Assembly (NCBI RefSeq): GCF_003201675.2
Contig: NZ_CP029287.2
Coordinates: forward strand, 1,488,001 to 1,552,000
Source of the DNA: Metallosphaera hakonensis JCM 8857 = DSM 7519
GTDB taxonomy: Archaea; Thermoproteota; Thermoprotei_A; Sulfolobales; Sulfolobaceae
DNA: 64,000 nucleotides
Reading direction: 5' to 3'
Shown here: positions 1 through 64,000 of the stretch, piece after piece
Layout of the letters: the number at the start of each line of letters is the position of its first letter
How positions within the stretch are numbered: position 1 is the stretch's first letter
Program-made: the position numbers and the translations under genes
The notes under the pieces: generated by a model
What the model was told of the DNA's origin: nothing
Database searches by the model: none
What the model saw: only the letters and a program-made list of their open reading frames with translations

Positions 1-2238
1 TAAGTAGTAGATGGGCATTGGGTTCTGACCTGGTACTTCTAGCCCTATAATTTCAGAGAACGGTAAGTAGAGGGGTTGAGCCTGAATGTTGGGGTCTATC
101 TGGTTTAATGTCTGTGCCCACATTTGTGCGGCAGCGTAGTCCACTGTGTCGCCAGAGGATACTATAATTGGGATATTGATGGAGACGTTATACATACCAG
201 ACTTGATTAGTAGTTCCTTTGCGTAAGATAGGTTGAATGTTGGAACGTTATTTAACTCATTTGGAGGGACGTAATAGGGTAGTCCGGGTATTATTACTCC
301 AGCATATGGGGAAGCGAAATTGAAGCCGTATTTCTCGTTTCCTACAATGTTATCAATATAGTTAGTGTAGTTGAACGCATATGCGAAGGCCTCTCTAACG
401 TAAAGGTTAGCGAAGTAGTCAGACGGTATATGGTATTGTGTGCCCAACGTCTTAAGGCTCGTATTGCTTACGTTGATGTTGAACACGAAGAAGAACTCGG
501 ATAACGTGGGGAATTCATAGAGGTTAGCCTGTCCCTGTGCCTCAAGTTGTTTCAAGGATGGGAAGTAGTTAGTTGGAAGGCCGGTCACTATATCTGCCTT
601 TCCTGATGCGAAGAGCTCATATGCAGTCTGTGGATCCTTAACCCAGTTAATAATCACTGTGTCATTTGGAGCGGGTATTCCAGGTACTCCCTTAAAGTAT
701 GGATTGGGAACCAGAACAACGTATTGTCCTGGAACGTAGGTCTTTATCATGTATGGGCCTGATGTGACAGGGTTATTCTGAACCTGGGTATTGTAGTTCC
801 CCTCGTTAGCATATTGCTCATATTGCAAGAAGCCCTGAGGCGTGAAAGTAATCCCTGCGCCTACTTGTTCTAACCATTTGGCGTCTACAATTCCTGCACC
901 TAAGGGATCAGCTACAGCGGTAAAGAACAACTGAGGCGGTGTAGGTTTAACGAGATGGAATGTCACAGTATTCGTTTGGTTATTGTATGTCACTGCGTTC
1001 ATGATCTCTTGAAATGACTGGTTCATGTTGGAGGAGGTGACTATGGGAACTCCGATTGTGGCACCTGGAACTAGATATTGGGCCAATATCCAGTCTGGTG
1101 TACCTGGTGATCCACCTACGAACAACAGAGCCCTTATGACAGAATACCAGACATCGTAGGCAGTTAAGTTATCACCGTTAGCGAAATGAAGACCGTCTCT
1201 AATATGGAACGTATAGACCGTGTAGTTAGATGAAATGCCTCCATTCTGCACCGTAGGGACTTCACTTGCAGCAAATGGTATAAATGAAGTTGTACTGGAT
1301 CCGTTGTATACTAGGAGGGTCATGAACACGTTAGATACAACCTCGAAGCCTACGCTTTCATAGTCGATCTGCGGATCGAAGGAGTAGGGACCTCCAGGCA
1401 CATTCTCTGCCACAGTTATAACTCCAGGATTGGGCACGGTTCCGTTGAACAACTTCAAAGAGAATGGTACGCCACTCCCCGTGACCGCTACAGTTTGATA
1501 TGTTGTATATTGATAGGTAGCTCCTGAAGACACATTCTGCGTTACAAGAGTTAGAGTAACGGTGTAAAGTCCAGGCGAGGAGTAGGTAGTATTTACTGGG
1601 TTTATTTCGGGGTCTAGGGTGGAGGAGTTGGCCATGACAGTGAGAGTCTGTCCGTTACCGAAGTTCCAGATGTATTTATAAATAGTCATATTTTGTCCGG
1701 AGGGCGGTTGAAGGTATCCTCCATATAGATAAACTAAGCTACCAGCCTGCACCACTGGTGCAGTGGGGTTCTTTGAACTATCGAATGAAATCACAGGTAT
1801 TGAAAGATATTGAGTTGCCGTAGAATTTAGAACTCCAAGGATTTGTAATTCTAGAAGTGAAGTGCTGGTGTTTTGAACAGGTTTTCCGTTTAGATACTCC
1901 TGAGCATATATCAGATATGTACCTGGTTGATTATAGGTGTAAGTAAATTCTATGGAGCTAGATGTAGCTGTCTGATTAAGTGTTTGCCCGTTTCCTAAAT
2001 ACAGTACGACATCGGCACTCGGTGAAACTCCATAAACTGTGACCGTTACTGCTGACCCCTGCTCATTGGCGAAGGAAGTAGGAGCTAGTGAGAGTGCTTG
2101 TACACTGACGGTCTTATGAGACGAGGAGGTTAACAAATAAATTCCCGCAATAGCAGCAATAATTATTACTACTGCTATTACAATACCCGCGGTTTTTGAG
2201 AGAGCCTTAGAATATTTAATCTTACCACCTTTATACAT
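1..2238 (-). CDS. Family 5 ABC transporter solute-binding protein (3' end outside window)
   Basis: A frame open from an ATG at 2238 to the left edge gives 746 residues with no stop, so the C-terminus is missing. The N-terminus is basic (MYKGGKIKYSKALSK) and runs straight into a hydrophobic helix (AGIVIAVVIIIAAIAGIYLL), resembling the class III, pilin-type signal peptides of Sulfolobales sugar-binding proteins that PibD processes. A PKD-like beta domain follows (about residues 170-230, motif WNFGNGQ), then a family 5 peptide/oligosaccharide-binding region (YSFDPQIDYESVGFEVVSNVF, FHIRDGLHFANGD, TSGPYMIKTY). It should act outside the membrane, delivering a peptide or oligosaccharide to a permease; no permease is in view. 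Substrate unknown. Family call is firm, signal type is inferred. Confidence 0.85.
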   Translation of the reverse strand, partial: MYKGGKIKYSKALSKTAGIVIAVVIIIAAIAGIYLLTSSSHKTVSVQALSLAPTSFANEQGSAVTVTVYGVSPSADVVLYLGNGQTLNQTATSSSIEFTYTYNQPGTYLIYAQEYLNGKPVQNTSTSLLELQILGVLNSTATQYLSIPVISFDSSKNPTAPVVQAGSLVYLYGGYLQPPSGQNMTIYKYIWNFGNGQTLTVMANSSTLDPEINPVNTTYSSPGLYTVTLTLVTQNVSSGATYQYTTYQTVAVTGSGVPFSLKLFNGTVPNPGVITVAENVPGGPYSFDPQIDYESVGFEVVSNVFMTLLVYNGSSTTSFIPFAASEVPTVQNGGISSNYTVYTFHIRDGLHFANGDNLTAYDVWYSVIRALLFVGGSPGTPDWILAQYLVPGATIGVPIVTSSNMNQSFQEIMNAVTYNNQTNTVTFHLVKPTPPQLFFTAVADPLGAGIVDAKWLEQVGAGITFTPQGFLQYEQYANEGNYNTQVQNNPVTSGPYMIKTYVPGQYVVLVPNPYFKGVPGIPAPNDTVIINWVKDPQTAYELFASGKADIVTGLPTNYFPSLKQLEAQGQANLYEFPTLSEFFFVFNINVSNTSLKTLGTQYHIPSDYFANLYVREAFAYAFNYTNYIDNIVGNEKYGFNFASPYAGVIIPGLPYYVPPNELNNVPTFNLSYAKELLIKSGMYNVSINIPIIVSSGDTVDYAAAQMWAQTLNQIDPNIQAQPLYLPFSEIIGLEVPGQNPMPIYYL

Positions 2239-2266
2239 AATCAATCAAGTTTTACTGTTTTTGAAC

Positions 2267-2275
2267 CCTTTTAAG
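2267..2275 (-). promoter_or_regulatory. TATA box of the solute-binding protein gene
   Basis: CTTAAAAGG on the minus strand is centred about 33 bases before the ATG at 2238, which would put the transcript start a few bases before the start codon, as in leaderless Sulfolobales mRNAs. Confidence 0.5.
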
Positions 2276-2622
2276 GTTTACTTGCTTAGTAGATTTATAT
2301 TTTATAAGAGAGTTAAGGGGTCATGTGAGAGAATTCTAGATAGAGAGTTATCTTTATTCTCTTTATTAATTTTATGATAAAATATATACTCCAACGGATC
2401 TAGGCGATTCGGGAGTTAATTGTGAATTGTAATTATGACAGGGATAGATCTAACAAAGGAAGCTTTTAGAACGTGGTTCCCTAACTAGTTAATATAAGAA
2501 TCTTCAATTTGATTCAACCCTATTTCTTTAAATAAACTGAATTCACAATGAACCCATGAATCACCCAGAAGATAGGCATGAGAATCCTAGTAACTTGAGT
2601 ATACAAATCAACGTAAAATTAG
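2276..2622. other. Gene-free AT-rich spacer
   Basis: I see no credible reading frame, structured RNA or repeat here. An open frame crossing 2556-2774 only reads through the tRNA-Glu gene on the opposite strand. Confidence 0.5.
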
Positions 2623-2711
2623 TGCCGCGGCCGGGATTTGAACCCGGGTCACGGGCTCGAAAGGCCCGCATACTCTCGGCGCAGAACTTGACCGGGCTAT
2701 ACTACCGCGGC
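2623..2711 (-). tRNA. tRNA-Glu (TTC) with a non-canonical intron in the D-arm
   Basis: The minus strand folds with acceptor GCCGCGG/CCGCGGC, discriminator A, T-arm CCCGGGTTCAAATCCCGG and anticodon arm CGGGC-CTTTCGA-GCCCG, so the anticodon is TTC. The D-arm carries about 14 extra bases (plus-strand 2673-2686) between GGTCAAG and TATGCGGG. Removing them leaves a normal 75-base tRNA. Archaeal splicing endonuclease can remove introns outside the usual 37/38 site, and D-arm introns are known in Crenarchaeota. The exact splice points are inferred. Confidence 0.9.
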
Positions 2712-2842
2712 AATGAAAATAATACAACAATATATATAAAACTTATCTTCCACCAGCAATGCAATAGTTTTTAAATATCAAACTTATCAAGCGCCCTCGT
2801 TATTAAGTAAAGCTAAATAATTATCTTATTAACTCTCTACCC

Positions 2843-3424
2843 GTGATCCTTAGAGTTACATTGGTAACGCCTACTGTCCCTTTTAATGAATTGAATAGTG
2901 CAAATGGCACTTTAACCATACTCGATATCAAACAGGAAGGAGAGAGCCAGAGGCTTCTTGTAGAATTTAAGGGAGATGAAGAAGTTCTTCAAAAGTTTCA
3001 GGGTAACTTCACAAAAGTTTCCAAGCTGAAATATCTGGGTACTATAAAGGTGAGAGGCGTAATTGAGGAAGTATTGTCTAGATATATCATCGTTAATGGC
3101 GTTATCAATGAAAAATCAACTCTATGGACTGTAATTCTTAATGGTTATCAAGAGCTGAAAAGACTTCTAAAGGACCTGCACGAACATGGTGTGGACGCCA
3201 AAGTATTGAAGGTTACCAAATACAAAACTGAGGATATTCTAACCGCAAGACAAGAACAGATACTAAGGATAGCGTTGGAAGCTGGATATTATGAGTTTCC
3301 TAGAAAGATAACAATAAGGGGACTAGCTGAAAAGTTAGAGCTTAGCGTTTCATCGCTTTCAGAGATCATAAGAAGAGCAGAGAAGAACGTTATTATCAAT
3401 TATTTCGATGAAAAGGGATTATAA
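2843..3424 (+). CDS. HTH_10 (Bat-type) family transcriptional regulator
   Basis: The protein has 193 residues and starts with GTG. The N-terminal ~130 residues are a beta/alpha region with no motif I recognise. The C-terminal segment from about residue 135 (LTARQEQILRIALEAGYYEFP, then IRGLAEKLELSVSSLSEIIRRAE) has the layout of the bacterio-opsin activator-type helix-turn-helix (HTH_10), widespread in archaeal regulators. Its stop codon shares one base with the ATG of the aminotransferase at 3424 (TAATG), so the two are co-transcribed and may be functionally linked. Effector and target are unknown. Confidence 0.75.
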   Translation: MILRVTLVTPTVPFNELNSANGTLTILDIKQEGESQRLLVEFKGDEEVLQKFQGNFTKVSKLKYLGTIKVRGVIEEVLSRYIIVNGVINEKSTLWTVILNGYQELKRLLKDLHEHGVDAKVLKVTKYKTEDILTARQEQILRIALEAGYYEFPRKITIRGLAEKLELSVSSLSEIIRRAEKNVIINYFDEKGL

Positions 3425-4383
3425 TGCATGGCGGAGTTAAGTGGACTAATGGAAAACCATCGACCGTGAAGGATTACAGTGTAAATCTCAATCCGCTTGG
3501 CGTTCCCAAGTTCATTCAAGAGTTAATAGAAGACGCTGTTAAGATGAGAGTATATGAATTTTACCCTGACGACTATAGGGAACTAAGAAGAAAAATAGCC
3601 GAAGTTTATGACGTTGACGAGGAGCTAGTTGGTGTATTCAATGGGGCCAGCGAAGCGATATCTCTCTTGAACCGTGGATATTTCGTTCCGGAACCCAACT
3701 ACCAGGAATATCCTAGGGCATCCGTATACCTAGCGGAAGAGGCACAGACCTTCAACTTTCCCCTTTATGGCGACAAAGTTATTGCGAGTCATCCGAATAA
3801 CCCTACCGGTGCTCCTTTGTTAAAGGAAGAAGTTATTTCCTTTCTCCAGGAAAGGAAGGAATTAGTCATAGACCAGTCTTTCGCAGACATAAGTCCTGTG
3901 GAATCCTTCGTTAAACTTGTCAAGGAGTTTCCAAATCTGTTAATAGTGTCCTCCTTCACAAAGAGTTTTTCTATACCGGGTCTAAGGCTAGGCTTTACCT
4001 TGGGGAGCGCCAGTTCCTCTCTGGAGAAGAGATCAATTCCCTGGAGGGTGAATAGCATAGCGTATTATGTCTTCGTCAACTTAGATGTGAGGGAGACGAG
4101 GAATTTCTTCTATAGATCAAAAGAGGAAGTAAATAAAAGACTTTCATCTCTAGAGAGGATAAGAGGCGTACATTTTTATAATTCCTATGCCCCCTATGTT
4201 TTAGCCGAGTCTTTCTTAAGTGCTGAGAAATTGAATGAAAAATTGCTGGAACTAGGATATCAAGTTAGGAACTGCTCTAATTTCGTAGGTCTGAGAGCAA
4301 CACATTTTAGGTTTTCCTTGAAGTCTGGGGTCAATGAGTTATTGAGAGCTATAGGGAGAATCCTCGATTCTAGCAGAGAGTGA
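3424..4383 (+). CDS. Class I/II aminotransferase, CobD/HisC-like
   Basis: This 319-residue PLP enzyme opens with MHGG, an N-terminal signature of L-threonine-O-3-phosphate decarboxylase (CobD), and continues with NLNPLG, FNGASEAISLL, SHPNNPTGA and VSSFTKSFSIPGLRLGF, where the lysine of SFTKSF is the expected PLP-binding residue. CobD makes the aminopropanol phosphate arm of cobalamin; HisC is the closest alternative, but histidine genes are not nearby. It is somewhat shorter than typical CobD (about 330-360). It overlaps the HTH_10 regulator gene by one base. No other cobalamin gene is visible, so the exact substrate is not settled. Confidence 0.7.
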   Translation: MHGGVKWTNGKPSTVKDYSVNLNPLGVPKFIQELIEDAVKMRVYEFYPDDYRELRRKIAEVYDVDEELVGVFNGASEAISLLNRGYFVPEPNYQEYPRASVYLAEEAQTFNFPLYGDKVIASHPNNPTGAPLLKEEVISFLQERKELVIDQSFADISPVESFVKLVKEFPNLLIVSSFTKSFSIPGLRLGFTLGSASSSLEKRSIPWRVNSIAYYVFVNLDVRETRNFFYRSKEEVNKRLSSLERIRGVHFYNSYAPYVLAESFLSAEKLNEKLLELGYQVRNCSNFVGLRATHFRFSLKSGVNELLRAIGRILDSSRE

Positions 4384-4748
4384 AGCTGGCACATCTTTAA
4401 CTTGTGCAAGAGATTGATCGGGTGTAAGGTTTTGGTGAGGTGTTGGTAATCCTCACGGTAATAACGGCGTTCTCATAGACTTCGGCTAAAGAAGCTAATC
4501 TGCGCCAATGGGATTAGGAGAGATGTCAGAAGAATTAGTTACTCTTCCATTACTGGATATGACCAAATAGTTCCATCACGAGAACTTCATCCCTGACATA
4601 GGGGGTTAAGATTATCCTGAAGGAAAGCTAACCCTTATTGCATGACGATGCTTTACATAAAACACCAAAGTGTCGTCCTGTAAGCAGAGAATCTAAGGCA
4701 CGCTAGTGTTTCTGACAAGTTCTCAGCCAGAGGCAAGAGATCTCTAGG

Positions 4749-4868
4749 TCAAATACTTACTGGAACTACTACCGTAATCGCTTAAGATCAGATAGGGCTA
4801 ATGAATCAATGGATTGGAATAGGATTAACAGATTAGGTACAGCTATCCCTTCAAAGGCCACCACATAA
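4749..4868 (+). pseudogene. Possible decayed coding remnant in a 498-base gap
   Basis: Between 4384 and 4881 there is no intact gene. A 39-codon open stretch here (TYWNYYRNRLRSDRAN, then WNRINRLGTAIPSKATT and a stop) has protein-like composition, while upstream the same frame is broken by several stops. It could be the tail of a degraded transposase or other mobile gene, but I cannot assign a family and saw no terminal repeats. The rest of the gap shows nothing recognisable. Confidence 0.25.
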
Positions 4869-4881
4869 CTCGATTTCGAGC

Positions 4882-5589
4882 TCAAGGTTTAACGATGTAA
4901 TATAGCCTTTTCTTTCCTTTTCCTCTGTTTTCCACTTTAATAATTTCTATACTCCCTATTTCTCCTGTGTTCTTTACATGGGGGCCACCATCTGCCTGAA
5001 TATCAACACCCTCAATTTCAACAATTCTCCATTTATCTAGTTCAGGTGGCATTTTCTCGGCTAGCTTAACGATCCCTGGTATTTTCATGGCCTCATTCCT
5101 TGGCAAGAAATAAACCTTGACGTTAATTCCTTTCTTGGCAGTCTCGTTGGCTTCCTCCACTATTTTAGGCAGGATCTCCTTGTTCTCCACGTTAAAGTCG
5201 TCCTTAGCGTACTCTGGGCTTATATTACCTCCAGTTATCAACGCACCATATTTGGAGAATGCAATCGCTGCTATGATATGAGACGCCGTGTGTAACCTCA
5301 TCATTCTATATCTTCTGTCCCAATCTATCTCTCCCTCTACTGCATCTCCCTCCTCAATGCCATCAACTCTATCCAAAACGTGTACGATCTCATTCCCATC
5401 CACTTTAACCTCTAGTACTTTGTAGCTCTTGCCCTTGGTCAGTAAAGTGCCCGTGTCTGACTCAAGACCGCCACCTCTGGGATGAAAGGCAGTCCTATCT
5501 AGAATCACCCCATGATCTGTCTTTTTGATAATGATTGCCGAGAACGACTTAATATATGAGTCCATAGCGTATATTTCATCGGTAGGCAT
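4882..5589 (-). CDS. alaX: Alanyl-tRNA editing protein AlaX (AlaX-M type)
   Basis: The 235-residue protein hydrolyses mischarged alanyl-tRNA (Ser-tRNA-Ala or Gly-tRNA-Ala) in trans. Visible features are the N-terminal glycine-rich substrate segment (FHPRGGGLESDTGTL), the zinc motif HTASH, and the second metal region QADGGPHVKNTGEIG. In AlaRS and many AlaX proteins the second region is CGGTH, with Cys as a zinc ligand; here Asp-Gly-Gly-Pro-His stands in its place. Length and domain order fit AlaX-M, which has the N-terminal extension but no AlaRS core. Only two bases separate it from the small gene upstream at 5592-5885, suggesting one transcript. Confidence 0.9.
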   Translation of the reverse strand: MPTDEIYAMDSYIKSFSAIIIKKTDHGVILDRTAFHPRGGGLESDTGTLLTKGKSYKVLEVKVDGNEIVHVLDRVDGIEEGDAVEGEIDWDRRYRMMRLHTASHIIAAIAFSKYGALITGGNISPEYAKDDFNVENKEILPKIVEEANETAKKGINVKVYFLPRNEAMKIPGIVKLAEKMPPELDKWRIVEIEGVDIQADGGPHVKNTGEIGSIEIIKVENRGKGKKRLYYIVKP

Positions 5590-5591
5590 TC

Positions 5592-5885
5592 CTACAGCCT
5601 CTGTAAGTTTATTATCAGTGTCCCATTCCTCAAATGAAATGTGAGCGGATATGATTTAACTTGGACAGGGAGTTTGACTATCTTAATAACGGCCCTTCTG
5701 GATTTGTCATAAATATAAACCGCGGAAATATCAGCTCGTAATGCTAGATCATCCTCCCTCGTCTCAAGGGTTCTAAGATCAACATAAACATCTACCCTTT
5801 CATCTCTTGTTATTACCTCAACGTCTGGGTCATCTATCTGGATCGAAGGCAAGAAAATCACGTTAGTCAATTTGGTATACCGCAC
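5592..5885 (-). CDS. Small conserved protein, possibly Hsp20-like fold
   Basis: A 97-residue protein rich in beta strands. The C-terminal pattern VKSYPLTFHLRNGTLIINLQRL resembles the last strands of alpha-crystallin/CS-type domains (compare YKNGVLTITLPK of small heat-shock proteins), but no diagnostic I-x-I tail is present. It precedes alaX with a two-base gap and reads in the same direction, so it is probably the first gene of that pair. Function unknown; the fold suggestion is an inference from strand pattern only. Confidence 0.55.
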   Translation of the reverse strand: MRYTKLTNVIFLPSIQIDDPDVEVITRDERVDVYVDLRTLETREDDLALRADISAVYIYDKSRRAVIKIVKLPVQVKSYPLTFHLRNGTLIINLQRL

Positions 5886-5973
5886 TTAAAAACCTAAATC
5901 TTGGTAACTGAGATGATTAACTTTCAACTTCATAACAGAGAATACTCAAGGTAAACATATTACTATCTCAGCT

Positions 5974-5983
5974 ATCTTATAAC
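5974..5983 (+). promoter_or_regulatory. Likely TATA box of the ESCRT-III homologue
   Basis: TCTTATAACG lies about 30 bases before the ATG at 6010 in an otherwise gene-free spacer between divergent genes, the spacing expected for a short-leader or leaderless archaeal transcript. Confidence 0.4.
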
Positions 5984-6009
5984 GTTAACAGTGCAATATA
6001 GATATCAGT

Positions 6010-6645
6010 ATGCTTGGAAAAGATTTCCAAAGATATTGGGCTGGATCCGAGGACAAAAGTGCATGGGAAGGACTTAAGGGTGCATTTAAGAGCAAGGAGC
6101 CACTGAAGTACAGAATAGTTCAGGCGAGATATAGATTAGGTTCCATGATTAATAGACTGGACGTACATATATCCAGGCTTCAAGAAAGAGACAGGACTCT
6201 TTTTGAAAGAGTAGTAAGCGCCCAGATGGCCAAGGACACAAGCAGGGCTACAATGTATGCAAATGAAGTTGCAGAGATCAGAAAGATGAGCAAGCAACTA
6301 ATCATGACACAGATCGCTTTGGAACAGGTTCAGTTGAGGCTAGAGACAGTGAGCGAAGTTAGTGAGGTTTTCGTCAATCTAATACCCATAGTTGGGGTAG
6401 TTAATGAATTGAAGACAGCACTAAAGGGAGTTATGCCAGAGATATCCTTGGAATTATCCTCACTATCTGAAGATCTTCAGACAGTAGTAATTGAGGCAGG
6501 AGACTTCGCTGGTGGATACTCATATACATCTGCAGCATCTCCGGAGGCAAGGAAGATATTGGACGAAGCGTCTACCATAGCAGAGCAGAGAATGAAAGAG
6601 AAGTTCCCAGATCTGCCAGTGAACGCTCTAGCCCAAAGGGCTTAA
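6010..6645 (+). CDS. ESCRT-III homologue (CdvB paralogue, Snf7 family)
   Basis: A 211-residue, strongly helical, charged protein ([20 protein letters not shown], then [21 protein letters not shown]) matching the Snf7/ESCRT-III core that polymerises on membranes during Sulfolobales cell division and vesicle release. The C-terminal half is acidic, with a flexible linker and a final helix ([21 protein letters not shown]) of the kind that regulates assembly. It lacks the C-terminal winged helix that lets CdvB itself bind CdvA, and no cdvA or cdvC lies beside it, so it is one of the paralogues (CdvB1/CdvB2 size). Which paralogue cannot be decided here. Confidence 0.88.
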
Positions 6646-6690
6646 GCCCTAGGGCCCAAGATATTTTATTTTCTCTTTTGACTTCTTCTT

Positions 6691-7836
6691 GTGGCTGAAG
6701 GAAACTACACTGTAACCCCTTGGGAAGTTAAGGGGAAAGTAGATTACGATAAATTAATTATACAGTTCGGAACGCAAAAAATAACAGATCAATTAAGGGA
6801 GGAAATCAAGAACGTAGTAGGAGATATGCATGTCATGCTAAGGAGGGAGATATTCTTCTCCCATAGGGATCTGGATCTGGTCATCAAGGACTGGAAGGAA
6901 GGTAAAGGGTTCTTCCTTTATACTGGACGGGCCCCATCCTTAGGAATGCATATTGGGCATATGATACCCTTCCTGTTTACAGCTTGGCTTCAGCAAAAGT
7001 TTGGGGTAAATGTTTACATAGAGATTACAGACGACGAGAAGTTCATGAGGAACTTGGATTACTCCTTAGATCAGACTAGGCAATGGGCTCTAGATAACAT
7101 CCTTGACATAATTGCAGCTGGATTCGATCTCGATAAAACCTTCATCTTCCAGGACACGGAATATATAAGGAATATGTATCCCATGGCCATTAAAATAGCT
7201 AAGAAATTGACGTTTTCAGAAGTTAAAGCCACTTTCGGGCTTGACGTGTCCTCAAACATTGGCATAATCTTCTATCCCGCGCTCCAAATAGTTCCAACTA
7301 TGTTCGAGAAGAGGCGTTGCTTGATCCCAGCGGGGATAGATCAGGACCCCTATTGGAGGCTCCAGAGGGATATAGCAGAAAGTCTTGGTTACTTCAAGGC
7401 AGCACAAATACATAGCAAATTCCTCCCTCCTCTGAATGGTCCAGAAGGAAAAATGAGCTCTTCAATACCTGAGTCGGCCATTTACTTGACAGATGATCCT
7501 AAGACTGTAGAGAAGAAGATAATGAAATACGCGTTCTCAGGAGGACAGCCAACCGTAGAGTTACAAAGGAAGTTTGGGGCTAACTTAGAGATCGACGTTC
7601 CTTATCAATGGCTCTATTATTTCTTTGAAGAGAACGATGAGGAAGTTAAGAGAATAGAGGAGGAGTACAGATCTGGTAAGATGCTCACAGGAGAAGTTAA
7701 GCAGATTCTTGTCCAAAGAGTAAACGAGTTCCTTGAGAGACATAGGGAGAGAAGAGAGAAAGCAAAAGACCTAGTAAAGGATTTCAAGTACGAAGGAAAG
7801 TTAGCCAAGATGATGTGGGAAAAGATACATGAGTAA
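6691..7836 (+). CDS. trpS: Tryptophanyl-tRNA synthetase
   Basis: This class I synthetase of 381 residues joins tryptophan to tRNA-Trp. Signatures are the HIGH motif at residues 87-90 (GMHIGHM) and KMSSS near residue 255 (EGKMSSS), together with the archaeal/eukaryotic-type N-terminal extension (VTPWEVKGKVDYDKLIIQFG). The start is GTG, preceded by a T-rich stretch after the ESCRT-III gene. Its stop abuts the stop of the convergent HTH gene at 7837 with no spacer. Its substrate tRNA-Trp gene lies at 21056-21187. Confidence 0.97.
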   Translation: MAEGNYTVTPWEVKGKVDYDKLIIQFGTQKITDQLREEIKNVVGDMHVMLRREIFFSHRDLDLVIKDWKEGKGFFLYTGRAPSLGMHIGHMIPFLFTAWLQQKFGVNVYIEITDDEKFMRNLDYSLDQTRQWALDNILDIIAAGFDLDKTFIFQDTEYIRNMYPMAIKIAKKLTFSEVKATFGLDVSSNIGIIFYPALQIVPTMFEKRRCLIPAGIDQDPYWRLQRDIAESLGYFKAAQIHSKFLPPLNGPEGKMSSSIPESAIYLTDDPKTVEKKIMKYAFSGGQPTVELQRKFGANLEIDVPYQWLYYFFEENDEEVKRIEEEYRSGKMLTGEVKQILVQRVNEFLERHRERREKAKDLVKDFKYEGKLAKMMWEKIHE

Positions 7837-8256
7837 CTAGTTCTTTAGTTGAAGTTTCTTCAGGTAATATACGACAAGGTTTGTTGAGATATCCAGCTCC
7901 TTTGCTATTTTGTAGATTGAATATCCGTTCTTATACATGTCTCCTATCTTCTCGATTTTTTCCTGGGTAAGCTTTCTCTTGGTTTTTACTAAGTTGTGTT
8001 TTTTGAGTATTCTTAAAACAGTATTGGAATTCATATTTAGAAGTTTACTTATTTTATTAGCGCTATATCCCTGTTTTCCATATTCAATAACTTGTTGTAT
8101 GAGCTCGGGAGGGGTCTTTCCCCTAAATTGGACACCGCTCAGTTTCAGTATTCTCCTCGTCCTAGAGTAGCTTAAACTAAGCTCCCTAGCTATCTCCCTG
8201 ATGGTCCTACCACTCTCATACATTTTCTTTGCTTTTTCAGTAATATCCTCTTGCAT
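7837..8256 (-). CDS. Small protein with three helix-turn-helix repeats
   Basis: The 139-residue protein reads as three successive HTH units: residues ~15-40 (YESGRTIREIARELSLSYSR), ~58-85 (YGKQGYSANKISKLLNMNSN) and ~108-133 (YKNGYSIYKIAKELDISTNL). Each has the G-x-S/T-x-x-x-I-A-x-x-L pattern of resolvase/Hin-type DNA-binding domains. No catalytic domain is attached, so it is a pure DNA-binding protein or a relative of transposase DNA-binding parts. It converges on trpS with zero gap. Targets unknown. Confidence 0.7.
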   Translation of the reverse strand: MQEDITEKAKKMYESGRTIREIARELSLSYSRTRRILKLSGVQFRGKTPPELIQQVIEYGKQGYSANKISKLLNMNSNTVLRILKKHNLVKTKRKLTQEKIEKIGDMYKNGYSIYKIAKELDISTNLVVYYLKKLQLKN

Positions 8257-8368
8257 AATGAAAAGTTCTCTTTCACTCTTTTTATATTTTTCCCCAAAAT
8301 CTTTTTTATTCTTCTTATAACCCGGATAACCTGGTTAGATTCATTAATTCTCAACGGAGTAACTACTC

Positions 8369-8938
8369 GTGAATTACCTGGTTACAGTGTTTGGTTTAGC
8401 TCTAGGATTGTCGTTGGCTGCGCCTCCCGGTCCGGTGAATTCAGTCATAGCGTCGGAGTCCCTTAGGTCAAAAATTCATGGTGTAAGTGTTGGTTTAGGC
8501 GCAATGACTGCAGATTTTGTATTTTTTCTATTAACATTAATATTTGGTAACTTCCTGCCCAAAGATGTGAGGTACGCTTTTTATCTTATTGGAGGCGGGC
8601 TCATGATCTGGCTTGCCTTCGGCGTATTAAAATCCTCTATGTCTAGAAGGACCCCTAGAGCAAACTACGTTACAGGTCTCACAATGGGTCTGACTAATCC
8701 CTTTCAAATAACATGGTGGTTAACCAGTGGCCTGTTTATGATTCAGGAGTTCGGTTTATTTGTTATTCCAGGGTTTTTCGGAGGAATTGTGATATGGATA
8801 ACCCTTTTTCCACTTACGGTAAACAGGTATGGCAAAAGGTTATCCCGCATAATAAAAATTGCATCCTTTGTAATTCTGCTATTATTTGGGCTCTATATCC
8901 TTGCAGAAGGAATTCTCCTTATAGCCCAGATATTATAG
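8369..8938 (+). CDS. LysE/RhtB family amino-acid exporter
   Basis: A 189-residue integral membrane protein with about six hydrophobic helices. The N-terminal segment GLSLAAPPGPVNSVIASESL is the family hallmark (PPGP following the first helix), and MGLTNPFQITWW matches the conserved NP motif in mid-protein. LysE/RhtB proteins export amino acids or similar small cationic/neutral solutes. It starts with GTG. The 3' end overlaps the convergent wHTH gene by 20 bases. It is slightly shorter than the usual 200-210 residues but looks complete. Substrate unknown. Confidence 0.85.
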   Translation: MNYLVTVFGLALGLSLAAPPGPVNSVIASESLRSKIHGVSVGLGAMTADFVFFLLTLIFGNFLPKDVRYAFYLIGGGLMIWLAFGVLKSSMSRRTPRANYVTGLTMGLTNPFQITWWLTSGLFMIQEFGLFVIPGFFGGIVIWITLFPLTVNRYGKRLSRIIKIASFVILLLFGLYILAEGILLIAQIL

Positions 8939-9266
8939 ATGATAGATCCGAGCAGAGTTCAGAGGCTCTCATTTTCATCTTCTCTATTAATTCTTCCTTG
9001 TCAATGCTATAAACATACTTAGGCCTTCCACCCTTGGAGCCTGTATTCTTCTGTTTTCTCACAAGTCCAGCATCTGAAAGTCTTTTAAGTATTAGGCTTG
9101 CCCTGCTTTTACTAATGCCTAATTCTAAGGCTATGTAGTCCACGTCTCTACCTTCATTACTCTTGATTATTCTAATGAACGCTTCAACGTCTGCTTCGGA
9201 TAAGCCGTATCCCACCATGAGGAACCGTTTTAGGAGTATATTTCTTTCTGCAAGCTCAGTTATCAA
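8919..9266 (-). CDS. Winged-helix transcriptional regulator
   Basis: A 115-residue protein with a helix-turn-helix (DVDYIALELGISKSRASLILKR) followed by a wing (AGLVRKQKNTGSKGGRPKYVY) and an acidic C-terminal helix. The layout fits TrmB/MarR-like archaeal regulators; the GGRPKY turn is common in such wings. It is convergent with the LysE gene and divergent from the small wHTH gene at 9364. Ligand and target are unknown; control of the neighbouring exporter is only a possibility. Confidence 0.75.
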   Translation of the reverse strand: MITELAERNILLKRFLMVGYGLSEADVEAFIRIIKSNEGRDVDYIALELGISKSRASLILKRLSDAGLVRKQKNTGSKGGRPKYVYSIDKEELIEKMKMRASELCSDLSSIISGL

Positions 9267-9363
9267 TTAAATTGCACCGTTTAACATTTAGTTTTTATTG
9301 TTTTTAAAGTTTTATCTACTCTCATTCCCCAATTTTTTAAACTTGAAATGAACCTGTCTTTTG

Positions 9364-9594
9364 ATGTCTAATCTGGAGGAAGAAATAAGGAGTCTACTCA
9401 CGGAAAGACCAATGTTATCCGAGGAGATAAGAGAGAAACTCATGGAGAAAGGTGTTTCCTTCACCCCGATTCAGATCAGGGAGACACTGGCAAGCATGGT
9501 AAGAAAAGGTGAAGTGGAGAAGATCCCTGACTACAACAAAAGGAAGTTTTATTTCAAGCTAAAGATGATTTCTGGTTCTCAACAATCTCAATGA
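9364..9594 (+). CDS. Small winged-helix protein
   Basis: The 76-residue product starts at ATG 9364 (a TTG directly upstream is also in frame). It contains one winged-helix domain: EIRSLLTERPMLSEEIREKL, FTPIQIRETLASMVRKGEV, then a wing (KIPDYNKRKFYF). It may be a DNA- or RNA-binding regulator. Its last 41 bases overlap the 3' end of the convergent Mrp gene, an unusually long tail-to-tail overlap. Function unknown. Confidence 0.65.
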   Translation: MSNLEEEIRSLLTERPMLSEEIREKLMEKGVSFTPIQIRETLASMVRKGEVEKIPDYNKRKFYFKLKMISGSQQSQ

Positions 9595-10453
9595 CCTTGT
9601 CCGCAATCTTCAGGAACTCCTTTGAAGCTGGGGAATCCAAGTATTTCAGGAAGAACGGTTCTCCTTGATCATTGGATTCGGCTATTCTCGGGTCAAGTGG
9701 GACTTGTCCCAGAAGCGGTACTCCGAGCTCTTCAGCCATCTTCTTTCCTTTATCTTGGCCGAAAATGTAGTAGTTCTTGGATTCAGATGGACATACGAAG
9801 TAACTCATGTTTTCCACTACGCCCAGTATCCTTGTGTTAACGGTTTTGGTGAAGTTTATAGATCTCCTAACAGCAAGGGTTGATACTTCAGAGGGAATAG
9901 TGACAATGACGAACCCAGTTATATTGGGTACCAACTGCGCCACGGAAAGGGCCTCATCCCCTGTCCCAGGTGGCATATCTATTATTAGGTAGTCGAGTTG
10001 TCCCCAGTTTACATCCCCTAGAAATTGCCTTATGGCTGAGTGTTTTATGGACCCCCTCCATATCACTGGTGTGTCGTCTCTAGGCAGAAGGAAATCTATT
10101 GACACTACCTTGATTCCGAAGGGACCGTTTACGGGATTTATTCCGTTATCGTCTGCAGTGAGCATTTGTCCTCTAACTCCAAGCATTTTGGGTACGGATG
10201 GCCCATGGAAATCTACATCTATTATCCCCACGCTCTTTCCAGCCGCAGCCAAGGCCATGGCTAGGTTCGAAGAAACAAAAGATTTCCCTACTCCACCTTT
10301 TCCGCTTAATATTGCAACTTTATATTTCACATTTTTCATTCTTGACTGAATCTTCAGGTCAGCGCCTTGAACCTGAGGAACTGGGGCTTTCCTCAAATCC
10401 CTGGGCTGTTTAGCTGGTTGTGGTGACTGTAGTCTAAATGGATTTGAACTCAT
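9554..10453 (-). CDS. Mrp/NBP35 family Fe-S carrier ATPase
   Basis: A 299-residue P-loop protein with the deviant Walker A GKGGVGKS at residues 51-58, then DVDFHGPSVPKMLGV and DMPPGTGDEAL, all typical of Mrp/ApbC/Nbp35 proteins that bind and hand over iron-sulfur clusters in the cytoplasm. The usual C-terminal CPxC pair is incomplete: SYFVCPSESKNYYIF shows one cysteine only, so cluster binding, if it occurs, must use other ligands. A proline-rich N-terminal tail of ~35 residues precedes the domain. It follows the AK6-type gene by 27 bases on the same strand. Confidence 0.92.
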   Translation of the reverse strand: MSSNPFRLQSPQPAKQPRDLRKAPVPQVQGADLKIQSRMKNVKYKVAILSGKGGVGKSFVSSNLAMALAAAGKSVGIIDVDFHGPSVPKMLGVRGQMLTADDNGINPVNGPFGIKVVSIDFLLPRDDTPVIWRGSIKHSAIRQFLGDVNWGQLDYLIIDMPPGTGDEALSVAQLVPNITGFVIVTIPSEVSTLAVRRSINFTKTVNTRILGVVENMSYFVCPSESKNYYIFGQDKGKKMAEELGVPLLGQVPLDPRIAESNDQGEPFFLKYLDSPASKEFLKIADKVIEIVENQKSSLA

Positions 10454-10480
10454 TATTTCTCAATTAACATATGTTCATGG

Positions 10481-11026
10481 TCAACTAATAACCTTATCTA
10501 AAGTAAGAAGTAAATCCTGGATCTCCGAATAGCTCAGCCAGTCTATTGTGCTATCACACGAGTTATTCAAGATCTTATTTACAACTTGTTCAGGAGTTAA
10601 GTTGGTCGTATCTATTTCACAAACATCCTTAAACCAGTCGTGAGCTTCTTGTGCAACATATCCTAAGATCTCAGCTTCCACGTTCTCTATTACCTTTAGA
10701 TCTGTCCAACCCCTCCTTGATAACTCTTCGTAAAGGACCTTTGGATTCTTCCTTAGTACTACTACCTTATCGGCTTGGTCAATAAGCGACGGATATACGG
10801 TTTCAATGACCACGTTGGACTTTTCTCTAAGGTAATCGTTTAGTTCCTTGGCTACAATCTGGTCATCTATTTCAAATGAGGATCTGGTCTGATCGTAACC
10901 TTTGTATAATTTTCTTTCTATCACAAATTTCGAGACATGAACGTACTCCATTTTAAGCATGTTGGATAGAATGGAGCAAACGCTGGTCTTTCCCACACCT
11001 GGTGTACCGCTTACTACAATTATCAT
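10481..11026 (-). CDS. Adenylate kinase-like NTPase (AK6/Fap7 family)
   Basis: The 181-residue protein starts with the P-loop [15 protein letters not shown] and has the short-LID layout of AK6/Fap7, an adenylate kinase/ATPase that in eukaryotes and archaea helps mature the small ribosomal subunit by interaction with S11 (uS11). The phrases [20 protein letters not shown] and ELSRRGW are consistent with that family. Its ATG overlaps the stop of the 53-residue membrane protein gene (ATGA), placing it in the protease-containing operon. Exact substrate preference is not readable. Confidence 0.8.
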
Positions 11027-11184
11027 CTAAATGCAAGAACGCTTTCAAGGATAAATAATGTTAATGATGCTGAGACGAGAACAAGCTTCATTTTCAGGTT
11101 TCCTTGTCCCTTTAATATTTCAAGGATACCATAAGGAAACATTACTGCACCCGTTATAAACAAAATCAACTCTATTAGACTCAT
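11023..11184 (-). CDS. 53-residue membrane microprotein
   Basis: This short frame begins [20 protein letters not shown], has a basic linker (KGQGNLKMK) and a second hydrophobic stretch ([19 protein letters not shown]), so it likely forms a two-helix membrane hairpin. Its ATG overlaps the rhomboid stop codon by four bases (ATGA) and its own stop overlaps the AK6 start in the same way, so translational coupling on both sides argues that it is a real gene despite its size. Function unknown; an accessory subunit of the adjoining membrane protease is one possibility. Confidence 0.75.
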
Positions 11185-11720
11185 GGATAAGGTCTTGGCT
11201 TGGTTTGTGTTAAAAGTCTCTTCCTACCTAAAGCAAGGATTATTCCGCCAAGTATTCCCCCTATATGGGCCAGATAATTAACGCCGGGTATTATATCGCT
11301 CAGGACAAAAACAATTAAAAGTAACCCTATTCCATTCCAATCGATTCTGCTGAACTCTAGCATATCATCTACAATATAAAATGCTAGTATACCAAAAATT
11401 CCACCTGAGGCACCAGCCGATGCTACGTCTGGGGGGAAAAGTAAAAGCGTTAAAACGTTCCCCACTATACCAGAAGTGAAGAACACTAAGTACTCGAACT
11501 TTCCGGCTTTTGATCCAAAAAGGTAGTATATTACTCCCATAGAGAAGAAGTTAAAGAGGAAATCAGTAAAGCTGTTCGTAACAAGTATTGAAGTAACTAT
11601 GGATATGTAGTCTCCTCTCAATACAAGATAGTTGACCTGTATCAAGAGGGCAAAGATAAAGGGATTAATTGTGTAGGTAATTTCTCCAACTATGAAACCG
11701 CTCAATATGAATATCATCAA
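11181..11720 (-). CDS. Rhomboid family intramembrane serine protease
   Basis: The 179-residue polytopic protein has the catalytic motif GASGGIFG (Ser about residue 105) and the partner histidine in NYLAHIGGILGG (His about 152), plus an Asn in the FLFNFF helix (about 57) that forms the oxyanion hole in this family. It should cleave transmembrane substrates within the bilayer. It is a minimal six-helix form without extra domains. It sits between the M50-type protease gene (35-base gap) and the 53-residue membrane microprotein (four-base overlap) on the same strand. Confidence 0.9.
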   Translation of the reverse strand: MMIFILSGFIVGEITYTINPFIFALLIQVNYLVLRGDYISIVTSILVTNSFTDFLFNFFSMGVIYYLFGSKAGKFEYLVFFTSGIVGNVLTLLLFPPDVASAGASGGIFGILAFYIVDDMLEFSRIDWNGIGLLLIVFVLSDIIPGVNYLAHIGGILGGIILALGRKRLLTQTKPRPYP

Positions 11721-11754
11721 AATTATTGTTGGTTTCGTTATCCATGATTTTATT

Positions 11755-12366
11755 TTAGATCTCCCCTGTTACGTACATTAGTATAAGAGATATTGCAATC
11801 ATTACTATCCAAATGCCTATGTTCCACTTGAACACCTTGAGTCCATCGAGTATCCAGAAGGGCAAGAGATTAAAGAAGGCAACTACGGCGTTAAATCCTG
11901 AGATGACCTGAAAGAAAAATGCTAACAACGGATTGCCTGTGAATATGGTCAACAGAAGAAATAGAACTGAGATGGCAATATTTGTAGACGGTCCAGCAGC
12001 AGCCGTTATTCCCTCAATTCTTTTATCTGCAGAGAAGAACCTACAGGAAATCGATGTGTATCCTGAAAAGAAAACGAGCCCAAAGAAGGGCAGAAGGTTA
12101 ATAATTGTTGTAAAAAGAAACCCTGTGAAATTTAGTGTGAACCTGGAATAGCAACCGTACCTTCTTGCAGACTGCCTGTGAGCTAATTCGTGAGGTACTA
12201 CCGCTATGGTAGCTGCAACTACTGCGGCAAGTATTCCAATTCCGAAGAATCTCGAAAATATATATAGAGAAACTCCCTTAATAGCAATAGATAGTATAGC
12301 TAACAGAAAGGATTCAACTTCATTAAGTCTACTAAATCTCCATTCCCATTCCCTAAGCCATGACAA
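11755..12366 (-). CDS. Site-2-type (M50) membrane metalloprotease
   Basis: A 203-residue membrane protein with the zinc motif HELAH at residues 59-63 and a downstream NLLPFWILDGLKV, which matches the N-x-x-P-x-x-x-x-DG third-ligand motif of site-2 proteases. It has several hydrophobic helices and no PDZ domain, unlike the second M50 protein of this window at 23268-24332. Intramembrane cleavage of regulatory or signal proteins is the family role. It is the first of a five-gene minus-strand series with rhomboid, microprotein, AK6-type kinase and Mrp. Confidence 0.85.
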   Translation of the reverse strand: MSWLREWEWRFSRLNEVESFLLAILSIAIKGVSLYIFSRFFGIGILAAVVAATIAVVPHELAHRQSARRYGCYSRFTLNFTGFLFTTIINLLPFFGLVFFSGYTSISCRFFSADKRIEGITAAAGPSTNIAISVLFLLLTIFTGNPLLAFFFQVISGFNAVVAFFNLLPFWILDGLKVFKWNIGIWIVMIAISLILMYVTGEI

Positions 12367-12388
12367 TGCTTTTCTCTCATGTTATGTT

Positions 12389-12988
12389 CTAGTGGTTTAA
12401 ATTCGTGAGCCTAACATTCTCTTTGTTCACTAAATCCACTCTAGGCGTCTCTATTTTCCAGAGAAGTGCTTTCTCGTTTCCCATTGCTACCATATATTTT
12501 TCTGTATCCTTAGAGATAATACCCTGAAACTCTACACGGGAAAGTTTCTTAAATGCGTCGAACGTTTCAAACACAACGAACTTATAGAGGAACGGCATAC
12601 TGACTTCGTACTTCTCCAGGTTTTTCCCGTACGATATTAACTTCTCCATAGAGTTACCGAAATTGAAAGGTTCCAATAAGGTAATCTCGTATATTCCATC
12701 AAAGTTAGATACCATCAAAAATACCCTCTTACTCTTGTTTGGAGTTGTTATAAGTAAGTTCAATACTCTTGTGTTTCCCCTCTCCTGACTGGACCCCCAA
12801 TATACCGAGTAACTGGCCGTCCCTTCCCGTAGGAAATCATTAACAGCCTCAGCCAGTATCATTGGAGGTATACCGAGCGTATTTAGTTCATCGTATAAAA
12901 AATTAGAAATACAGAAATAGTTCCCGTCTCTAGTTAGGCCTTTTTTCCCACGACATTCCATTACATTCATTTGTATCTCAAATACCAC
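12389..12988 (-). CDS. Conserved hypothetical protein
   Basis: The 199-residue soluble protein (MVFEIQMNVMECRGKKGLTR; later VFETFDAFKKLSRVEFQGII) has no motif I recognise. The alternating strand/helix pattern and lack of signal peptide or membrane helices suggest a cytoplasmic globular protein. It lies 22 bases upstream of the M50-type protease gene on the same strand and may share its transcript, and it follows a 53-residue gene at 13006-13167. Confidence 0.6.
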   Translation of the reverse strand: MVFEIQMNVMECRGKKGLTRDGNYFCISNFLYDELNTLGIPPMILAEAVNDFLREGTASYSVYWGSSQERGNTRVLNLLITTPNKSKRVFLMVSNFDGIYEITLLEPFNFGNSMEKLISYGKNLEKYEVSMPFLYKFVVFETFDAFKKLSRVEFQGIISKDTEKYMVAMGNEKALLWKIETPRVDLVNKENVRLTNLNH

Positions 12989-13005
12989 GAAAGATAATCA
13001 TAGTA

Positions 13006-13167
13006 TTAACTCCTTAAATACTTTGCATATGCCTCTGCTTCAATCTTCATGTTCTTAGATATCAGGAGGTTGAGGAGATTTCTATCCTCATCCCCCTTTG
13101 GGTTATAATTGGTTAGAATTTTTTCGACCTGTTCCAATAGAGCCAATGCGTCTTTAAGGGACTGCAT
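13006..13167 (-). CDS. Possible 53-residue helical protein
   Basis: A short frame starting at ATG 13167 (MQSLKDALALLEQVEKILTN, then GDEDRNLLNLLISKN and a basic end). The amphipathic, coiled-coil-like pattern and placement just upstream of the 12389-12988 gene on the same strand support a real small gene; no family recognised. Confidence 0.5.
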   Translation of the reverse strand: MQSLKDALALLEQVEKILTNYNPKGDEDRNLLNLLISKNMKIEAEAYAKYLRS

Positions 13168-13228
13168 GGACTAAAATTCTGCAAAGTGTGAATAAATGGG
13201 TTACATCCATAAAACCGGTATTTCCTAA

Positions 13229-15736
13229 ATGATTTTATTGAGTCGGACTATCCAATTTCCCATGAAACTTCTAATACCATGGTTACTACTGATGATATTA
13301 CTTGCGCCTTTTGTGCTTCAGGCCCAGAATCACTTTATTTATAGTGATTCTCCTTTCCTTTCGACTCAATATAAGAGCGTTTTAGTTGAAAACATAGTTA
13401 GCCATGACTTCAACGTATCTCAAGCGAATACAAGTAACATTTACGTGATAATCAACGGGTCTTACGATCAGGCATTGGTTGAGCTTAAAAGCAATCTAAG
13501 TTACCTTGAAGGAGCTAAGCTACTCACTCCATATGATGTGATAAGATACTATCAAGATCAGTACATTTCTGAGGTATCACCTTTAGTTAATCAAACCGAG
13601 AAAGAACTGCTCAAGTTACATGAGCTTTATCTAAACCTAACTGACTTAAAGAGTGCTCTGTTGGCAAATATTAGCAACTTCATGTATCAATTAAATGTAA
13701 CCTATGGCACACCTCTAGGTATCAATGTGAAGGCGCCTTCATCTGTAATAGAGACGTATAAGACAATCTATCTTGTAGCACTGGAGAATTATTCCCAGCT
13801 AAACGCGTCGAGGATTGCAGGTTATTTAACATTTAGTGACCCGTTCCTAATCTTCTTTGGATATAACAATTACACAAATGAGAGTCTTGCCAGGGCTTTT
13901 CTGATCAACTTCAACAACTATTCCTATCTGATTTTCCTCCTCACTGGAAAGCAAGTTCCACTGAAAGCCATAACGAATCCCTATAACTATTCTTTGCAGT
14001 TAATTGAGTCCAAGATCCCTCCTCCCCCAATATCTTTATCAGATTTTCATAAGAACAACTCATGGTTATTCATTGTTCAAGTGCCTAGTAATGAGAGCCT
14101 CAATAGAATCAACACTTTCATGAGTAAAGTTCATGGCCTTGTCACAGGTCATCTCCCCATATACGCTCAATCTGAATTGTATACAGAACAGAATCTAAGA
14201 ATTATTGACGTAGTTACAGTAACTCTTGTTGGAGTGCTTCTTGTTATATTGCTTAGGTCTCTGATACCCATTCTTTTGCTTATAGGTAGCGCCGTAATAG
14301 GAGTTGAAGTAGCATATTCTGTTCTTATTCTGTTGGGATCGGTGGGATATCAGATATATTACATTTCAGGCTTAGTCATACCACCCATAGTGTTTGGAAT
14401 TGCAATAGACTATTCACTCCTCTTTATTTATAGGTACTTTGAGGAGCTGAGGAAGGGATCTAAGGATCCTCTTCATACCGCGTTTAGAACAGCGGGTAAG
14501 GGTGCTCTCTTCAGTGGTCTCTCAATTACCTTAGCTTTTATCTCGTTCCTAGCATCGCCATCACCCTTGCTTCAGAACATAGGTGTAGCCCTAGTGGCCA
14601 GCTCTCTCTCCTCTCTTTTGCCTTCAATAGGTTTCATCTACACATCTCTAAGAGGAGTTAGCGTGAAAGCCTTATCTTTCCCTAGAAAGGAAGTTCCCAG
14701 TCCCTCAGACTCGAGGAGCAAGTATCTTAGTTTCATGGCTTCTCTTGCTTTAAGGAGGAAGTATTGGGTTGCAGTTTTTATGGTCATTTTCTCAATTATC
14801 TCAGTGGGAATATTTCTAACCCATACCACTAACGTTAACGCTAACGAAATAGTTCCCTCAAGCTCAGAGTCCATAGTTGGTCTCAACAGACTCACCGATT
14901 TATTCAATTATAGTATAGATTACGCCATAATCCCTGGAAATCCCAACGAGACTTTCCCCATAATTTATAACGTTTCTCACGAGGCTATTACCAGAAACGC
15001 GTTAGTTTATGGTCCCGCGTCATACGGAAAGACTCTCTTCAACTCCAGCGGGGAGTTGTCAGACAGATTCTATTCTCATGGGTACACCCTGATCATGTTT
15101 TATGTTCCGTATCCAGTTTTCAGCAATGGTGCAATAAACTTCACCAAGTGGCTGATCTCTACAGGACTTCTAGTTGGAGGTAGCAATGCGCAAAGGATAG
15201 ATATAGTTTCAAATACTGTTCACACATATTATTCATTTACATTACCTCTCACGATCATATTAATACTAGTATATTTAGGTGTTCTACTTAGATCTATAGC
15301 CTTACCAGTCAGATTAGCCTTGTCCCTACTATTCAGTTCAGTGGTAGGTGTGGCTGTGATGTTCTTGGTATTCAACTCTGTATATTGGCTATCTCCGCTG
15401 ATAGTGTTCGCACTCCTTTTCAGCCTAGGAATAGATTACGACATGTTCATTATTCTGAGAATCGTTGAGGAAAGAGGACCTGACGATGACAGAATAAGGA
15501 GGGGTGTGGAGAAAACAGGGTTGGTAGTTACTGCAGCGGGTCTAATATTGACCGGGGCTTTCATCTCGTTAACAGCAGTGAATATGCAGTTTCTTAGGGA
15601 AATAGGCTTCGCTGTTGGCTTCTCCATACTTTTCGATACATTCATAGTGAGACCCTTCATAGTGCCAGCCATAATGTCGATCTTAGGAAAGTATAACTGG
15701 TGGCCAGGTGTCAGGAGAAACCAGAGCAATGCCTAG
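13229..15736 (+). CDS. MMPL/RND superfamily membrane transporter
   Basis: This 835-residue protein begins with a transmembrane segment (LLIPWLLLMILLAPFVL), then a large extracytoplasmic domain rich in N-x-S/T sequons, a five-helix block (about 330-480, with GLVIPPIVFGIAIDYSLLF), a second external loop and a second helix block (about 680-820, with LLFSLGIDYDMFIILR). The duplicated layout and the conserved GIDY motifs in both membrane halves are those of MMPL-type RND permeases, which export lipids or hydrophobic compounds. Sequon density suggests glycosylation of outer loops. The 3' end overlaps the convergent ThiR-type gene by 26 bases. Substrate unknown. Confidence 0.88.
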   Translation: MILLSRTIQFPMKLLIPWLLLMILLAPFVLQAQNHFIYSDSPFLSTQYKSVLVENIVSHDFNVSQANTSNIYVIINGSYDQALVELKSNLSYLEGAKLLTPYDVIRYYQDQYISEVSPLVNQTEKELLKLHELYLNLTDLKSALLANISNFMYQLNVTYGTPLGINVKAPSSVIETYKTIYLVALENYSQLNASRIAGYLTFSDPFLIFFGYNNYTNESLARAFLINFNNYSYLIFLLTGKQVPLKAITNPYNYSLQLIESKIPPPPISLSDFHKNNSWLFIVQVPSNESLNRINTFMSKVHGLVTGHLPIYAQSELYTEQNLRIIDVVTVTLVGVLLVILLRSLIPILLLIGSAVIGVEVAYSVLILLGSVGYQIYYISGLVIPPIVFGIAIDYSLLFIYRYFEELRKGSKDPLHTAFRTAGKGALFSGLSITLAFISFLASPSPLLQNIGVALVASSLSSLLPSIGFIYTSLRGVSVKALSFPRKEVPSPSDSRSKYLSFMASLALRRKYWVAVFMVIFSIISVGIFLTHTTNVNANEIVPSSSESIVGLNRLTDLFNYSIDYAIIPGNPNETFPIIYNVSHEAITRNALVYGPASYGKTLFNSSGELSDRFYSHGYTLIMFYVPYPVFSNGAINFTKWLISTGLLVGGSNAQRIDIVSNTVHTYYSFTLPLTIILILVYLGVLLRSIALPVRLALSLLFSSVVGVAVMFLVFNSVYWLSPLIVFALLFSLGIDYDMFIILRIVEERGPDDDRIRRGVEKTGLVVTAAGLILTGAFISLTAVNMQFLREIGFAVGFSILFDTFIVRPFIVPAIMSILGKYNWWPGVRRNQSNA

Positions 15737-16625
15737 CTATCTTAATGACCTTAGTTGAGACTTCCATTGGGTTGAGTCCAAAGACATATGCGTTAGGTTC
15801 GACCCCATTTCCCCCCAAATGAATTACCACGTCAGGGCATTCACTTGAGGCGTTAGCTACAATGGTGGCAATAGAGTTATCATCTCTTTTATCTGAAGGT
15901 CCAACTTTAACTGATTTAAAACCCGTCTTTCCAATGGCCTTTTCCACCCTCTCATCATATTTTATGTTCATTACTGACCTCCATTTTTGACATCTTTGTC
16001 TAACTTGAAGGAGAATAGTAGCCAGATGTCTACTTCCTCCCCAGGTGGGTCTGGATGCTGGAGTAGGTATGCCATTGATCACGGCAATCCTTCCTGGTAT
16101 TGCCAATACGTCAAGTATATCCCTCGCTTCGGTCCTAGAGAAGGCTATATTGCTCAGTATCTCAGGTATTAATGGACTAACATCTTTGGTTCTCAATAGG
16201 GAAAGGGCCAGTTGAAGTTCTCTTTCCTCATCCTCCTTATATAGTCCCTGGCAAATTTTGCAGTCAGATGAGATAGAACTATTGAGTTTCCTGTGTATAT
16301 CGCAAAGCCTTAACTGGCTAAGCATCATTAACCCCAAGATCGTAAAGTATAGCGACACATCCTCTCTTTTACTGCTCGAGATTAAAGTTACCAAATTGGA
16401 GACTATGGACTCTATTTCGTCATTGCGAAGACCAGCTTCAATCAATTTATCCCTGAAACTTGTCTCATCCTCGTCGAGATATTGCTTTATAGCTGGCTGC
16501 GTAACCCCCACCAGCAGGGCTATTTTGTTCTGGCTCATCCCTTGAGCTCTAAGCCTTTTAGCTACCAAACCCCTAACGTTAGGTAATAATATGTCGGTAA
16601 TTAACGAAAGTGGCGTATCTAGCAC
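15711..16625 (-). CDS. ThiR-type regulator: HTH plus ThiN domain
   Basis: The 304-residue protein carries an XRE/lambda-type HTH at about residues 25-52 (LRAQGMSQNKIALLVGVTQP), a linker with four cysteines (CDIHRK ... CKICQGL), and a C-terminal ThiN (thiamine-phosphate synthase-like) domain ending in IHLGGNGVEPNAYVFG. The combination is that of ThiR, an archaeal repressor of thiamine genes that senses thiamine phosphates through its ThiN part. No thiamine biosynthesis gene sits beside it except the YjbQ homologue at 34437. The GTG start at 16625 overlaps the divergent NurA-like gene by 35 bases, so the two control regions must be shared or displaced. Confidence 0.78.
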   Translation of the reverse strand: MLDTPLSLITDILLPNVRGLVAKRLRAQGMSQNKIALLVGVTQPAIKQYLDEDETSFRDKLIEAGLRNDEIESIVSNLVTLISSSKREDVSLYFTILGLMMLSQLRLCDIHRKLNSSISSDCKICQGLYKEDEERELQLALSLLRTKDVSPLIPEILSNIAFSRTEARDILDVLAIPGRIAVINGIPTPASRPTWGGSRHLATILLQVRQRCQKWRSVMNIKYDERVEKAIGKTGFKSVKVGPSDKRDDNSIATIVANASSECPDVVIHLGGNGVEPNAYVFGLNPMEVSTKVIKIARHCSGFS

Positions 16626-17322
16626 GACTGTAAGATTAAAGACAGAGAATAATTACGTTTTTGACTTAGAGCTTGCTGCAGTAGACGGAAGCCTTCACGA
16701 GTTCTTCACAGATTTCGGTCAAATGACCTACATAGTAGTTTCAAGTGTTTTCTTTAGCTTATGTGAGGGGAAGTTGGAATATAGGGGCTCAAGAATCAAG
16801 GAGGCCATTGTTGAAGGGAAAGGAGAGGAAGTTATGCGAAGAATGGAATATGAGGAGGCATCTAGCCTGAATATGCTGGTACTAATGGACAGAAAGATTA
16901 CCATGGATCTAACTCTCGGTATGAAAATACCCCCCTCAACAATTGCCATTGTTAAGGACTTTGATCAAATGGAAAGAAAAAAAGTAGACCAGCCAGATGC
17001 TCCTTGGTTAATGTTAACCGAAGGTTCTCCTAGAACAGGGTATGTTAAGCTTAGCAATCAAGGGTGGGTGTTCAGATTAGAGACTAACCTTAACATGAGT
17101 CCAGAGCAACTTCTAGCACTCCTCTACTCCATGTCAAGGGAACCCATACCCGAAGCTTTGGGATATAATTACCCGCTTTTCCTGGCGGATAAAATGGCTA
17201 AATATTATAGAGACAAATCCAAGAAAGCGTTAGATTTCCTGTCGACAAAGGAATTATCTAGATATAGGACATTCAGGAGTTTAGTTGAGGGAAGGAGGAG
17301 AATATGGAATACGAGCCCGTAG
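16591..17322 (+). CDS. NurA-like nuclease domain protein
   Basis: A 243-residue protein with the NurA opening motif [13 protein letters not shown] (the Asp of DGS is a metal ligand in NurA) and a second acidic site [11 protein letters not shown]. At the C-terminal end the family pattern YPxPLxxAHxxA appears as [14 protein letters not shown], with Asp where NurA has the conserved His. It is shorter than canonical NurA (about 330). Canonical NurA is a 5'-3' nuclease acting with HerA in DNA end resection. The HerA-like gene starts 19 bases before this gene ends, supporting a paired function. Activity is uncertain because of the His change. Confidence 0.7.
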
Positions 17323-19055
17323 TTGGCAGACTGAGAGAAGTGAGGGTAATTACCAGACCCACGGCCGATGGTAGAAGTTCTGTAACTTTCCGTAACTTCG
17401 TGGTGGAGATGCCCTATTCTAAGGAACTTAATCTTGAGATAGGAGCATTGCTGGCAGTAGAGACCATAAGAGAGGATACTTATCTAATTCTTGAGGTCGC
17501 AGACTACGTCCCTGTTCATTTCGGTATGATTAATTTAGACGGCTCTATACCCAAGGAGATAAGGGACCAGGTAATGGAGGAGGTATCAAAAAGTTGGCAT
17601 AACGGTGGCAACTCTGAAATGTGGATAGACGTTTTCGCATATCCAATAGGTTACATTGCGACTCAAAACGGATTCAGGAAGGGATACTATCCCCCGCTAC
17701 CTGGATCTCCCGTGAGGATATTGAACAAGGAATCATTCAAAGAATTTGTGTGCGCTAAGAACGGTACAGATATAGGTACAGTATTGGGTCAAGGAATTCC
17801 ATTGACGGTGAACCTTCCTAAGGCCATGGTCTATCACATAGGGGTATTTGCGTTCACTGGTTCTGGGAAATCAAATCTGACCTCAGCCCTGATAAGAAGA
17901 ATACTGAACTATACTGACGCCAAGGTCGTTATCTTCGATATCTCAATGGAGTATTCAATATTGTTGTTGGACCAATTATTAAAGCATAATTCCGAGATTC
18001 TTACTACCGAGAGGTATCCATCTAATCCCTCAGACTCGAGCAGGAAGTTCATGAGGACGCATGTGATACCTGAGGAATTAGAGAACTACAGGGAGAGAAT
18101 AAGGCGAACAATAGAGTCCTTGTTCATGGAGGGAAAGATTAGAACGCTTTATGTTCCCCCTCAGGGCTCAATGAGTCTCACCTATGACTCATTCCTGAAA
18201 TTGATAAAAGATCAAATAGACGACAAATATACTGCCTTTGCTCAAAAACCGCTGTTCAGTCTAATGCTCAGGAAACTTGATGAAATGATGAGGGTGAACA
18301 AAATACCCAAAGATGCCCCACTAGACGACTCTATTCTACCGATACTGGACGAAATAGAGAACGAGGGAAGAAGCGCCGGCTTAAAGGACAACTCAACCAT
18401 TTTTGCCTTTATTTCATCCCTCAGATCGTATGTTTCGACAGATCAAGTTCAAAGTGATGAGTATGATATAGAGAAATTGGCAATCGATATATTAAATAGG
18501 GATAAGGACTCGCCTAGATTATTCGTTCTAGAGCTCCAGAATCTGGAGGAATCTAGGGAAATTGTGGCATCGCTGGTGGAAGAAGTTATGGCAAGAAGAA
18601 AGAGATCATTTAGTACCTCTCCTATCCTCTTTGTACTCGATGAAGCCCAGGAGTTCATCCCCTTTGATACTAGACAAAGGGATAAGAGCGAACTATCAAG
18701 TAGCGCTGTTGAGAAATTGCTTAGGCACGGAAGGAAATATCATTTACACGCGCTAATTAGTACCCAGAGACTTGCATATCTAAACACAAATGTATTACAA
18801 CAATTACACACTTACTTTATTAGTGTCCTCCCTAGGCCCTACGATAGGCAACTGGTGTCCGAGACTTTTGGAATAAGCGATGCCCTCTTGGATAGAACCC
18901 TTGACCTAGAAGTGGGACAATGGTTGTTAGTAAGTTTTAAGGCATCCTTACCCCACGACGTTCCAGTATTCTTTAATGCCCCGAACAACTTAGATGAAAT
19001 TAGGAAAATCCTTGAGGAAGATAGATCAGGTAATCTTATCAATGGTAACAAGTGA
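17304..19055 (+). CDS. HerA-like hexameric DNA translocase ATPase
   Basis: The 583-residue ATPase has an N-terminal HAS-barrel-like region, Walker [11 protein letters not shown] (about residues 188-197), Walker [15 protein letters not shown] and the downstream [17 protein letters not shown] segment with the arginine-rich and Gln motifs of HerA/FtsK-type motors. In canonical form HerA drives DNA through the attached NurA ring. Here it overlaps a NurA-like gene (19 bases) and the isoaspartate methyltransferase gene (14 bases), while mre11 and rad50 are absent. It therefore looks like a paralogous HerA/NurA pair with a separate role. Confidence 0.82.
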
Positions 19056-19635
19056 ACCTCTAAGGGAAGCATACCTGAAAGTGGACAGGGCCAAGTTTCT
19101 TCCTCAACAATCTGCAGGGTTTGCATACGACCCTGAGTTCATGGACAAACCTATACCAATCATTGAGGGGGTAAACACAACAGCTTTAACACTAGGTATA
19201 AAAATGCTAGACTATTTGAATCTAGTTAAAGGGGATAAAATCCTAGAGATAGGTACAGGGTGCGGATATTACACAGCCTTAATGGCCCATATAGCGGGGC
19301 CAGAGAACGTAACCACTGTTGAGATAGATCCCTGGATGGTAAAGTATGCTCAAGATAGATTAGGTGATTTAGGTATTAAGGTGGAACAAGGTGATGGTAC
19401 CCTCGGATTCGCAAGGAACGCCCCTTATTCCAAGGCTATAATCTGGGCTGCAATGCCAACGCTTCCGTGTTATATTTATGAACAGCTTGCTGACGGAGGA
19501 GAACTATTAGTTCCCATAGGAACAGGAAAGACTCAGAATCTTTACAGGGTAATTAGGGGAACCACTCCAAGGTTGGAGAAACTGGATTCAGTTATTTTCA
19601 TGAGGGCGCAAGGCCTTTGTGGTTTCTATGATTGA
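19042..19635 (+). CDS. pcm: Protein-L-isoaspartate O-methyltransferase
   Basis: The preferred ATG at 19042 gives 197 residues ([19 protein letters not shown]); a 16-codon upstream extension inside the HerA gene is possible but not typical. PCMT uses S-adenosylmethionine to methylate L-isoaspartyl residues in damaged proteins. The SAM loop is [16 protein letters not shown], followed by [11 protein letters not shown] and LLVPIGTG, the PCMT signature near the end. It overlaps the HerA-like gene by 14 bases and closes the operon. Length is slightly under the usual 210-220. Confidence 0.88.
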
Positions 19636-19885
19636 GATACAGGTTATATGACTTCCCCTGCACCAGAAATCTGATGTCATGAGTTTTATAAAATTTTGAA
19701 TTTTATTTTCATAATTTAAGTACTATATCTAACTTACTTAACGAGAAAACCTCTCTATCAGCTCTTTACCTTAACCGCGGATATTCATCGCTAGATAAGT
19801 CGGCTTATAAGCAAAGTATAGGTTAGCTCTGAATTTTCCTTTCGTCTGGCTTAAGAAGGTCATTCCCATAGATTCTTAAAAGGCT

Positions 19886-19953
19886 GGGGCTATCTGCTAT
19901 AGTTGTGTATTTCGCTTGAAATGACGTTTCTTACACATCTACACAGGAAAGCC
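19886..19953 (+). repeat. Copy A of a ~69-bp block shared with 46031-46099
   Basis: The block runs from GGGGCTATCTGCTATAGTTG to ACACAGGAAAGCC and matches the second copy at about 60 of 69 positions with one indel. It contains the inverted hexamers GTGTA...TACAC around a 25-base centre. Both copies lie upstream of an int(N) relic that abuts a tRNA gene, so it is probably element-derived non-coding DNA. The remainder of 19636-20119 contains an AT-rich terminator-like stretch (19684-19712) and nothing else I can name. Confidence 0.75.
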
Positions 19954-20119
19954 TCACGTTACATCCTAGTCACTGAGTCTTTCCATAAATTTCTTCGAAT
20001 TTTCGCATAGATGAGGGTCCTTTGCCTTCTTCTTTCAGTATCAGGTATTTTGACAGCAAAATTTAACGTCTTGTCATTGCTTACAAACTCGTTTTAGCAT
20101 CATAATATGGGACGCAAAA

Positions 20120-20379
<260 letters not shown>

Positions 20380-20485
20380 AGGATAACTGTGGTTAACGTT
20401 TTTAAAAACCTATCGGTCTTTTCATTCAAATATTAAGTATTGTGCCCAAAGAATTTTGCTCATAAATAGTGGCATCTTTGATTTG

Positions 20486-20538
20486 TGGTGATGAGGACAG
20501 TAGGACGGAAATGTGAAGAGGGTCTTGAGTCCTGACAT
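20486..20538 (+). ncRNA. Probable C/D box sRNA
   Basis: GTGATGA at 20488-20494 fits box C, CTGA at 20532-20535 fits box D, and weaker D' (CGGA) and C' (TGTGAAG) boxes sit between them with spacers of about 10-12 bases. Total length of ~53 is normal for Sulfolobales guide RNAs. A TATA-like CATAAATA lies about 25 bases upstream (20461-20468). Target rRNA or tRNA sites were not determined. Confidence 0.5.
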
Positions 20539-20634
20539 GGACTATTCGTCGTTAAACTAAGTTTTTTGAAGCTAACTTCAAAATATAATAGATCTTAAAA
20601 TTGAAAATATCGAATTTCCTATTTCGGATAAGGT

Positions 20635-20925
20635 TTAGGTGAAGATAGAGATTACATGATTTTGCACTATTAGGCCAGTTTCATCATTTTTAGAATTAAT
20701 TAAATAATTTGAGAAAAGCTTAATTCGTCTTCCATACATCTTCCTGAGTTTAACTAATATTGAGTCTTCCTTGATATTATCTAATCCTAAGACATATTTA
20801 GGAGAATCATGTGAGTATACTGTCAGAAGACAGACAATGTTAAGTCCTCCTCTAACCCTTTAGTAGAAAGGGTCGGATCTTTAACCCTAGATCATAAGAT
20901 CTCCTCAGCTCATCATTGAGTTCCT
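20635..20925 (-). pseudogene. Frameshifted gene relic of unknown family
   Basis: On the minus strand a coding-like segment KELNDELRRSYDLGLKIRPF-LLKG ends at a stop, and a one-base shift continues it as RGGLNIVCLLTVYSHDSPKY, then LGLDNIKEDSILVKLRKMYG and on to a stop at 20635. Composition across both pieces is protein-like and contiguous, suggesting one gene with a recent frameshift and a lost start. I do not recognise the family. It lies between tRNA-Gly and tRNA-Trp in the island that also carries the integrase relic. Confidence 0.45.
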
Positions 20926-21055
20926 TTTATCTTTTTAATCCGAGATAATATGACAATAGCGTGAATGTTTTGTAGTCCTCTGTGGACTTGATGTTATCGA
21001 GGCAGTCAAGTTTAATTACTTCATAGAAACTACAATATCTTACGTGATCGGTAAT

Positions 21056-21187
21056 GGGCCCATAGCTCAGCCAGGTTAGAGTGCTGGGCTCCAGATAACT
21101 ACATTGGGTCTGTCGACCCGTGAGGGGATGAAATATATCTGGAATGGAGAGACCCAGTGGTCCGGGGTTCGAATCCCCGTGGGCCCA
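21056..21187 (+). tRNA. tRNA-Trp (CCA) with a 57-base intron
   Basis: Acceptor GGGCCCA/TGGGCCC, D-arm GCTC...GAGT, anticodon arm CTGGG-CTCCAGA-CCCAG (anticodon CCA) and T-arm CCGGGGTTCGAATCCCCG. A 57-base intron (21095-21151) interrupts the anticodon loop at the canonical 37/38 site; mature length is 75. The intron has a GGGTC-GACCC hairpin and a GATGAAA that could be a degenerate box C, but a clear box D is missing. In other archaea this intron can act as a C/D guide; that is not shown here. Confidence 0.95.
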
Positions 21188-21347
21188 TTAAATGATTTAG
21201 AAATATCTCGTTGTCAGATTGATTCTGTTTAATCTATATCTACTTATCTTTGCATGTGGCTAAATAGTTCCATGTTTTGTATGAAATTTTTGCATCATTT
21301 TAAGAATCCTTTATCCAAAATGGAACGTCGATCTTTCTTGCACTCAA

Positions 21348-21356
21348 AGTTAAAAG
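21348..21356 (+). promoter_or_regulatory. TATA box of the SRP RNA gene
   Basis: AGTTAAAAG is centred about 25 bases before the predicted 5' end of the SRP RNA, the normal archaeal TATA spacing. Confidence 0.45.
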
Positions 21357-21376
21357 CGAGTTTAACAAGAATGTTC

Positions 21377-21684
21377 ACGGTCGGGTAGGGTGGAGGTCTC
21401 GCCATCCTCATCACCCGCTTGGCGTAATGCGGGCACCAGTAACCCGTACATGATCGTTACATGGTTGTGGGAGTCCAGAGCTCACGAGGAAGACCGCCCA
21501 GCAGGGCTGGCGGACGTAGTCCTCTTCTCCGGAGGGAGGAGAGGAACTACGTTAACCAGGAGAATCGGCTAGGCCCGGAAGGGAGCAGTCGTACCTGGAC
21601 GTCGGCGCTTGTTGGTCACCGGTCTGAGGAAGCTTTGGGTAGTGCTCCCACATTCATGTGCGGTCATGTTCGGGAGCCGACCAT
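21377..21684 (+). ncRNA. Signal recognition particle (7S) RNA
   Basis: The ~308-base RNA is closed by GGTCGG (21379-21384) pairing with CCGACC (21677-21682). The diagnostic helix 8/SRP54-binding motif CCGGAAGGGAGCAG is at 21574-21587, near the middle as expected, and the GC-rich intervening arms are self-complementary. It scaffolds SRP19 and SRP54 for membrane targeting of nascent proteins. Short open frames over this interval are artefacts of its GC content. Ends are approximate to a few bases. Confidence 0.92.
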
Positions 21685-21799
21685 CAATTATTCCAGGTTG
21701 GAGGTCTTCTAGCTCAATCAGCTCAACTGGGTGAAAACATGGGAAACCTTAGTGGGCCCTACCTTAAGCTTTTAAAATACTACCCAATTGGAGTTCCCT

Positions 21800-23281
21800 A
21801 TGAAATGGGACGAAAGGAGAGTTCAGATTTTGGAAGAGCTTAGAAACAGGGGAATAAATCCGTATCCACAAAAGTATCCTCTCACCCATACCGTGGCTCA
21901 ATTGAGGCAGATTGGTAATCAAAGACCTGATAAGCCTAAGGAATCCTTCCTAATTGGGGTAAGAACGGCTGGGAGAGTTGCCAACCTTAGAAGGCATGGG
22001 AAGGCATCGTTCATAGATATATTTGATGATGGGGAGAGACTCCAGTTGTATCTTAGGGTGAACGAGTTAGGAGAGAGATACGACGAATTTTTCAAGATTA
22101 TTGATAGGGGAGACATAATCGGGGTCGAGGGAGACCTCTTCTTCACAGCTAAGGGCGAGTTGACTCTTCTCGTCAAGGATTACACAATGCTAGCGAAGTC
22201 CCTCATAGAACCCCCAGATTGGAGTGTGATGAGTCCTGAGTTCAGGTATTCCCATAGATATGTGGATTTTCTCTATAATGACAGCGCGAGGAAGTCCATG
22301 GAACTTAGGTTCAGAATAATAAGGGAAATCAGGAACTTTCTAGGGCAGGAGGGCTTTATGGAAGTTGAGACACCAATACTGCAACCGGTCTACGGTGGAG
22401 CCTTGGCTCGACCCTTCAAATCACATGTTAACTACTTAAATGAGGATTGGTATCTTAGGATATCTCTCGAGCTCTATCTCAAGAGGTTCATAGTCGGCGG
22501 GTTCAATAAGGTTTTTGAGATAGGTAAAGTGTTTAGGAACGAAGATATAGACGTCACTCATAACCCTGAGTTCACGTTAATGGAGCTTTACTGGGCCTAT
22601 GCTGATTACAACGATATAATGAATCTGACCGAGAGGCTTTTCAAGTTCATAGCAGACAAGGTAATCTCAAGCCCCACGATATCCTACAAGATTGGAGATA
22701 GTACGGTGGAGATCAACTTGTCTAGTTTCAGAAAGGTCTCAATACACGATTCCTTATCTGAGGCTCTGGGGAAGAACGTGGAAACCATGTCGGATGAGGA
22801 GCTTAAATCTCTCATGCAAAAATACGGCCTAGTTCCGAGGGGTTCCCTCTATATCAGAGGCTTAATGATCGAGAAGTTATTTGACAAGCTAGTTACGCCA
22901 AATCTAATCCAGCCTACCTTCGTCGTTGATTACCCGATTGAAACGACTCCTCTCTGTAAGCCACATAGGAGTAAACCAGGCCTAGTTGAAAGGTTCGAAC
23001 TCTATATTGCTGGGGTGGAGTTCGCCAATGCCTACACTGAGCTTAACGATCCCATATTACAGGATAAGCTTTTCAAAGAGGAGCAGGATATGATGAGACG
23101 TGGGGATCAAGAGGCACACCCCTATGACAGGGACTTCATTAACGCTCTCAGTTATGGAATGCCTCCAACAGGCGGGTTGGGTATTGGGATTGATAGATTA
23201 GTTATGTTGTTCACCAATAATCAAAGCATAAAGGAGGTTATTCCGTTCCCCATGGTAAGTTCCAAGCTCATTGAGGAATGA
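21800..23281 (+). CDS. lysS: Lysyl-tRNA synthetase, class II
   Basis: ATG 21800 ([20 protein letters not shown]) is preferred over an in-frame TTG four codons earlier; length is 493 residues. An N-terminal OB-fold anticodon-binding domain ([20 protein letters not shown]) precedes the class II core: motif 1 around EVETPILQP, motif 2 [20 protein letters not shown] and motif 3 [13 protein letters not shown]. It charges tRNA-Lys. Many archaea use a class I enzyme instead; Crenarchaeota such as this use class II. The stop lies within the 3' end of the convergent M50 protease gene (14-base overlap). Confidence 0.96.
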
Positions 23282-24332
23282 AAGACATAGATATTGCAAT
23301 AATTAGTAACAGGACTAAAAGGCCTTGAATGGCCATAGATACGTTTTCACTGACGTGGAATCTTTTCAATATTTCTGTGAATATTTTCCCTCCATCGGTG
23401 ATTATGAGAGGAGCCCCATTCAGTAAAGCGAGGCTGAAGTTTACGATAAACATCCATAGGAAGAAACTCAAGAACGGATAAACCAGCGGGGAGTAATAGT
23501 AGGAAATATATACTCCTAAAAAGTGAGACTGCGAAGTAACATTAATGGTCTCTAAGCCATGAGGAGTTATGAGACCTAGGGTATACCTGGTTCCATTGTC
23601 CAATATTGCCTTAAGTTGAGAGGGAGTAGTTACCCTTATCCCATTCACGCTTTCCAAGACATATCCTCCATGAATCGAGGCGTTATACGCTGCAGAGTTC
23701 GGAATAACTCCATCAATGTATATCCCTTGAGAAAGTAGGGAGGGAAGATAAACTGCCAATGGAAAAAATATTCCTGCGAGGATCAGGTTTATTGCTATGC
23801 CTGCGGACACGATTTTGAGTTTAGAGGATAACGTCGAACTCATGAAAGAGTTCTCATCGGGTTCTACGAAAGCGCCTGGGAAGAACCCCAAAAGAATAAC
23901 TCCTCCTCCCTTCACAGGAACCTTATTTGAAGTTGAAGATATTGCATGCATTAGCTCGTGAACCAAAACCGAAACCCCTATGCTAAATAGAATATATGGA
24001 GCTTGATCTAGTCCCACAGTTACGCCTGGAATAATAGGTTCCAGTTTGACTGACGAAGCCTTGGCGGGTATGAGTAGGGCAGACAAAGCTGACAAAATCA
24101 GGAATACTCCCCCAGCCATGGAGATAATTGCAAGGATCACTGAGGCTATCTCGAATATCTTAAAACCCTTAGAATTAGCTAATCTTGGGAGCCATTGATC
24201 TCTGGTCTCTCTCTTCCACATAAGGAAGAGGGGATATACGGTGAAGCCTTTCTTGCTCAAGTAATTCCTAAGGGCCAGTACGATAGCCCAGAAAGCGATC
24301 AGACCAAGAAAGAAGTTGACGGTAGCTGACAT
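23268..24332 (-). CDS. PDZ-containing site-2 (M50) metalloprotease
   Basis: A 354-residue membrane protein (ATG 24332; TTG one codon earlier also possible). The zinc motif is [12 protein letters not shown]; a glycine-rich segment ([15 protein letters not shown]) follows, then a PDZ-like domain ([35 protein letters not shown]) and the third-ligand motif [14 protein letters not shown]. This is the RseP/S2P architecture for regulated intramembrane proteolysis. It is independent of the smaller PDZ-less M50 protein at 11755-12366. Divergent from the nucleotidyltransferase gene with a 37-base gap. Confidence 0.9.
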
Positions 24333-24369
24333 CAACTCATTTAAATTGTGACTGATTTAAAAAAACCTT

Positions 24370-25041
24370 GTGCAAGTGACATATGATACTGAGCACTGGG
24401 GTATACTGAAAGAACTTAGGAGGATTTCAATTTCAGTTCTTGACAAACTTCAAGAGGGTTCCATGAAAGGTTACGTTTACGGATCTGTTGCACGGGGAGA
24501 TGTTAAATCAACCAGTGATGTTGACGTAATCGTTTTCTCTCCGAACTTAGTGTGGCTTGACTTAATGGAAGCTGATCATAAGTTCATAGTTCAAGCTACG
24601 CCAGGATCCACACCAAAGGCCTATATAGCGTTGGATCCAGAGGAGCGAACCGTAATTTCCTTCCCATTGGGCAAGCTCACAGGAGTAGAAGAGGACTTCT
24701 ACAGGTTTGGGGGATTAATCGATAAGGAGGCGTTGCTCAGGGATGAGAGGGTGCCTGGAGTAAACAAGCAGTTACAGCTGATTATTCCAACTAGAGAAGG
24801 GCACGATGAGATTCCATTGCGTGGGAACGAGGACTTGGCTGTAAGATTAACTAAAGTCTCAATGGCAACAGTTCTACAAAGGGAGAAGCTTTTAACAAGG
24901 AGAAAGGAAAGAGGAAAAACTGGAACTTTTTTAACATATGAGTTAAGGTCAGATGAGAGCATACAACAGGCCGTAAGGGATTTGTTTAAGGAAAACAAAT
25001 TCTTTCGAAGGAACATTGATAGAGGCAGAGATAAAAGGTAG
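24370..25041 (+). CDS. Nucleotidyltransferase-fold protein (Pol beta superfamily)
   Basis: The 223-residue protein contains YVYGSVARGDVKSTSDVDVI (about residues 35-55), the GS...DVD signature of Pol beta-type nucleotidyltransferases with the metal-binding aspartates. A basic C-terminal region ([31 protein letters not shown]) could bind nucleic acid. It starts with GTG and overlaps the next gene by 26 bases. The three-gene overlap with a DUF protein and a radical SAM enzyme suggests a common pathway, possibly RNA or cofactor modification. Substrate unknown. Confidence 0.78.
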   Translation: MQVTYDTEHWGILKELRRISISVLDKLQEGSMKGYVYGSVARGDVKSTSDVDVIVFSPNLVWLDLMEADHKFIVQATPGSTPKAYIALDPEERTVISFPLGKLTGVEEDFYRFGGLIDKEALLRDERVPGVNKQLQLIIPTREGHDEIPLRGNEDLAVRLTKVSMATVLQREKLLTRRKERGKTGTFLTYELRSDESIQQAVRDLFKENKFFRRNIDRGRDKR

Positions 25042-25564
25042 GAAACTGAGGTCAGAGAACTTATTATCTACCCATATTGCTGAGTTGAAGACCTTTGATT
25101 TAATCTTAGACGGAAGGTTAGTGGGAAGATGTCATTATTTTTTAGGAAGAGGGTATTACCCGCCCTGGATAGAGCTAGATTATGATCCTTGGCCGAGACG
25201 GGAACAGATAGAGGTAGATATTTTCAAAGTATTTTTCGATCTTCTTAAGGAGAACGGGAGATTCTTTGTAACATACTACAAGGATTCTAGCACTTTCGGT
25301 GCAATCATGAGAGGACTCTCAATTGCAGACACCGAGTTAGGTAGATCCCTGATAAGGGCCGGGTTCACTTGGTTTAAGAACTGGTACTTTCCTGAAGGGG
25401 GCAATGAAGGAGGAATGAAAGTGCAGGCAAACAAAAATATGGATATTAACGTTAGGAAACGGCACTTAACAGAATTATTAGCAGAAGTTAAAACCCCAGA
25501 AAGCAGAGAGCTAATCGCTGAGTTACTTGCTCAAGGGCAATCCAGAGATAGGTCTTTACAATAG
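25016..25564 (+). CDS. Conserved archaeal protein, DUF1122-like
   Basis: The 182-residue protein ([20 protein letters not shown], then [20 protein letters not shown]) resembles the uncharacterised archaeal family I recall as DUF1122; no catalytic motif is known to me. Start 25016 lies inside the nucleotidyltransferase gene and its end overlaps the radical SAM gene by 38 bases. The C-terminal helix [18 protein letters not shown] looks like a protein-contact segment. Confidence 0.6.
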
Positions 25565-26546
25565 GGAACTTCCCAAGGGATGCGAACTATGCAGAATGGG
25601 AGGCAAGATGGTTGTATTTATATCAGGAGAGTGTGGAGACTCGTGTTATTACTGTCCTGTGAGCGAGGGCAGATTTGGTAAAGATCAAGCCTACGTAAAC
25701 GAACTTAAGGTCTCGGATCTCTACGACTTCGTTCATGAATCATATAGAATGAACGCTCTAGGTGCAGGGATAACTGGCGGAGATCCTCTGCTCCATTTGG
25801 ACAGGGTAGTCGAGCTCATAACAATTCTAAAAGATGAGTTCGGAAAGTCCTATCACGTTCATCTCTACACTACTGGAAGGTATGCTACCAATGATGCTCT
25901 ATCAGAACTAGCTAAGGCTGGGCTTGATGAAATTAGGTTTCATCCGACTAAGATTCAATACCTTTCAGCAATCGAGAGGGCACTCAAATTTCAAATGGAT
26001 GTCGGAATAGAAATCCCTGCGATTCCTGGAGAGGAGGAAAAGATATCCAATCTGATAAAATGGGCCAAAGAGAAGGGAGTGAAATTTGTAAATATTAACG
26101 AGCTAGAGCTCACGGAGAGAAATTTTCAGAATCTAAATACAAAAGGTCTTAGAGTTAGTCATGGGTTAGCAGGAGTTTCCGGGAGCTTTCAGACGTCTCT
26201 AATGGTACTGGAGAAGTTTAGCGAATCTGAGATATCATTGCATTATTGTAGCTCGGTGTACAAGGATGTGGTAGAGACAAGAACAAGGTTCATACGAACG
26301 CTGAGGGTTAGCGGTAAACCCTATGAGGAGATCTCAGGTGAAGGAACTTCGGTGAGAATGCTAGTCAAGACAAATCAAGACCTTTCGGAGCTAGGTGAGA
26401 GAAGAGGAGACTCGTACATTATTCACCCTTCCATGCTTGACTCCCTTCCCATGAATAACGTGACCGAAATATGGTTAATAGAACAGCTCCCTTACGGCCA
26501 AAAGATATCTGAGAAATTAATTTATCCTAAATCTAAGAATAGCTAA
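25527..26546 (+). CDS. Radical SAM protein (COG2108-like)
   Basis: A 339-residue enzyme whose cluster-binding motif is [16 protein letters not shown] (CxxxCxxC), followed by the SAM motif [10 protein letters not shown] and typical TIM-barrel strands ([30 protein letters not shown]). An additional N-terminal CELC pair could hold a zinc or second cluster. Family members are related to pyruvate formate-lyase activating enzymes but their substrate is not known. TTG start; 38-base overlap with the DUF1122-like gene. The 3' end overlaps convergent pelA by 30 bases. Confidence 0.83.
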
Positions 26547-27572
26547 TATTCCTGACAAATTTTTCAATTGGTAAAATATTGGTGAATCCTTGGGTACTAT
26601 CATGACCTTGCCACCTTTACTTTCAACGTTTTCCATAATCGCCTCTATTCTTTTTCTCATCTCCTCATTTTCAAGGGTTAGGAGTTCGTCCGTAACGAGT
26701 AAAGTTTGAATTGCACCTAGGGAAGATGCCCTTTCCACTTCGTCCTGCCCATAGGTTATGAGCGAAGAGTTCTGGGCTAGAAGAGCTAGGGCTCTTTCTA
26801 GTTCTCTTGAAGCTATGGATATCTGATAATCACGCATAACTTGGTCTATTACGTCTCTTCTGAGGATTTCATTGAGACCAGATCTGGATGACGACGAAAC
26901 ACTATCAAGGTAAATCTTTGATTTAACCTTGAGCTTATCCCTTACGATTTCCTTAAAGGGACCAGGTCCAGCTATGATTATGGCCTCAGGAGAGTATTGT
27001 TTAACATACTGCTCTATTTCCTTCGTCACATCAATGGCCAGGCTCTCCAGCGACTGATCTTCATCAGATATTCCAGGGAGGCTTCTCTCAGTCAATATCT
27101 TAATTCCCTGCTCCATCGGTATCGCTATAAGTAGTTCATCCTGATCCACAAGTGCTATCATGATCTTCTTATTTCTTTCAGCCTGCTTCTTAACCCTCTC
27201 TAGTAGGGATTTAGTCCAGCGCTTTATGATAACTATTTCGTCTCCAATATCTAGATTTATGGTATGATGGGATCCCTTAATGCCATATCTTTCTGGGGCA
27301 TCTCTTACTAGTCCGTGAATTCTTAACCTGGAGGTAAACGGTTGAAACTCAGAGAACTCTACCTCGAGCTCAACTATCATTGGAACTCTCCTACTATCAT
27401 TACCCATACTAACATCCCTAGTAGTCCTCGCTACTACTATATCGCCTTTACTGAGTAACAAGTGTATTAACCATAGATCGTCCTCGTTTTCAACGTGAAG
27501 TTTTAATGCATTGCTCTTTTCGTCATATTCTAATATCTTCATCTCTTTAGGTAGTACTAGTATGTCCTCCAT
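26517..27572 (-). CDS. pelA: Pelota (aPelota/Dom34), ribosome rescue factor
   Basis: The 351-residue protein has the three-domain eRF1-like arrangement without the GGQ loop: an Sm-like N-terminal domain ([20 protein letters not shown]), a central domain ([20 protein letters not shown]) and a C-terminal L7Ae-like domain ending near [12 protein letters not shown]. With aEF1A it splits stalled ribosomes in no-go and non-stop decay. It converges on the radical SAM gene and its ATG overlaps the start region of the divergent acetyltransferase gene. Confidence 0.95.
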
Positions 27573-28026
27573 AATTATATCTGATGCATGGGAAGGGGAT
27601 CTGAAGGAGATCGCTGAAATAGAGAACTCGAGTTTCGATCAACCTTTTCCTCTACCCCTGCTCAAAGCATATCTCAGTCTGGCCGATGGTCTATTTCTAG
27701 TAGCGAGGGATAACGATAGAGTGCTTGGTTACTGTATAGGTATTGTTCAATTTAAGGTTCGAGGACATATTATCTCCATAGCTACCTCAATTCATTCCAG
27801 GAAAAGGGGAGTTGGATCTGCCCTCCTTCAAGAACTTGAAAGGAGGTTCATGAAGATAGGATGCACCTACTCTTACTTGGAAGTGAATGTGAAGAATCTA
27901 GATGCCATTTCGTTTTACTACAACAGGTCCTACAGGATTGTGAGAACTAGAAAGAATTATTATGGAAGGAACAAGCACGGCTTTATAATGACCAAGAGTT
28001 TCAAGGGATTAAATTACTTTGAGTAG
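27562..28026 (+). CDS. GNAT N-acetyltransferase, RimI/Ard1-like
   Basis: With ATG 27562 ([20 protein letters not shown]) the protein has 154 residues; an upstream start within pelA would add 17 unlikely residues. The acetyl-CoA loop is HSRKRGVGSALLQEL (R/Q-x-x-G-x-G/A) and the end is YLEVNVKNLDAISFYYNRSY, typical of RimI/Naa10-type alpha-amino acetyltransferases. Sulfolobales Ard1 acetylates N-termini including that of Alba; whether this is that enzyme is not certain. Starts of this gene and pelA overlap head-to-head by 11 bases. Confidence 0.85.
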   Translation: MSSIIISDAWEGDLKEIAEIENSSFDQPFPLPLLKAYLSLADGLFLVARDNDRVLGYCIGIVQFKVRGHIISIATSIHSRKRGVGSALLQELERRFMKIGCTYSYLEVNVKNLDAISFYYNRSYRIVRTRKNYYGRNKHGFIMTKSFKGLNYFE

Positions 28027-28108
28027 TGACTGGAAATCCATTAAAAGAAGACAGGAGAGTTGTTAGGAATCAATAATGAATTAAGTCTAGATCAGTATAT
28101 TGTAAGGT

Positions 28109-28553
28109 ATGAGAGTTAGCGTCTTCGTATTGGATTTCTCATATGATGTGGAGGACAACGTTCCTGAAATCTACATCTGGGGAATTGACGAAAACGGAAA
28201 CAGGGTTGTTATCATCGAGAAAACTTTCAGACCGTATTTTTACGTGCTTCCCAAGGATGGAACCAACTTGAAGCAGATCTCGGAGCAAATAAGGGCCCTT
28301 TCGAAGCAGCAATCTCCTATTACGCAGATTTCAGAAAAGGAAATGAAATATTTTGGAACTCCTCTTAAAGTTCTAAGAGTGGAGACAGTTATTCCAGTTT
28401 TTGTGAGAACATATAGAGAAGAAATAGCTAAAATTAATGGCGTTAAAGAAGTCCTTGAGGCGGACATAAGGTTTTACATGAGGTACTCAATCGATACGAA
28501 TGTTAGACCTTTTTTCTGGATAACGGCTGAAGTTGATGAAATCAAGAGGGAGG
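28109..28553 (+). pseudogene. N-terminal part of an IS-split family-B DNA polymerase
   Basis: Translation from ATG 28109 (MRVSVFVLDFSYDVEDNVPE) gives the N-terminal domain of a B-family polymerase, including FRPYFYVLP and RVETVIPVFVRTYREE. At 28554 the gene is cut by an insertion sequence; translation would run 12 codons into the element and stop at 28591, yielding a 160-residue stub without exonuclease or polymerase sites. The rest resumes at 29820. Joined, the gene encodes 783 residues, close to Sulfolobales Dpo3/PolB3. Confidence 0.92.
28546..28553 (+). repeat. Target-site duplication, left copy
   Basis: GAGGGAGG directly precedes the insertion sequence and is repeated directly after it at 29812-29819. 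Eight bases is the usual duplication of IS256/Mutator elements. Confidence 0.93.
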
Positions 28554-28577
28554 GGGCGGCTCAGGAGTCCATTGCGA
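28554..28577 (+). repeat. Left terminal inverted repeat of the insertion sequence
   Basis: GGGCGGCTCAGGAGTCCATT plus GCGA: 24 bases, a perfect inverted match to 29788-29811. Confidence 0.95.
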
Positions 28578-28620
28578 ATTGTATTTTCTAGCTCTGAATT
28601 AGGCTTATCCAATGTACAAA

Positions 28621-29700
28621 TTATTGGGTATATTTCGGATAAAGTGAGAGGAATGAAGAAGACTGTAATATTATTACAGTGATGAGAAAATAGGCCGATA
28701 GGTTGTAGTAGAGCGCTATGGCCCGCGCGAGCTGTAGTATCCTCCAGGGAGAGTGAAACGACCCGAACCTCCTCCTCTCCAGGAGGGAGTTGAAGGACTC
28801 GACCAGGTTGTTGGACTTAAGCCACTTCCAGAGCTTCTTGTCGGCGATGAGGTAGCTTAGAAGAGTCGGGTTGGTCTCGGGCTTAATCTTGCCGAGCTCG
28901 GCTGACGAGGTGATCGCGTCCAGGGCCTCCCTTTCCTCCTTGGTCGCGCGACGCTTGAGGTGGACCAGGCAGCCCTGCCTCCCCACGTGAAGTTCAGCTA
29001 GGGAGATCGCCCTGTCCAAGGCCTTGATCCCGTCAGCCACCACCAGGACGAAGCTGGTCTTCTTCCAGACCCTGACCAGGAGACTCCAATAGGCCATGGC
29101 GTCCTCAGCCTCGCTTATGATGACCTCGAGGACCGCCCTCTTTCCCTCCCGTGTCACGCCCATAGCCACGAGGAGGACCGCCTTTCGTCCCTTGAGCTTC
29201 ACGTACTTCCCGTCAACTATAACGTACTTGAAGTCGTTGCCCGTTTCAATCTCAGGCATCCAGAGCTTGGCATTCAACTTACCTCCCTTCACTGAGTAGA
29301 CCAACATTAGGGACGCGAAGACCTTCCTCTCCTCCCTTAACAGAGTCTCCTCGACCTGGGTCCTCACCCTCCCCTCACCGTAAAGCACGGGCAGCTTCAC
29401 CGATATCCACTCCAACTCGTACCTCACCTCCCTCCCCACCATCACGATCTTGAACCCCTTCAGGAACCTGTAGCTCGCGTAACCCTTCCTCTTGACCTCC
29501 TTACCTCTCTGGTAGTTGGGACTAATCCTCTCAGCTTCCTCCAAGGCCATCCTCTCGATCTCCTGGACCGGTTTGTTTAATAAGGCGTCATCGGGTAATA
29601 TCTTGGGGACGAGCGTGAGGGATATCTTCCCAGGTCCCTCTACGAGCTCCATAATCCGGACCCCGTAGAGGGTTACCTCGTTCACAGTTGATAGTTCCAT
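28621..29700 (-). CDS. IS256/Mutator-family transposase
   Basis: A 359-residue DDE transposase. First Asp in KYVIVDGKYVKLKGRKAVLL, second Asp in FVLVVADGIKALDRAISL, the family C-x-x-H motif in QGCLVHLKRRA and the catalytic Glu in NNLVESFNSLLERRRFG are all present and correctly ordered. It cuts and pastes the surrounding element. ATG at 29700 lies 88 bases inside the right inverted repeat. Codon use is much richer in G and C than nearby host genes. No frameshift or stop, so the element should be active. Confidence 0.94.
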   Translation of the reverse strand: MELSTVNEVTLYGVRIMELVEGPGKISLTLVPKILPDDALLNKPVQEIERMALEEAERISPNYQRGKEVKRKGYASYRFLKGFKIVMVGREVRYELEWISVKLPVLYGEGRVRTQVEETLLREERKVFASLMLVYSVKGGKLNAKLWMPEIETGNDFKYVIVDGKYVKLKGRKAVLLVAMGVTREGKRAVLEVIISEAEDAMAYWSLLVRVWKKTSFVLVVADGIKALDRAISLAELHVGRQGCLVHLKRRATKEEREALDAITSSAELGKIKPETNPTLLSYLIADKKLWKWLKSNNLVESFNSLLERRRFGSFHSPWRILQLARAIALYYNLSAYFLITVIILQSSSFLSLYPKYTQ

Positions 29701-29787
29701 GATATTACCTCATGCTCGTCCCCTATTAGTGTTACCGAAAATGTAGAATCAATTTCTACTATCTAATTCTATAGAAATAAATTGAAA

Positions 29788-29811
29788 TCGCAATGGACTC
29801 CTGAGCCGCCC
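29788..29811 (-). repeat. Right terminal inverted repeat of the insertion sequence
   Basis: TCGCAATGGACTCCTGAGCC followed by GCCC, the exact reverse complement of 28554-28577. Confidence 0.95.
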
Positions 29812-29819
29812 GAGGGAGG
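29812..29819 (+). repeat. Target-site duplication, right copy
   Basis: GAGGGAGG, identical to 28546-28553, abutting the right end of the element. Confidence 0.93.
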
Positions 29820-29845
29820 ACTTAAGGGTAAATAAAGTATATGAA

Positions 29846-31726
29846 TTGAAACAAATTGAGAAAATATATGAGGCTCCTCCTCCCAAACTAAGGTTTATAG
29901 CATTTGATATAGAAGTTCACAATAAATATGGGTTTCCAGACCCTAGACGGGACCCAGTTATTATTATTGGGGTTTGGTCTGATGATGGACCGAAACAATT
30001 TGTAAATACTGATGGAGACGATCTCAAGATAATAAGGGAGTTCTCAAAGTTTGTCCTGGATTACGATCCAGATGTAATTTTAGGTTATAATTCCAACGGC
30101 TTTGATTGGCAGTACTTAATTGAACGGGCAATGATTAGGAAGGCGAAACTCGATATTGGAAGGAAAGTGAACTCAGAACCTAGCCAAGGTACTTACGGGC
30201 ACTACTCAGTTGTGGGTAGGCTAAACGTAGATCTTTACGGATTTGCCCAGCATATTGAGGAGGTAAAGGTGAAAAGTCTTGATAACGTGGCAGATTACCT
30301 TGGGGTATTACCTAAGCAGAAAAGGGTGAACCTAGAATGGTATCAAATACCAGAATACTGGGGTGATCCTAAGAAAAGAGACATTGTCTTGAAATATAAC
30401 TTAGATGACGTAAAGGCAACTTATCTCCTAAAGGATGTATTCTTTCCCTTTGGGGAGCAGTTGACCGAAATTTCTGGACTTCCTTTAGACCAACTATCGA
30501 TGGCAAGTATGGGTTATAGAGTAGAGTGGCTTCTTATGAGACAGGCAAAGAAATTCAATGAGCTGATACCAAACAGAGCCGAAAGAAAATACGACAGTTA
30601 TAGGGGAGGACTCGTAATAGAGCCGAAACCCGGTCTTCACGAAGATGTAGTGGTTCTGGACTTCAGCTCCATGTATCCTTCTATAATGATAAAATACAAC
30701 ATAGGTCCCGATACCTTAGTTAGTGGAGAGTGTGATGATTGTTGGACGGCCCCAGAAGTCGGTTATAAGTTCAGGAAAGACGTAGACGGGTTCTACAGGA
30801 GTATCCTCAACTTCCTAATTGAGGAGAGAAGAAAGGCAAAGGAAGAACTAAATCGAGCCACGGACGAATATGAGAAAAGGAGACTAGATGAGAGGCAAAG
30901 GGCGCTGAAGATAATGGCTAACACCATGTACGGGTATATGGGTTGGTTAGGTGCTAGATGGTACAGTAGGGAGGGGGCAGAGGCAGTTACTGCATGGGGA
31001 AGGGAGATAATAATGAACGCGGCCAAGGTGGCTAAGGAATTCGGATACGATGTGATATATGGTGACACCGACTCCATCTTCGTCAAGGGTGATATGCATT
31101 CCCTGGATAGACTGGTTCAGAGTATCATAGGCAAATTGGATCTGGAAATAAAGATCGACAAGAAATACAAGAAAGTCTTTTTCACGGAGAACAAAAAAAG
31201 GTATGCCGGACTTACATACGATGGAAAGATAGATATTGTAGGGTTTGAGGCTATCAGAGGAGATTGGTGCGAACTTGCCAAGGAGGTTCAAAGAGACGTT
31301 ATCGAAAAAGTGTTGCTTAAGGGAGTCGATGAGGCAGTTAAGACAGCAAGAGAAGCAATCATGAAAGTTAAGAGGAGGGAATTCGATCTTCATGATATGA
31401 TTATATGGAAATCCCTAGATAAGGGATTAGACGAATATGAAGTTGATGCACCACACGTGATAGCAGCAAAGAAGGCTATGAACGCTGGATTTGCTATCTC
31501 CAAAACCGGAAAAATCGGTTATGTGATACTTAAGGGGGGAGGAAAGATCTCAGATAGAGTCGAACCCTATTTTCTTGTCAAGGATAAGTCAAGGATAGAC
31601 ACCGAATATTATGTGGATAAACAAATAGTTCCCGCAGTTATGAGAATTCTGGAATCGTTTGGGGTGAAAGAAAATAACTTGAAAGGAGCAGGGATAGATA
31701 TAATGGATTATTTCAGGGACCGATAA
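29846..31726 (+). CDS. C-terminal part of the split family-B DNA polymerase (PolB3-like), exonuclease and polymerase domains
   Basis: Polymerase coding sequence resumes at 29820 and an in-frame TTG at 29846 could start a 626-residue product. All catalytic motifs are intact: Exo I FIAFDIEVHN, Exo II ILGYNSNGFDWQYL, Exo III YNLDDVKATYLL, Pol A VVLDFSSMYPSIM, Pol B KIMANTMYGYMG and Pol C VIYGDTDSIF. The missing ~157 residues form the N-terminal uracil-sensing/structural domain. Full length (783) and motifs fit Dpo3/PolB3, not PolB1 (about 880) or PolB2, which is inactivated in motifs. Whether the shortened form is expressed is unknown: the natural promoter lies beyond the insertion. Confidence 0.9.
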   Translation: MKQIEKIYEAPPPKLRFIAFDIEVHNKYGFPDPRRDPVIIIGVWSDDGPKQFVNTDGDDLKIIREFSKFVLDYDPDVILGYNSNGFDWQYLIERAMIRKAKLDIGRKVNSEPSQGTYGHYSVVGRLNVDLYGFAQHIEEVKVKSLDNVADYLGVLPKQKRVNLEWYQIPEYWGDPKKRDIVLKYNLDDVKATYLLKDVFFPFGEQLTEISGLPLDQLSMASMGYRVEWLLMRQAKKFNELIPNRAERKYDSYRGGLVIEPKPGLHEDVVVLDFSSMYPSIMIKYNIGPDTLVSGECDDCWTAPEVGYKFRKDVDGFYRSILNFLIEERRKAKEELNRATDEYEKRRLDERQRALKIMANTMYGYMGWLGARWYSREGAEAVTAWGREIIMNAAKVAKEFGYDVIYGDTDSIFVKGDMHSLDRLVQSIIGKLDLEIKIDKKYKKVFFTENKKRYAGLTYDGKIDIVGFEAIRGDWCELAKEVQRDVIEKVLLKGVDEAVKTAREAIMKVKRREFDLHDMIIWKSLDKGLDEYEVDAPHVIAAKKAMNAGFAISKTGKIGYVILKGGGKISDRVEPYFLVKDKSRIDTEYYVDKQIVPAVMRILESFGVKENNLKGAGIDIMDYFRDR

Positions 31727-32954
31727 CGTCGGCTAAGGTGAGGATCTTCACGTTCTCAGGTCTCTTATTTATACCCCCTATCCTTACCCCAATTATTACC
31801 TTAACGTTTTTTGAAGATGCGAGTTCAAGAAGCCTTTGAGTTATCACTCCATCGAAAACTATAAATGAGGCGTTACCATTTGTTATATTTTCTAATTTAG
31901 ATATAATATCTCTAACTTGCACTCTCTCCACTGGGTTCCAGTTTTCATCGAAGATTATACCTTCTAATGTCCCAGGAAGTTTCTTTATGTCTTCCATGAC
32001 GTTTCCAGGTATTTTTATTTCTATTTCTCGTCTAGGCTGTTCAATTACCTGGACTGCCTGTTGTTCTCCGCTTTCTGCTCTGACAATTGACCCTTCTACT
32101 CTACTTGAAATCGATGCTAATGATTCCTGTTGCTTCTTTAAGTATTGGGATAGTGGGATCATATTAGATAGGGACTTGGCAATCTCTTTCCCAGTGAGCT
32201 CCTCTACTTCTCTACCTACAGGAGCCCTCGCTACGTAGTCTATCTTCACGTTTGCGTTAATGAGGTCCTTAAGGATCAGATCACCTCCGTGATCTCCGTC
32301 AAGGAACGCTATAACCATTTTCTTGTTCTTTGACAGTTCAACAACAGTTTGGGGTATCTTTCCGCTCGCTCCCTCTACAGCTATAGTATTCTTATAGCCG
32401 TAACGAAGTAGATTGATTATATCTGCTCGTCCCTCGACAATAATTAAGTTCGGATCTGTATAAACATCAGGTCCTGCAGGCAGTCTTTCAGGGCCATACT
32501 CTATAAGCTCGCCAGTCTTTACTGCCCCACTTATCTCGTTCATTACTTCCTTGATGTCTAAATTCTTCTCCCTTGTCCACGTGGTAAGTATCTGTTTAGC
32601 CCTGTCTATGATCTTCTTCAGCTTCTCGGCTCTTACATCTTCTATTTCCTTAAGTTCAAACTTAGCGTTATAGGGACCAACTTTCTCAACGCTTTCTACC
32701 ATGGAAGCAATTAGGGCAGTCTCCACTCTATCCAGGTTAGACGGTATCTCTATGTATCCTTCTGCCTTTCCTCCCTTGTTCTTTATCTCAACTATTATTC
32801 TCCCTAATCTGCCCTTATCTTGAAGTTCCCTGAGATCGAATTCCTGACCGAACAGGTTTTCAGTCTGACCGAAAATGGCCCCTATAACGTCTGGTTTATC
32901 AACTGACCCGTCTACTTCGAAGGTCAGTTTTACAATATATTTCAACGACGTCAC
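31713..32954 (-). CDS. dnaG: DnaG-type primase (archaeal)
   Basis: A 413-residue protein with a central Toprim domain: NLIIVEGRADIINLL supplies the catalytic Glu and VIAFLDGDHGGDLIL the DxD motif. The N-terminal region (VDKPDVIGAIFGQTENLFGQ) is the archaeal DnaG type, which associates with the exosome and with MCM. It can make RNA primers in vitro; its main cellular role is thought to be in RNA degradation. The 3' end overlaps the convergent polymerase gene by 14 bases, and its start overlaps tyrS by four bases, so tyrS-dnaG form a unit. Confidence 0.95.
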   Translation of the reverse strand: MTSLKYIVKLTFEVDGSVDKPDVIGAIFGQTENLFGQEFDLRELQDKGRLGRIIVEIKNKGGKAEGYIEIPSNLDRVETALIASMVESVEKVGPYNAKFELKEIEDVRAEKLKKIIDRAKQILTTWTREKNLDIKEVMNEISGAVKTGELIEYGPERLPAGPDVYTDPNLIIVEGRADIINLLRYGYKNTIAVEGASGKIPQTVVELSKNKKMVIAFLDGDHGGDLILKDLINANVKIDYVARAPVGREVEELTGKEIAKSLSNMIPLSQYLKKQQESLASISSRVEGSIVRAESGEQQAVQVIEQPRREIEIKIPGNVMEDIKKLPGTLEGIIFDENWNPVERVQVRDIISKLENITNGNASFIVFDGVITQRLLELASSKNVKVIIGVRIGGINKRPENVKILTLADVIGP

Positions 32955-34027
32955 CTGCTAACACTCCTCGCTATTTCTTTTGTTAGTTTATCATATTCGG
33001 GTCTGGATTTAATAGACTTCCTTAATGGATCTAGGATCTGATTCAGTTTCCTTGCAGTGGCAGTTTTGAGGTCCTTGGGATGTAGCTTCCCTTCTGCAAA
33101 GGCCTTCTCTAGCTCTTCATAAGTATTAAACTGAATATCTCCACCGAATTTGCTTTCCCTTTCTACCTTGAGGCCTGTATCATCAACTTGGAATAGAATA
33201 TATTTATTTATTTGTAATACAGGATTATTTTCAATTACACCCCTAGGACAGTAAGCCATCATCATTTTTGCGTCTACTTGCTCTGGCTCATCGTTTATGA
33301 AGATAGCAGTGTCCGGCTTGGACTTGCTCATCTTTATGTCGGCCATCACCTCATCCTCTTCGGCTCCAGGGTTCATTCTTTGGCCTCCTTGAAGTCCAAC
33401 AAGTAAAGGTGTATGTATTGCTACTACCTTCTTCTTCCCTAGTTTATCTGCTACGTCTCTGGCTAGCATATGAGCCTTCCTCTGATCTGTTCCACCTAAT
33501 GCTATATCAAGGTCCATATAGAAAATATCGCTGACTTGCATAGCTGGATATATGAGTTTGGAAGAGTCCAGTTCGGCTTCATCTGCCTTTCTACCCATTA
33601 TGGTCAAGGCCCTCTTCATTCTGGCTAAGCTAGTGTTTTTAGCTACCTTTATTACGAGAGACCAATAGTCCTTGTCCTTTACAATGTCTTCAGCGTCGAT
33701 CACGTTAATCTTCCCTCTTGAGATCCCGAATGCCTCAAGTACAGTCACAGAATACTCTCCAGCGGCCTTTATCATTTCCATGTTACCCCCTAGTTTGTCA
33801 TTAATCCATGCATGCCAAGTTGCAACTAGGAGGTTCATTTCTACTCCAGCTTCAAGCAGGTCCTTGATCTTCTGAGCCCATATCAGCCATCCAATGTGAA
33901 ACAGCCCGCTGGGCTCAAATCCAAGGTACCCCTTTAGCTTTCTTCCTTCTTCTAATTTCTGCCTTAATTCCTCGGAAGTCACAACCTCCGCGGTATTCCT
34001 AGTTATCAATGAGAGTTTTCTCTCCAA
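32951..34027 (-). CDS. tyrS: Tyrosyl-tRNA synthetase
   Basis: This 358-residue class I enzyme shows the HIGH variant GLFHIGWLIWAQKI, the tyrosine-binding stretch LGGTDQRKAHMLAR and KMSKS in DIKMSKSKPDTAIF. The compact size without an S4 domain is the archaeal/eukaryotic type. Stop overlaps the dnaG ATG by four bases. It starts at ATG 34027. Confidence 0.96.
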   Translation of the reverse strand: MERKLSLITRNTAEVVTSEELRQKLEEGRKLKGYLGFEPSGLFHIGWLIWAQKIKDLLEAGVEMNLLVATWHAWINDKLGGNMEMIKAAGEYSVTVLEAFGISRGKINVIDAEDIVKDKDYWSLVIKVAKNTSLARMKRALTIMGRKADEAELDSSKLIYPAMQVSDIFYMDLDIALGGTDQRKAHMLARDVADKLGKKKVVAIHTPLLVGLQGGQRMNPGAEEDEVMADIKMSKSKPDTAIFINDEPEQVDAKMMMAYCPRGVIENNPVLQINKYILFQVDDTGLKVERESKFGGDIQFNTYEELEKAFAEGKLHPKDLKTATARKLNQILDPLRKSIKSRPEYDKLTKEIARSVSR

Positions 34028-34072
34028 GTAATTATCCCCTACATCAAAAGACGAAATAAAGACTAAAAAGTC

Positions 34073-34444
34073 CTATTCATCTATGAGCTGCTTAAGGAAA
34101 ACTAGCACTGGATGATTATTTCCCAGTCTATTTCTCAAATCTTCAATGATGAGATCAAGATCAATTTCAGACTCAGATTCGATGAGTCTAGCTAATAGGG
34201 CCTCCGTAAATAAGTAGGAGTTCGTGACGGTTCTCTCGTCAACCTCTTTCTCGTTTTCAATGTTATTTCTGAAAACAGAAAAAACGTTAGAACTTTTAAA
34301 GATCATGGACAGGTACTCGTCAGCCACTCTTTGAACACATTCACTGCTTTCACAGAAACTTAACTTATCCAGAGGAGAAACAAATCCTGGAGGCAAACTA
34401 ATCTCAAATAGGTATGACTTGGCAAAATAAAAGTTATTATTCAC
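34073..34444 (-). CDS. Conserved hypothetical protein
   Basis: The 123-residue protein is largely helical and acidic (LLARLIESESEIDLDLIIED) with two cysteines in FCESSECVQR. No family recognised. It overlaps the end of the YjbQ gene by eight bases and is transcribed with it; a link to that enzyme is possible. Confidence 0.6.
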   Translation of the reverse strand: MNNNFYFAKSYLFEISLPPGFVSPLDKLSFCESSECVQRVADEYLSMIFKSSNVFSVFRNNIENEKEVDERTVTNSYLFTEALLARLIESESEIDLDLIIEDLRNRLGNNHPVLVFLKQLIDE

Positions 34445-34859
34445 CCATGACCTTGACCTGGACTTTCCTGGTTCTCGGTCCGTCGAACTCCAGAAGGATC
34501 AATCTTTGCCACGTTCCAAGGTCAAGCATCCCTGAATGAATTGGCAATGTTCTGGAGTTTCCTATAATCATTGCTGAAATGTGGGCATGGCCGTTATTAT
34601 CAACTGCATTATGCCTGAACTCTCCTTCTGGTGGAATAAGTTTCCTTATCCAGTTTAGATAGTCCTCCATTAAACCTCCCTCTGGCTCGTTGACTATAAT
34701 CGAGCATGTTGTATGTTTCACGAAAATGAAAGCTACTCCTTCCTTAACTTCTCCTATGGAATTTTGTACTTCCTCGGTTATATCAATACTCTGAAACTTT
34801 GAAGTAGTCTTTACTTCAAATTCTCTAGTTGAAACTCTCATCTCCCTCAAGCTTATCAA
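34437..34859 (-). CDS. YjbQ/UPF0047 family protein
   Basis: A 140-residue protein with the family signature residues KHTTCSIIVNEPEGG and HNAVDNNGHAHISAMIIG, and the terminal LGTWQRLILLEFDGPRTR. YjbQ homologues can form thiamine phosphate at low rate and rescue thiamine mutants in bacteria; the true substrate is unresolved. The conserved His and Asp residues that line the metal site are present. Divergent from the AIR-synthase-like gene with 21 bases between starts. Confidence 0.88.
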   Translation of the reverse strand: MISLREMRVSTREFEVKTTSKFQSIDITEEVQNSIGEVKEGVAFIFVKHTTCSIIVNEPEGGLMEDYLNWIRKLIPPEGEFRHNAVDNNGHAHISAMIIGNSRTLPIHSGMLDLGTWQRLILLEFDGPRTRKVQVKVMGE

Positions 34860-34880
34860 ACTCTTAGAATATTTAGGCTT

Positions 34881-36152
34881 ATGGATCTAGAGGGACTTGC
34901 CAGGAAGCTCTCTGGTAACGATGAGACCTTGAGGTCAGAAATAATCAGATGGCTGGAGTTCTATAAGGGTAAGAGGTCCGTAAACGAACCCATAGCGGAT
35001 GCGATAATAAAGGAAGTAAAAAATTCCCTAAAATTCTCATCTTTCTCTTTCAGTAAAGTTGGATTAACTGCGGGGGATAGCGGACTGGGATCAAGGGGAA
35101 TAGGGGATAACCTAATTCATTTGAAACTCTTTGAATTAAGTAAGAGAAAAATCGAAACTTTGGATGATGCCGGAATCTCAGAGGACATAGTTGTCTCAGT
35201 TGATGGCATACATTCTAGGCTATCATATTTCCCATTTCTAGCTGGGTTTCATGCAACCAAGGCTACTTTACGAGACATAATGGTGAAGGGAGCCAAGCCT
35301 ATGGGAATTATAGTCGACATACACCTTTCAGATGATAGTGACGTCTCCATGCTCTTTGATTTCGAGGCAGGCGTTTCAACTGTAGCTGAGTTCATAGGGG
35401 TACCAATACTTGCCGGAAGTACATTAAGAATAGGGGGTGATATGGTCTTAGGGGAAAGGATAAGTGGAGGGGTAGCTTCTGTGGGTAGGCTAATGGGAAA
35501 ACCTTTCAGTAGAGCAATGATACGGAAGGGGCACAAAATAATTATGTCGGAAGGGAATGGAGGAGGTACCATATCATCTATGGCCATTTTCCACGGTATA
35601 GAAGGAATAGTGGAGGAGACCTTGAAGATAAAGGACTTAGAGACTTGTAGGGTAGCTCAGGAGCTCGGGGAGTTTGTTGACTCCATGACCGACGTCACAA
35701 ACGGTGGAATAAGAGGGGATGCGTTGGAAATCGCCGAGGTAACGAGCCTAAGCTTAGTTATAGATGAAGAAAAGTTCCTTGAAATGATAAATCCTAAGGT
35801 CAGATCTATCTTAGGGGAATTAGGGATAGATCCATTTGGTTTGTCAATAGACTCTATTTTGATTTTTACAAATTATCCAGAGAAAGTACTCGAGAGTTTA
35901 AGGTCACATAACATAAAGGCAGACATTATAGGAGAAGTTTCAGAGAACAAGGGATACCCAATTGTTACTACTGCCGGAAAAGAAATGAGGCCCTCATTCA
36001 GGGAAAGTCCGTACACACCGGTAAAGTCGGTCATAGGAAATTACACGGGTTTGAGTCTGGAACAAATAAAAGAGAAGATACATATGGCTTACCTCAACTC
36101 GTTAAAGAAGAAGGAAAACGTATTGAAAAACTTAAAAACAGGAATTGATTAA
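34881..36152 (+). CDS. AIR synthase/PurM-superfamily protein
   Basis: The 423-residue protein has the two-domain PurM/HypE/SelD/ThiL layout: VSVDGIHSRLSYFPFLAGFH and GAKPMGIIVDIHLSDD in the ATP-binding half, GNGGGTISSM and DSMTDVTNGGIRGDALEIAE in the second half. These families bind ATP and activate a carbonyl or carboxyl group. The substrate of this archaeal subgroup is unknown. It ends 17 bases before rps13; a TTAAAAAC stretch near its end may be a separate promoter for the ribosomal operon. Confidence 0.78.
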   Translation: MDLEGLARKLSGNDETLRSEIIRWLEFYKGKRSVNEPIADAIIKEVKNSLKFSSFSFSKVGLTAGDSGLGSRGIGDNLIHLKLFELSKRKIETLDDAGISEDIVVSVDGIHSRLSYFPFLAGFHATKATLRDIMVKGAKPMGIIVDIHLSDDSDVSMLFDFEAGVSTVAEFIGVPILAGSTLRIGGDMVLGERISGGVASVGRLMGKPFSRAMIRKGHKIIMSEGNGGGTISSMAIFHGIEGIVEETLKIKDLETCRVAQELGEFVDSMTDVTNGGIRGDALEIAEVTSLSLVIDEEKFLEMINPKVRSILGELGIDPFGLSIDSILIFTNYPEKVLESLRSHNIKADIIGEVSENKGYPIVTTAGKEMRPSFRESPYTPVKSVIGNYTGLSLEQIKEKIHMAYLNSLKKKENVLKNLKTGID

Positions 36153-36169
36153 AGCACTAGACGGTATTA

Positions 36170-36661
36170 ATGTCAGAGTCGCAGTTTAGGTACATAGTTA
36201 GGCTCTTTGGCCAGGACGTAGATGGTACTATGAAGGCCCCCTATGGCTTAGCCATGGTTAAGGGAATAGGTTATAACACTGCAAGGATCATCTTAATGAA
36301 GTTGAATATTGATAAGGATAAAAGACTTGGAGAACTAACTGATCATGAGATTAAGAAGATAGAGGAGATTCTTTCCAATAAGAAGCTGGAGGCTTTACCT
36401 TCCTGGATTTATAACAGAAGAAAGGATTTCGACACTGGTTTGGATTTGCATTACGTTACATCAGATCTAGTGTTCGTGGTTAGGAACGACATAGAGAGAG
36501 AAAAGAAGCTTAAGAGTTGGCGCGGTGTGAGACATTCGTTGGGGCTTAAGGTTAGGGGGCAAAGAACAAGAACTACAGGTAGAACTGGGACCACCATAGG
36601 AGTCAAAAGGTCTAAGGCTGCCCAGCCATCTGGAGGGCAGCAGACCCAACAAAATAAATAG
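36170..36661 (+). CDS. rps13: 30S ribosomal protein S13 (uS13)
   Basis: The 163-residue protein binds the head of the small subunit at the tRNA contact region. It has the helix-two-turn-helix core ([16 protein letters not shown]) and the basic tail [20 protein letters not shown] of S13, followed by a Gln-rich end typical of Sulfolobales. It heads the S13-S4-S11-RpoD cluster, with the next gene eight bases on and a GGTGAT Shine-Dalgarno. Confidence 0.97.
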
Positions 36662-36669
36662 GTGATTCT

Positions 36670-37212
36670 ATGGGAGATCCTAAGAAAAGCAGAAGGAAAT
36701 GGGAAGGACCAGGGATGCCCTGGTTATCCCAGGCCCTTAAATCTGAACAGGAAATTATGGGTAAGTATGGCCTGAGAAACAAGAAGGAAATTTGGTTAGC
36801 AAGAACCATAGTGACTGGTTATAGGCATATGGCCAGATCTCTTCTGGCATTGCCTCCTGCAGAGAGGGCTATCAGGGAGAAACAGTTACTAGGGAAATTG
36901 TACAGGATAGGTCTCCTTAAGTCAGAGCAATCTTCCATAGATGATGTTTTAGGTCTAGAGGAAGAAAGTCTCCTGGAAAGACGATTGCAAACTTTAGTTC
37001 ACAGAAAGGGTCTGGCAAGGACAATTTATCAAGCAAGGCAATTAATAGTTCACGGTCATATAGCCGTGGGAGGTAGAAAGATAACGTCCCCTGGATATAT
37101 TGTGAAGAGAGATGAGGAAGACTCGATAGACTTTTATCCTGTGTCACCTTTCAAGGCAAATCCTCCTACAATGCAACAAGGTGAGGTAAATGTCGAGCAA
37201 AAGGGAAATTAG
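36670..37212 (+). CDS. rps4: 30S ribosomal protein S4 (uS4)
   Basis: The 180-residue protein carries the S4 RNA-binding domain ([20 protein letters not shown], then [19 protein letters not shown]). It is one of the first proteins to bind 16S rRNA. The TAG-GTGATTCT-ATG spacing to rps13 gives a clear Shine-Dalgarno, as for other internal genes in this operon. It overlaps rps11 by 23 bases. Confidence 0.97.
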
Positions 37213-37588
37213 ATGGGGTTTGGCGAGGATTTATGCCTCGCAGAATAATACCATAATTACAGTAACAGACATAACTGGGGCTGAGGTTATAGCTAAGGCC
37301 TCCGGAGGTATGATGGTTAAAGCAGATAGGGAAAAGCCGTCCCCCTATGCGGCCATGCTAGCAGCGGGAAAAGCTGCAAGCGAGGCCCTCGATAAAGGTC
37401 TCATGGCTATTCATATAAAGGTGAGGGCGCCTGGCGGCGCAGGACCAAAAACCCCAGGTCCTGGAGCGCAACCTGCAATTAGGTCACTTGCCAGATCAGG
37501 TTTCATTATAGGAAGAATAGAAGATGTTACACCAATACCCCATGACACGATAAGGAGACCAGGAGGCAGGAGAGGAAGGAGAGTCTAA
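37190..37588 (+). CDS. rps11: 30S ribosomal protein S11 (uS11)
   Basis: 132 residues with the S11 core [20 protein letters not shown] and the tail [16 protein letters not shown]. It binds the 3' minor domain region on the platform; its maturation partner Fap7/AK6 is encoded at 10481-11026. Starts inside rps4; GAGGT lies upstream of the ATG. Confidence 0.97.
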
Positions 37589-37589
37589 T

Positions 37590-38378
37590 ATGCCCATTCA
37601 AGTCCTTAAAAAGGAAGGCAATTTTCTTTCTATTTTAACAAGTGGTTATCCGCTTGAGTTTGTTAATGCGGTAAGAAGATCTACTATGCTTTACGTGCCG
37701 GTAATGGCAGTAGACGAAGTTTACGTTGTGGAAAACAATAGCCCATTATATGATGAAATGTTAGCGCATAGATTGGGGCTAATACCTTTCGACAGTAGAG
37801 AAGCCCTAGATCATTACAGGAAACCTGATGAGTGTGTAGAATGTACTGAAAATTGTGACATGTGCTTTACTAAGGCCTACATAGAGGTTAGTGCTGGAGA
37901 TTCCCAAGTTATGGTGTATTCCAAAGATATTAGAACCGAGGATCCATTGATAACTCCTATCAGTAAGGATATTCCAATAGTTCTTCTTGGGAAAAACCAG
38001 AGGATATCCTTAGAAATGAAGATGAGGCTAGGCTATGGTAAGGAGCATGCCAAGTTTAATCCTGTGACAACAGCTATTGTAAGATATAGACCTAGAGTTG
38101 AGGTAAGAAAGGATTGTGAGAAAGCTGCTGAAGTCTGCCCAGCTAAGGTGTTCTTATACAAGGATGGAAAACTTTCCGTGGTGAACGAGATGGCATGTAC
38201 ATTATGCGAAGAATGTCTAAAGTATTGCGAGGGCATCTCTGTGTCTCCTCAGCCCAATGAGTTCGTAATGGATATAGATTCTGTGGGATCACTAGATCCT
38301 AGGAGAATTTTAATAGAGGCAACAAAGAGTATACTGACCAAAGTCGAGGAGTTGAGAAAGGAGGTAGAGGGATTATGA
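37590..38378 (+). CDS. rpoD: RNA polymerase subunit D (Rpo3)
   Basis: The 262-residue alpha-like subunit starts polymerase assembly by dimerising with subunit L. Motifs: [20 protein letters not shown] (alpha-type interface) and [12 protein letters not shown] ferredoxin-like insertion holds cysteines in [14 protein letters not shown] and [14 protein letters not shown], matching the Fe-S domain seen in Sulfolobus RpoD; a further Cys cluster [13 protein letters not shown] lies upstream. One base separates it from rps11 and its stop overlaps rpl18e (ATGA). Confidence 0.97.
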
Positions 38379-38728
38379 AAAGAACTGGAAGTACCAACAT
38401 TGAAAAGAGGAAGCTCATAAGGCTTCTAGGCAAGCAAGAGAAGCCTTTATGGAAAGCTGTAGCTGAAGAAATAGATGTGCCATCAAGAAAGTCCAGAATA
38501 GTTAATCTTTACAAGATAGAGAAATACTCCAAAGAGGGCGACATTATAGTAGTCCCAGGGAAAGTACTGGGGATTGGCAGTCTATCGCATAAGGTCACGG
38601 TCGTGGCTCTGGACTTTTCAAAGAGCGCCCTTAAGAAAATAAATAATGCAGGAGGTAGGGCCCTACCTCTGCGGGAGGGTACTAGAGAACTTCAGGGTAA
38701 AGGTAATGTGAGGTTGATGAAGGGATGA
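38375..38728 (+). CDS. rpl18e: 50S ribosomal protein L18e (eL18)
   Basis: 117 residues, archaeal/eukaryotic-specific large-subunit protein related to L15. Signature segments are [20 protein letters not shown] and [19 protein letters not shown]. Four-base ATGA overlaps on both sides show translational coupling with rpoD and rpl13. Confidence 0.96.
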
Positions 38729-39157
38729 GTGATCTAGTTATTATTGACGGGGAAAATCAGATTTTAGGAAGGTTAGCCTCTAAGGTGGTTGGGTATCTAA
38801 AAGAAGGTAAGAAGGTGGTTATTCTCAATAGCGAAAAGATTGTGATTAGTGGACCAAGGGGCAGAGTGGTCAACGGTTATATGCTAATCTTCGGAATAGG
38901 TACTCTGTTCAATCCATATAGGCTTGGAATGAAGAGACCCAGATCTCCAATAAATATAGTGAAGAGAACAATTAGAGGGATGCTACCCAAGACTCATAAG
39001 GGGACTACAATGTTGAAGATGGTAAAGGTGTATGTGGGTGTTCCCAAGGAGTTTCAAGGAAAAGAGATGATAAAGTTGGAGGAAAGTAGCGCGCAAAGAT
39101 TAAAAGGTAAGTACGTAACTGTGGGTGAGTTGTCTAAGATTTTAGGGTGGAGAGGAA

Positions 39158-39168
<11 letters not shown>
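38725..39168 (+). CDS. rpl13: 50S ribosomal protein L13 (uL13)
   Basis: 147 residues with [20 protein letters not shown] at the start and [20 protein letters not shown] in the centre. Early-binding 23S rRNA protein. Overlaps rps9 by 11 bases. Confidence 0.96.
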
Positions 39169-39776
<608 letters not shown>

Positions 39777-39785
39777 GTGATATGA

Positions 39786-40463
39786 ATGAGCGAGAATGAG
39801 AGAGGGACACAGTTAACTGAGGAAGAGAAAGAGGAGTTACAGAGAGGAGAGAAAGGAGCTATTATAGAGCTCCTTGTTCCTCTAGAAAATTACCTTTCAG
39901 CTGGAGTTCATATTGGAACTCATACATGCACTAGGTATATGGAAAGATTCATATACAGAGTGAGACCAGAGGGTCTTTATGTTCTCGATGTGAGGAAGAT
40001 TGATGAAAGGCTGAGAGTTGCAGCTAAATTCCTCTCAAGGTTCCAACCACAGTCAATCTTGGCTGTGGCATCAAGGCCTTATGCATTTACACCTGTTCAG
40101 AAGTTTGCCGAGGTGGTGGGAGCTAAGTCTGTAGTAGGCAGGATGGTTCCGGGTATGCTTACCAATCCCTATCTCGAAGACTTTATAGAACCTGAGGTCC
40201 TTTTGATCTCTGATCCAAGAACGGATACACAGGCGATAAAAGAGGCTGCTGATATGGGAATACCAGTAGTAGCCTTTTCTGACACCGATGCCAAAGTTGA
40301 TTATGTAGACTTAATAATCCCCTCTAATAATAAGGGGAGGAAATCCTTAGCTCTTCTTTACTGGGCTTTAGCCAGGCAGGTCTTGAGGGAGAGGAAGGAT
40401 ATTGCACCTGACGGCGATATACCTGTAAAGATCGAGGAATTCGAGGTGAAACTATCTCAGTGA
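39786..40463 (+). CDS. rps2: 30S ribosomal protein S2 (uS2)
   Basis: 225 residues with [20 protein letters not shown] and [20 protein letters not shown], the hallmarks of archaeal S2. The N-terminal ~25 residues are a charged extension ([20 protein letters not shown]). AGGTGATATGA supplies the Shine-Dalgarno. Its stop overlaps the Memo start (GTGA). Confidence 0.96.
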
Positions 40464-41308
40464 AGAGGAGACCTGCAGTAGCTGGTTCCTTTTATGAAGA
40501 TGATCCAGATGCTCTAAGAAAGAGGGTAGAGTGGTCTTTTTATCATCCTGTCGGCCCAGGTTCTTTACCGCAGATAGGAAAAGCAACTCAACGAGACAAC
40601 TCTATTTTCATAGTTCCACATGCGGGGTATATCTACAGCGGACCTGTCGCCGCGCATTCCTATTACCATCTTGTAAAGGAAGGTAAACCTGACCTATTAA
40701 TTATACTAGGGCCCAACCATACTGGCTACGGTTCTCAAGTCTCAATCTGGCCTGGTGGAGAATGGGACACACCCCTGGGATCTGCACAAGTAGATTCGAA
40801 ATTGGTAAAAGAGTTAGTCTCCCTCTCAGAAGTTATTGATATGGATGAAAAAGCTCATATTTATGAGCATTCCATAGAGGTCCAAGTTCCTTTCTTACAA
40901 TACTTCTTTGATAAAATATCTTTTTTACCTATTGTAATATTAATGCAGACACCAGAAACTGCTGAGTTTGTAGCCGAGGGTATTTGGAGATTTATGCAGA
41001 AACACAAGGAGCTTGATATTGTGACATTAGCCTCATCGGATCTTAATCATTATGACCCACACGATGTTACGCTAATGAAGGATGAGATGGTCATCAAGAA
41101 AATAGAAAGCCTAGATTATAAGGGCTTATATAAAACAATAGAGGATCATGATATAACCGTTTGTGGTTACGCCCCAATAATGGCCGCGCTCATATTGGCG
41201 AAAAAGATGGGTAAGAGGGCTTATGTGCTAAGACATGCGACTTCTGGTGACACGTCTGGGGATAAGTCTTCAGTGGTAGGTTATCTTGCGGTTAGATTCG
41301 GAAGTTGA
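40460..41308 (+). CDS. Memo-like protein (AmmeMemoRadiSam family)
   Basis: A 282-residue protein with [20 protein letters not shown] at the start, [35 protein letters not shown] and a terminal [12 protein letters not shown]. The fold resembles class III extradiol dioxygenases; His, Asp and Cys residues (HAGY, EHS, VCGYAP) could form a metal site. Archaeal role unknown; human MEMO1 has been linked to iron or redox homeostasis. GTG start overlapping rps2 is consistent with conserved clustering beside isoprenoid genes. Confidence 0.9.
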
Positions 41309-41905
41309 GGCTCCGCTAGTTTTCTCAGGAATTGTTATTGATCAAATTAACAATCCTCTCCTAATTGTTCCAGCTAGATTTGTTTATTCAACTTCAAGTA
41401 CTCCGTGGTGGTGGGACAGATTTGCCGAGCTCGTAATCGAAGCCACTGGCTTCAGTCCTAAACCTCTACTCGTGGGGGATATGCCTCTTGTATCACAATA
41501 TGCCCTTGGTTCCTTGATTGCCATGAGGAATCTTGGAAAGAGATTATCCTTGAGTGAAGATGAAATATGGGAAACACTGGAACTCATAGACTCGACTATG
41601 TTTGAGAGTTATGTATGGAAGGGGGTGAGATATATGCAAAGGACAGGTACTCCTATTCTTTACAGGAATCTTGAGGATCCAGTCCCAGTGAAGTTGGGTC
41701 ATTTTTTTATTAGAAAAATAATGAGCTTCCCCATTTCCACTCCTAGATTTATGGATGGGTCATTAACGCATTTAGCCGGATTAATTCCGGTCTACATGGC
41801 CGATAAAGTCACTGATGATCTTGTGGATGCGGAAAATGGACTCTGGAAGATACTTCATGGTTTAACTACTCCTCCTGGTAATTTCAAGTGGGTTTGGGAT
41901 TTAAG

Positions 41906-43685
<1,780 letters not shown>

Positions 43686-43686
<1 letters not shown>

Positions 43687-44669
43687 TGGGGTTAGATGAA
43701 GATTTCGAAGAAATTGTAGCTAAAGTTAACAAAACCATGAATGACTTTCTTCAAGGCGACGCCAAGGAACTTTATGAAGCTTCTCGATATTTGATTCAGG
43801 CAGGGGGCAAAAGGCTAAGGCCATTAGTTGTAGTTCTATCCTCAAAATTATTAGGAGGGGATATAGAAAGAGCAATTTTGGCTGGTTCTGCTGTGGAAAT
43901 TCTTCATAATTTTACACTTATTCATGATGATATTATGGATCAGGACACAACTAGACGTGGAATACCCACGGTACATGTGAAATGGGGAATTCCAATAGCT
44001 ATTCTCGCGGGAGATCTCCTTCATGCTAAAGCTTTCCAATTGATAGGTGAGTCGATTCGTGGGCTAGACGGGAATACGGCATTTAAAGTCCTTGATTGTT
44101 TTTCAAGATCTGTTATCATAGTGTCAGAGGGTCAGGCCATGGATATGGAATTTGAAAAGAGGTGGGATATAAAAGAAACAGAGTATATTGAAATGATAAG
44201 AAGGAAAACTGCACAACTTTTCGCTTGTTCTGCCTATCTCGGTGGTGCCCTTGCTGGTGGTAAGGAGGAGGAATTAGGAAAACTATTTGTTTATGGAGAG
44301 AAAATGGGTATAGCATTTCAGATAGTGGACGATATTCTAGGAATTACTGCTGATGAAAAAGAATTGGGAAAACCGTTGTATAGTGATATTAGGGAAGGTA
44401 AGAAGACAATTTTAGTCATAAAAGCCCTCGAGAGGGCAAACCAGGAGCAAAGAAAACTCATCATCAGTGGGCTAGGCTCTAATGATCCTGATAAGCTTAG
44501 GGCAACAGCTGGGCTACTCGCTGAGCTTTCCTTGGATTATGCAAGGGACTTGGCATTGAAATATCACTCAGAGGCCATTGATTCCCTGTCTAAGATTGTC
44601 CCAAGAAGCCAAGATGCATTGAATGGACTCATAAGCATAGCTGATTTAGTAATAAAAAGGCGGAAGTAA
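43686..44669 (+). CDS. Geranylgeranyl diphosphate synthase (short-chain prenyl synthase)
   Basis: A 327-residue trans-prenyltransferase with first Asp-rich motif LIHDDIMDQDTTRRG and second FQIVDDILGITAD, plus GGKRLRP near the start. Sulfolobales enzymes of this type make geranylgeranyl or farnesylgeranyl diphosphate for membrane tetraether lipids. Chain length cannot be read reliably. It follows the isomerase at TAATG and is contiguous with the AglH-type gene. Confidence 0.93.
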
Positions 44670-45632
44670 TTGTTAGATATCGTTCTCTCTTCTATCGTTG
44701 CATTGTTAGTGACAGTAATAACTACGAAGTGGATTATTAACGTATCGTATTCAAGAGGTTTTGTAGGAAAGGATGTCAACAAGTTAAACAAACCAGATGT
44801 TCCCATTCTAGGCGGTATAGGAATTTTGGCCGGTTTTGTTGCAGGAAATTTTGCTCTTCTCATAGTAGATCAAGAATATGCCCAAATTATTACTGCTGTC
44901 TTACTATCGTCTCTCATCATAGGATTTATTGGTCTCTTAGATGATGTACTAAACTTAAAACAATCTGTAAGGGCAACTACCCCAATATTTGCTTCAGTTC
45001 CACTAGCCATATATAGTGTAGGTCATTCGGTGATATCCATACCCTTTGTGGGGCTCGTTAATTTTGGAATATTGTATTATATCCTGATAATTCCTGGTGC
45101 CCTAACTATCGCATCGAATGCGTTCAATATGTTGGAGGGTCTCAATGGTCTAGGTACCGGAATGGGTTTGATTATGGCTGTGACACTTGCAGTGATAGGG
45201 CTCCGGGGTAAAGGTGTAACTTCTGAAGCTGGAGATATGGCCCTAATAATGGCGGTGGTTCTTGCGGCCTTTCTATATTTCAATAAGTACCCAGCTAAGA
45301 CCTTTCTAGGAAACATAGGAACTTATCTGGTTGGTTCTGCTATAGGTTCGATTGGCATTTCAGGTTATATGCTCACTGCGTTAGCATTCTTATATATTCC
45401 CTATGTTATAGAGTTCGTACTTAAGGCTAAGACAGGATTCAAGGGCGTATCCTTTGGGAAAGTGAATCCTGATGGAACATTGACATGGTATTCTACCCCT
45501 AACTCATTAACTCATGTAGTAATGAAGATGGCTAAAATGAAAGAATATCAAATAGTGGAAGTGATATGGGCTATAGAGATTATAATGGCTATACTGGCTT
45601 ATGTGTTCCAGACTACTATTATAAAAATATAG
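44670..45632 (+). CDS. AglH-type GlcNAc-1-phosphate transferase (GPT/MraY family)
   Basis: A 320-residue polytopic membrane enzyme. Family motifs: FVGKDVNKLNKPDVPILGGI, GLLDDVLNLKQSVRA (Asp-Asp pair, catalytic magnesium) and NAFNMLEGLNGLGTGMGLIM. It likely transfers GlcNAc-1-P from UDP-GlcNAc to dolichyl phosphate, the first step of N-glycosylation (AglH in Sulfolobales). It begins with TTG immediately after the prenyl synthase stop, with no spacer, coupling dolichol glycan synthesis to isoprenoid supply. Confidence 0.88.
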   Translation: MLDIVLSSIVALLVTVITTKWIINVSYSRGFVGKDVNKLNKPDVPILGGIGILAGFVAGNFALLIVDQEYAQIITAVLLSSLIIGFIGLLDDVLNLKQSVRATTPIFASVPLAIYSVGHSVISIPFVGLVNFGILYYILIIPGALTIASNAFNMLEGLNGLGTGMGLIMAVTLAVIGLRGKGVTSEAGDMALIMAVVLAAFLYFNKYPAKTFLGNIGTYLVGSAIGSIGISGYMLTALAFLYIPYVIEFVLKAKTGFKGVSFGKVNPDGTLTWYSTPNSLTHVVMKMAKMKEYQIVEVIWAIEIIMAILAYVFQTTIIKI

Positions 45633-46030
45633 AATCAGACCCAATATGACCCTAGCAACGTTAATTAGATCGTACCCGTGAAAGAGCTATATAATGTATA
45701 TTTGTAGTCACGTGGGGAGAATAACCGAAAGGCCTAATTTAAGTATGCATTCACAAATAGACTTGAGACTAGATATAGGGTAGTAAGGTAAAGGATATGG
45801 TTGGAGAGGAAAGGGGTTAGTGTTATGTTAGGATTAAGCTAAAAGAAGATGGGGGATGAGTTCAATATAACTATCTGGACCCAACTAATTCAGAATCATA
45901 TAAACAGTTTACAGGTAAAAGCCCATTTTCAACTAAGTATTGATTTGATAATTATCAAGGTTTTTAAGTTAAGGTCGCGATAATCACGTCATGGGAAATA
46001 GAGTTTTCACATTTGGAGATATCAGAATAA
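45633..46030 (+). other. Gene-poor spacer with a leaderless-looking promoter and truncated 18-codon frame
   Basis: No intact gene is visible. At 45960-45968 TTTTTAAGT forms a good TATA box 27 bases before ATG 45991, which opens MGNRVFTFGDIRIRGYQL and stops at 46047, just inside the repeat block at 46031. This looks like the head of a leaderless gene whose body was lost at the junction with element-derived DNA. The remaining bases show nothing I can name. Confidence 0.4.
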
Positions 46031-46099
46031 GGGGCTACCAGCTATAGTTGTGTATTCCGCCTGAAAATGACGTTTCTTACACATCTATCCAGGTAAGCC
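46031..46099 (+). repeat. Copy B of the ~69-bp block shared with 19886-19953
   Basis: Runs from GGGGCTACCAGCTATAGTTG to ATCCAGGTAAGCC. Same orientation relative to the int(N) fragment and tRNA as copy A. In this copy the int(N) fragment starts directly after the block, whereas about 165 bases separate them in copy A, so a deletion or different junction is implied. Confidence 0.75.
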
Positions 46100-46100
46100 G

Positions 46101-46280
46101 CGAATAAGGAAAGTTAATGGGAAGTATTACGCCTACCTAAGTAGAGAAGGACAACGATGATAAGAGAGGAGACCGTTACGTGAGTCCCTTAAAAAGGTAG
46201 TAGGAACTTACGTTAGCATCGAGGGTGTGGGGATATACCCCACAGCGCCTCGGGACGGACTCGAACCGTCGACCGCTCGG
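46101..46280 (+). pseudogene. Second int(N) relic, degenerate SSV-type integrase fragment
   Basis: Reading RIRKVNGKYYAYLSREGQ, then after a one-base shift DKRGDRYVSPLKKVVGTYVS and IEG...PRDGLEPSTAR, this matches the SSV-type integrase N-terminal pattern (compare [29 protein letters not shown] and PPGFEPGTS in the copy at 20120). The last residues come from the complementary strand of tRNA-Asn, the attachment site. Start codon and first ~17 residues are missing and there is an internal frameshift, so this scar is older than the one at tRNA-Gly. Confidence 0.72.
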
Positions 46281-46318
46281 TTAACAGCCGAGCGCTCTGC
46301 CAGCTGAGCTACCGAGGC
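46246..46318 (-). tRNA. tRNA-Asn (GTT), second integration site
   Basis: Acceptor GCCTCGG/CCGAGGC, discriminator G, D-arm GCTC...GAGC, anticodon arm CTCGG-CTGTTAA-CCGAG (anticodon GTT), T-arm GACGGTTCGAGTCCGTC. 73 bases, no intron. The 3' half supplies the att-encoded end of the neighbouring int(N) relic. Confidence 0.95.
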
Positions 46319-46617
46319 ACGTGCAAATATCTAACATGGACTATCGCATTTAAAACTTTCTCATTTGGTTGCTTTGCGGACTTTTTCCAGGTTCTGCAAC
46401 GGTTACCGCTAAACTTGCATTCAAATTAACATTTAATTTTGAATTAAAGAGAAACTCTTGAACTTAACAACTAAGAATATTGAGGAGATCCACAACCTAG
46501 TAAGCCCAATGTTAAATATGATTATTTATGTCATCTTAATAATATAACAGGTTTAAAGGGTACAAAGTACTTTATTTTGCAATTAAGTAGGAAAAATTGC
46601 TTCGCCGGCGGTCTTAA

Positions 46618-46693
46618 TGGGGCCGAGGGGATTTGAACCCCCGATTACCAGGGCCCAAGCCTGGCGTCCTGGCCCAGACTAGACGACGGCCCC
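46618..46693 (-). tRNA. tRNA-Pro (TGG)
   Basis: Acceptor GGGGCCG/CGGCCCC, discriminator A, anticodon arm CCAGG-CTTGGGC-CCTGG (anticodon TGG), T-arm CGGGGGTTCAAATCCCCTC. 76 bases, no intron. The flanking DNA shows no integrase fragment, unlike the tRNA-Asn 300 bases away. Confidence 0.95.
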
Positions 46694-46818
46694 ATGCTGA
46701 CTTTTTGGGGAAAATGGCATTTAAGCTTAATCTTATTGACGCTCGTCTAAAGAAACGCTTGTAAATCTTGTCAGGTACGAAACTCAGTAAAAATTAACTT
46801 AAAGTTATTATTAAAAAA

Positions 46819-47205
46819 TCAAGACTTTCCTATTAATTCCGAGACCCTTTTTATAACCTCGTCTAGCACATCCTTACCTTGGCCAGGGTCCATAATCGCT
46901 GCGGCCGCTGCACCCACCTGTAGTCCGCATGCCTCGCCTATTCCCTTCTTAGAAGGCACATAAATATACGGAATTTTCTTCTCCTCACAGAGGGACGGTA
47001 GATGGGCTACTATCTCTTCGGGCTGTACATCTTCCGCTATTAGCACTAGCTTAGCTTGGCCTCTCTCCACTGCCTTTGTTGCCTCGTTAGTTCCCTTTCT
47101 TATTTTCCCTGTTTCTTTAGCTTTCTTTAGGGCCTCAAGGGCCTTCTCCGCCAGCTCTGGCGGTACATCGAATTTTACATAAGACGATTTGGCCATTGCG
47201 TTCAT
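46819..47205 (-). CDS. rpl7ae: Ribosomal protein L7Ae (eL8)
   Basis: 128 residues (start ATG 47205 or the ATG three codons later). Signature: [20 protein letters not shown] and [21 protein letters not shown]7Ae binds kink-turns in 23S rRNA, C/D and H/ACA sRNPs and RNase P; a likely C/D RNA lies at 20486. It stands 53 bases downstream of gltX on the same strand. Confidence 0.97.
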
Positions 47206-47257
47206 CCTCCTTTCTATGTCGTCACGCCGACCTTCTTAGGTCTCAAGAATTAAAAAG

Positions 47258-48955
47258 TTACTCATGGGCAAATATCATGGTAATTGAATTCTCTGAGACA
47301 CTATCAGTCCTGGCGAATCCATATCTAACTAGCTGAACTATATCGCCTTGTTTAAGGTTCTTAAAGTAACTCTCGCCAAATCCTAATACTTCTTCGATGT
47401 CCTTGTTCTGTTCCGTCTTTAACAGTTTGACCATTACGCTATCTTTTTTCTTTACCCATTGAATAATTCCTGCTCCTAACCTCTTGGCTGTCTCCAGATC
47501 ACCACTTATGAAACGTAGGACATCTCCTTCAATCTTAACATTACAAAGCTCCATCAGTCTCACGACTTTTCCTTCCTCTACATCACGTTCATCTAGATAG
47601 ATTTCCTCTCCAGGCGCGACTGTGATCTCCCTGAATTCCTGTTTAGACGGGATCAATGGTATTTTGGCGTGCATGGATTCAGGTATGTCAAGCCTAAATG
47701 TCTTAGCTTTCATCACGAACATCAATCTTCTAGCTATTGGGTCCAGGAGCTTCCTATTTATTGATGCTACATTATCGAAACTGATTGTGGCATCAGTAAT
47801 CTTTAAACCAACCTGGATAATTATTTCTTTTATAGTTTCAGGGATTATTCCCCTACGTTTAAGACCGGCTATAGTAGGTAATCTAGGATCGTCTCTTTCA
47901 GCTCCTGTCTCCATTAACCCTCTAATCTTGGACTTACTCATCATGAAGCCCTCTAACCTTAGTCTCCCAAATTCAAGGACTGCGGGCATTTTCCACCCCA
48001 TATAGTTGTATACCCATCTTTGCTTTTCGGTGTTTGTCATGTGTTCTTTTGCCCTAAGAATATGGGTAATCCCAAATTCATGGTCGTCCACGGCCGTGGC
48101 GAAGTTGTATGTTGGCCAAACCAAGTATTTTTCCCCAGTTATGGGATGAGGGTTCTTCTTGACATCTACGACTCTTAGCATTACCCAATCAATCTTTGAA
48201 GGATCTGGGTCATTGGGATCAGTCTTTATTCTCACCACTGCTTGTCCCTCTTTGAACTCTCCCGACAGCATTTGCTCCCAGAGTTCAAGGTTTTTCTCAG
48301 GTAGAGAGGATCTATACAAATATTCGCCTTTTTTAGAAGAGTTCTTCCAGTTCTTAAATTCAGTATCGGTTCCTAGGTCAACGTATGCGTAACCCTTCTC
48401 AATCATTCTTTTCGCAACGTTATAGTAAGTCTCCATCCTTTCCGAAGCCTTGAATTCAATTTCCCATCTAATACCTAACCATCTTAAATCCTCCTTAATC
48501 CAATCATACGCCTCTCTTATGGGTCTCTTTACCTTAGGATCTGTATCATCAAACCTAAGGATGAATTTCCCATTGTACATTCGCGCATATTCATGAGAAA
48601 GAATTGCGGCTCTGGCGTTTCCTAGATGAATGGGTCCATCAGGATTGGGAGCAAATCTGGTCACTATTTGACTAGTAGCCTCAGGAAGAGGCGGTAAACT
48701 TTTCTTCTCTTCCCTTTTCTTCTCTTCGAGGACTTCTGGATATCTTCTTATTTCTTGGTTGATTTGGTCTAAAGACATTGCGTTTACCCTTTCCACAGTT
48801 TTCTCAGCTAGTGTTACAATTTCCTTAGCCCTAGACTTAAGTTCAGGATGTTCAGCAAAAACCTTACTGACTACAGGCCCTGTTTGGGCTCTTCCTCCAT
48901 GTTTTAGAGCGTTAGCTAAGGCATATTTATATACAATCTCCTCTAGTTCCATCAC
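47258..48955 (-). CDS. gltX: Glutamyl-tRNA synthetase (archaeal)
   Basis: 565 residues. Class I motifs: [20 protein letters not shown] (HIGH-like HLGN) and [11 protein letters not shown] (KMSKS-like). An N-terminal helical extension and a C-terminal beta-barrel anticodon domain mark the archaeal/eukaryotic type. It charges tRNA-Glu and, in archaea, also tRNA-Gln for later amidation. Three bases separate it from the phosphatase gene upstream. Confidence 0.96.
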
Positions 48956-48958
48956 AGA

Positions 48959-49627
48959 TCATCTCAAAATCATATCTATGAACTCCGTAACTCCTCTTCC
49001 ACTTTTTAATTTAAGTGTAACATTTGAGACCTTGAGAAGCGCTGGGTCTGCATTAGCTACAGCACCCCTAATAGTAGCATACTCAAACATTTCAATATCC
49101 GTTTTGGAATCACCTATGGCAGCTACTTCCTCTCTCACTATTCCGTGTAGTTCAAGTAACTTTCTAACTCCAACTCCCTTTCCTCCAGGTTTACCAGATA
49201 AATGCAGGGCATATCCACTACTTTGAACCACAAGATCTCTTTCCGAAGCCCACTTTATCATCTCATTGTTTATCTCAGCCGGCGTAAACCCAAAATCCGC
49301 TTTTCTGAACTCATTTTGCCAACTTTCCTTAAGATTAAATATCGCTTTGAATTCATCAATAAGTCTTCTAGGTACTGTATCACATGTAATAATTGAATTA
49401 CCTGAATAAAACACGAGGCAGCCGTTCTCAGCTACGATCCCGCCGCTTAGGCCTAAGTAGTTGTAAAGACCCCTAAGTACTGGATAAGAATTCCCGCTAA
49501 CTAGGGCAACCTTTACTCCAGAGCTCTCTGCCCTCCTCAGTGAGTTTATTGCCTCTAAGTCTAGTTTATAGGTTCCCCTGTCTATTGTCAGTGTACCATC
49601 TAGGTCTGTAAGGAGAAGTTTTATCAA
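48959..49627 (-). CDS. Phosphoglycolate phosphatase (HAD superfamily)
   Basis: 222 residues with HAD motifs LLLTDLDGTLTID (nucleophile Asp), VALVSGNSYPV, a conserved Lys in GKGVGVRKLLE and IGDSKTDIEMFEYA. Cap and length match the archaeal TA0175-type phosphoglycolate phosphatases. Stop near gltX start; start overlaps the HD gene by four bases. Confidence 0.88.
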   Translation of the reverse strand: MIKLLLTDLDGTLTIDRGTYKLDLEAINSLRRAESSGVKVALVSGNSYPVLRGLYNYLGLSGGIVAENGCLVFYSGNSIITCDTVPRRLIDEFKAIFNLKESWQNEFRKADFGFTPAEINNEMIKWASERDLVVQSSGYALHLSGKPGGKGVGVRKLLELHGIVREEVAAIGDSKTDIEMFEYATIRGAVANADPALLKVSNVTLKLKSGRGVTEFIDMILR

Positions 49628-50790
49628 ATCAACTCCCTGGCTTTATTTACAAATCTTCTATCAACATAAACCCTTCTAATAACGAGCCTTTCAGGAATGG
49701 AGCGTAAAAGCGTAGGAAACTTAGCTATTGGTAACTCGTTTTCTCTGGATATTACCTTAATTCTTGATCTGTCAAATATCGAGATCGTCTCTTCGAATGG
49801 ATAAAGCGACTCTTGAGGTAACGTTCTTGATAATATTTCTGTTACCTCATTAAATCTTGTTTCGTTTTTATCATCGTAGTCTATTTCCTCATATACTACC
49901 TTTGGTCCTCTTCTATCTAGGAAGTCTTTTATCATTTGAGATGTTGGAGAGTTAGGGTTTGTTGAGTAACATCTGTATAGAGATCCGAATACCCACTCAT
50001 CGTCCCAGTATGGAAAAGTCCCTTGATTTATCATGTTCCTTATATCGTCTATTTCCAATCCAGATTCGCATTCCTCGACTAGCTTTGAATAAAGACTTGT
50101 AAGAAATAGCTCGTATCCCAATATAGTCTTATGATAATATACCGCCTGATACATGTGAAGCCTGGATAAATAGAAGTTTTCTAGGCTAATTATACCCTTA
50201 TCTTGAATTGTTATTCCGTTATCTCTATACATGATAGTTAAGATTAGCCTATCTAGGTCTATCCTACCAAGTTGTATCCCAGTGTGAGTGGAATCTCTTA
50301 TCAAGTAATCCATCCTATCTACGTCCACATCTCCGTCTATTACCGATGTGAGCAAGGATTCCCCGTTCAGTAAGTCTCTCACTTTTCTGGAATCTAAACC
50401 TGACTCGTTCAAGACATCCGTTAACGGACCTCGCAGGACCATTTCCCTAAGGTCCTTATTTCCTAATCCTTTCTTGATATAGAAGCTCTCAATCGCATGG
50501 GAAAAGGGAAACTGTCCAACATCGTGGAGTAAGGACGAGACTTTTAAAACGTTGAGTTCGTCGTCAGTTATTACACCTTCCCTAACCAGCCTATTACCAA
50601 TTTTCTCTGCGAGGTAATACGTACCTAGTGCATGACTAAATCTAGTATGGTTTGCTCCTGGATAAACAACAAAAGCTAGGCTTGTCTGTCTAATCCTCCT
50701 TAGTCTTTGAAGTTCCGGTTGATCGATAAGTTTTATGGCTATATCGTCAAGCTCTATTGTCCCATGGACCTCATCAAATACCCTCTTCAT
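49624..50790 (-). CDS. HD-domain phosphohydrolase
   Basis: ATG 50790 (MKRVFDEVHGTIELDDIAIK) is chosen because a longer frame would enter the 5S rRNA gene; the product has 388 residues. The metal motif is SSLLHDVGQFPFSHAIESFY with His from ANHTRFSHALGTYYLAE and a later DVDVDRMDYLIRDS, the SAMHD1/dGTPase-like HD arrangement. Such enzymes cleave dNTPs or related phosphates. Substrate not determined. It follows the 5S rRNA on the same strand. Confidence 0.87.
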   Translation of the reverse strand: MKRVFDEVHGTIELDDIAIKLIDQPELQRLRRIRQTSLAFVVYPGANHTRFSHALGTYYLAEKIGNRLVREGVITDDELNVLKVSSLLHDVGQFPFSHAIESFYIKKGLGNKDLREMVLRGPLTDVLNESGLDSRKVRDLLNGESLLTSVIDGDVDVDRMDYLIRDSTHTGIQLGRIDLDRLILTIMYRDNGITIQDKGIISLENFYLSRLHMYQAVYYHKTILGYELFLTSLYSKLVEECESGLEIDDIRNMINQGTFPYWDDEWVFGSLYRCYSTNPNSPTSQMIKDFLDRRGPKVVYEEIDYDDKNETRFNEVTEILSRTLPQESLYPFEETISIFDRSRIKVISRENELPIAKFPTLLRSIPERLVIRRVYVDRRFVNKARELI

Positions 50791-50818
50791 ATGAGAACAT
50801 ATAACTAGAGAATTAAAA

Positions 50819-50941
<123 letters not shown>

Positions 50942-50963
50942 AAATCCATATTGAATGATCCAA

Positions 50964-50972
50964 CTTAAAAAA
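50964..50972 (-). promoter_or_regulatory. TATA box of the 5S rRNA gene
   Basis: TTTTTTAAG on the minus strand is centred 27 bases before the 5S 5' end and abuts the stop codon of the zinc-ribbon gene. Confidence 0.55.
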
Positions 50973-51167
50973 TTATTTCTTAGGTGTTACGGACTCAGCA
51001 TAGATGCCGGCGATGTATAGAGGTGCATTGTCCTTAGGGCAATTGCCCACAATTTTAAGGACGAAGTCCCCTACCTGAAAGTCTCTTTCCTGGGTGTAAT
51101 CGCATTGAGAACACTTGATAAGAGTCTTTACCTTGAGGGTCTGTTTAGAATCTACGCTAATTGCCAT
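50973..51167 (-). CDS. Small zinc-ribbon-like protein
   Basis: 64 residues with KCSQCDYTQERDFQVGDFVL and GNCPKDNAPLYIAGIYAE. Two cysteines form a CxxC knuckle and the second knuckle keeps one cysteine (NCPKD), so a four-Cys site is incomplete. Seven bases downstream of the DUF1512 gene on the same strand, hence co-transcribed. Function unknown; nucleic-acid or protein binding is plausible. Confidence 0.7.
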   Translation of the reverse strand: MAISVDSKQTLKVKTLIKCSQCDYTQERDFQVGDFVLKIVGNCPKDNAPLYIAGIYAESVTPKK

Positions 51168-51174
51168 CGTTGGA

Positions 51175-52350
51175 TCACTGGGCGATCCCCGCGGTGTTAC
51201 CTACTCCTACAACTACTATAGTGCTTCCAGGTTTCGTTCTCTCAAGGATAATCCTTTTTACATAGTCTATCGCTTTATCCGCTGCCTGATAGACTTCTTT
51301 TCTCATTTCAGTTATTGCTTCTTCCATGCTCATTTTTACTATAACTGCGTCAATGGGTATTCCATATTTAACAGCCACTCTCTCTATGGCAATCTTTTCT
51401 GGTCCGGGGTCTCCCATAGCTACACCCATTCCTTCAGCTACCGATCCCGTCTCCTCTCCCTCTAGTTTCAACGCAGCGTCAACGGTAATTATTCTAGAAA
51501 CTCTCCCTCCTTCCCTTTCTATTACATTCTGTACACCTTCTCCAGGCGTTCCGACTGTGGCCATCGGTCCTTCGGCCTTAACTACAACCACTTTTCTTCC
51601 CTCAAATTCAATGATTCCAGCTACAGTGTCCTTGCTTACTGTAATCTTTTGGTCCGCTTTCATTAGAAATCTAGAGGCAACAAGAGGCCCCAGGCCATCC
51701 CCAATAGGTATCCCTTGTAGGAATACTTTTTGAGCCTTAGCGTAGGCCTCGGCGTACTTTACGTATATTGGCGCCACCATTTGAAGCTGATACATTATCA
51801 TTATACTGTTTAATTTCTTTGCCATTATTAGATAATGTCTTATGACTTTGTAGATTAAATTCAATGCATTTACAACTTCTGTGGATATTTCAATCTGACT
51901 TCTGCTCATTGGATCAATGTTTGGATTTACGCTTGTTATCATTTCTCTAACTGTGTCCTCATTGCTTCTCATCAATAATTTCATCCTATTTATTATGTCA
52001 GTTGGTTCCACACTAACAGGATCTATTACGAATCTATCAATAACTCTGTCAACAAAGGCCTTTGGGTCAGGGAATCCTTTGTCCTTGAGTATTTTCTCAG
52101 TTAAACCCCTGGAGTCTTTTAAGTACCCCTCTATCATCTGAAGTTTTTGCTCAACATCTCTACTGAGGAACATGATCTGGGTTTTTTGCTGAACTCCAGG
52201 AAAGAATGATAGAGCCAGTAGTGCAATGAAAAATATATAGAAAATATATGAGAACGCCAAAGCGGCCCCGCTTTGACCTTGACTGCTAGTCTGTGCAAGA
52301 GCTATTATTAAACTATTCATAATGTTCGTATAGAGACGTGATTGTGACAA
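51175..52350 (-). CDS. DUF1512 family membrane-anchored protein
   Basis: 391 residues (an inner ATG ten codons on is also possible). A single N-terminal membrane segment ([20 protein letters not shown]) precedes a soluble domain with [12 protein letters not shown]-like helices and conserved glycine loops ([39 protein letters not shown]). This matches the uncharacterised crenarchaeal family DUF1512. The soluble domain likely faces the cytoplasm. Shares a transcript with the zinc-ribbon gene. Confidence 0.82.
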
Positions 52351-52379
52351 ATTAAACTTTTATCAAAGTATGGGTTACG

Positions 52380-53273
52380 TCATGTTAAAACGTCTGTTTT
52401 ATTGTCATCAACGTATACTGTATGTTCGAACTGAGAGACCATCCCTTTCCTTACTTCGAGAAGTACAGGGTAGGCGTGTAGAAAGCCACGTTTGTTGAGA
52501 TTTCTTAACGTCTGTTCAACCTCCTCTTTGCTTCCTAAATCGGATAACCATCTTTCGCTAAACGGCAGGGTTTTAAATCTCTTCTCTATTTCGTCAAGGA
52601 AGAGCTTCTCAGTTTCGCTTATTCCCTTGGCGCCTTTGTTGCGTAACGAGTAAATTGTTACTTCCTTACCTTCAATAACTTCACCGCCTCCGTCTGTAGC
52701 GAATGGTTCTATAGCATATGTGTTTCCACCTTGAATTCTCCCAGAAATCCGTTCGTACACATTTGGAACGAAAATGCCGGCGTGGAGTTCATATCTCCGA
52801 ACAAGATGTCCTCCTAAATTCCTTATTGGCTTAAAGCCATATAGCTTGATCGTCTTCTCGATAACCTTACCGATCTCAGCTAACGAGACGCCGGATTTAA
52901 AATTTGAGATTGCTGCGCGTAGGGCGTCCTTAGCTGCGTTGGCTAATCTCTCCATCCGATCATCTAGGTAAACAGTGACCGCGGTATCAGTGATATACCC
53001 TTCTATATGTGCCCCTATGTCGAGTTTGACTACTGCACCGTCTGGTATAATCTTCTCATCGTTTATTACCGGGCTATAGTGTGCAGCTTCATAGTTGATT
53101 GATAGATTGCAGGGGAACGCCGGTTTGGCTCCAGACTCAATAATAATCTTTTCCACAGCTTCACAAACATCTATGACTTTTTTCCCAGGTTTAATCAGCG
53201 AAGCCCCTGCATCTCTAGCTTTAGCAGCGATCTCCCCTGAAGTCCTTGCTAATTTTAGTTCCTCTTCATTCAT
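52380..53273 (-). CDS. map: Methionine aminopeptidase, type II
   Basis: 297 residues. Metal ligands: Asp in [20 protein letters not shown] (two Asp), His in [15 protein letters not shown], Glu in [11 protein letters not shown] and Glu in [10 protein letters not shown]. The ~60-residue helical insertion before the end is the type II mark. It removes initiator methionine from nascent proteins. Divergent from the metallo-hydrolase gene, 53 bases apart. Confidence 0.95.
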
Positions 53274-53326
53274 GAGACGCCTATACGTGAAAGAAATTTT
53301 TATTTTTAGTCTAGATAGAATGCCTT

Positions 53327-54007
53327 ATGTCACAAATTAGATGGTTAGGTCACGCTGCAGTGGAAATATCCATGGTAGGTAAAAGGATAGTAATAGATCC
53401 AATGATAAATGGTAATCCGCTTTCTCCGGTGAAAATTCAATACTTTCAAGGAGTTAGCATAGTGGGTGTAACGCATGACCACGGTGATCATCTAGGAGAT
53501 ACAGTGGAGATTCTGAAAATGAACCCAAGTGCTAAGCTTTATGCAACATATGACCTTGAGATGTACCTAGCTGATCAATTTAAGGTCCCCGAGAGTCAAT
53601 TAATCCCAGCTAATGTTGGTGGTTTCGTCGAGAACGACGGTATTAAGCTTGCTCTGACTAAGGCGGTACATTCCAGTGAACATAGCGATCCAACGGGTAT
53701 AGTAGTTTCCGATAGTCGTAACACCATATATCATGCAGGAGATACAGGACTGTTCGAGGATATGAGGCTCATTGGGCAGGTCTTCAATCCTGATTATGCC
53801 CTCCTACCTATCGGTGGCAGATTTACCATGGACCCTAAGCAAGCAGTGCTTGCAGTGGAAATGATAAAACCAAGAAAAGCCGCCATCCCCATTCATTTCA
53901 ATACTTGGGATATGATTAGGGTGGATCCACAGGAGTTCGTTAAAGGAGTTAAGGAGAAAGGATACGAGGCTATACTTCTGGAACCTGGACAGTCCATAGA
54001 GTTGTAG
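53327..54007 (+). CDS. UPF0173 metal-dependent hydrolase
   Basis: 226 residues with beta-lactamase-fold motifs [35 protein letters not shown] (HxHxDH), [12 protein letters not shown] and [11 protein letters not shown]. Substrate unknown for this family. Four bases precede pheS, so the genes may be co-transcribed. Confidence 0.9.
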
Positions 54008-54011
54008 TATA

Positions 54012-55409
54012 ATGCTTAGCGAGAATGAAATAAAGATTCTCGAATTTTTGAAGAGAAAGGGAGAGGCTCACGTTCAAGAGATAAGCGAATCCACCGGACT
54101 GCCTGTCAGTACAGTGTACAGCAACATCAGGCTTCTTGAATCTAAGGGTATAGTTAAGATTGTGTCGGAGGAATCAAAGAAGACATTCCAGTTAACAGCA
54201 GAAGGAACGCTAAGACTGGAAAATGGTCTTCCAGAAGACCGTCTAATTTCTATTTTAAATGGTAAGGAAATGTCTATCAAGGAACTTAAGGATTTGATGG
54301 GGAAGGACTTCGATTTAGCCCTTGGATGGGCAAGGAGGAAATCGTTGATTGTTTTAGAAAACGACCTAGTCAGACCAAAAGTTGCTCAGTATGCCTCGCC
54401 TGAATTGATTGGACTGAGGGAGGTTTCGGTTGGTAAAGTACCCAGTAAGGAAACTCTGGATATCTTAATCAAGAGAAAACTAGTCGAGGTTAAAGAGGAA
54501 AAAACTATGCTGGTTAGGTTAGTTCAGGACGTTAAACCGAGACCTGTCGAGTTATACCTAACTCATGAAATGCTGGTTAGTGGATCATGGAAGAGTGTAG
54601 ATTTCAAACCCTATAACGTGGAGGCAAATCCACCGTTTTTCCCGTTAGGGAAAGGTCATTATTTCAGGGAATTCATTGAGAAGGTTAAGGACCTACTGGT
54701 TAGCCTAGGCTTCACTGAAGTTTCAGGGAATTTTGTGGAAACGGAGTTTTTCAATTTCGATATGTTGTTTCAACCTCAGGATCATCCAGCCAGGGAGATT
54801 CACGACTCCTTCGTTGTAGAGGGCCAAGGAAGGCTTCCAGATCCAAATCTCGTGGTGAATGTTAGGGAAGTTCATGAAAAATGGTGGAAGTACTCATGGA
54901 GTGAGGATAACGCAAAGAGACTGGTTCTCAGAAGTCAGACCACATCCGTAACGGCCAGAGTGTTATCAACTAAGCCCAAGAAGATAAGATCTTTCACCAT
55001 TGGGAAGGTCTTCAGACCAGACGCCATTGACGCAACCCATCTTATAGAGTTCCATCAACTTGACGGTTTAGTTGTGGAGGATGGATATTCGTTCAGAGAT
55101 CTTCTGTCTACTCTTCGTGATATTTTCCAGGGTTTGGGAATAAAGCAAATAAAATTCAAACCAGGTTACTTTCCATTTACGGAACCTAGTGTGGAGGTCT
55201 ACGGATTCATAGAGGCCTTAGGCTGGGTCGAAATGGCAGGAGCCGGGTTACTTAGAAGAGAGGTTACAGAACCCGCAGGAGTTTTCTCGCCCGCAGGGGC
55301 ATGGGGAATTGGTATAGATAGACTTGCCATGCTTTTCCTTGGGGTTAAGGATATTAGAGATCTCTATTCTCTAGACATAGAGTATTTGAGATCAAGGAGA
55401 GTGATTTAA
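54012..55409 (+). CDS. pheS: Phenylalanyl-tRNA synthetase alpha subunit
   Basis: 465 residues. N-terminal winged helices ([20 protein letters not shown]) bind tRNA; the class II core has motif 2 [30 protein letters not shown] and motif 3 [17 protein letters not shown]. Shares one base with pheT (TAATG). Confidence 0.96.
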
Positions 55410-57034
55410 TGCCGACAATAAATCTAAACAAATGGGTATTACAGAGCTTAACTAAATTGAATGAGCAAGAATTACAAGATTTCTTATTTAGACTTAAATC
55501 TGAAGTTTCACCGATCAATCAAGACGATTACTCAATCGAAGTCAACGCCGATAGATTGGACATGTTGAGTCTTGGAGGAATCGTAAGAGCGATTAAGGGT
55601 ATAAGCGATCAAGAGATTGGGGAGCCGAAATATAAAACGAGTGAAACTGATTATGTGCTTGAAGTTGATAGGGTTCCTTCTAGACCTTATGCTTTAGCCT
55701 GTGTGATAAAGAACGCTAAACTGAGTCCAGAGTTTTACCTTAAGGAACTAATACAGTTCCAAGAGAAACTTCATGATACAATTGGGAGGAGAAGGAAGAA
55801 GGTGGCCATAGGTATCCATGATCTCAAGAAGGTTGAGGGAAAGATTATAAAGTATACTTTAGTTCCCCTCTCAACTACTTTCGTTCCACTTAACCAACAA
55901 ACCGAAATGACTGTAGGTCAGACCCTAAAGGAGACTCAACAAGGTAAAGCGTACGGTGGAATATCAGTTTTTAATGGTCAATCTCCGGCTATAATGGACG
56001 AGAAAGGGATATTAAGCTTACCGCCTGTAATTAATTCTGATAGAACTAAAATAAGCGTTGAAACCGATTCGTTGCTAATAGACGTGACTGGAACTAATTT
56101 CGACTCAGTTGTCCAAACCATGGACTTGATTGCTACTGGCATGGCAGAGTTGGGAGCTGAGATAGGGATAGTTAAGATCAAGGGTATGGATAGCGAGTTT
56201 TCGCCTTTAATGAAACACACGGAGGTTATAGCGAACTTGAACGACATCATGAACAGACTGGGTATAAGTATCAACGGAGATGATGTAATAAAACTCTTGA
56301 GGAGGATGAGAATGGAAGCCGAATTGCAGGATGACAAGATCAAAGTAACAGTTCCACCGTACAGGGTCGATATAATGAACTATACTGACATAGCGGAAGA
56401 TATAGCCATGGCCTACGGTTATGATAATTTTCAATTAAATTCAGCGATCACGAGAGGACAAGGTTCCCTATCCGAGAACTCTTTGCTCTATAGAAAGCTT
56501 AGGTCCCTCCTTATAGGTGCTGGATATACAGAGGTTTACACTTTAATATTGACTAAATCGGGAAATCAAAGGGGAGACTTTGTACAAATAAGAAACCCAA
56601 TCTCAGTAGAATATGATTCTGTTAGAAATTCATTGGTATGGAGTGCACTTGCTTTTCTCTCCAATAATCAGCATTCGAGGTTTCCTATAAAGATATTCGA
56701 GATAGGAGACGTTGTAATAAAAGATGACAAATCTGATACTCTTCATAGTAACGAGCCCAGGCTAGTGGTTGCCATGATGGATAGCAGAGTGAGTTATGAG
56801 ATGATCCAAGCTCCCCTTCATGAAGTATTATTTAATCTCACTGGAATCACACCCTCATATATAAAATCAGAGAACGAGTTACTAATTAAAGGTAGATCTG
56901 CTGAAATTTCGCTTAAAGGTAAAAAATTGGGAATTATAGGAGAAGTTAGCCCAGAGGTATTGGAAAAGTATAACTTACTTTATCCGGTTCTGCTTGCTGA
57001 GCTAAATCTAAATACATTAAAGGAGGCTTTATGA
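55409..57034 (+). CDS. pheT: Phenylalanyl-tRNA synthetase beta subunit
   Basis: 541 residues, the shorter archaeal/eukaryotic form without the bacterial EMAP and anticodon domains. B3/B4 editing region (GRRRKKVAIGIHDLKKVEGK), B5 domain (GISINGDDVIKLLRRMRMEA, VTVPPYRVDIMNYTDIAEDI) and catalytic-like core (YTLILTKSGNQ; IKIFEIGDVV). Forms an alpha2beta2 tetramer with PheS. The next gene starts one base after its stop. Confidence 0.96.
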   Translation: MPTINLNKWVLQSLTKLNEQELQDFLFRLKSEVSPINQDDYSIEVNADRLDMLSLGGIVRAIKGISDQEIGEPKYKTSETDYVLEVDRVPSRPYALACVIKNAKLSPEFYLKELIQFQEKLHDTIGRRRKKVAIGIHDLKKVEGKIIKYTLVPLSTTFVPLNQQTEMTVGQTLKETQQGKAYGGISVFNGQSPAIMDEKGILSLPPVINSDRTKISVETDSLLIDVTGTNFDSVVQTMDLIATGMAELGAEIGIVKIKGMDSEFSPLMKHTEVIANLNDIMNRLGISINGDDVIKLLRRMRMEAELQDDKIKVTVPPYRVDIMNYTDIAEDIAMAYGYDNFQLNSAITRGQGSLSENSLLYRKLRSLLIGAGYTEVYTLILTKSGNQRGDFVQIRNPISVEYDSVRNSLVWSALAFLSNNQHSRFPIKIFEIGDVVIKDDKSDTLHSNEPRLVVAMMDSRVSYEMIQAPLHEVLFNLTGITPSYIKSENELLIKGRSAEISLKGKKLGIIGEVSPEVLEKYNLLYPVLLAELNLNTLKEAL

Positions 57035-57035
57035 T

Positions 57036-57782
57036 ATGCCTATCGTAGAGTTATCAGATGTAGACTTATATTACAGGCAAGTTGGGGAAGGAGAACCAAT
57101 AGTTCTTATTCATCATTTGGCTGGGTCCGTTGAAAGTTGGGAATTTGTGGAGGAATATCTCAGTTCTAAGTACCGTATAATCACGTATGATCTGAGAGGC
57201 CATGGCAAGAGTTCTGTACCACCATTGACTTACACAATTGAAGAGCACGCCAAAGACCTAAGTAGATTACTTGACTATCTTGGGATAGACGAACCGATAC
57301 TTATCGGGCACTCCATCGGTTCCCTCATTGCAATGGAATATGCGCTTAGGAGACCTGTAAAGAAATTGGTATTAATTGGAGCTCTATATAGGTCGCCAGA
57401 TCCAATACCATATATGAAGTACATGGATATCGCTAGGAGATTTGGTATGGAGGCATTGGCGTTATACAGGAAGACTAACGGTGAGCTACCGCCTAAGATA
57501 GTAAGTGATAGGGAGCTGTGGAACAAGTTTGTCCAAATATACAAGGCAACGCCAATTGTGGGCTATTTAAATACGGTAAGAGGACTACTCGAATCCCCGA
57601 ATTATGAGAACGAAATAGATAAACTAGGGGAGTTCAAATTGATATATGGTAGTGAAGATAAATTAAAGACCAATAAGGACATTTTTATGAGGGCAGGTAA
57701 GGTTGATTATAGTGAAATCCAAGGTGTTGGACACTTTCCCAATATGGAAGAACCAGAGGAACTGTCAAGGCTTTTGCTCTAA
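57036..57782 (+). CDS. Alpha/beta-fold hydrolase
   Basis: 248 residues with oxyanion loop LIHHLAGSVESWEF, strand ITYDLRGHGKSSV, nucleophile elbow LIGHSIGSLIAM, a distal Asp near YGSEDKLKT and the catalytic His in GVGHFPNMEEP. Esterase or C-C hydrolase activity likely; substrate unknown. Immediate proximity to pheT suggests read-through, with the 3' end overlapping the CinA-like gene by 18 bases. Confidence 0.9.
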   Translation: MPIVELSDVDLYYRQVGEGEPIVLIHHLAGSVESWEFVEEYLSSKYRIITYDLRGHGKSSVPPLTYTIEEHAKDLSRLLDYLGIDEPILIGHSIGSLIAMEYALRRPVKKLVLIGALYRSPDPIPYMKYMDIARRFGMEALALYRKTNGELPPKIVSDRELWNKFVQIYKATPIVGYLNTVRGLLESPNYENEIDKLGEFKLIYGSEDKLKTNKDIFMRAGKVDYSEIQGVGHFPNMEEPEELSRLLL

Positions 57783-58562
57783 CACTCCCTTCCTCTTTAT
57801 AACTTCTTCCTTGACTTTTTCCACGGCTTCTCTGACCTTCTTTTCAACCTCCTCTTTACTTTCTCCACTCCAAGCAAACTGGATCTCTAGATAAGGCTCG
57901 TTAGTCTCATGTCCCTTAGGATGGGTCTTAATATATATTCCAGTTTCTTTAACAACTTTCCTTATAAACGGAGCTATTTCAGATTCCATAATTCCTCTAA
58001 CTAGAAAACTCTCCTCATGAAAGTGAACCCTCGGTTTGTTTCTAAGCATGTTATCTAGGTAGAAGTTTAAGACACTCTCCATCTCTTTCGGAACCCCTGG
58101 AGTGACCACGATTTCTGTTTCCTTCACTGAAATTGCAATTCCTGGGGCGATTCCGACGTTATTTTTTATAGGTTTAGATCCCTCGGGCATTAATGCCATC
58201 TTTAGCCTTTCTTCAGTAAGTGGTAATCCCCTAGATTGGTACTTTTCTTTGAGTTCCTTGAGTGCGTCTTCATTCATGACCAGTCTTAAACCTAGACCCT
58301 TGGCTATTCCCTCGCTTGTCATATCATCATATGTTGGTCCTAATCCACCACTTGTCACCAGTATTAATGGGCCTCTATCCACTATCTCCTTTACAGCGTT
58401 AGCAATCTCATTTACATCGTCCCCTATTGTTGTTACCCTTCTTACATGAAATCCCAGGAGAGTAAGTCTCGAAGCGATGTAGGTTGCGTTAGTATTTATA
58501 GTTCTGCCCATCAATATCTCATTACCTATGGTCAGGATTTCAGCCGTATACTCCTGGTGCAT
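57765..58562 (-). CDS. CinA/MoaB-like molybdopterin-binding domain protein
   Basis: 265 residues. The MoCF domain is seen in AEILTIGNEILMGRTINTNA, VTSGGLGPTYDDMTSEGIAK and NNVGIAPGIAISVKETEIVV, PGVPKEM. This is the N-terminal module of CinA without the deamidase part, with an archaeal C-terminal domain. Proteins of this type may hydrolyse pyrophosphate bonds in nucleotide cofactors; the archaeal role is not settled. Confidence 0.88.
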   Translation of the reverse strand: MHQEYTAEILTIGNEILMGRTINTNATYIASRLTLLGFHVRRVTTIGDDVNEIANAVKEIVDRGPLILVTSGGLGPTYDDMTSEGIAKGLGLRLVMNEDALKELKEKYQSRGLPLTEERLKMALMPEGSKPIKNNVGIAPGIAISVKETEIVVTPGVPKEMESVLNFYLDNMLRNKPRVHFHEESFLVRGIMESEIAPFIRKVVKETGIYIKTHPKGHETNEPYLEIQFAWSGESKEEVEKKVREAVEKVKEEVIKRKGVLEQKP

Positions 58563-58594
58563 AATAATAAAAGCCTCATAGGAGTATAGAAATT

Positions 58595-59800
58595 ATGGGT
58601 AAATGGGAAGGCTTCTTCTCTAAGGAGACGTCCAGCCTTAAATCTTCCGAAATCAGGGATTTACTTAAGTTAACGGAGGGAAAGAGCGTAATAAGTTTCG
58701 CTGGAGGATTACCAGATCCTTCCACTTTCCCTGTTGAAGACATTAAGAAAATAGCTGATGAGATACTCGAAACAAAGTCAGCTTCTGCACTACAATACAC
58801 AGCAACTGCAGGAATATCGGAGTTAAGGAAACAACTTGTTTCGTTTACCGGGTTAAGAGGAGTTACAGGGATAAACGAAAATAACGTATTTGTGAGTGTA
58901 GGGAGCCAAGAGGCCCTTTTTATGCTTTTCAATGTTTTGGTTGATCCAGGAGACAATATTGTGGTAGAGAAGCCTACTTATCTAACAGCACTTAATGTGC
59001 TTAGGACTAGGAAACCTCAATTTCATGGTGTACCTGTAACCGAGAGGGGTCCAGATCTTCAGATTCTGGAATCGGAACTGAAGAAACTTCATTCCGAAGG
59101 GAAGAAGGTAAAGTTAATGTATGTGATTCCTACAGCTCAAAATCCGGCCGGAACTACAATGTATTTAGATGATAGAAAGTATCTAATGGAGCTCGCATCT
59201 AGCTATGATTTCCTTGTTGTGGAGGACGATGCCTACGGTTTCTTAGTATTTGATGGAGATAATCCTCCACCCTTAAAGGCCCTTGATAAGGAAGGAAGGG
59301 TAATATATTTAGGTACGTTCAGTAAAATATTATCTCCAGGTCTAAGATTAGGTTGGATAGTAGCGGATGAGGAAATAATCAGAGAAGTTGAACTGTTCAA
59401 GCAAAACGTAGATCTACATACTCCTTCTTTCAATCAGTTCATAGCAGCTGAGGCAATTAGAAGAGGGGTAATTCAGTCGAATCTACCTAAAACGAAGTCG
59501 CTTTACAAGGAGAAAAGGGATTACATGATAAACGCCATGGATAAATTCTTCCCATCTTCTGTAAAGAGAACTAAGCCTGTAGGGGGCATGTTCATATTCA
59601 CTTGGTTACCGGAGAAATTTAACACCGTGCAGCTTCTTCAAGAAGCCATGAATAGAGGTGTAGCATATGTACCAGGGAGCAGTTTCTTCTATGATTACAG
59701 TGGCACGAATACCATGAGAATAAACTTTAGCTTCCCAAATAAGGCTGAAATCGAAAGGGGCATTGAGATTCTAGGGAATTTAATTAGATCCAAACTTTAA
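58595..59800 (+). CDS. PLP-dependent aminotransferase, LysN/2-aminoadipate type
   Basis: 401 residues of fold type [66 protein letters not shown] and the PLP lysine in [20 protein letters not shown]. It resembles 2-aminoadipate/LysN-like and MocR-type aminotransferases without the DNA-binding domain. In Sulfolobales LysN belongs to the AAA lysine pathway, but no other lysine gene is here, so the substrate stays open. Confidence 0.88.
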
Positions 59801-60628
59801 TCATTTTAGTGTTTTTTTAACGTCTGCTATTATACCAGGTTTTGGAGTAGGAATAGACGCAATTACATTGTCTGATCTTCCGATGAAGTTTTTAATAATG
59901 TTTTCGATTTCTTTACTATCTAGGAGATCTATCCAGTCTTTTCTTGCTTTGGGATAAAGGGGTATGCCTGAGTTCGGGATGTATGGAGGCCAGGAGTTTA
60001 GAAATTTGGGCACGAAGACTTTTCCATCTTCCGTTAAGATCTTTTCTGCTACATGTCTCGCCCAACCGCTTAGGGTAGAGACTACAACATAATCCCATCG
60101 CTTCGAGAATTGGTTCTTTAAACTAATGGAGTCATCTGCAAACTCAACATTACCGTCAGTGATCGCCTTGAATATAATTGCTGTGAGCCCTGAGCCTATG
60201 ACCAATGTAGGACTACCCTTCGTCAACTCCTTTATTTGTAAGGCCAAGGATATGAAAGGTAATAGAAGCGATCTGTCATCTATATCGTCTGGTAAAACTA
60301 CTACGGAGTCGAGTGGAACAACAGATCTCTCTGCAAGTACACCGTTAACCTCTGTACCAATGCCTCCCCTAGAAGGAGAGTATGGCATTATTAGTACTTT
60401 CTTGCCAATAATTGATTGGTCTATCCCTATACCTACGTCAGTGACTTTGCCAAGACCAATACTACCCAGAATAAGATTTGGTCTTACCCACAACAGGCCT
60501 AGAAATATGGCGTTTTCAAGACCATCTACTAAGACCTTCTCTGGAGCAATTTCCACATATCCTTGTCCCACTGGTATCTCCGTTGTTTCAGTCAGGATAA
60601 TACCCTGGTTGAAAACTATCGATTTCAT
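59801..60628 (-). CDS. Reduced MDR (alcohol dehydrogenase-like) protein
   Basis: 275 residues. Traces of the MDR fold: ILGSIGLGKVTDVGIGIDQS, IGKKVLIMPYSPSRGGIGTE and LVIGSGLTAIIFKAI in place of a cofactor GxGxxG loop. The catalytic Cys/His zinc ligands (GHE motif, CxxCxxC lobe) are absent and it is ~70 residues short of ADHs. It is likely non-zinc or non-catalytic; role unknown. Its stop abuts the aminotransferase stop. Confidence 0.68.
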   Translation of the reverse strand: MKSIVFNQGIILTETTEIPVGQGYVEIAPEKVLVDGLENAIFLGLLWVRPNLILGSIGLGKVTDVGIGIDQSIIGKKVLIMPYSPSRGGIGTEVNGVLAERSVVPLDSVVVLPDDIDDRSLLLPFISLALQIKELTKGSPTLVIGSGLTAIIFKAITDGNVEFADDSISLKNQFSKRWDYVVVSTLSGWARHVAEKILTEDGKVFVPKFLNSWPPYIPNSGIPLYPKARKDWIDLLDSKEIENIIKNFIGRSDNVIASIPTPKPGIIADVKKTLK

Positions 60629-60642
60629 TTAGGACTGAAGTT

Positions 60643-61038
60643 ATGGTGAAGTTAATAGAAATAAAAGCTATGACTTTGTCGATGAGGGCAATCCATAACT
60701 TGAGTAAGGATTCTAGAGAGAGGATAGTAGCCATTCTACTACAAAAGAGGAGTAAATCCGAATTGGCGAAAGAGTTAGGTATATCTCCTGCCTCAATTGT
60801 AAAATTTTATAAAGGAAAGACTCACGCCAGTGATATTACCATACAAAGGGCCCTCGCTATAGCAGATAATGAGGAGAAACAAGATATACTTCGCCTTATA
60901 ATCGAGGATCTTGCCGGAAGCATACTTGATATCTTATCAGAGTATCAAGACGTGGACTCAGAAAAGTTAAATTTACTTAAGAAGGTATTGGAAGAGAGGG
61001 ATAAAAGAAAGATATTAACTTCTCTTGACCTCATATAG
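60643..61038 (+). CDS. XRE-like HTH regulator
   Basis: 131 residues with a helix-turn-helix at about residues 38-60 (RSKSELAKELGISPASIVKF, YKGKTHASDITIQRAL) followed by a helical C-terminal half. ATG 60643; divergent from the MDR-like gene with 14 bases between starts, so it may act on that promoter. The 3' end overlaps the convergent cysteine-rich gene by 24 bases. Confidence 0.72.
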   Translation: MVKLIEIKAMTLSMRAIHNLSKDSRERIVAILLQKRSKSELAKELGISPASIVKFYKGKTHASDITIQRALAIADNEEKQDILRLIIEDLAGSILDILSEYQDVDSEKLNLLKKVLEERDKRKILTSLDLI

Positions 61039-61401
61039 AGGACATGCTATGCAAAAGTTAGGGAATCTTTCTACGATTACATGCCTCGTATTATCGTTGC
61101 CAATTTCAACCATGTCCTGAGATAACCCTATACGTTCAGGTTCACTAACGTTCCACGCATTACATCTTCCGTTTAGGGAATGTCTACATGTTTTAGATTT
61201 CCATACGCCCTGGACCTCAGCTATTTTAAGCCATGACAGGGTTTCCCATATCTTCTGAAGTTCCTCTTTTACTTTCTGTACATTATTACTTTCCTGCTCT
61301 TGGTGAAATCTCAACTGCTCCTCTAATTTCTTTATGTCGCCTTCAATATCTGTTGGGGAAATTAACATAATACTCGGCTTAAGATTGTCTTCTATACTCA
61401 T
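61015..61401 (-). CDS. Hypothetical protein with a coiled coil and Cys cluster
   Basis: 128 residues. A coiled coil (KKLEEQLRFHQEQESNNVQK, VKEELQKIWETL) leads into SKTCRHSLNGRCNAWNVSEP and FPNFCIACPLYEV, two pairs of cysteines plus His that could bind zinc or an Fe-S cluster. Family not recognised. Divergent from the 61466 gene. Confidence 0.62.
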   Translation of the reverse strand: MSIEDNLKPSIMLISPTDIEGDIKKLEEQLRFHQEQESNNVQKVKEELQKIWETLSWLKIAEVQGVWKSKTCRHSLNGRCNAWNVSEPERIGLSQDMVEIGNDNTRHVIVERFPNFCIACPLYEVKRS

Positions 61402-61465
61402 GAATTCTTGATTGTCATAATATCCTTTTTAAGGCAGAATGCATATAAGATGATCGTGGCATAGA

Positions 61466-62167
61466 ATGGTCAAGGGACTCTATAGAGAGAGAATAAAGGT
61501 ACTTACTGACCTCTGGGGAAACATTTTAGACAATTGGGAATCCATGGATAGGAACAGCTTATTGTCACTAGTCCAGGAAACCTATGAGAAAAATGGCATA
61601 AGGCCCTTTAGGGGATTCAAATCCACAAACCTCTATGAGAAGGAATTAATTAGTTTGTTTGTAGTTGGAAAAGACGGTCTAGGTCTTTATGATGATTATA
61701 GACCTGTCTTTGATAAGTTGTTTAGTCTTGAAGAGAAATTTTACGAGGTTTCTAAGGCTATAATAGAGAAAGGTCCTGACGATGCTTACATCTTGTCAGG
61801 TAATGATAAAGATGTCCTTGCCAGGTCATTGAGACTAATTTTTACTGAGGTGATATTTTCCTTTTCAGACGAACAGAAATTAATTCAGGCCCTCAGAATC
61901 TTGGATTCTTCGTCTAATGATGCCATAAAACACACAGCCAAGAGCTTCTCAAGATTCTATACTGCGTTCAGACTAGCTGAGAGCTTGGCGGAGGGGTTGA
62001 TTAGGGATAAAATGAATTACATTGCAATGAAAAAAGCCTTCTCCATTAGTCTAGGCATAGAATATCCACTTCCCAAGTCAAGTTATGTTGCATTAATATC
62101 AAAAGAAGTTTTCAACGTAAATCCAAAGTTGATACGGAAAGTTCTGGAAGTTTCTCTACAACCATAG
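61466..62167 (+). CDS. Conserved crenarchaeal protein (DUF2192-like)
   Basis: 233 residues, all-helical soluble protein ([40 protein letters not shown]). I recall a crenarchaeal family DUF2192 of this size and opening but cannot verify the match. No catalytic motif. The next gene follows after 34 bases on the same strand. Confidence 0.58.
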
Positions 62168-62201
62168 ATCTTTTTAAACAATGAGTAAATGATAATTTGG
62201 T

Positions 62202-63104
62202 ATGCAGAATTTATCATCTACCCAAAGGGAGATTCTTCTAGCTCTTATAGAGCTCTACAATAGACAGAAAAAAATGATAAAAAGTAAGGAAGTTGCGGAC
62301 ATGATAAGTAAGGACGAAGGAACGGTCAGGAACATAATCTTGAGCCTAAAAGTGCTTGGGTTGGTTGATTCTAAGCCCGGACCAAATGGAGGATACCTAC
62401 CAACTCTAAAGGCATATGAGTTTGTTAAAAATCCTTCAATAATTCCCATTCTTGATAAACTTAGTCTATATAGGGGTAATGTAGAAACTGATGTTAAGGT
62501 AGAGAATATCGAACTCCTGGACATAACTAATCCTTCCGGGAATAGGGTTATTCTAAAAATATCTGGAGATCCGAAGAAAATAAGGCCAGGTGACTCGGTG
62601 AGACTTGGACCCACACCCTATAGTAGGTTGGTTATTGAGGGAGTGGTGCTAAATGCAGAGGAAGATCGTAGAGAGATCATTATTGACGTTAAGAGAATGA
62701 TTAGTATACCAAAGGAGAAAGTGAAAAACATAATTAGTAAAAGGCTTGTATCTTTGAAACCTAATATGACATTGAAAGACGCATCGAGGATACTTTATAA
62801 GGAGGGGATTAGAGGAGCTCCTGTTCTTGACGATGCTGGCAATGTCCTAGGGATAATAACTACTGCTGATCTGATGAGAGCTTTTTATGAAGGAAATCTA
62901 GAAGGCTCAGTATCGGACTACATGAAAAGGGACGTGATCACCATAAAAGAGGAAGATGACATTATGGAGGCGGTGAAAAAAATGGTCACGTATAATGTTG
63001 GGAGATTACTTGTGATGGACGCAATAAATAGAGTATCTGGTATGGTAACGAGGACTGACATTTTGAAATCTATCGCTGGTCTCGAGGGATTATGGTCCAT
63101 ATAA
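62202..63104 (+). CDS. HTH plus CBS-pair regulator
   Basis: 300 residues. N-terminal winged helix (EVADMISKDEGTVRNIILSL, LGLVDSKPGPNGGYLPT), a central beta domain with PGDSVRLGPTPYSRLVIEGV, and two CBS motifs (MTLKDASRILYKEGIRGAPV, LGIITTADLMRAF; VGRLLVMDAINRVSGMVTRT). CBS pairs bind adenosine nucleotides, so this is likely a nucleotide-sensing transcription factor. It overlaps the JAMM protease gene by 13 bases. Confidence 0.85.
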   Translation: MQNLSSTQREILLALIELYNRQKKMIKSKEVADMISKDEGTVRNIILSLKVLGLVDSKPGPNGGYLPTLKAYEFVKNPSIIPILDKLSLYRGNVETDVKVENIELLDITNPSGNRVILKISGDPKKIRPGDSVRLGPTPYSRLVIEGVVLNAEEDRREIIIDVKRMISIPKEKVKNIISKRLVSLKPNMTLKDASRILYKEGIRGAPVLDDAGNVLGIITTADLMRAFYEGNLEGSVSDYMKRDVITIKEEDDIMEAVKKMVTYNVGRLLVMDAINRVSGMVTRTDILKSIAGLEGLWSI

Positions 63105-63424
63105 AGGAAAAATGCGGAATAATATGGAACAATAGATTAATAGAAATTAAAAATATCTCTTCTGGCAGCCATGATTTTTTGATGGATCCGGAACAATTTT
63201 ATAGATACATAGATGGAATACAGGCTATAGTTCACTCGCATACCGAGCTCTGTTCGCCTAGCGAGGAAGATCTAGAGAATATGAAAGTGTGGAGGATTCC
63301 TTGGATAATAGCTTCAAAGAGTTGTATCGCGGCATATTTAGTTACTGACGTTGGTGTAACTCAAATCAGCATTGATCCCCTTTTCCTTGAGGAATTGAAG
63401 GACTTTGTCATGCATCTTCCTTAG
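63092..63424 (+). CDS. JAMM/MPN+ metalloprotease-like protein
   Basis: 110 residues with Glu near residue 18 (NNRLIEIKN) and VHSHTELCSPSEEDLENMKV, a compact H-x-H...S-x-x-D JAMM motif, then IPWIIAS. These residues bind zinc in deubiquitinase-like enzymes, which in archaea remove SAMP/Urm1-type modifiers or process sulfur carriers. It is near minimal in size. Start lies inside the HTH-CBS gene; the 3' end overlaps the helicase gene by 87 bases. Confidence 0.75.
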   Translation: MVHIKEKCGIIWNNRLIEIKNISSGSHDFLMDPEQFYRYIDGIQAIVHSHTELCSPSEEDLENMKVWRIPWIIASKSCIAAYLVTDVGVTQISIDPLFLEELKDFVMHLP

Positions 63425-64000
63425 AAACTCCCTTTTATCACTGGCCAATACAACATCGCTGTATTCTTTCGCAAGTATATGATGAGCGAATGGACTTGGA
63501 ACATTATTGGGCCCAATAACCTGTACCTTGATATGTCCATTCACGATCTTGTCTAGTATAATCATAGCGTTTCGAATGTCCATGTAATCCTCCAGGATTT
63601 CCCTCAACGTTTCCGTTAAAACAGGGAATCCAGGCATATCTCTTACTACGTTCATCAATACTTCTGAGTTAATTTGTCTTCTATCAACGCTAGTTTCTCT
63701 TCCCTTATACCTCTTGAGTAACATTAATGAGCGTTCCGCAGTATGCCTGAATCTTCGTTTCACCATTTCTGTTCTTAAAACAACGTCGCTTAGTATCTCA
63801 TACAACTTACTGGGCTCCATCTCTTTCAAAGCCTTCTCAATGTCATAGTCAACCTTTTCTCCTATTGTTAGTACGAATCCGTTATCTGTTATTGATGTTC
63901 TCACGTCCATGTTTAGATCCCTCCCAATTTTCCAAGCTACTGCTCTTGACAATGCGTCTAAAGCCCTTCTGCCAAAAAGCGCGTGGAATATGAAGTTCCT
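63338..64000 (-). CDS. Lhr-type ATP-dependent helicase, C-terminal part (5' end outside window)
   Basis: The frame remains open to the right edge, adding RNFIFHALFGRRALDAL before LSRAVAW, a segment conserved in Lhr helicases; an inner TTG at 63952 is not the real start. Only about 220 C-terminal residues are seen, with VQVIGPNNVPSPFAHHILAK (the SPFA signature) and a helical end. Lhr proteins are large (around 850-950 residues) superfamily 2 3'-5' helicases acting on branched DNA or DNA-RNA hybrids. The motor core lies outside the window. Confidence 0.82.
   Translation of the reverse strand, partial: RNFIFHALFGRRALDALSRAVAWKIGRDLNMDVRTSITDNGFVLTIGEKVDYDIEKALKEMEPSKLYEILSDVVLRTEMVKRRFRHTAERSLMLLKRYKGRETSVDRRQINSEVLMNVVRDMPGFPVLTETLREILEDYMDIRNAMIILDKIVNGHIKVQVIGPNNVPSPFAHHILAKEYSDVVLASDKREFLRKMHDKVLQFLKEKGINADLSYTNVSN

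Follow-up and report, generated by a model that had tools for sequence, protein, structure and literature searches.

A conserved, Sulfolobaceae-specific membrane microprotein encoded between a rhomboid protease and an AK6/Fap7-type kinase, and its possible association with the kinase

In Bacillus subtilis, BofA, an inhibitor of the site-2 protease SpoIVFB, occupies the active-site cleft of this enzyme, as described in PMC9042235. Frey (C11orf94) occupies the catalytic centre of SPPL2c (PMC9374335), and small membrane proteins are cleaved by RseP of Escherichia coli (PMC10470546). Archaeal Fap7 forms complexes with Rps14, and in yeast the ATPase activity of Fap7 regulates the association with Rps14, as stated in PMC4019466. 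The open-licence PMC literature yielded no description of the microprotein considered here or of its gene run, and the main text of PMC6249222 does not mention rhomboid, protease, peptidase, Fap7, adenylate kinase, or small proteins.

The window, a stretch of 64,000 nucleotides of Metallosphaera hakonensis, sits in a one-contig genome of 2.54 Mb and contains a run of seven genes, all on the minus strand, in the order U53-U199-S2P-rhomboid-microprotein-AK6-Mrp. The head of the run is a small ORF of 53 amino acids (U53; 13006..13167), present in 23 of 27 loci, which is not hydrophobic and matches DUF2150 only below threshold. The second gene codes for a conserved protein (U199; 12389..12988; present in 26 of 27 loci) without a Pfam match; its AlphaFold2 model has a pLDDT of 88.9, and no clear PDB match emerged, with none from Foldseek at E ≤ 0.001 and a best VIA Z of 4.2 over 79 residues. 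It is followed by genes coding for a site-2-type M50 intramembrane metalloprotease (S2P; 203 amino acids; 11755..12366), a rhomboid intramembrane serine protease (about 179 amino acids; 11181..11720), the microprotein (53 amino acids; 11023..11184), an AK6/Fap7-type adenylate kinase/ATPase (AK6; 181 amino acids; 10481..11026), and, lastly, an Mrp/ApbC-type iron-sulfur carrier ATPase (9554..10453; Pfam ParA (NUBPL), E = 1.8e-99). The order and strand of the last five genes were constant in 27 wide-flank loci, the window included; BLAST overlooked the microprotein in four of these loci during the synteny survey, the frame being present there according to other searches. The preliminary description of this DNA had placed S2P, rhomboid, a 53-residue ORF, and AK6 at 10481-12366, where they were indeed located. 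Its spacing of 35 bases between S2P and rhomboid holds as to close neighbourhood but not as to the exact gap, which measures 34 bases when counted to the TTG start of the rhomboid gene (ATG being the next codon). The two ATGA overlaps that it reported, between the rhomboid stop and the microprotein start (11181..11184) and between the microprotein stop and the AK6 start (11023..11026), were both present in the window, on the minus strand.

The identities proposed for the two proteases and the kinase agree with Pfam, motif, and PDB matches. S2P matches Peptidase_M50 (PF02163; E = 3.9e-11) and carries HELAH and NLLPFWILDG; the corresponding HExxH and NxxPxxxxDG motifs occurred in 31 of 31 sequences, S2P being present in all 31 Sulfolobaceae genomes. 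The rhomboid, with its query extended back to 11744, matches PF01694 at E = 2.2e-15 (57.5 bits; cut-off 22.6) and carries GASGG and AHxGG. Among the intact Sulfolobaceae rhomboids, GASGG was found in 28 of 28 and AHxGG in 27 of 28, with AHVFGG in the remaining one (G015); hydropathy gave three to six segments, depending on the sequence, in 11 rhomboids, the core typical of the rhomboid family having six helices. These intact rhomboids are short (175-185 amino acids), with weaker Pfam scores (best E-values of 1e-12 to 7e-21) than the top rhomboid hits listed elsewhere in the order, which have E-values of 4e-24 or lower and lie in open frames of about 200-500 amino acids. Across the order (211 genomes, Sulfolobaceae included), a rhomboid was present in 181 genomes and S2P in 168; outside Sulfolobaceae, no adjacent S2P-rhomboid pair was seen by eye among the matches listed. 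On sequence grounds, the rhomboid and S2P of the run are catalytically plausible intramembrane proteases. AK6 (Pfam AAA_18) carries the P-loop GTPGVGKT, and its best PDB matches are 4cvn and 4cw7 (E = 1e-25), labelled 'putative adenylate kinase' and taken by us to be the archaeal Fap7 entry. It further matches 3iij (2.8e-17), a coilin-interacting nuclear ATPase protein, and 5jzv (8.4e-17), an adenylate kinase isoenzyme 6; its score against NCBIfam PRK03839, 120.9 bits, lies below the curated cut-off of 152. Two AK6 residues are special to the family, namely D86 (31 of 31 sequences) and E101 (94%, with R in 25 of 28 outgroup sequences), and may offer a lead toward a docking site.

The microprotein gene (gene finders usually take ORFs from about 90 bases upward) was retrieved by a single-sequence search in 30 of 31 Sulfolobaceae genomes at E ≤ 9e-5; in the remaining one, G011, the E-value was 0.002. 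A profile built from 26 sequences, the remainder being identical or near-copies, found it in all 31 genomes at E ≤ 4.6e-17. With this profile, the best hit among 183 other genomes of the order was a partial match (0.0026), and none of 198 non-Sulfolobaceae genomes of the class reached 0.001. The dN/dS ratio was 0.02-0.23 in 13 close pairs of rhomboid-bearing genomes and 0.40 in the genome pair without rhomboid, so that each of the 14 pairs stays under 1; synonymous change was free (pS up to 0.69), and residues E5, G12, P17, G19, S40, L43, and E47 were invariant across the family. Family-wide conservation and dN/dS together rule out a chance ORF. The microprotein of the window had no match in Pfam or NCBIfam, and the profile none in PDB; a search for a plasmid copy likewise gave no match. 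As to a known family, scattered weak Pfam matches appeared among the 26 members, the best being CdaA_N (1.6e-4 in 2 of 26), and were judged to be driven by composition because other members lack them. The sequence comparisons thus indicate that the microprotein gene is a real, Sulfolobaceae-specific gene for a membrane protein. The condition that would have refuted the preliminary description, absence of the frame from close relatives that keep the rhomboid-AK6 junction, did not arise: the frame is present in 31 of 31 genomes, including the 27 in which rhomboid, microprotein, and AK6 follow one another.

The two-helix character claimed for the microprotein is likewise supported. Two hydrophobic segments were found in all 13 sequences checked (of 31), and AlphaFold2, with a four-sequence alignment as input, predicted a hairpin (pLDDT 88.5, pTM 0.62) whose helices span 2-24 and 29-51 in a numbering that starts at residue 2. 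The turn region contains at least three K/R in 31 of 31 sequences, and the N-terminus is mostly acidic. According to the positive-inside rule, basic loops face the cytosol; the turn would therefore be cytosolic, with the invariant E5 and E47 predicted at the outer, open end.

The preferred reading, with a probability of roughly 0.4, is that the microprotein belongs with AK6, perhaps as a membrane tether or regulator, and that S2P and the rhomboid are separable neighbours. Evidence in this direction comes from genus g9, represented by G013 (99% complete) and G021 (a draft, 87% complete), in which no rhomboid match was found at E ≤ 1. Loss of the rhomboid is the simplest reading here, because G011, the sister of this genus in the tree (support 0.996), bears one. 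A stretch of 19 residues behind S2P in G021 (L091, 5095-5151) resembles the C-terminus of the rhomboid (a match obtained with 3 of 28 rhomboids, E = 5e-4) and is possibly a remnant, yet 2 of 100 shuffles scored better. In both genomes the microprotein is present and ATGA-coupled to AK6 (-4), although the run is scattered, with U199-S2P beside an MMPL gene and Mrp elsewhere. In the same two genomes (loci L039 and L040), microprotein and AK6 directly precede a gene that matches Snf7 below threshold, presumably CdvB-type, and a further ORF there in G013 is, we assume, an AAA-type ATPase. In G019, the rhomboid gene is split by an insertion that bears a transposase ORF (DDE_Tnp_1 match; L042, 4601-5566) and that may be recent, while microprotein and AK6 are whole.

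That microprotein and AK6 stay together, with their overlap, in the scattered run of genus g9 argues against the possibility that the microprotein, though a small membrane protein in its own right, is independent of its neighbours, for example as part of a complex encoded elsewhere, merely shares their transcript, and has a position and coupling that say nothing of a partner. In favour of this possibility, archaeal gene clusters of conserved order often bring together genes without related roles, and the present run is itself a mixture, with an Fe-S carrier ATPase among its members, so that this explanation is a genuine possibility, if a doubtful one. Several arrangements also speak against an association with AK6. 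In G011, AK6 is inverted and convergent to the microprotein, which keeps the strand of S2P and the rhomboid; a gene for a 7-kDa DNA-binding protein lies there between rhomboid and microprotein (L041, 6362-7576). Moreover, AK6 outside Sulfolobaceae stands without the microprotein beside it: 28 AK6 loci of other families, with flanks of about 1.5 kb (shorter at contig ends), contained no match at E ≤ 1e-3 to the window's microprotein, rhomboid, S2P, or Mrp. Two of these loci have a short ORF (37 amino acids in L083 and 41 in L086) with a single hydrophobic stretch within 50 bases of AK6.

A second line of evidence is covariation of evolutionary rates, measured as the residual rho after regression on the remaining genes. 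In the wide panel, for which branch lengths of nine genes, from the run and from its flank, were fitted to a single tree (26 genomes, 49 branches), the microprotein-AK6 pair ranked first among 36 gene pairs (rho 0.52; nominal p 0.0001). All p values are nominal, the test was post hoc, and branches are partly dependent. The microprotein gave 0.39 with U199, 0.08 with the rhomboid, and -0.12 with S2P; it covaried with AK6 and U199 and not with the other six genes tested, which again counts against an independent protein. As a control, 18 windows of 53 columns from other genes reached at most 0.44 with a foreign gene. In a five-gene panel run on four topologies, the microprotein gave 0.49-0.63 with AK6 and 0.07-0.27 with the rhomboid; the upper value, 0.27, obtained with p 0.05 on a single topology, speaks against the reading in favour of AK6. 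Omission of any one of eight genera left the microprotein-AK6 value at 0.41-0.61. In column bootstraps (93 of 100 used), this value exceeded that with the rhomboid in 91 of 93 and that with U199 in 68 of 93, its range being wide (0.17-0.60) and U199 surpassing AK6 in the other 25. Genomes G011, G013, G019, and G021 were left out of the five-gene panel, and G015 also from the wide panel and the bootstraps, because a gene was missing from their set; the rhomboid sets exclude G019 (broken) and genus g9 (none). Adjacency alone is insufficient to explain the covariation with AK6, because the rhomboid adjoins the microprotein equally. The covariation of S2P with the rhomboid, 0.40-0.59 in the five-gene panel, weakens to 0.19 in the wide panel, so that the claim of a separable S2P-rhomboid pair, which rests on the former, is the weaker for it.

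The same results bear on the main rival explanation, namely that the microprotein serves one of the two intramembrane proteases as a regulatory subunit, as an inhibitor, or as a substrate. S2P would be the likelier partner, because it is present in every genome that has the microprotein (31 of 31 Sulfolobaceae). A rhomboid adjoins the microprotein in 27 genomes, those whose run has this protease intact; precedents exist in BofA/SpoIVFB, Frey/SPPL2c, and RseP. Against this, the microprotein is kept in genus g9, with no rhomboid match and with S2P distant (at about 35 kb in G013, on a separate contig in G021), and its occurrence without a rhomboid is not that of a rhomboid-dependent cofactor. 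Furthermore, its rate covaries with neither protease, and S2P and rhomboids are common in the order without it. A protease partner is therefore rather unlikely, and the regulatory or substrate-presenting subunit of the rhomboid envisaged in the preliminary description is not supported, as the microprotein persists without rhomboid match, is coupled there to AK6, and tracks AK6 rather than the rhomboid or S2P in rate; elsewhere in the family, a protease-linked role may still hold. What stands of the small proteolysis module proposed there is that two plausible proteases and a conserved two-helix microprotein lie in one run; the rhomboid-subunit role is unsupported. Adjacency alone can thus mislead as to a partner, rhomboid loss and rate covariation favouring the kinase.

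Gene spacing varies across the family. An overlap of -4 was found between rhomboid and microprotein in 11 of the 27 genomes having both genes in the run, and between microprotein and AK6 in 16 of 30 genomes, among them both that lack the rhomboid (counts include the window; G011, where AK6 is turned round, is omitted from the latter). Both overlaps occur together in two genomes only, that of the window being one. Genus g3 speaks against AK6, as the microprotein lies there 3-10 bases from the rhomboid and 52-116 bases from AK6. Shine-Dalgarno-like matches of at least five bases, scored with what we take to be the 16S tail, preceded 0 of 17 AK6 and 0 of 11 microprotein overlapping starts, and 1 of 13 AK6 and 1 of 19 microprotein non-overlapping starts (background 5.6%). 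Overlapping and non-overlapping starts being almost equally poor in such matches, reinitiation is neither proven nor excluded; the promoter scan used a bacterial model, which says nothing for an archaeon. It is very improbable that the frame is a coupling leader or RNA-level element for AK6 expression that yields no protein, as, despite its shortness and its position directly 5' of AK6, often overlapping the AK6 start, its amino acids are conserved while synonymous sites are free, its invariant residues are family-wide, and it has no Rfam match.

If the microprotein belongs with AK6, it would enter the membrane as a helical hairpin; translation would pass from microprotein to AK6, both being made together at the membrane; and the microprotein might bind AK6, anchoring or regulating this adenylate kinase and ribosomal-protein chaperone there. 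To our knowledge, no membrane role of AK6 has been described. A stronger form, in which the microprotein is a dedicated AK6/Fap7 membrane anchor and regulator in Sulfolobaceae that couples the membrane to ribosome assembly or to adenylate balance, the proteases possibly tuning its level, seems improbable. AK6/Fap7 is common to archaea and eukaryotes, and a membrane-embedded partner, if true, would be unexpected; a dedicated anchor of this kind would bring an adenylate kinase that is also a conserved assembly factor of the small subunit under the control of the membrane in a thermoacidophile. In any case, every sampled Sulfolobaceae genome keeps a small membrane protein family that has no Pfam entry.

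Among the known systems, BofA/SpoIVFB resembles the present case in that a small membrane protein and an M50 intramembrane protease are present together in one cell. It differs in that the microprotein has no Pfam match and its rate does not follow that of S2P; no BofA family is among the ten Pfam families that the 26 members hit at E-values up to 1, although a distant relation is still conceivable for sequences so short and divergent. Frey is a membrane protein lodged in an intramembrane protease at its catalytic centre, but SPPL2c belongs to another protease class and is mammalian. The substrates of RseP are likewise membrane-embedded and of roughly 50-100 residues; they are defined as single-spanning, whereas the microprotein is predicted to be two-spanning and is kept family-wide. 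Finally, the known partner of Fap7 is a ribosomal protein, and no membrane partner appears in the Fap7 papers found, but the AK6 of the run is related by sequence to solved proteins of the Fap7/hCINAP type.

Follow-up and report, generated by a model that had tools for sequence, protein, structure and literature searches.

The conserved non-coding block that occurs twice in the window (the 64,000-nucleotide stretch of Metallosphaera hakonensis DNA analysed here) is almost certainly a 71-bp MITE: it derives by deletion from an IS256-family insertion sequence (IS), lacks autonomy and would be mobilised in trans. It has defining traits of such elements: it is short and non-coding, with terminal inverted repeats, target duplications of fixed length, dispersed copies and ends shared with an IS. 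Copy number, boundaries, duplications, an empty site, the shared ends and a bias towards intergenic DNA can all be read directly from the sequence; mobilisation by the IS256-type transposase is what we infer from them.

The two copies in the window

On realignment, the two blocks are identical in 61 of 69 columns, with one gap and seven mismatches, in agreement with the roughly 60 of 69 positions given by the first-pass annotation. The alignment score of 52 compares with a maximum of 12 across 300 shuffles, and the similarity stops sharply at the block edges (flank scores of 8 and 8). Boundaries were set from all copies and from the target duplications (Table 1); the 5' starts proposed earlier were kept, while the true 3' ends lie two bases further out. 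Both blocks are on the forward strand, like both int(N) relics, so the common orientation relative to int(N) stands. The spacing to int(N) had been put at about 165 bases for one block and a single base for the other; the former is correct for copy 1, which lies 165 bp upstream of relic 1, but the latter is not, as copy 2 sits within int(N). The inverted GTGTA/TACAC arms are present as described, and form the inner ends of the terminal inverted repeats of the element.

Table 1. Coordinates of the MITE copies, integrase relics and attachment genes (window positions, except in the last row).
Feature	Position	Strand	Remarks
MITE copy 1	19886..19955	+	70 bp, intergenic; from own-genome matches and flanks
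Copy 1, left terminal repeat	19886..19909	+	Matches IS256-family IS ends
Copy 1, right terminal repeat	19932..19955	-	Matches IS256-family IS right end
SSV-type int(N) relic 1	20120..20338	+	Runs into tRNA-Gly(GCC); from tblastn to SSV integrases and own genome
tRNA-Gly(GCC)	20303..20380	-	Attachment gene of relic 1
SSV-type int(N) relic 2	45991..46289	+	Split by MITE copy 2, runs into tRNA-Asn(GTT)
Copy 2, left target duplication GAATAAGG	46025..46032	+	Last GG shared with the first bases of the element
MITE copy 2	46031..46101	+	71 bp; splits int(N) relic 2 at roughly codon 14
Copy 2, right target duplication GAATAAGG	46102..46109	+	Follows the element
tRNA-Asn(GTT)	46245..46318	-	Attachment gene of relic 2
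Nested MITE copies (L016, L026, L027, L029, L030, L032, L034, L035, L037)	Genome positions 276620, 412179, 458400, 469391, 208637, 219456, 956690, 2019275, 2500585		Within the second element

Relic 1 shares 70–76% identity with SSV integrases in the best rows of a tblastn search. Relic 2 starts with the ATG at 45991 and picks up again beyond copy 2, at about 46102; its frame reads MGNRVFTFGDIRI before the element and RKVNGKYYAY after it. Uninterrupted int(N) paralogues at genome positions 1362072 and 1394352 read through the insertion point without the element (GATATCAGAATAAGGGAAGTT in L139). For the repeat around copy 2 to have its full 8 bp, 2 bp would have to have been lost from a run of G, whereas in the flanks of copy 1 a target duplication is no longer recognisable. 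Elsewhere in the window, a 132-bp tRNA (21056–21187), probably with an intron, was identified by Rfam; it lies between the int(N) relic and the gene for the SRP RNA.

Copy number, borders and target duplications

The genome-wide search suggested by the first-pass annotation was productive. In the whole 2.54-Mb genome, BLAST with the first block returned at least 40 matches and a profile search at least 108 at E ≤ 1e-3; the profile was built from 24 copies, with 150 candidates scored per genome, and 108 may be a lower bound where the oldest copies are concerned. Length, flanks and overlap with open reading frames (ORFs) were examined more closely for 84 copies. Exactly 71 bp long in 63 of these, the element is too short for a protein gene and has no coding capacity. 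The borders are sharp and common to the aligned copies (GGGGCTACC...GCCTC), and the terminal repeats are imperfect inverted repeats of 24 bp (GGGGCTACCGGGTATAGTTGTGTA / GAGGCTTCCATGTATAGATGTGTA). Four copies at unrelated sites do not differ by a single letter. Target repeats aside, the flanks of different copies are unrelated, with the exception of a nested group.

Exact direct repeats of 7–9 bp abut the element in 20 of the 84 copies (8 bp in nine, 9 bp in eight and 7 bp in three); when flanks are re-paired between copies, the chance expectation for 8-bp repeats is about zero. At genome position 1848789, a gene-like reading frame contains the element with TGAATTCTG on either side, while a paralogue at 25558–26128, 89% identical to this filled site, has the 9-bp TGAATTCTG only once (at 25836) and lacks the element. 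This pair of empty and filled sites supports past movement of the element.

Among the functions suggested earlier for the block, that of a small separate mobile sequence is correct: the roughly 100 copies occupy unrelated places, and many of them have target duplications of their own. The same distribution speaks against a regulatory RNA or terminator and against a recombination or packaging site. If the block were a structured RNA or a terminator conserved alongside integrase genes, its highly conserved inner part and the stem that GTGTA and TACAC could form would fit. However, covariance analysis of the collected copies, also suggested earlier, gave a covariation term near zero (−0.05) for the consensus fold, the inner stem being almost invariant apart from broken cells; the block has no Rfam match, and most copies are unrelated to integrases. 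We consider an RNA function extremely improbable.

Nine MITE copies are carried within a second element of about 214–220 bp, whose ends read GTATTTCCGG.../GTACTTCCG... and whose target appears to be TA (Table 1). There, the 71-bp element has multiplied as a passenger.

Integrase relics and occurrence in other genomes

Only four of the 84 copies lie in ORFs of at least 100 amino acids, compared with a background cover of 67%; the other 80 are outside long ORFs. The proximity to integrases, which we regard as incidental, is therefore explained by insertions that persist neutrally between genes and in dead DNA. The genome contains about ten int(N) relics, three of which hold the element, one of them by way of the second, nesting element; the two that contain it directly do so in opposite orientations. 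These two insertions, at 1961349 (L137) and at window position 46031, are independent and are both at about codon 13–14; in the third relic (2019275), the nesting element was inserted at about codon 7. An integrase-linked site was considered and rejected: only about five of the 84 copies have an int(N) relic within 1 kb, and the enrichment at relics is marginal and post hoc (Poisson P about 0.04). Nor is the shared position near the relics functional, given that copy 2 lies inside its relic, copy 1 upstream of the other, and that a further relic carries the element in the opposite orientation.

The location of both window copies by SSV-type relics, and the presence of the element in three of about ten relics, might also be expected if the element were a viral recombination or packaging site that SSV-like proviruses had left behind. 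Yet the proposed virus-database search did not detect the element in any of 50,697 phage records or, by exact core pattern, in IMG/VR; in addition, the uninterrupted paralogues lack the element, and its orientation and position vary among relics. A viral origin of this kind thus has next to no probability. The element was also absent from plasmid records, and its exact core pattern from GTDB contigs; close relatives of the window's genome may be missing from these collections.

Among 31 genomes of the family, the element was found at E ≤ 1e-5 only in the window's own genome and in one of another genus (G013), with two matches there, one of them with the duplication CCTGGGTTA; a further genome from the same genus gave a single, very weak match. 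In G013, a near-consensus copy with its own duplication occupies positions 1501–1571 of L040. Its presence in a different genus suggests horizontal transfer.

The proposed partner insertion sequence and related elements

The ends of the element, over 22–29 bp, match those of a 1.3-kb IS in the same genome, which encodes a 414-amino-acid Transposase_mut (IS256-type) protein and which we take to be an ISC1332-like IS256-family insertion sequence. In the relative G019, a transposase homologue with an open frame is present at locus L044, and the G019 homologue matches Pfam Transposase_mut (PF00872) with an E-value of 1.1e-67. In three relatives (G016, G019 and G029), similarity is limited to the first 23–24 bp of the element, corresponding to the ends of the 1.3-kb IS, and Metallosphaera javensis has a 64–67% relative with similar ends. 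Five near-full-length copies are resident in the window's genome (L052, L053, L058, L059 and L060); they are 96–98% identical to each other in DNA and share 85–89% protein identity with the G019 copy, with left terminus GGGGCTACCAGTTATAGTTGTGGT and right terminus GGGGCTACCGGGTATAGATGTGTAAGAAA. The MITE consensus matches the right end of L058 in 24 of 24 bp and, over a longer span, the IS right end for about 27–29 bp, with three mismatches over 27 bp. The left end of the IS is matched over 22 bp by copies of an older MITE subfamily, as read from alignments. L052 is flanked by an 8-bp target duplication, AGCAGGTC; IS256-family elements generate duplications of 8–9 bp (PMC3189936).

All five resident copies appear frameshifted, so present mobility is unproven, and no intact transposase source of the matching type was found among them. 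The apparent frameshifts differ between copies and are accompanied by 3-bp deletions, despite the high DNA identity; they could reflect recent decay or sequencing error. The frameshifts leave some room for the same MITE having been mobilised by a different or lost transposase that merely resembles that of the resident IS, as do five further IS256-type genes (37–38% identity) with open frames. However, the end identity is specific to the 1.3-kb IS, and around the five divergent genes inverted repeats were at noise level, with no MITE-like ends. We judge another transposase to be unlikely, and favour the resident IS type as the partner.

The MITE consists of some 22 bp from the left end of the IS and some 29 bp from its right end, with an unrelated stretch of about 20 bp in between. 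The transposase of a full-length IS would bind these ends in trans and mobilise the mini-element, and insertion at a staggered cut of 8–9 bp would give rise to the direct repeat. Repeated rounds would have produced the roughly 100 copies of differing ages, with most surviving insertions located in intergenic DNA or in defunct genes, viral int(N) relics among them, which is why the two window copies are near integrase remnants. More speculatively, the terminal repeats fill most of the 71 bp, so the element is perhaps near the smallest IS256-type substrate that can be moved. IS256 probably moves through circular intermediates; a double-stranded circle of 71 bp would be very strained, so another route may be used. 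The two independent insertions in opposite orientations at about codon 13–14 hint that SSV int(N) genes may be hit preferentially at their 5' ends. We hold this combination of minimal size, non-circle route and target preference to be rather improbable.

MITEs are known as a kind, and this one is, as far as searched, unreported: the literature on Metallosphaera and MITEs contained no report of it, with subscription papers and ISfinder outside the search. It resembles the SM-type MITEs of Sulfolobus (SM1–SM4, SM3A and SMN1) in being short and non-coding, with inverted terminal repeats, in belonging to the Sulfolobales and, probably, in mobilisation in trans by a resident IS. SM-type families have 25–44 copies each in S. 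solfataricus P2 (PMC10969869); in S. islandicus, SM3A (164 bp) depends on ISC1058 and SMN1 (320 bp) on ISC1733 (PMC3718332). By its 71 bp, 8–9-bp duplication, IS256-family ends and about 100 copies, the new element is set apart from these, judging by their descriptions rather than their sequences. With IS256-family insertion sequences it shares the terminal repeats (GGGGCTACC...) and the duplication length, but the resident IS carries Transposase_mut, whereas the block is geneless and consists of two ends only. MITECca01 of Cardinium, 240 bp long and derived from an IS982 element in a bacterial host (PMC9769881), is likewise lineage-specific, high-copy, mostly intergenic or in mobile elements and derived from a resident IS (PMC9769881); it differs in length, IS family and the domain of its host, here an archaeon.

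The MITE accounts for a piece of conserved non-coding DNA that might otherwise pass for a regulatory RNA or a viral site, and adds a very short, high-copy element of IS256 type to those known from Sulfolobales. With old, young and nested copies and an empty site in one genome, it offers a system for dating transposition and for addressing the minimum size of a mobile element.
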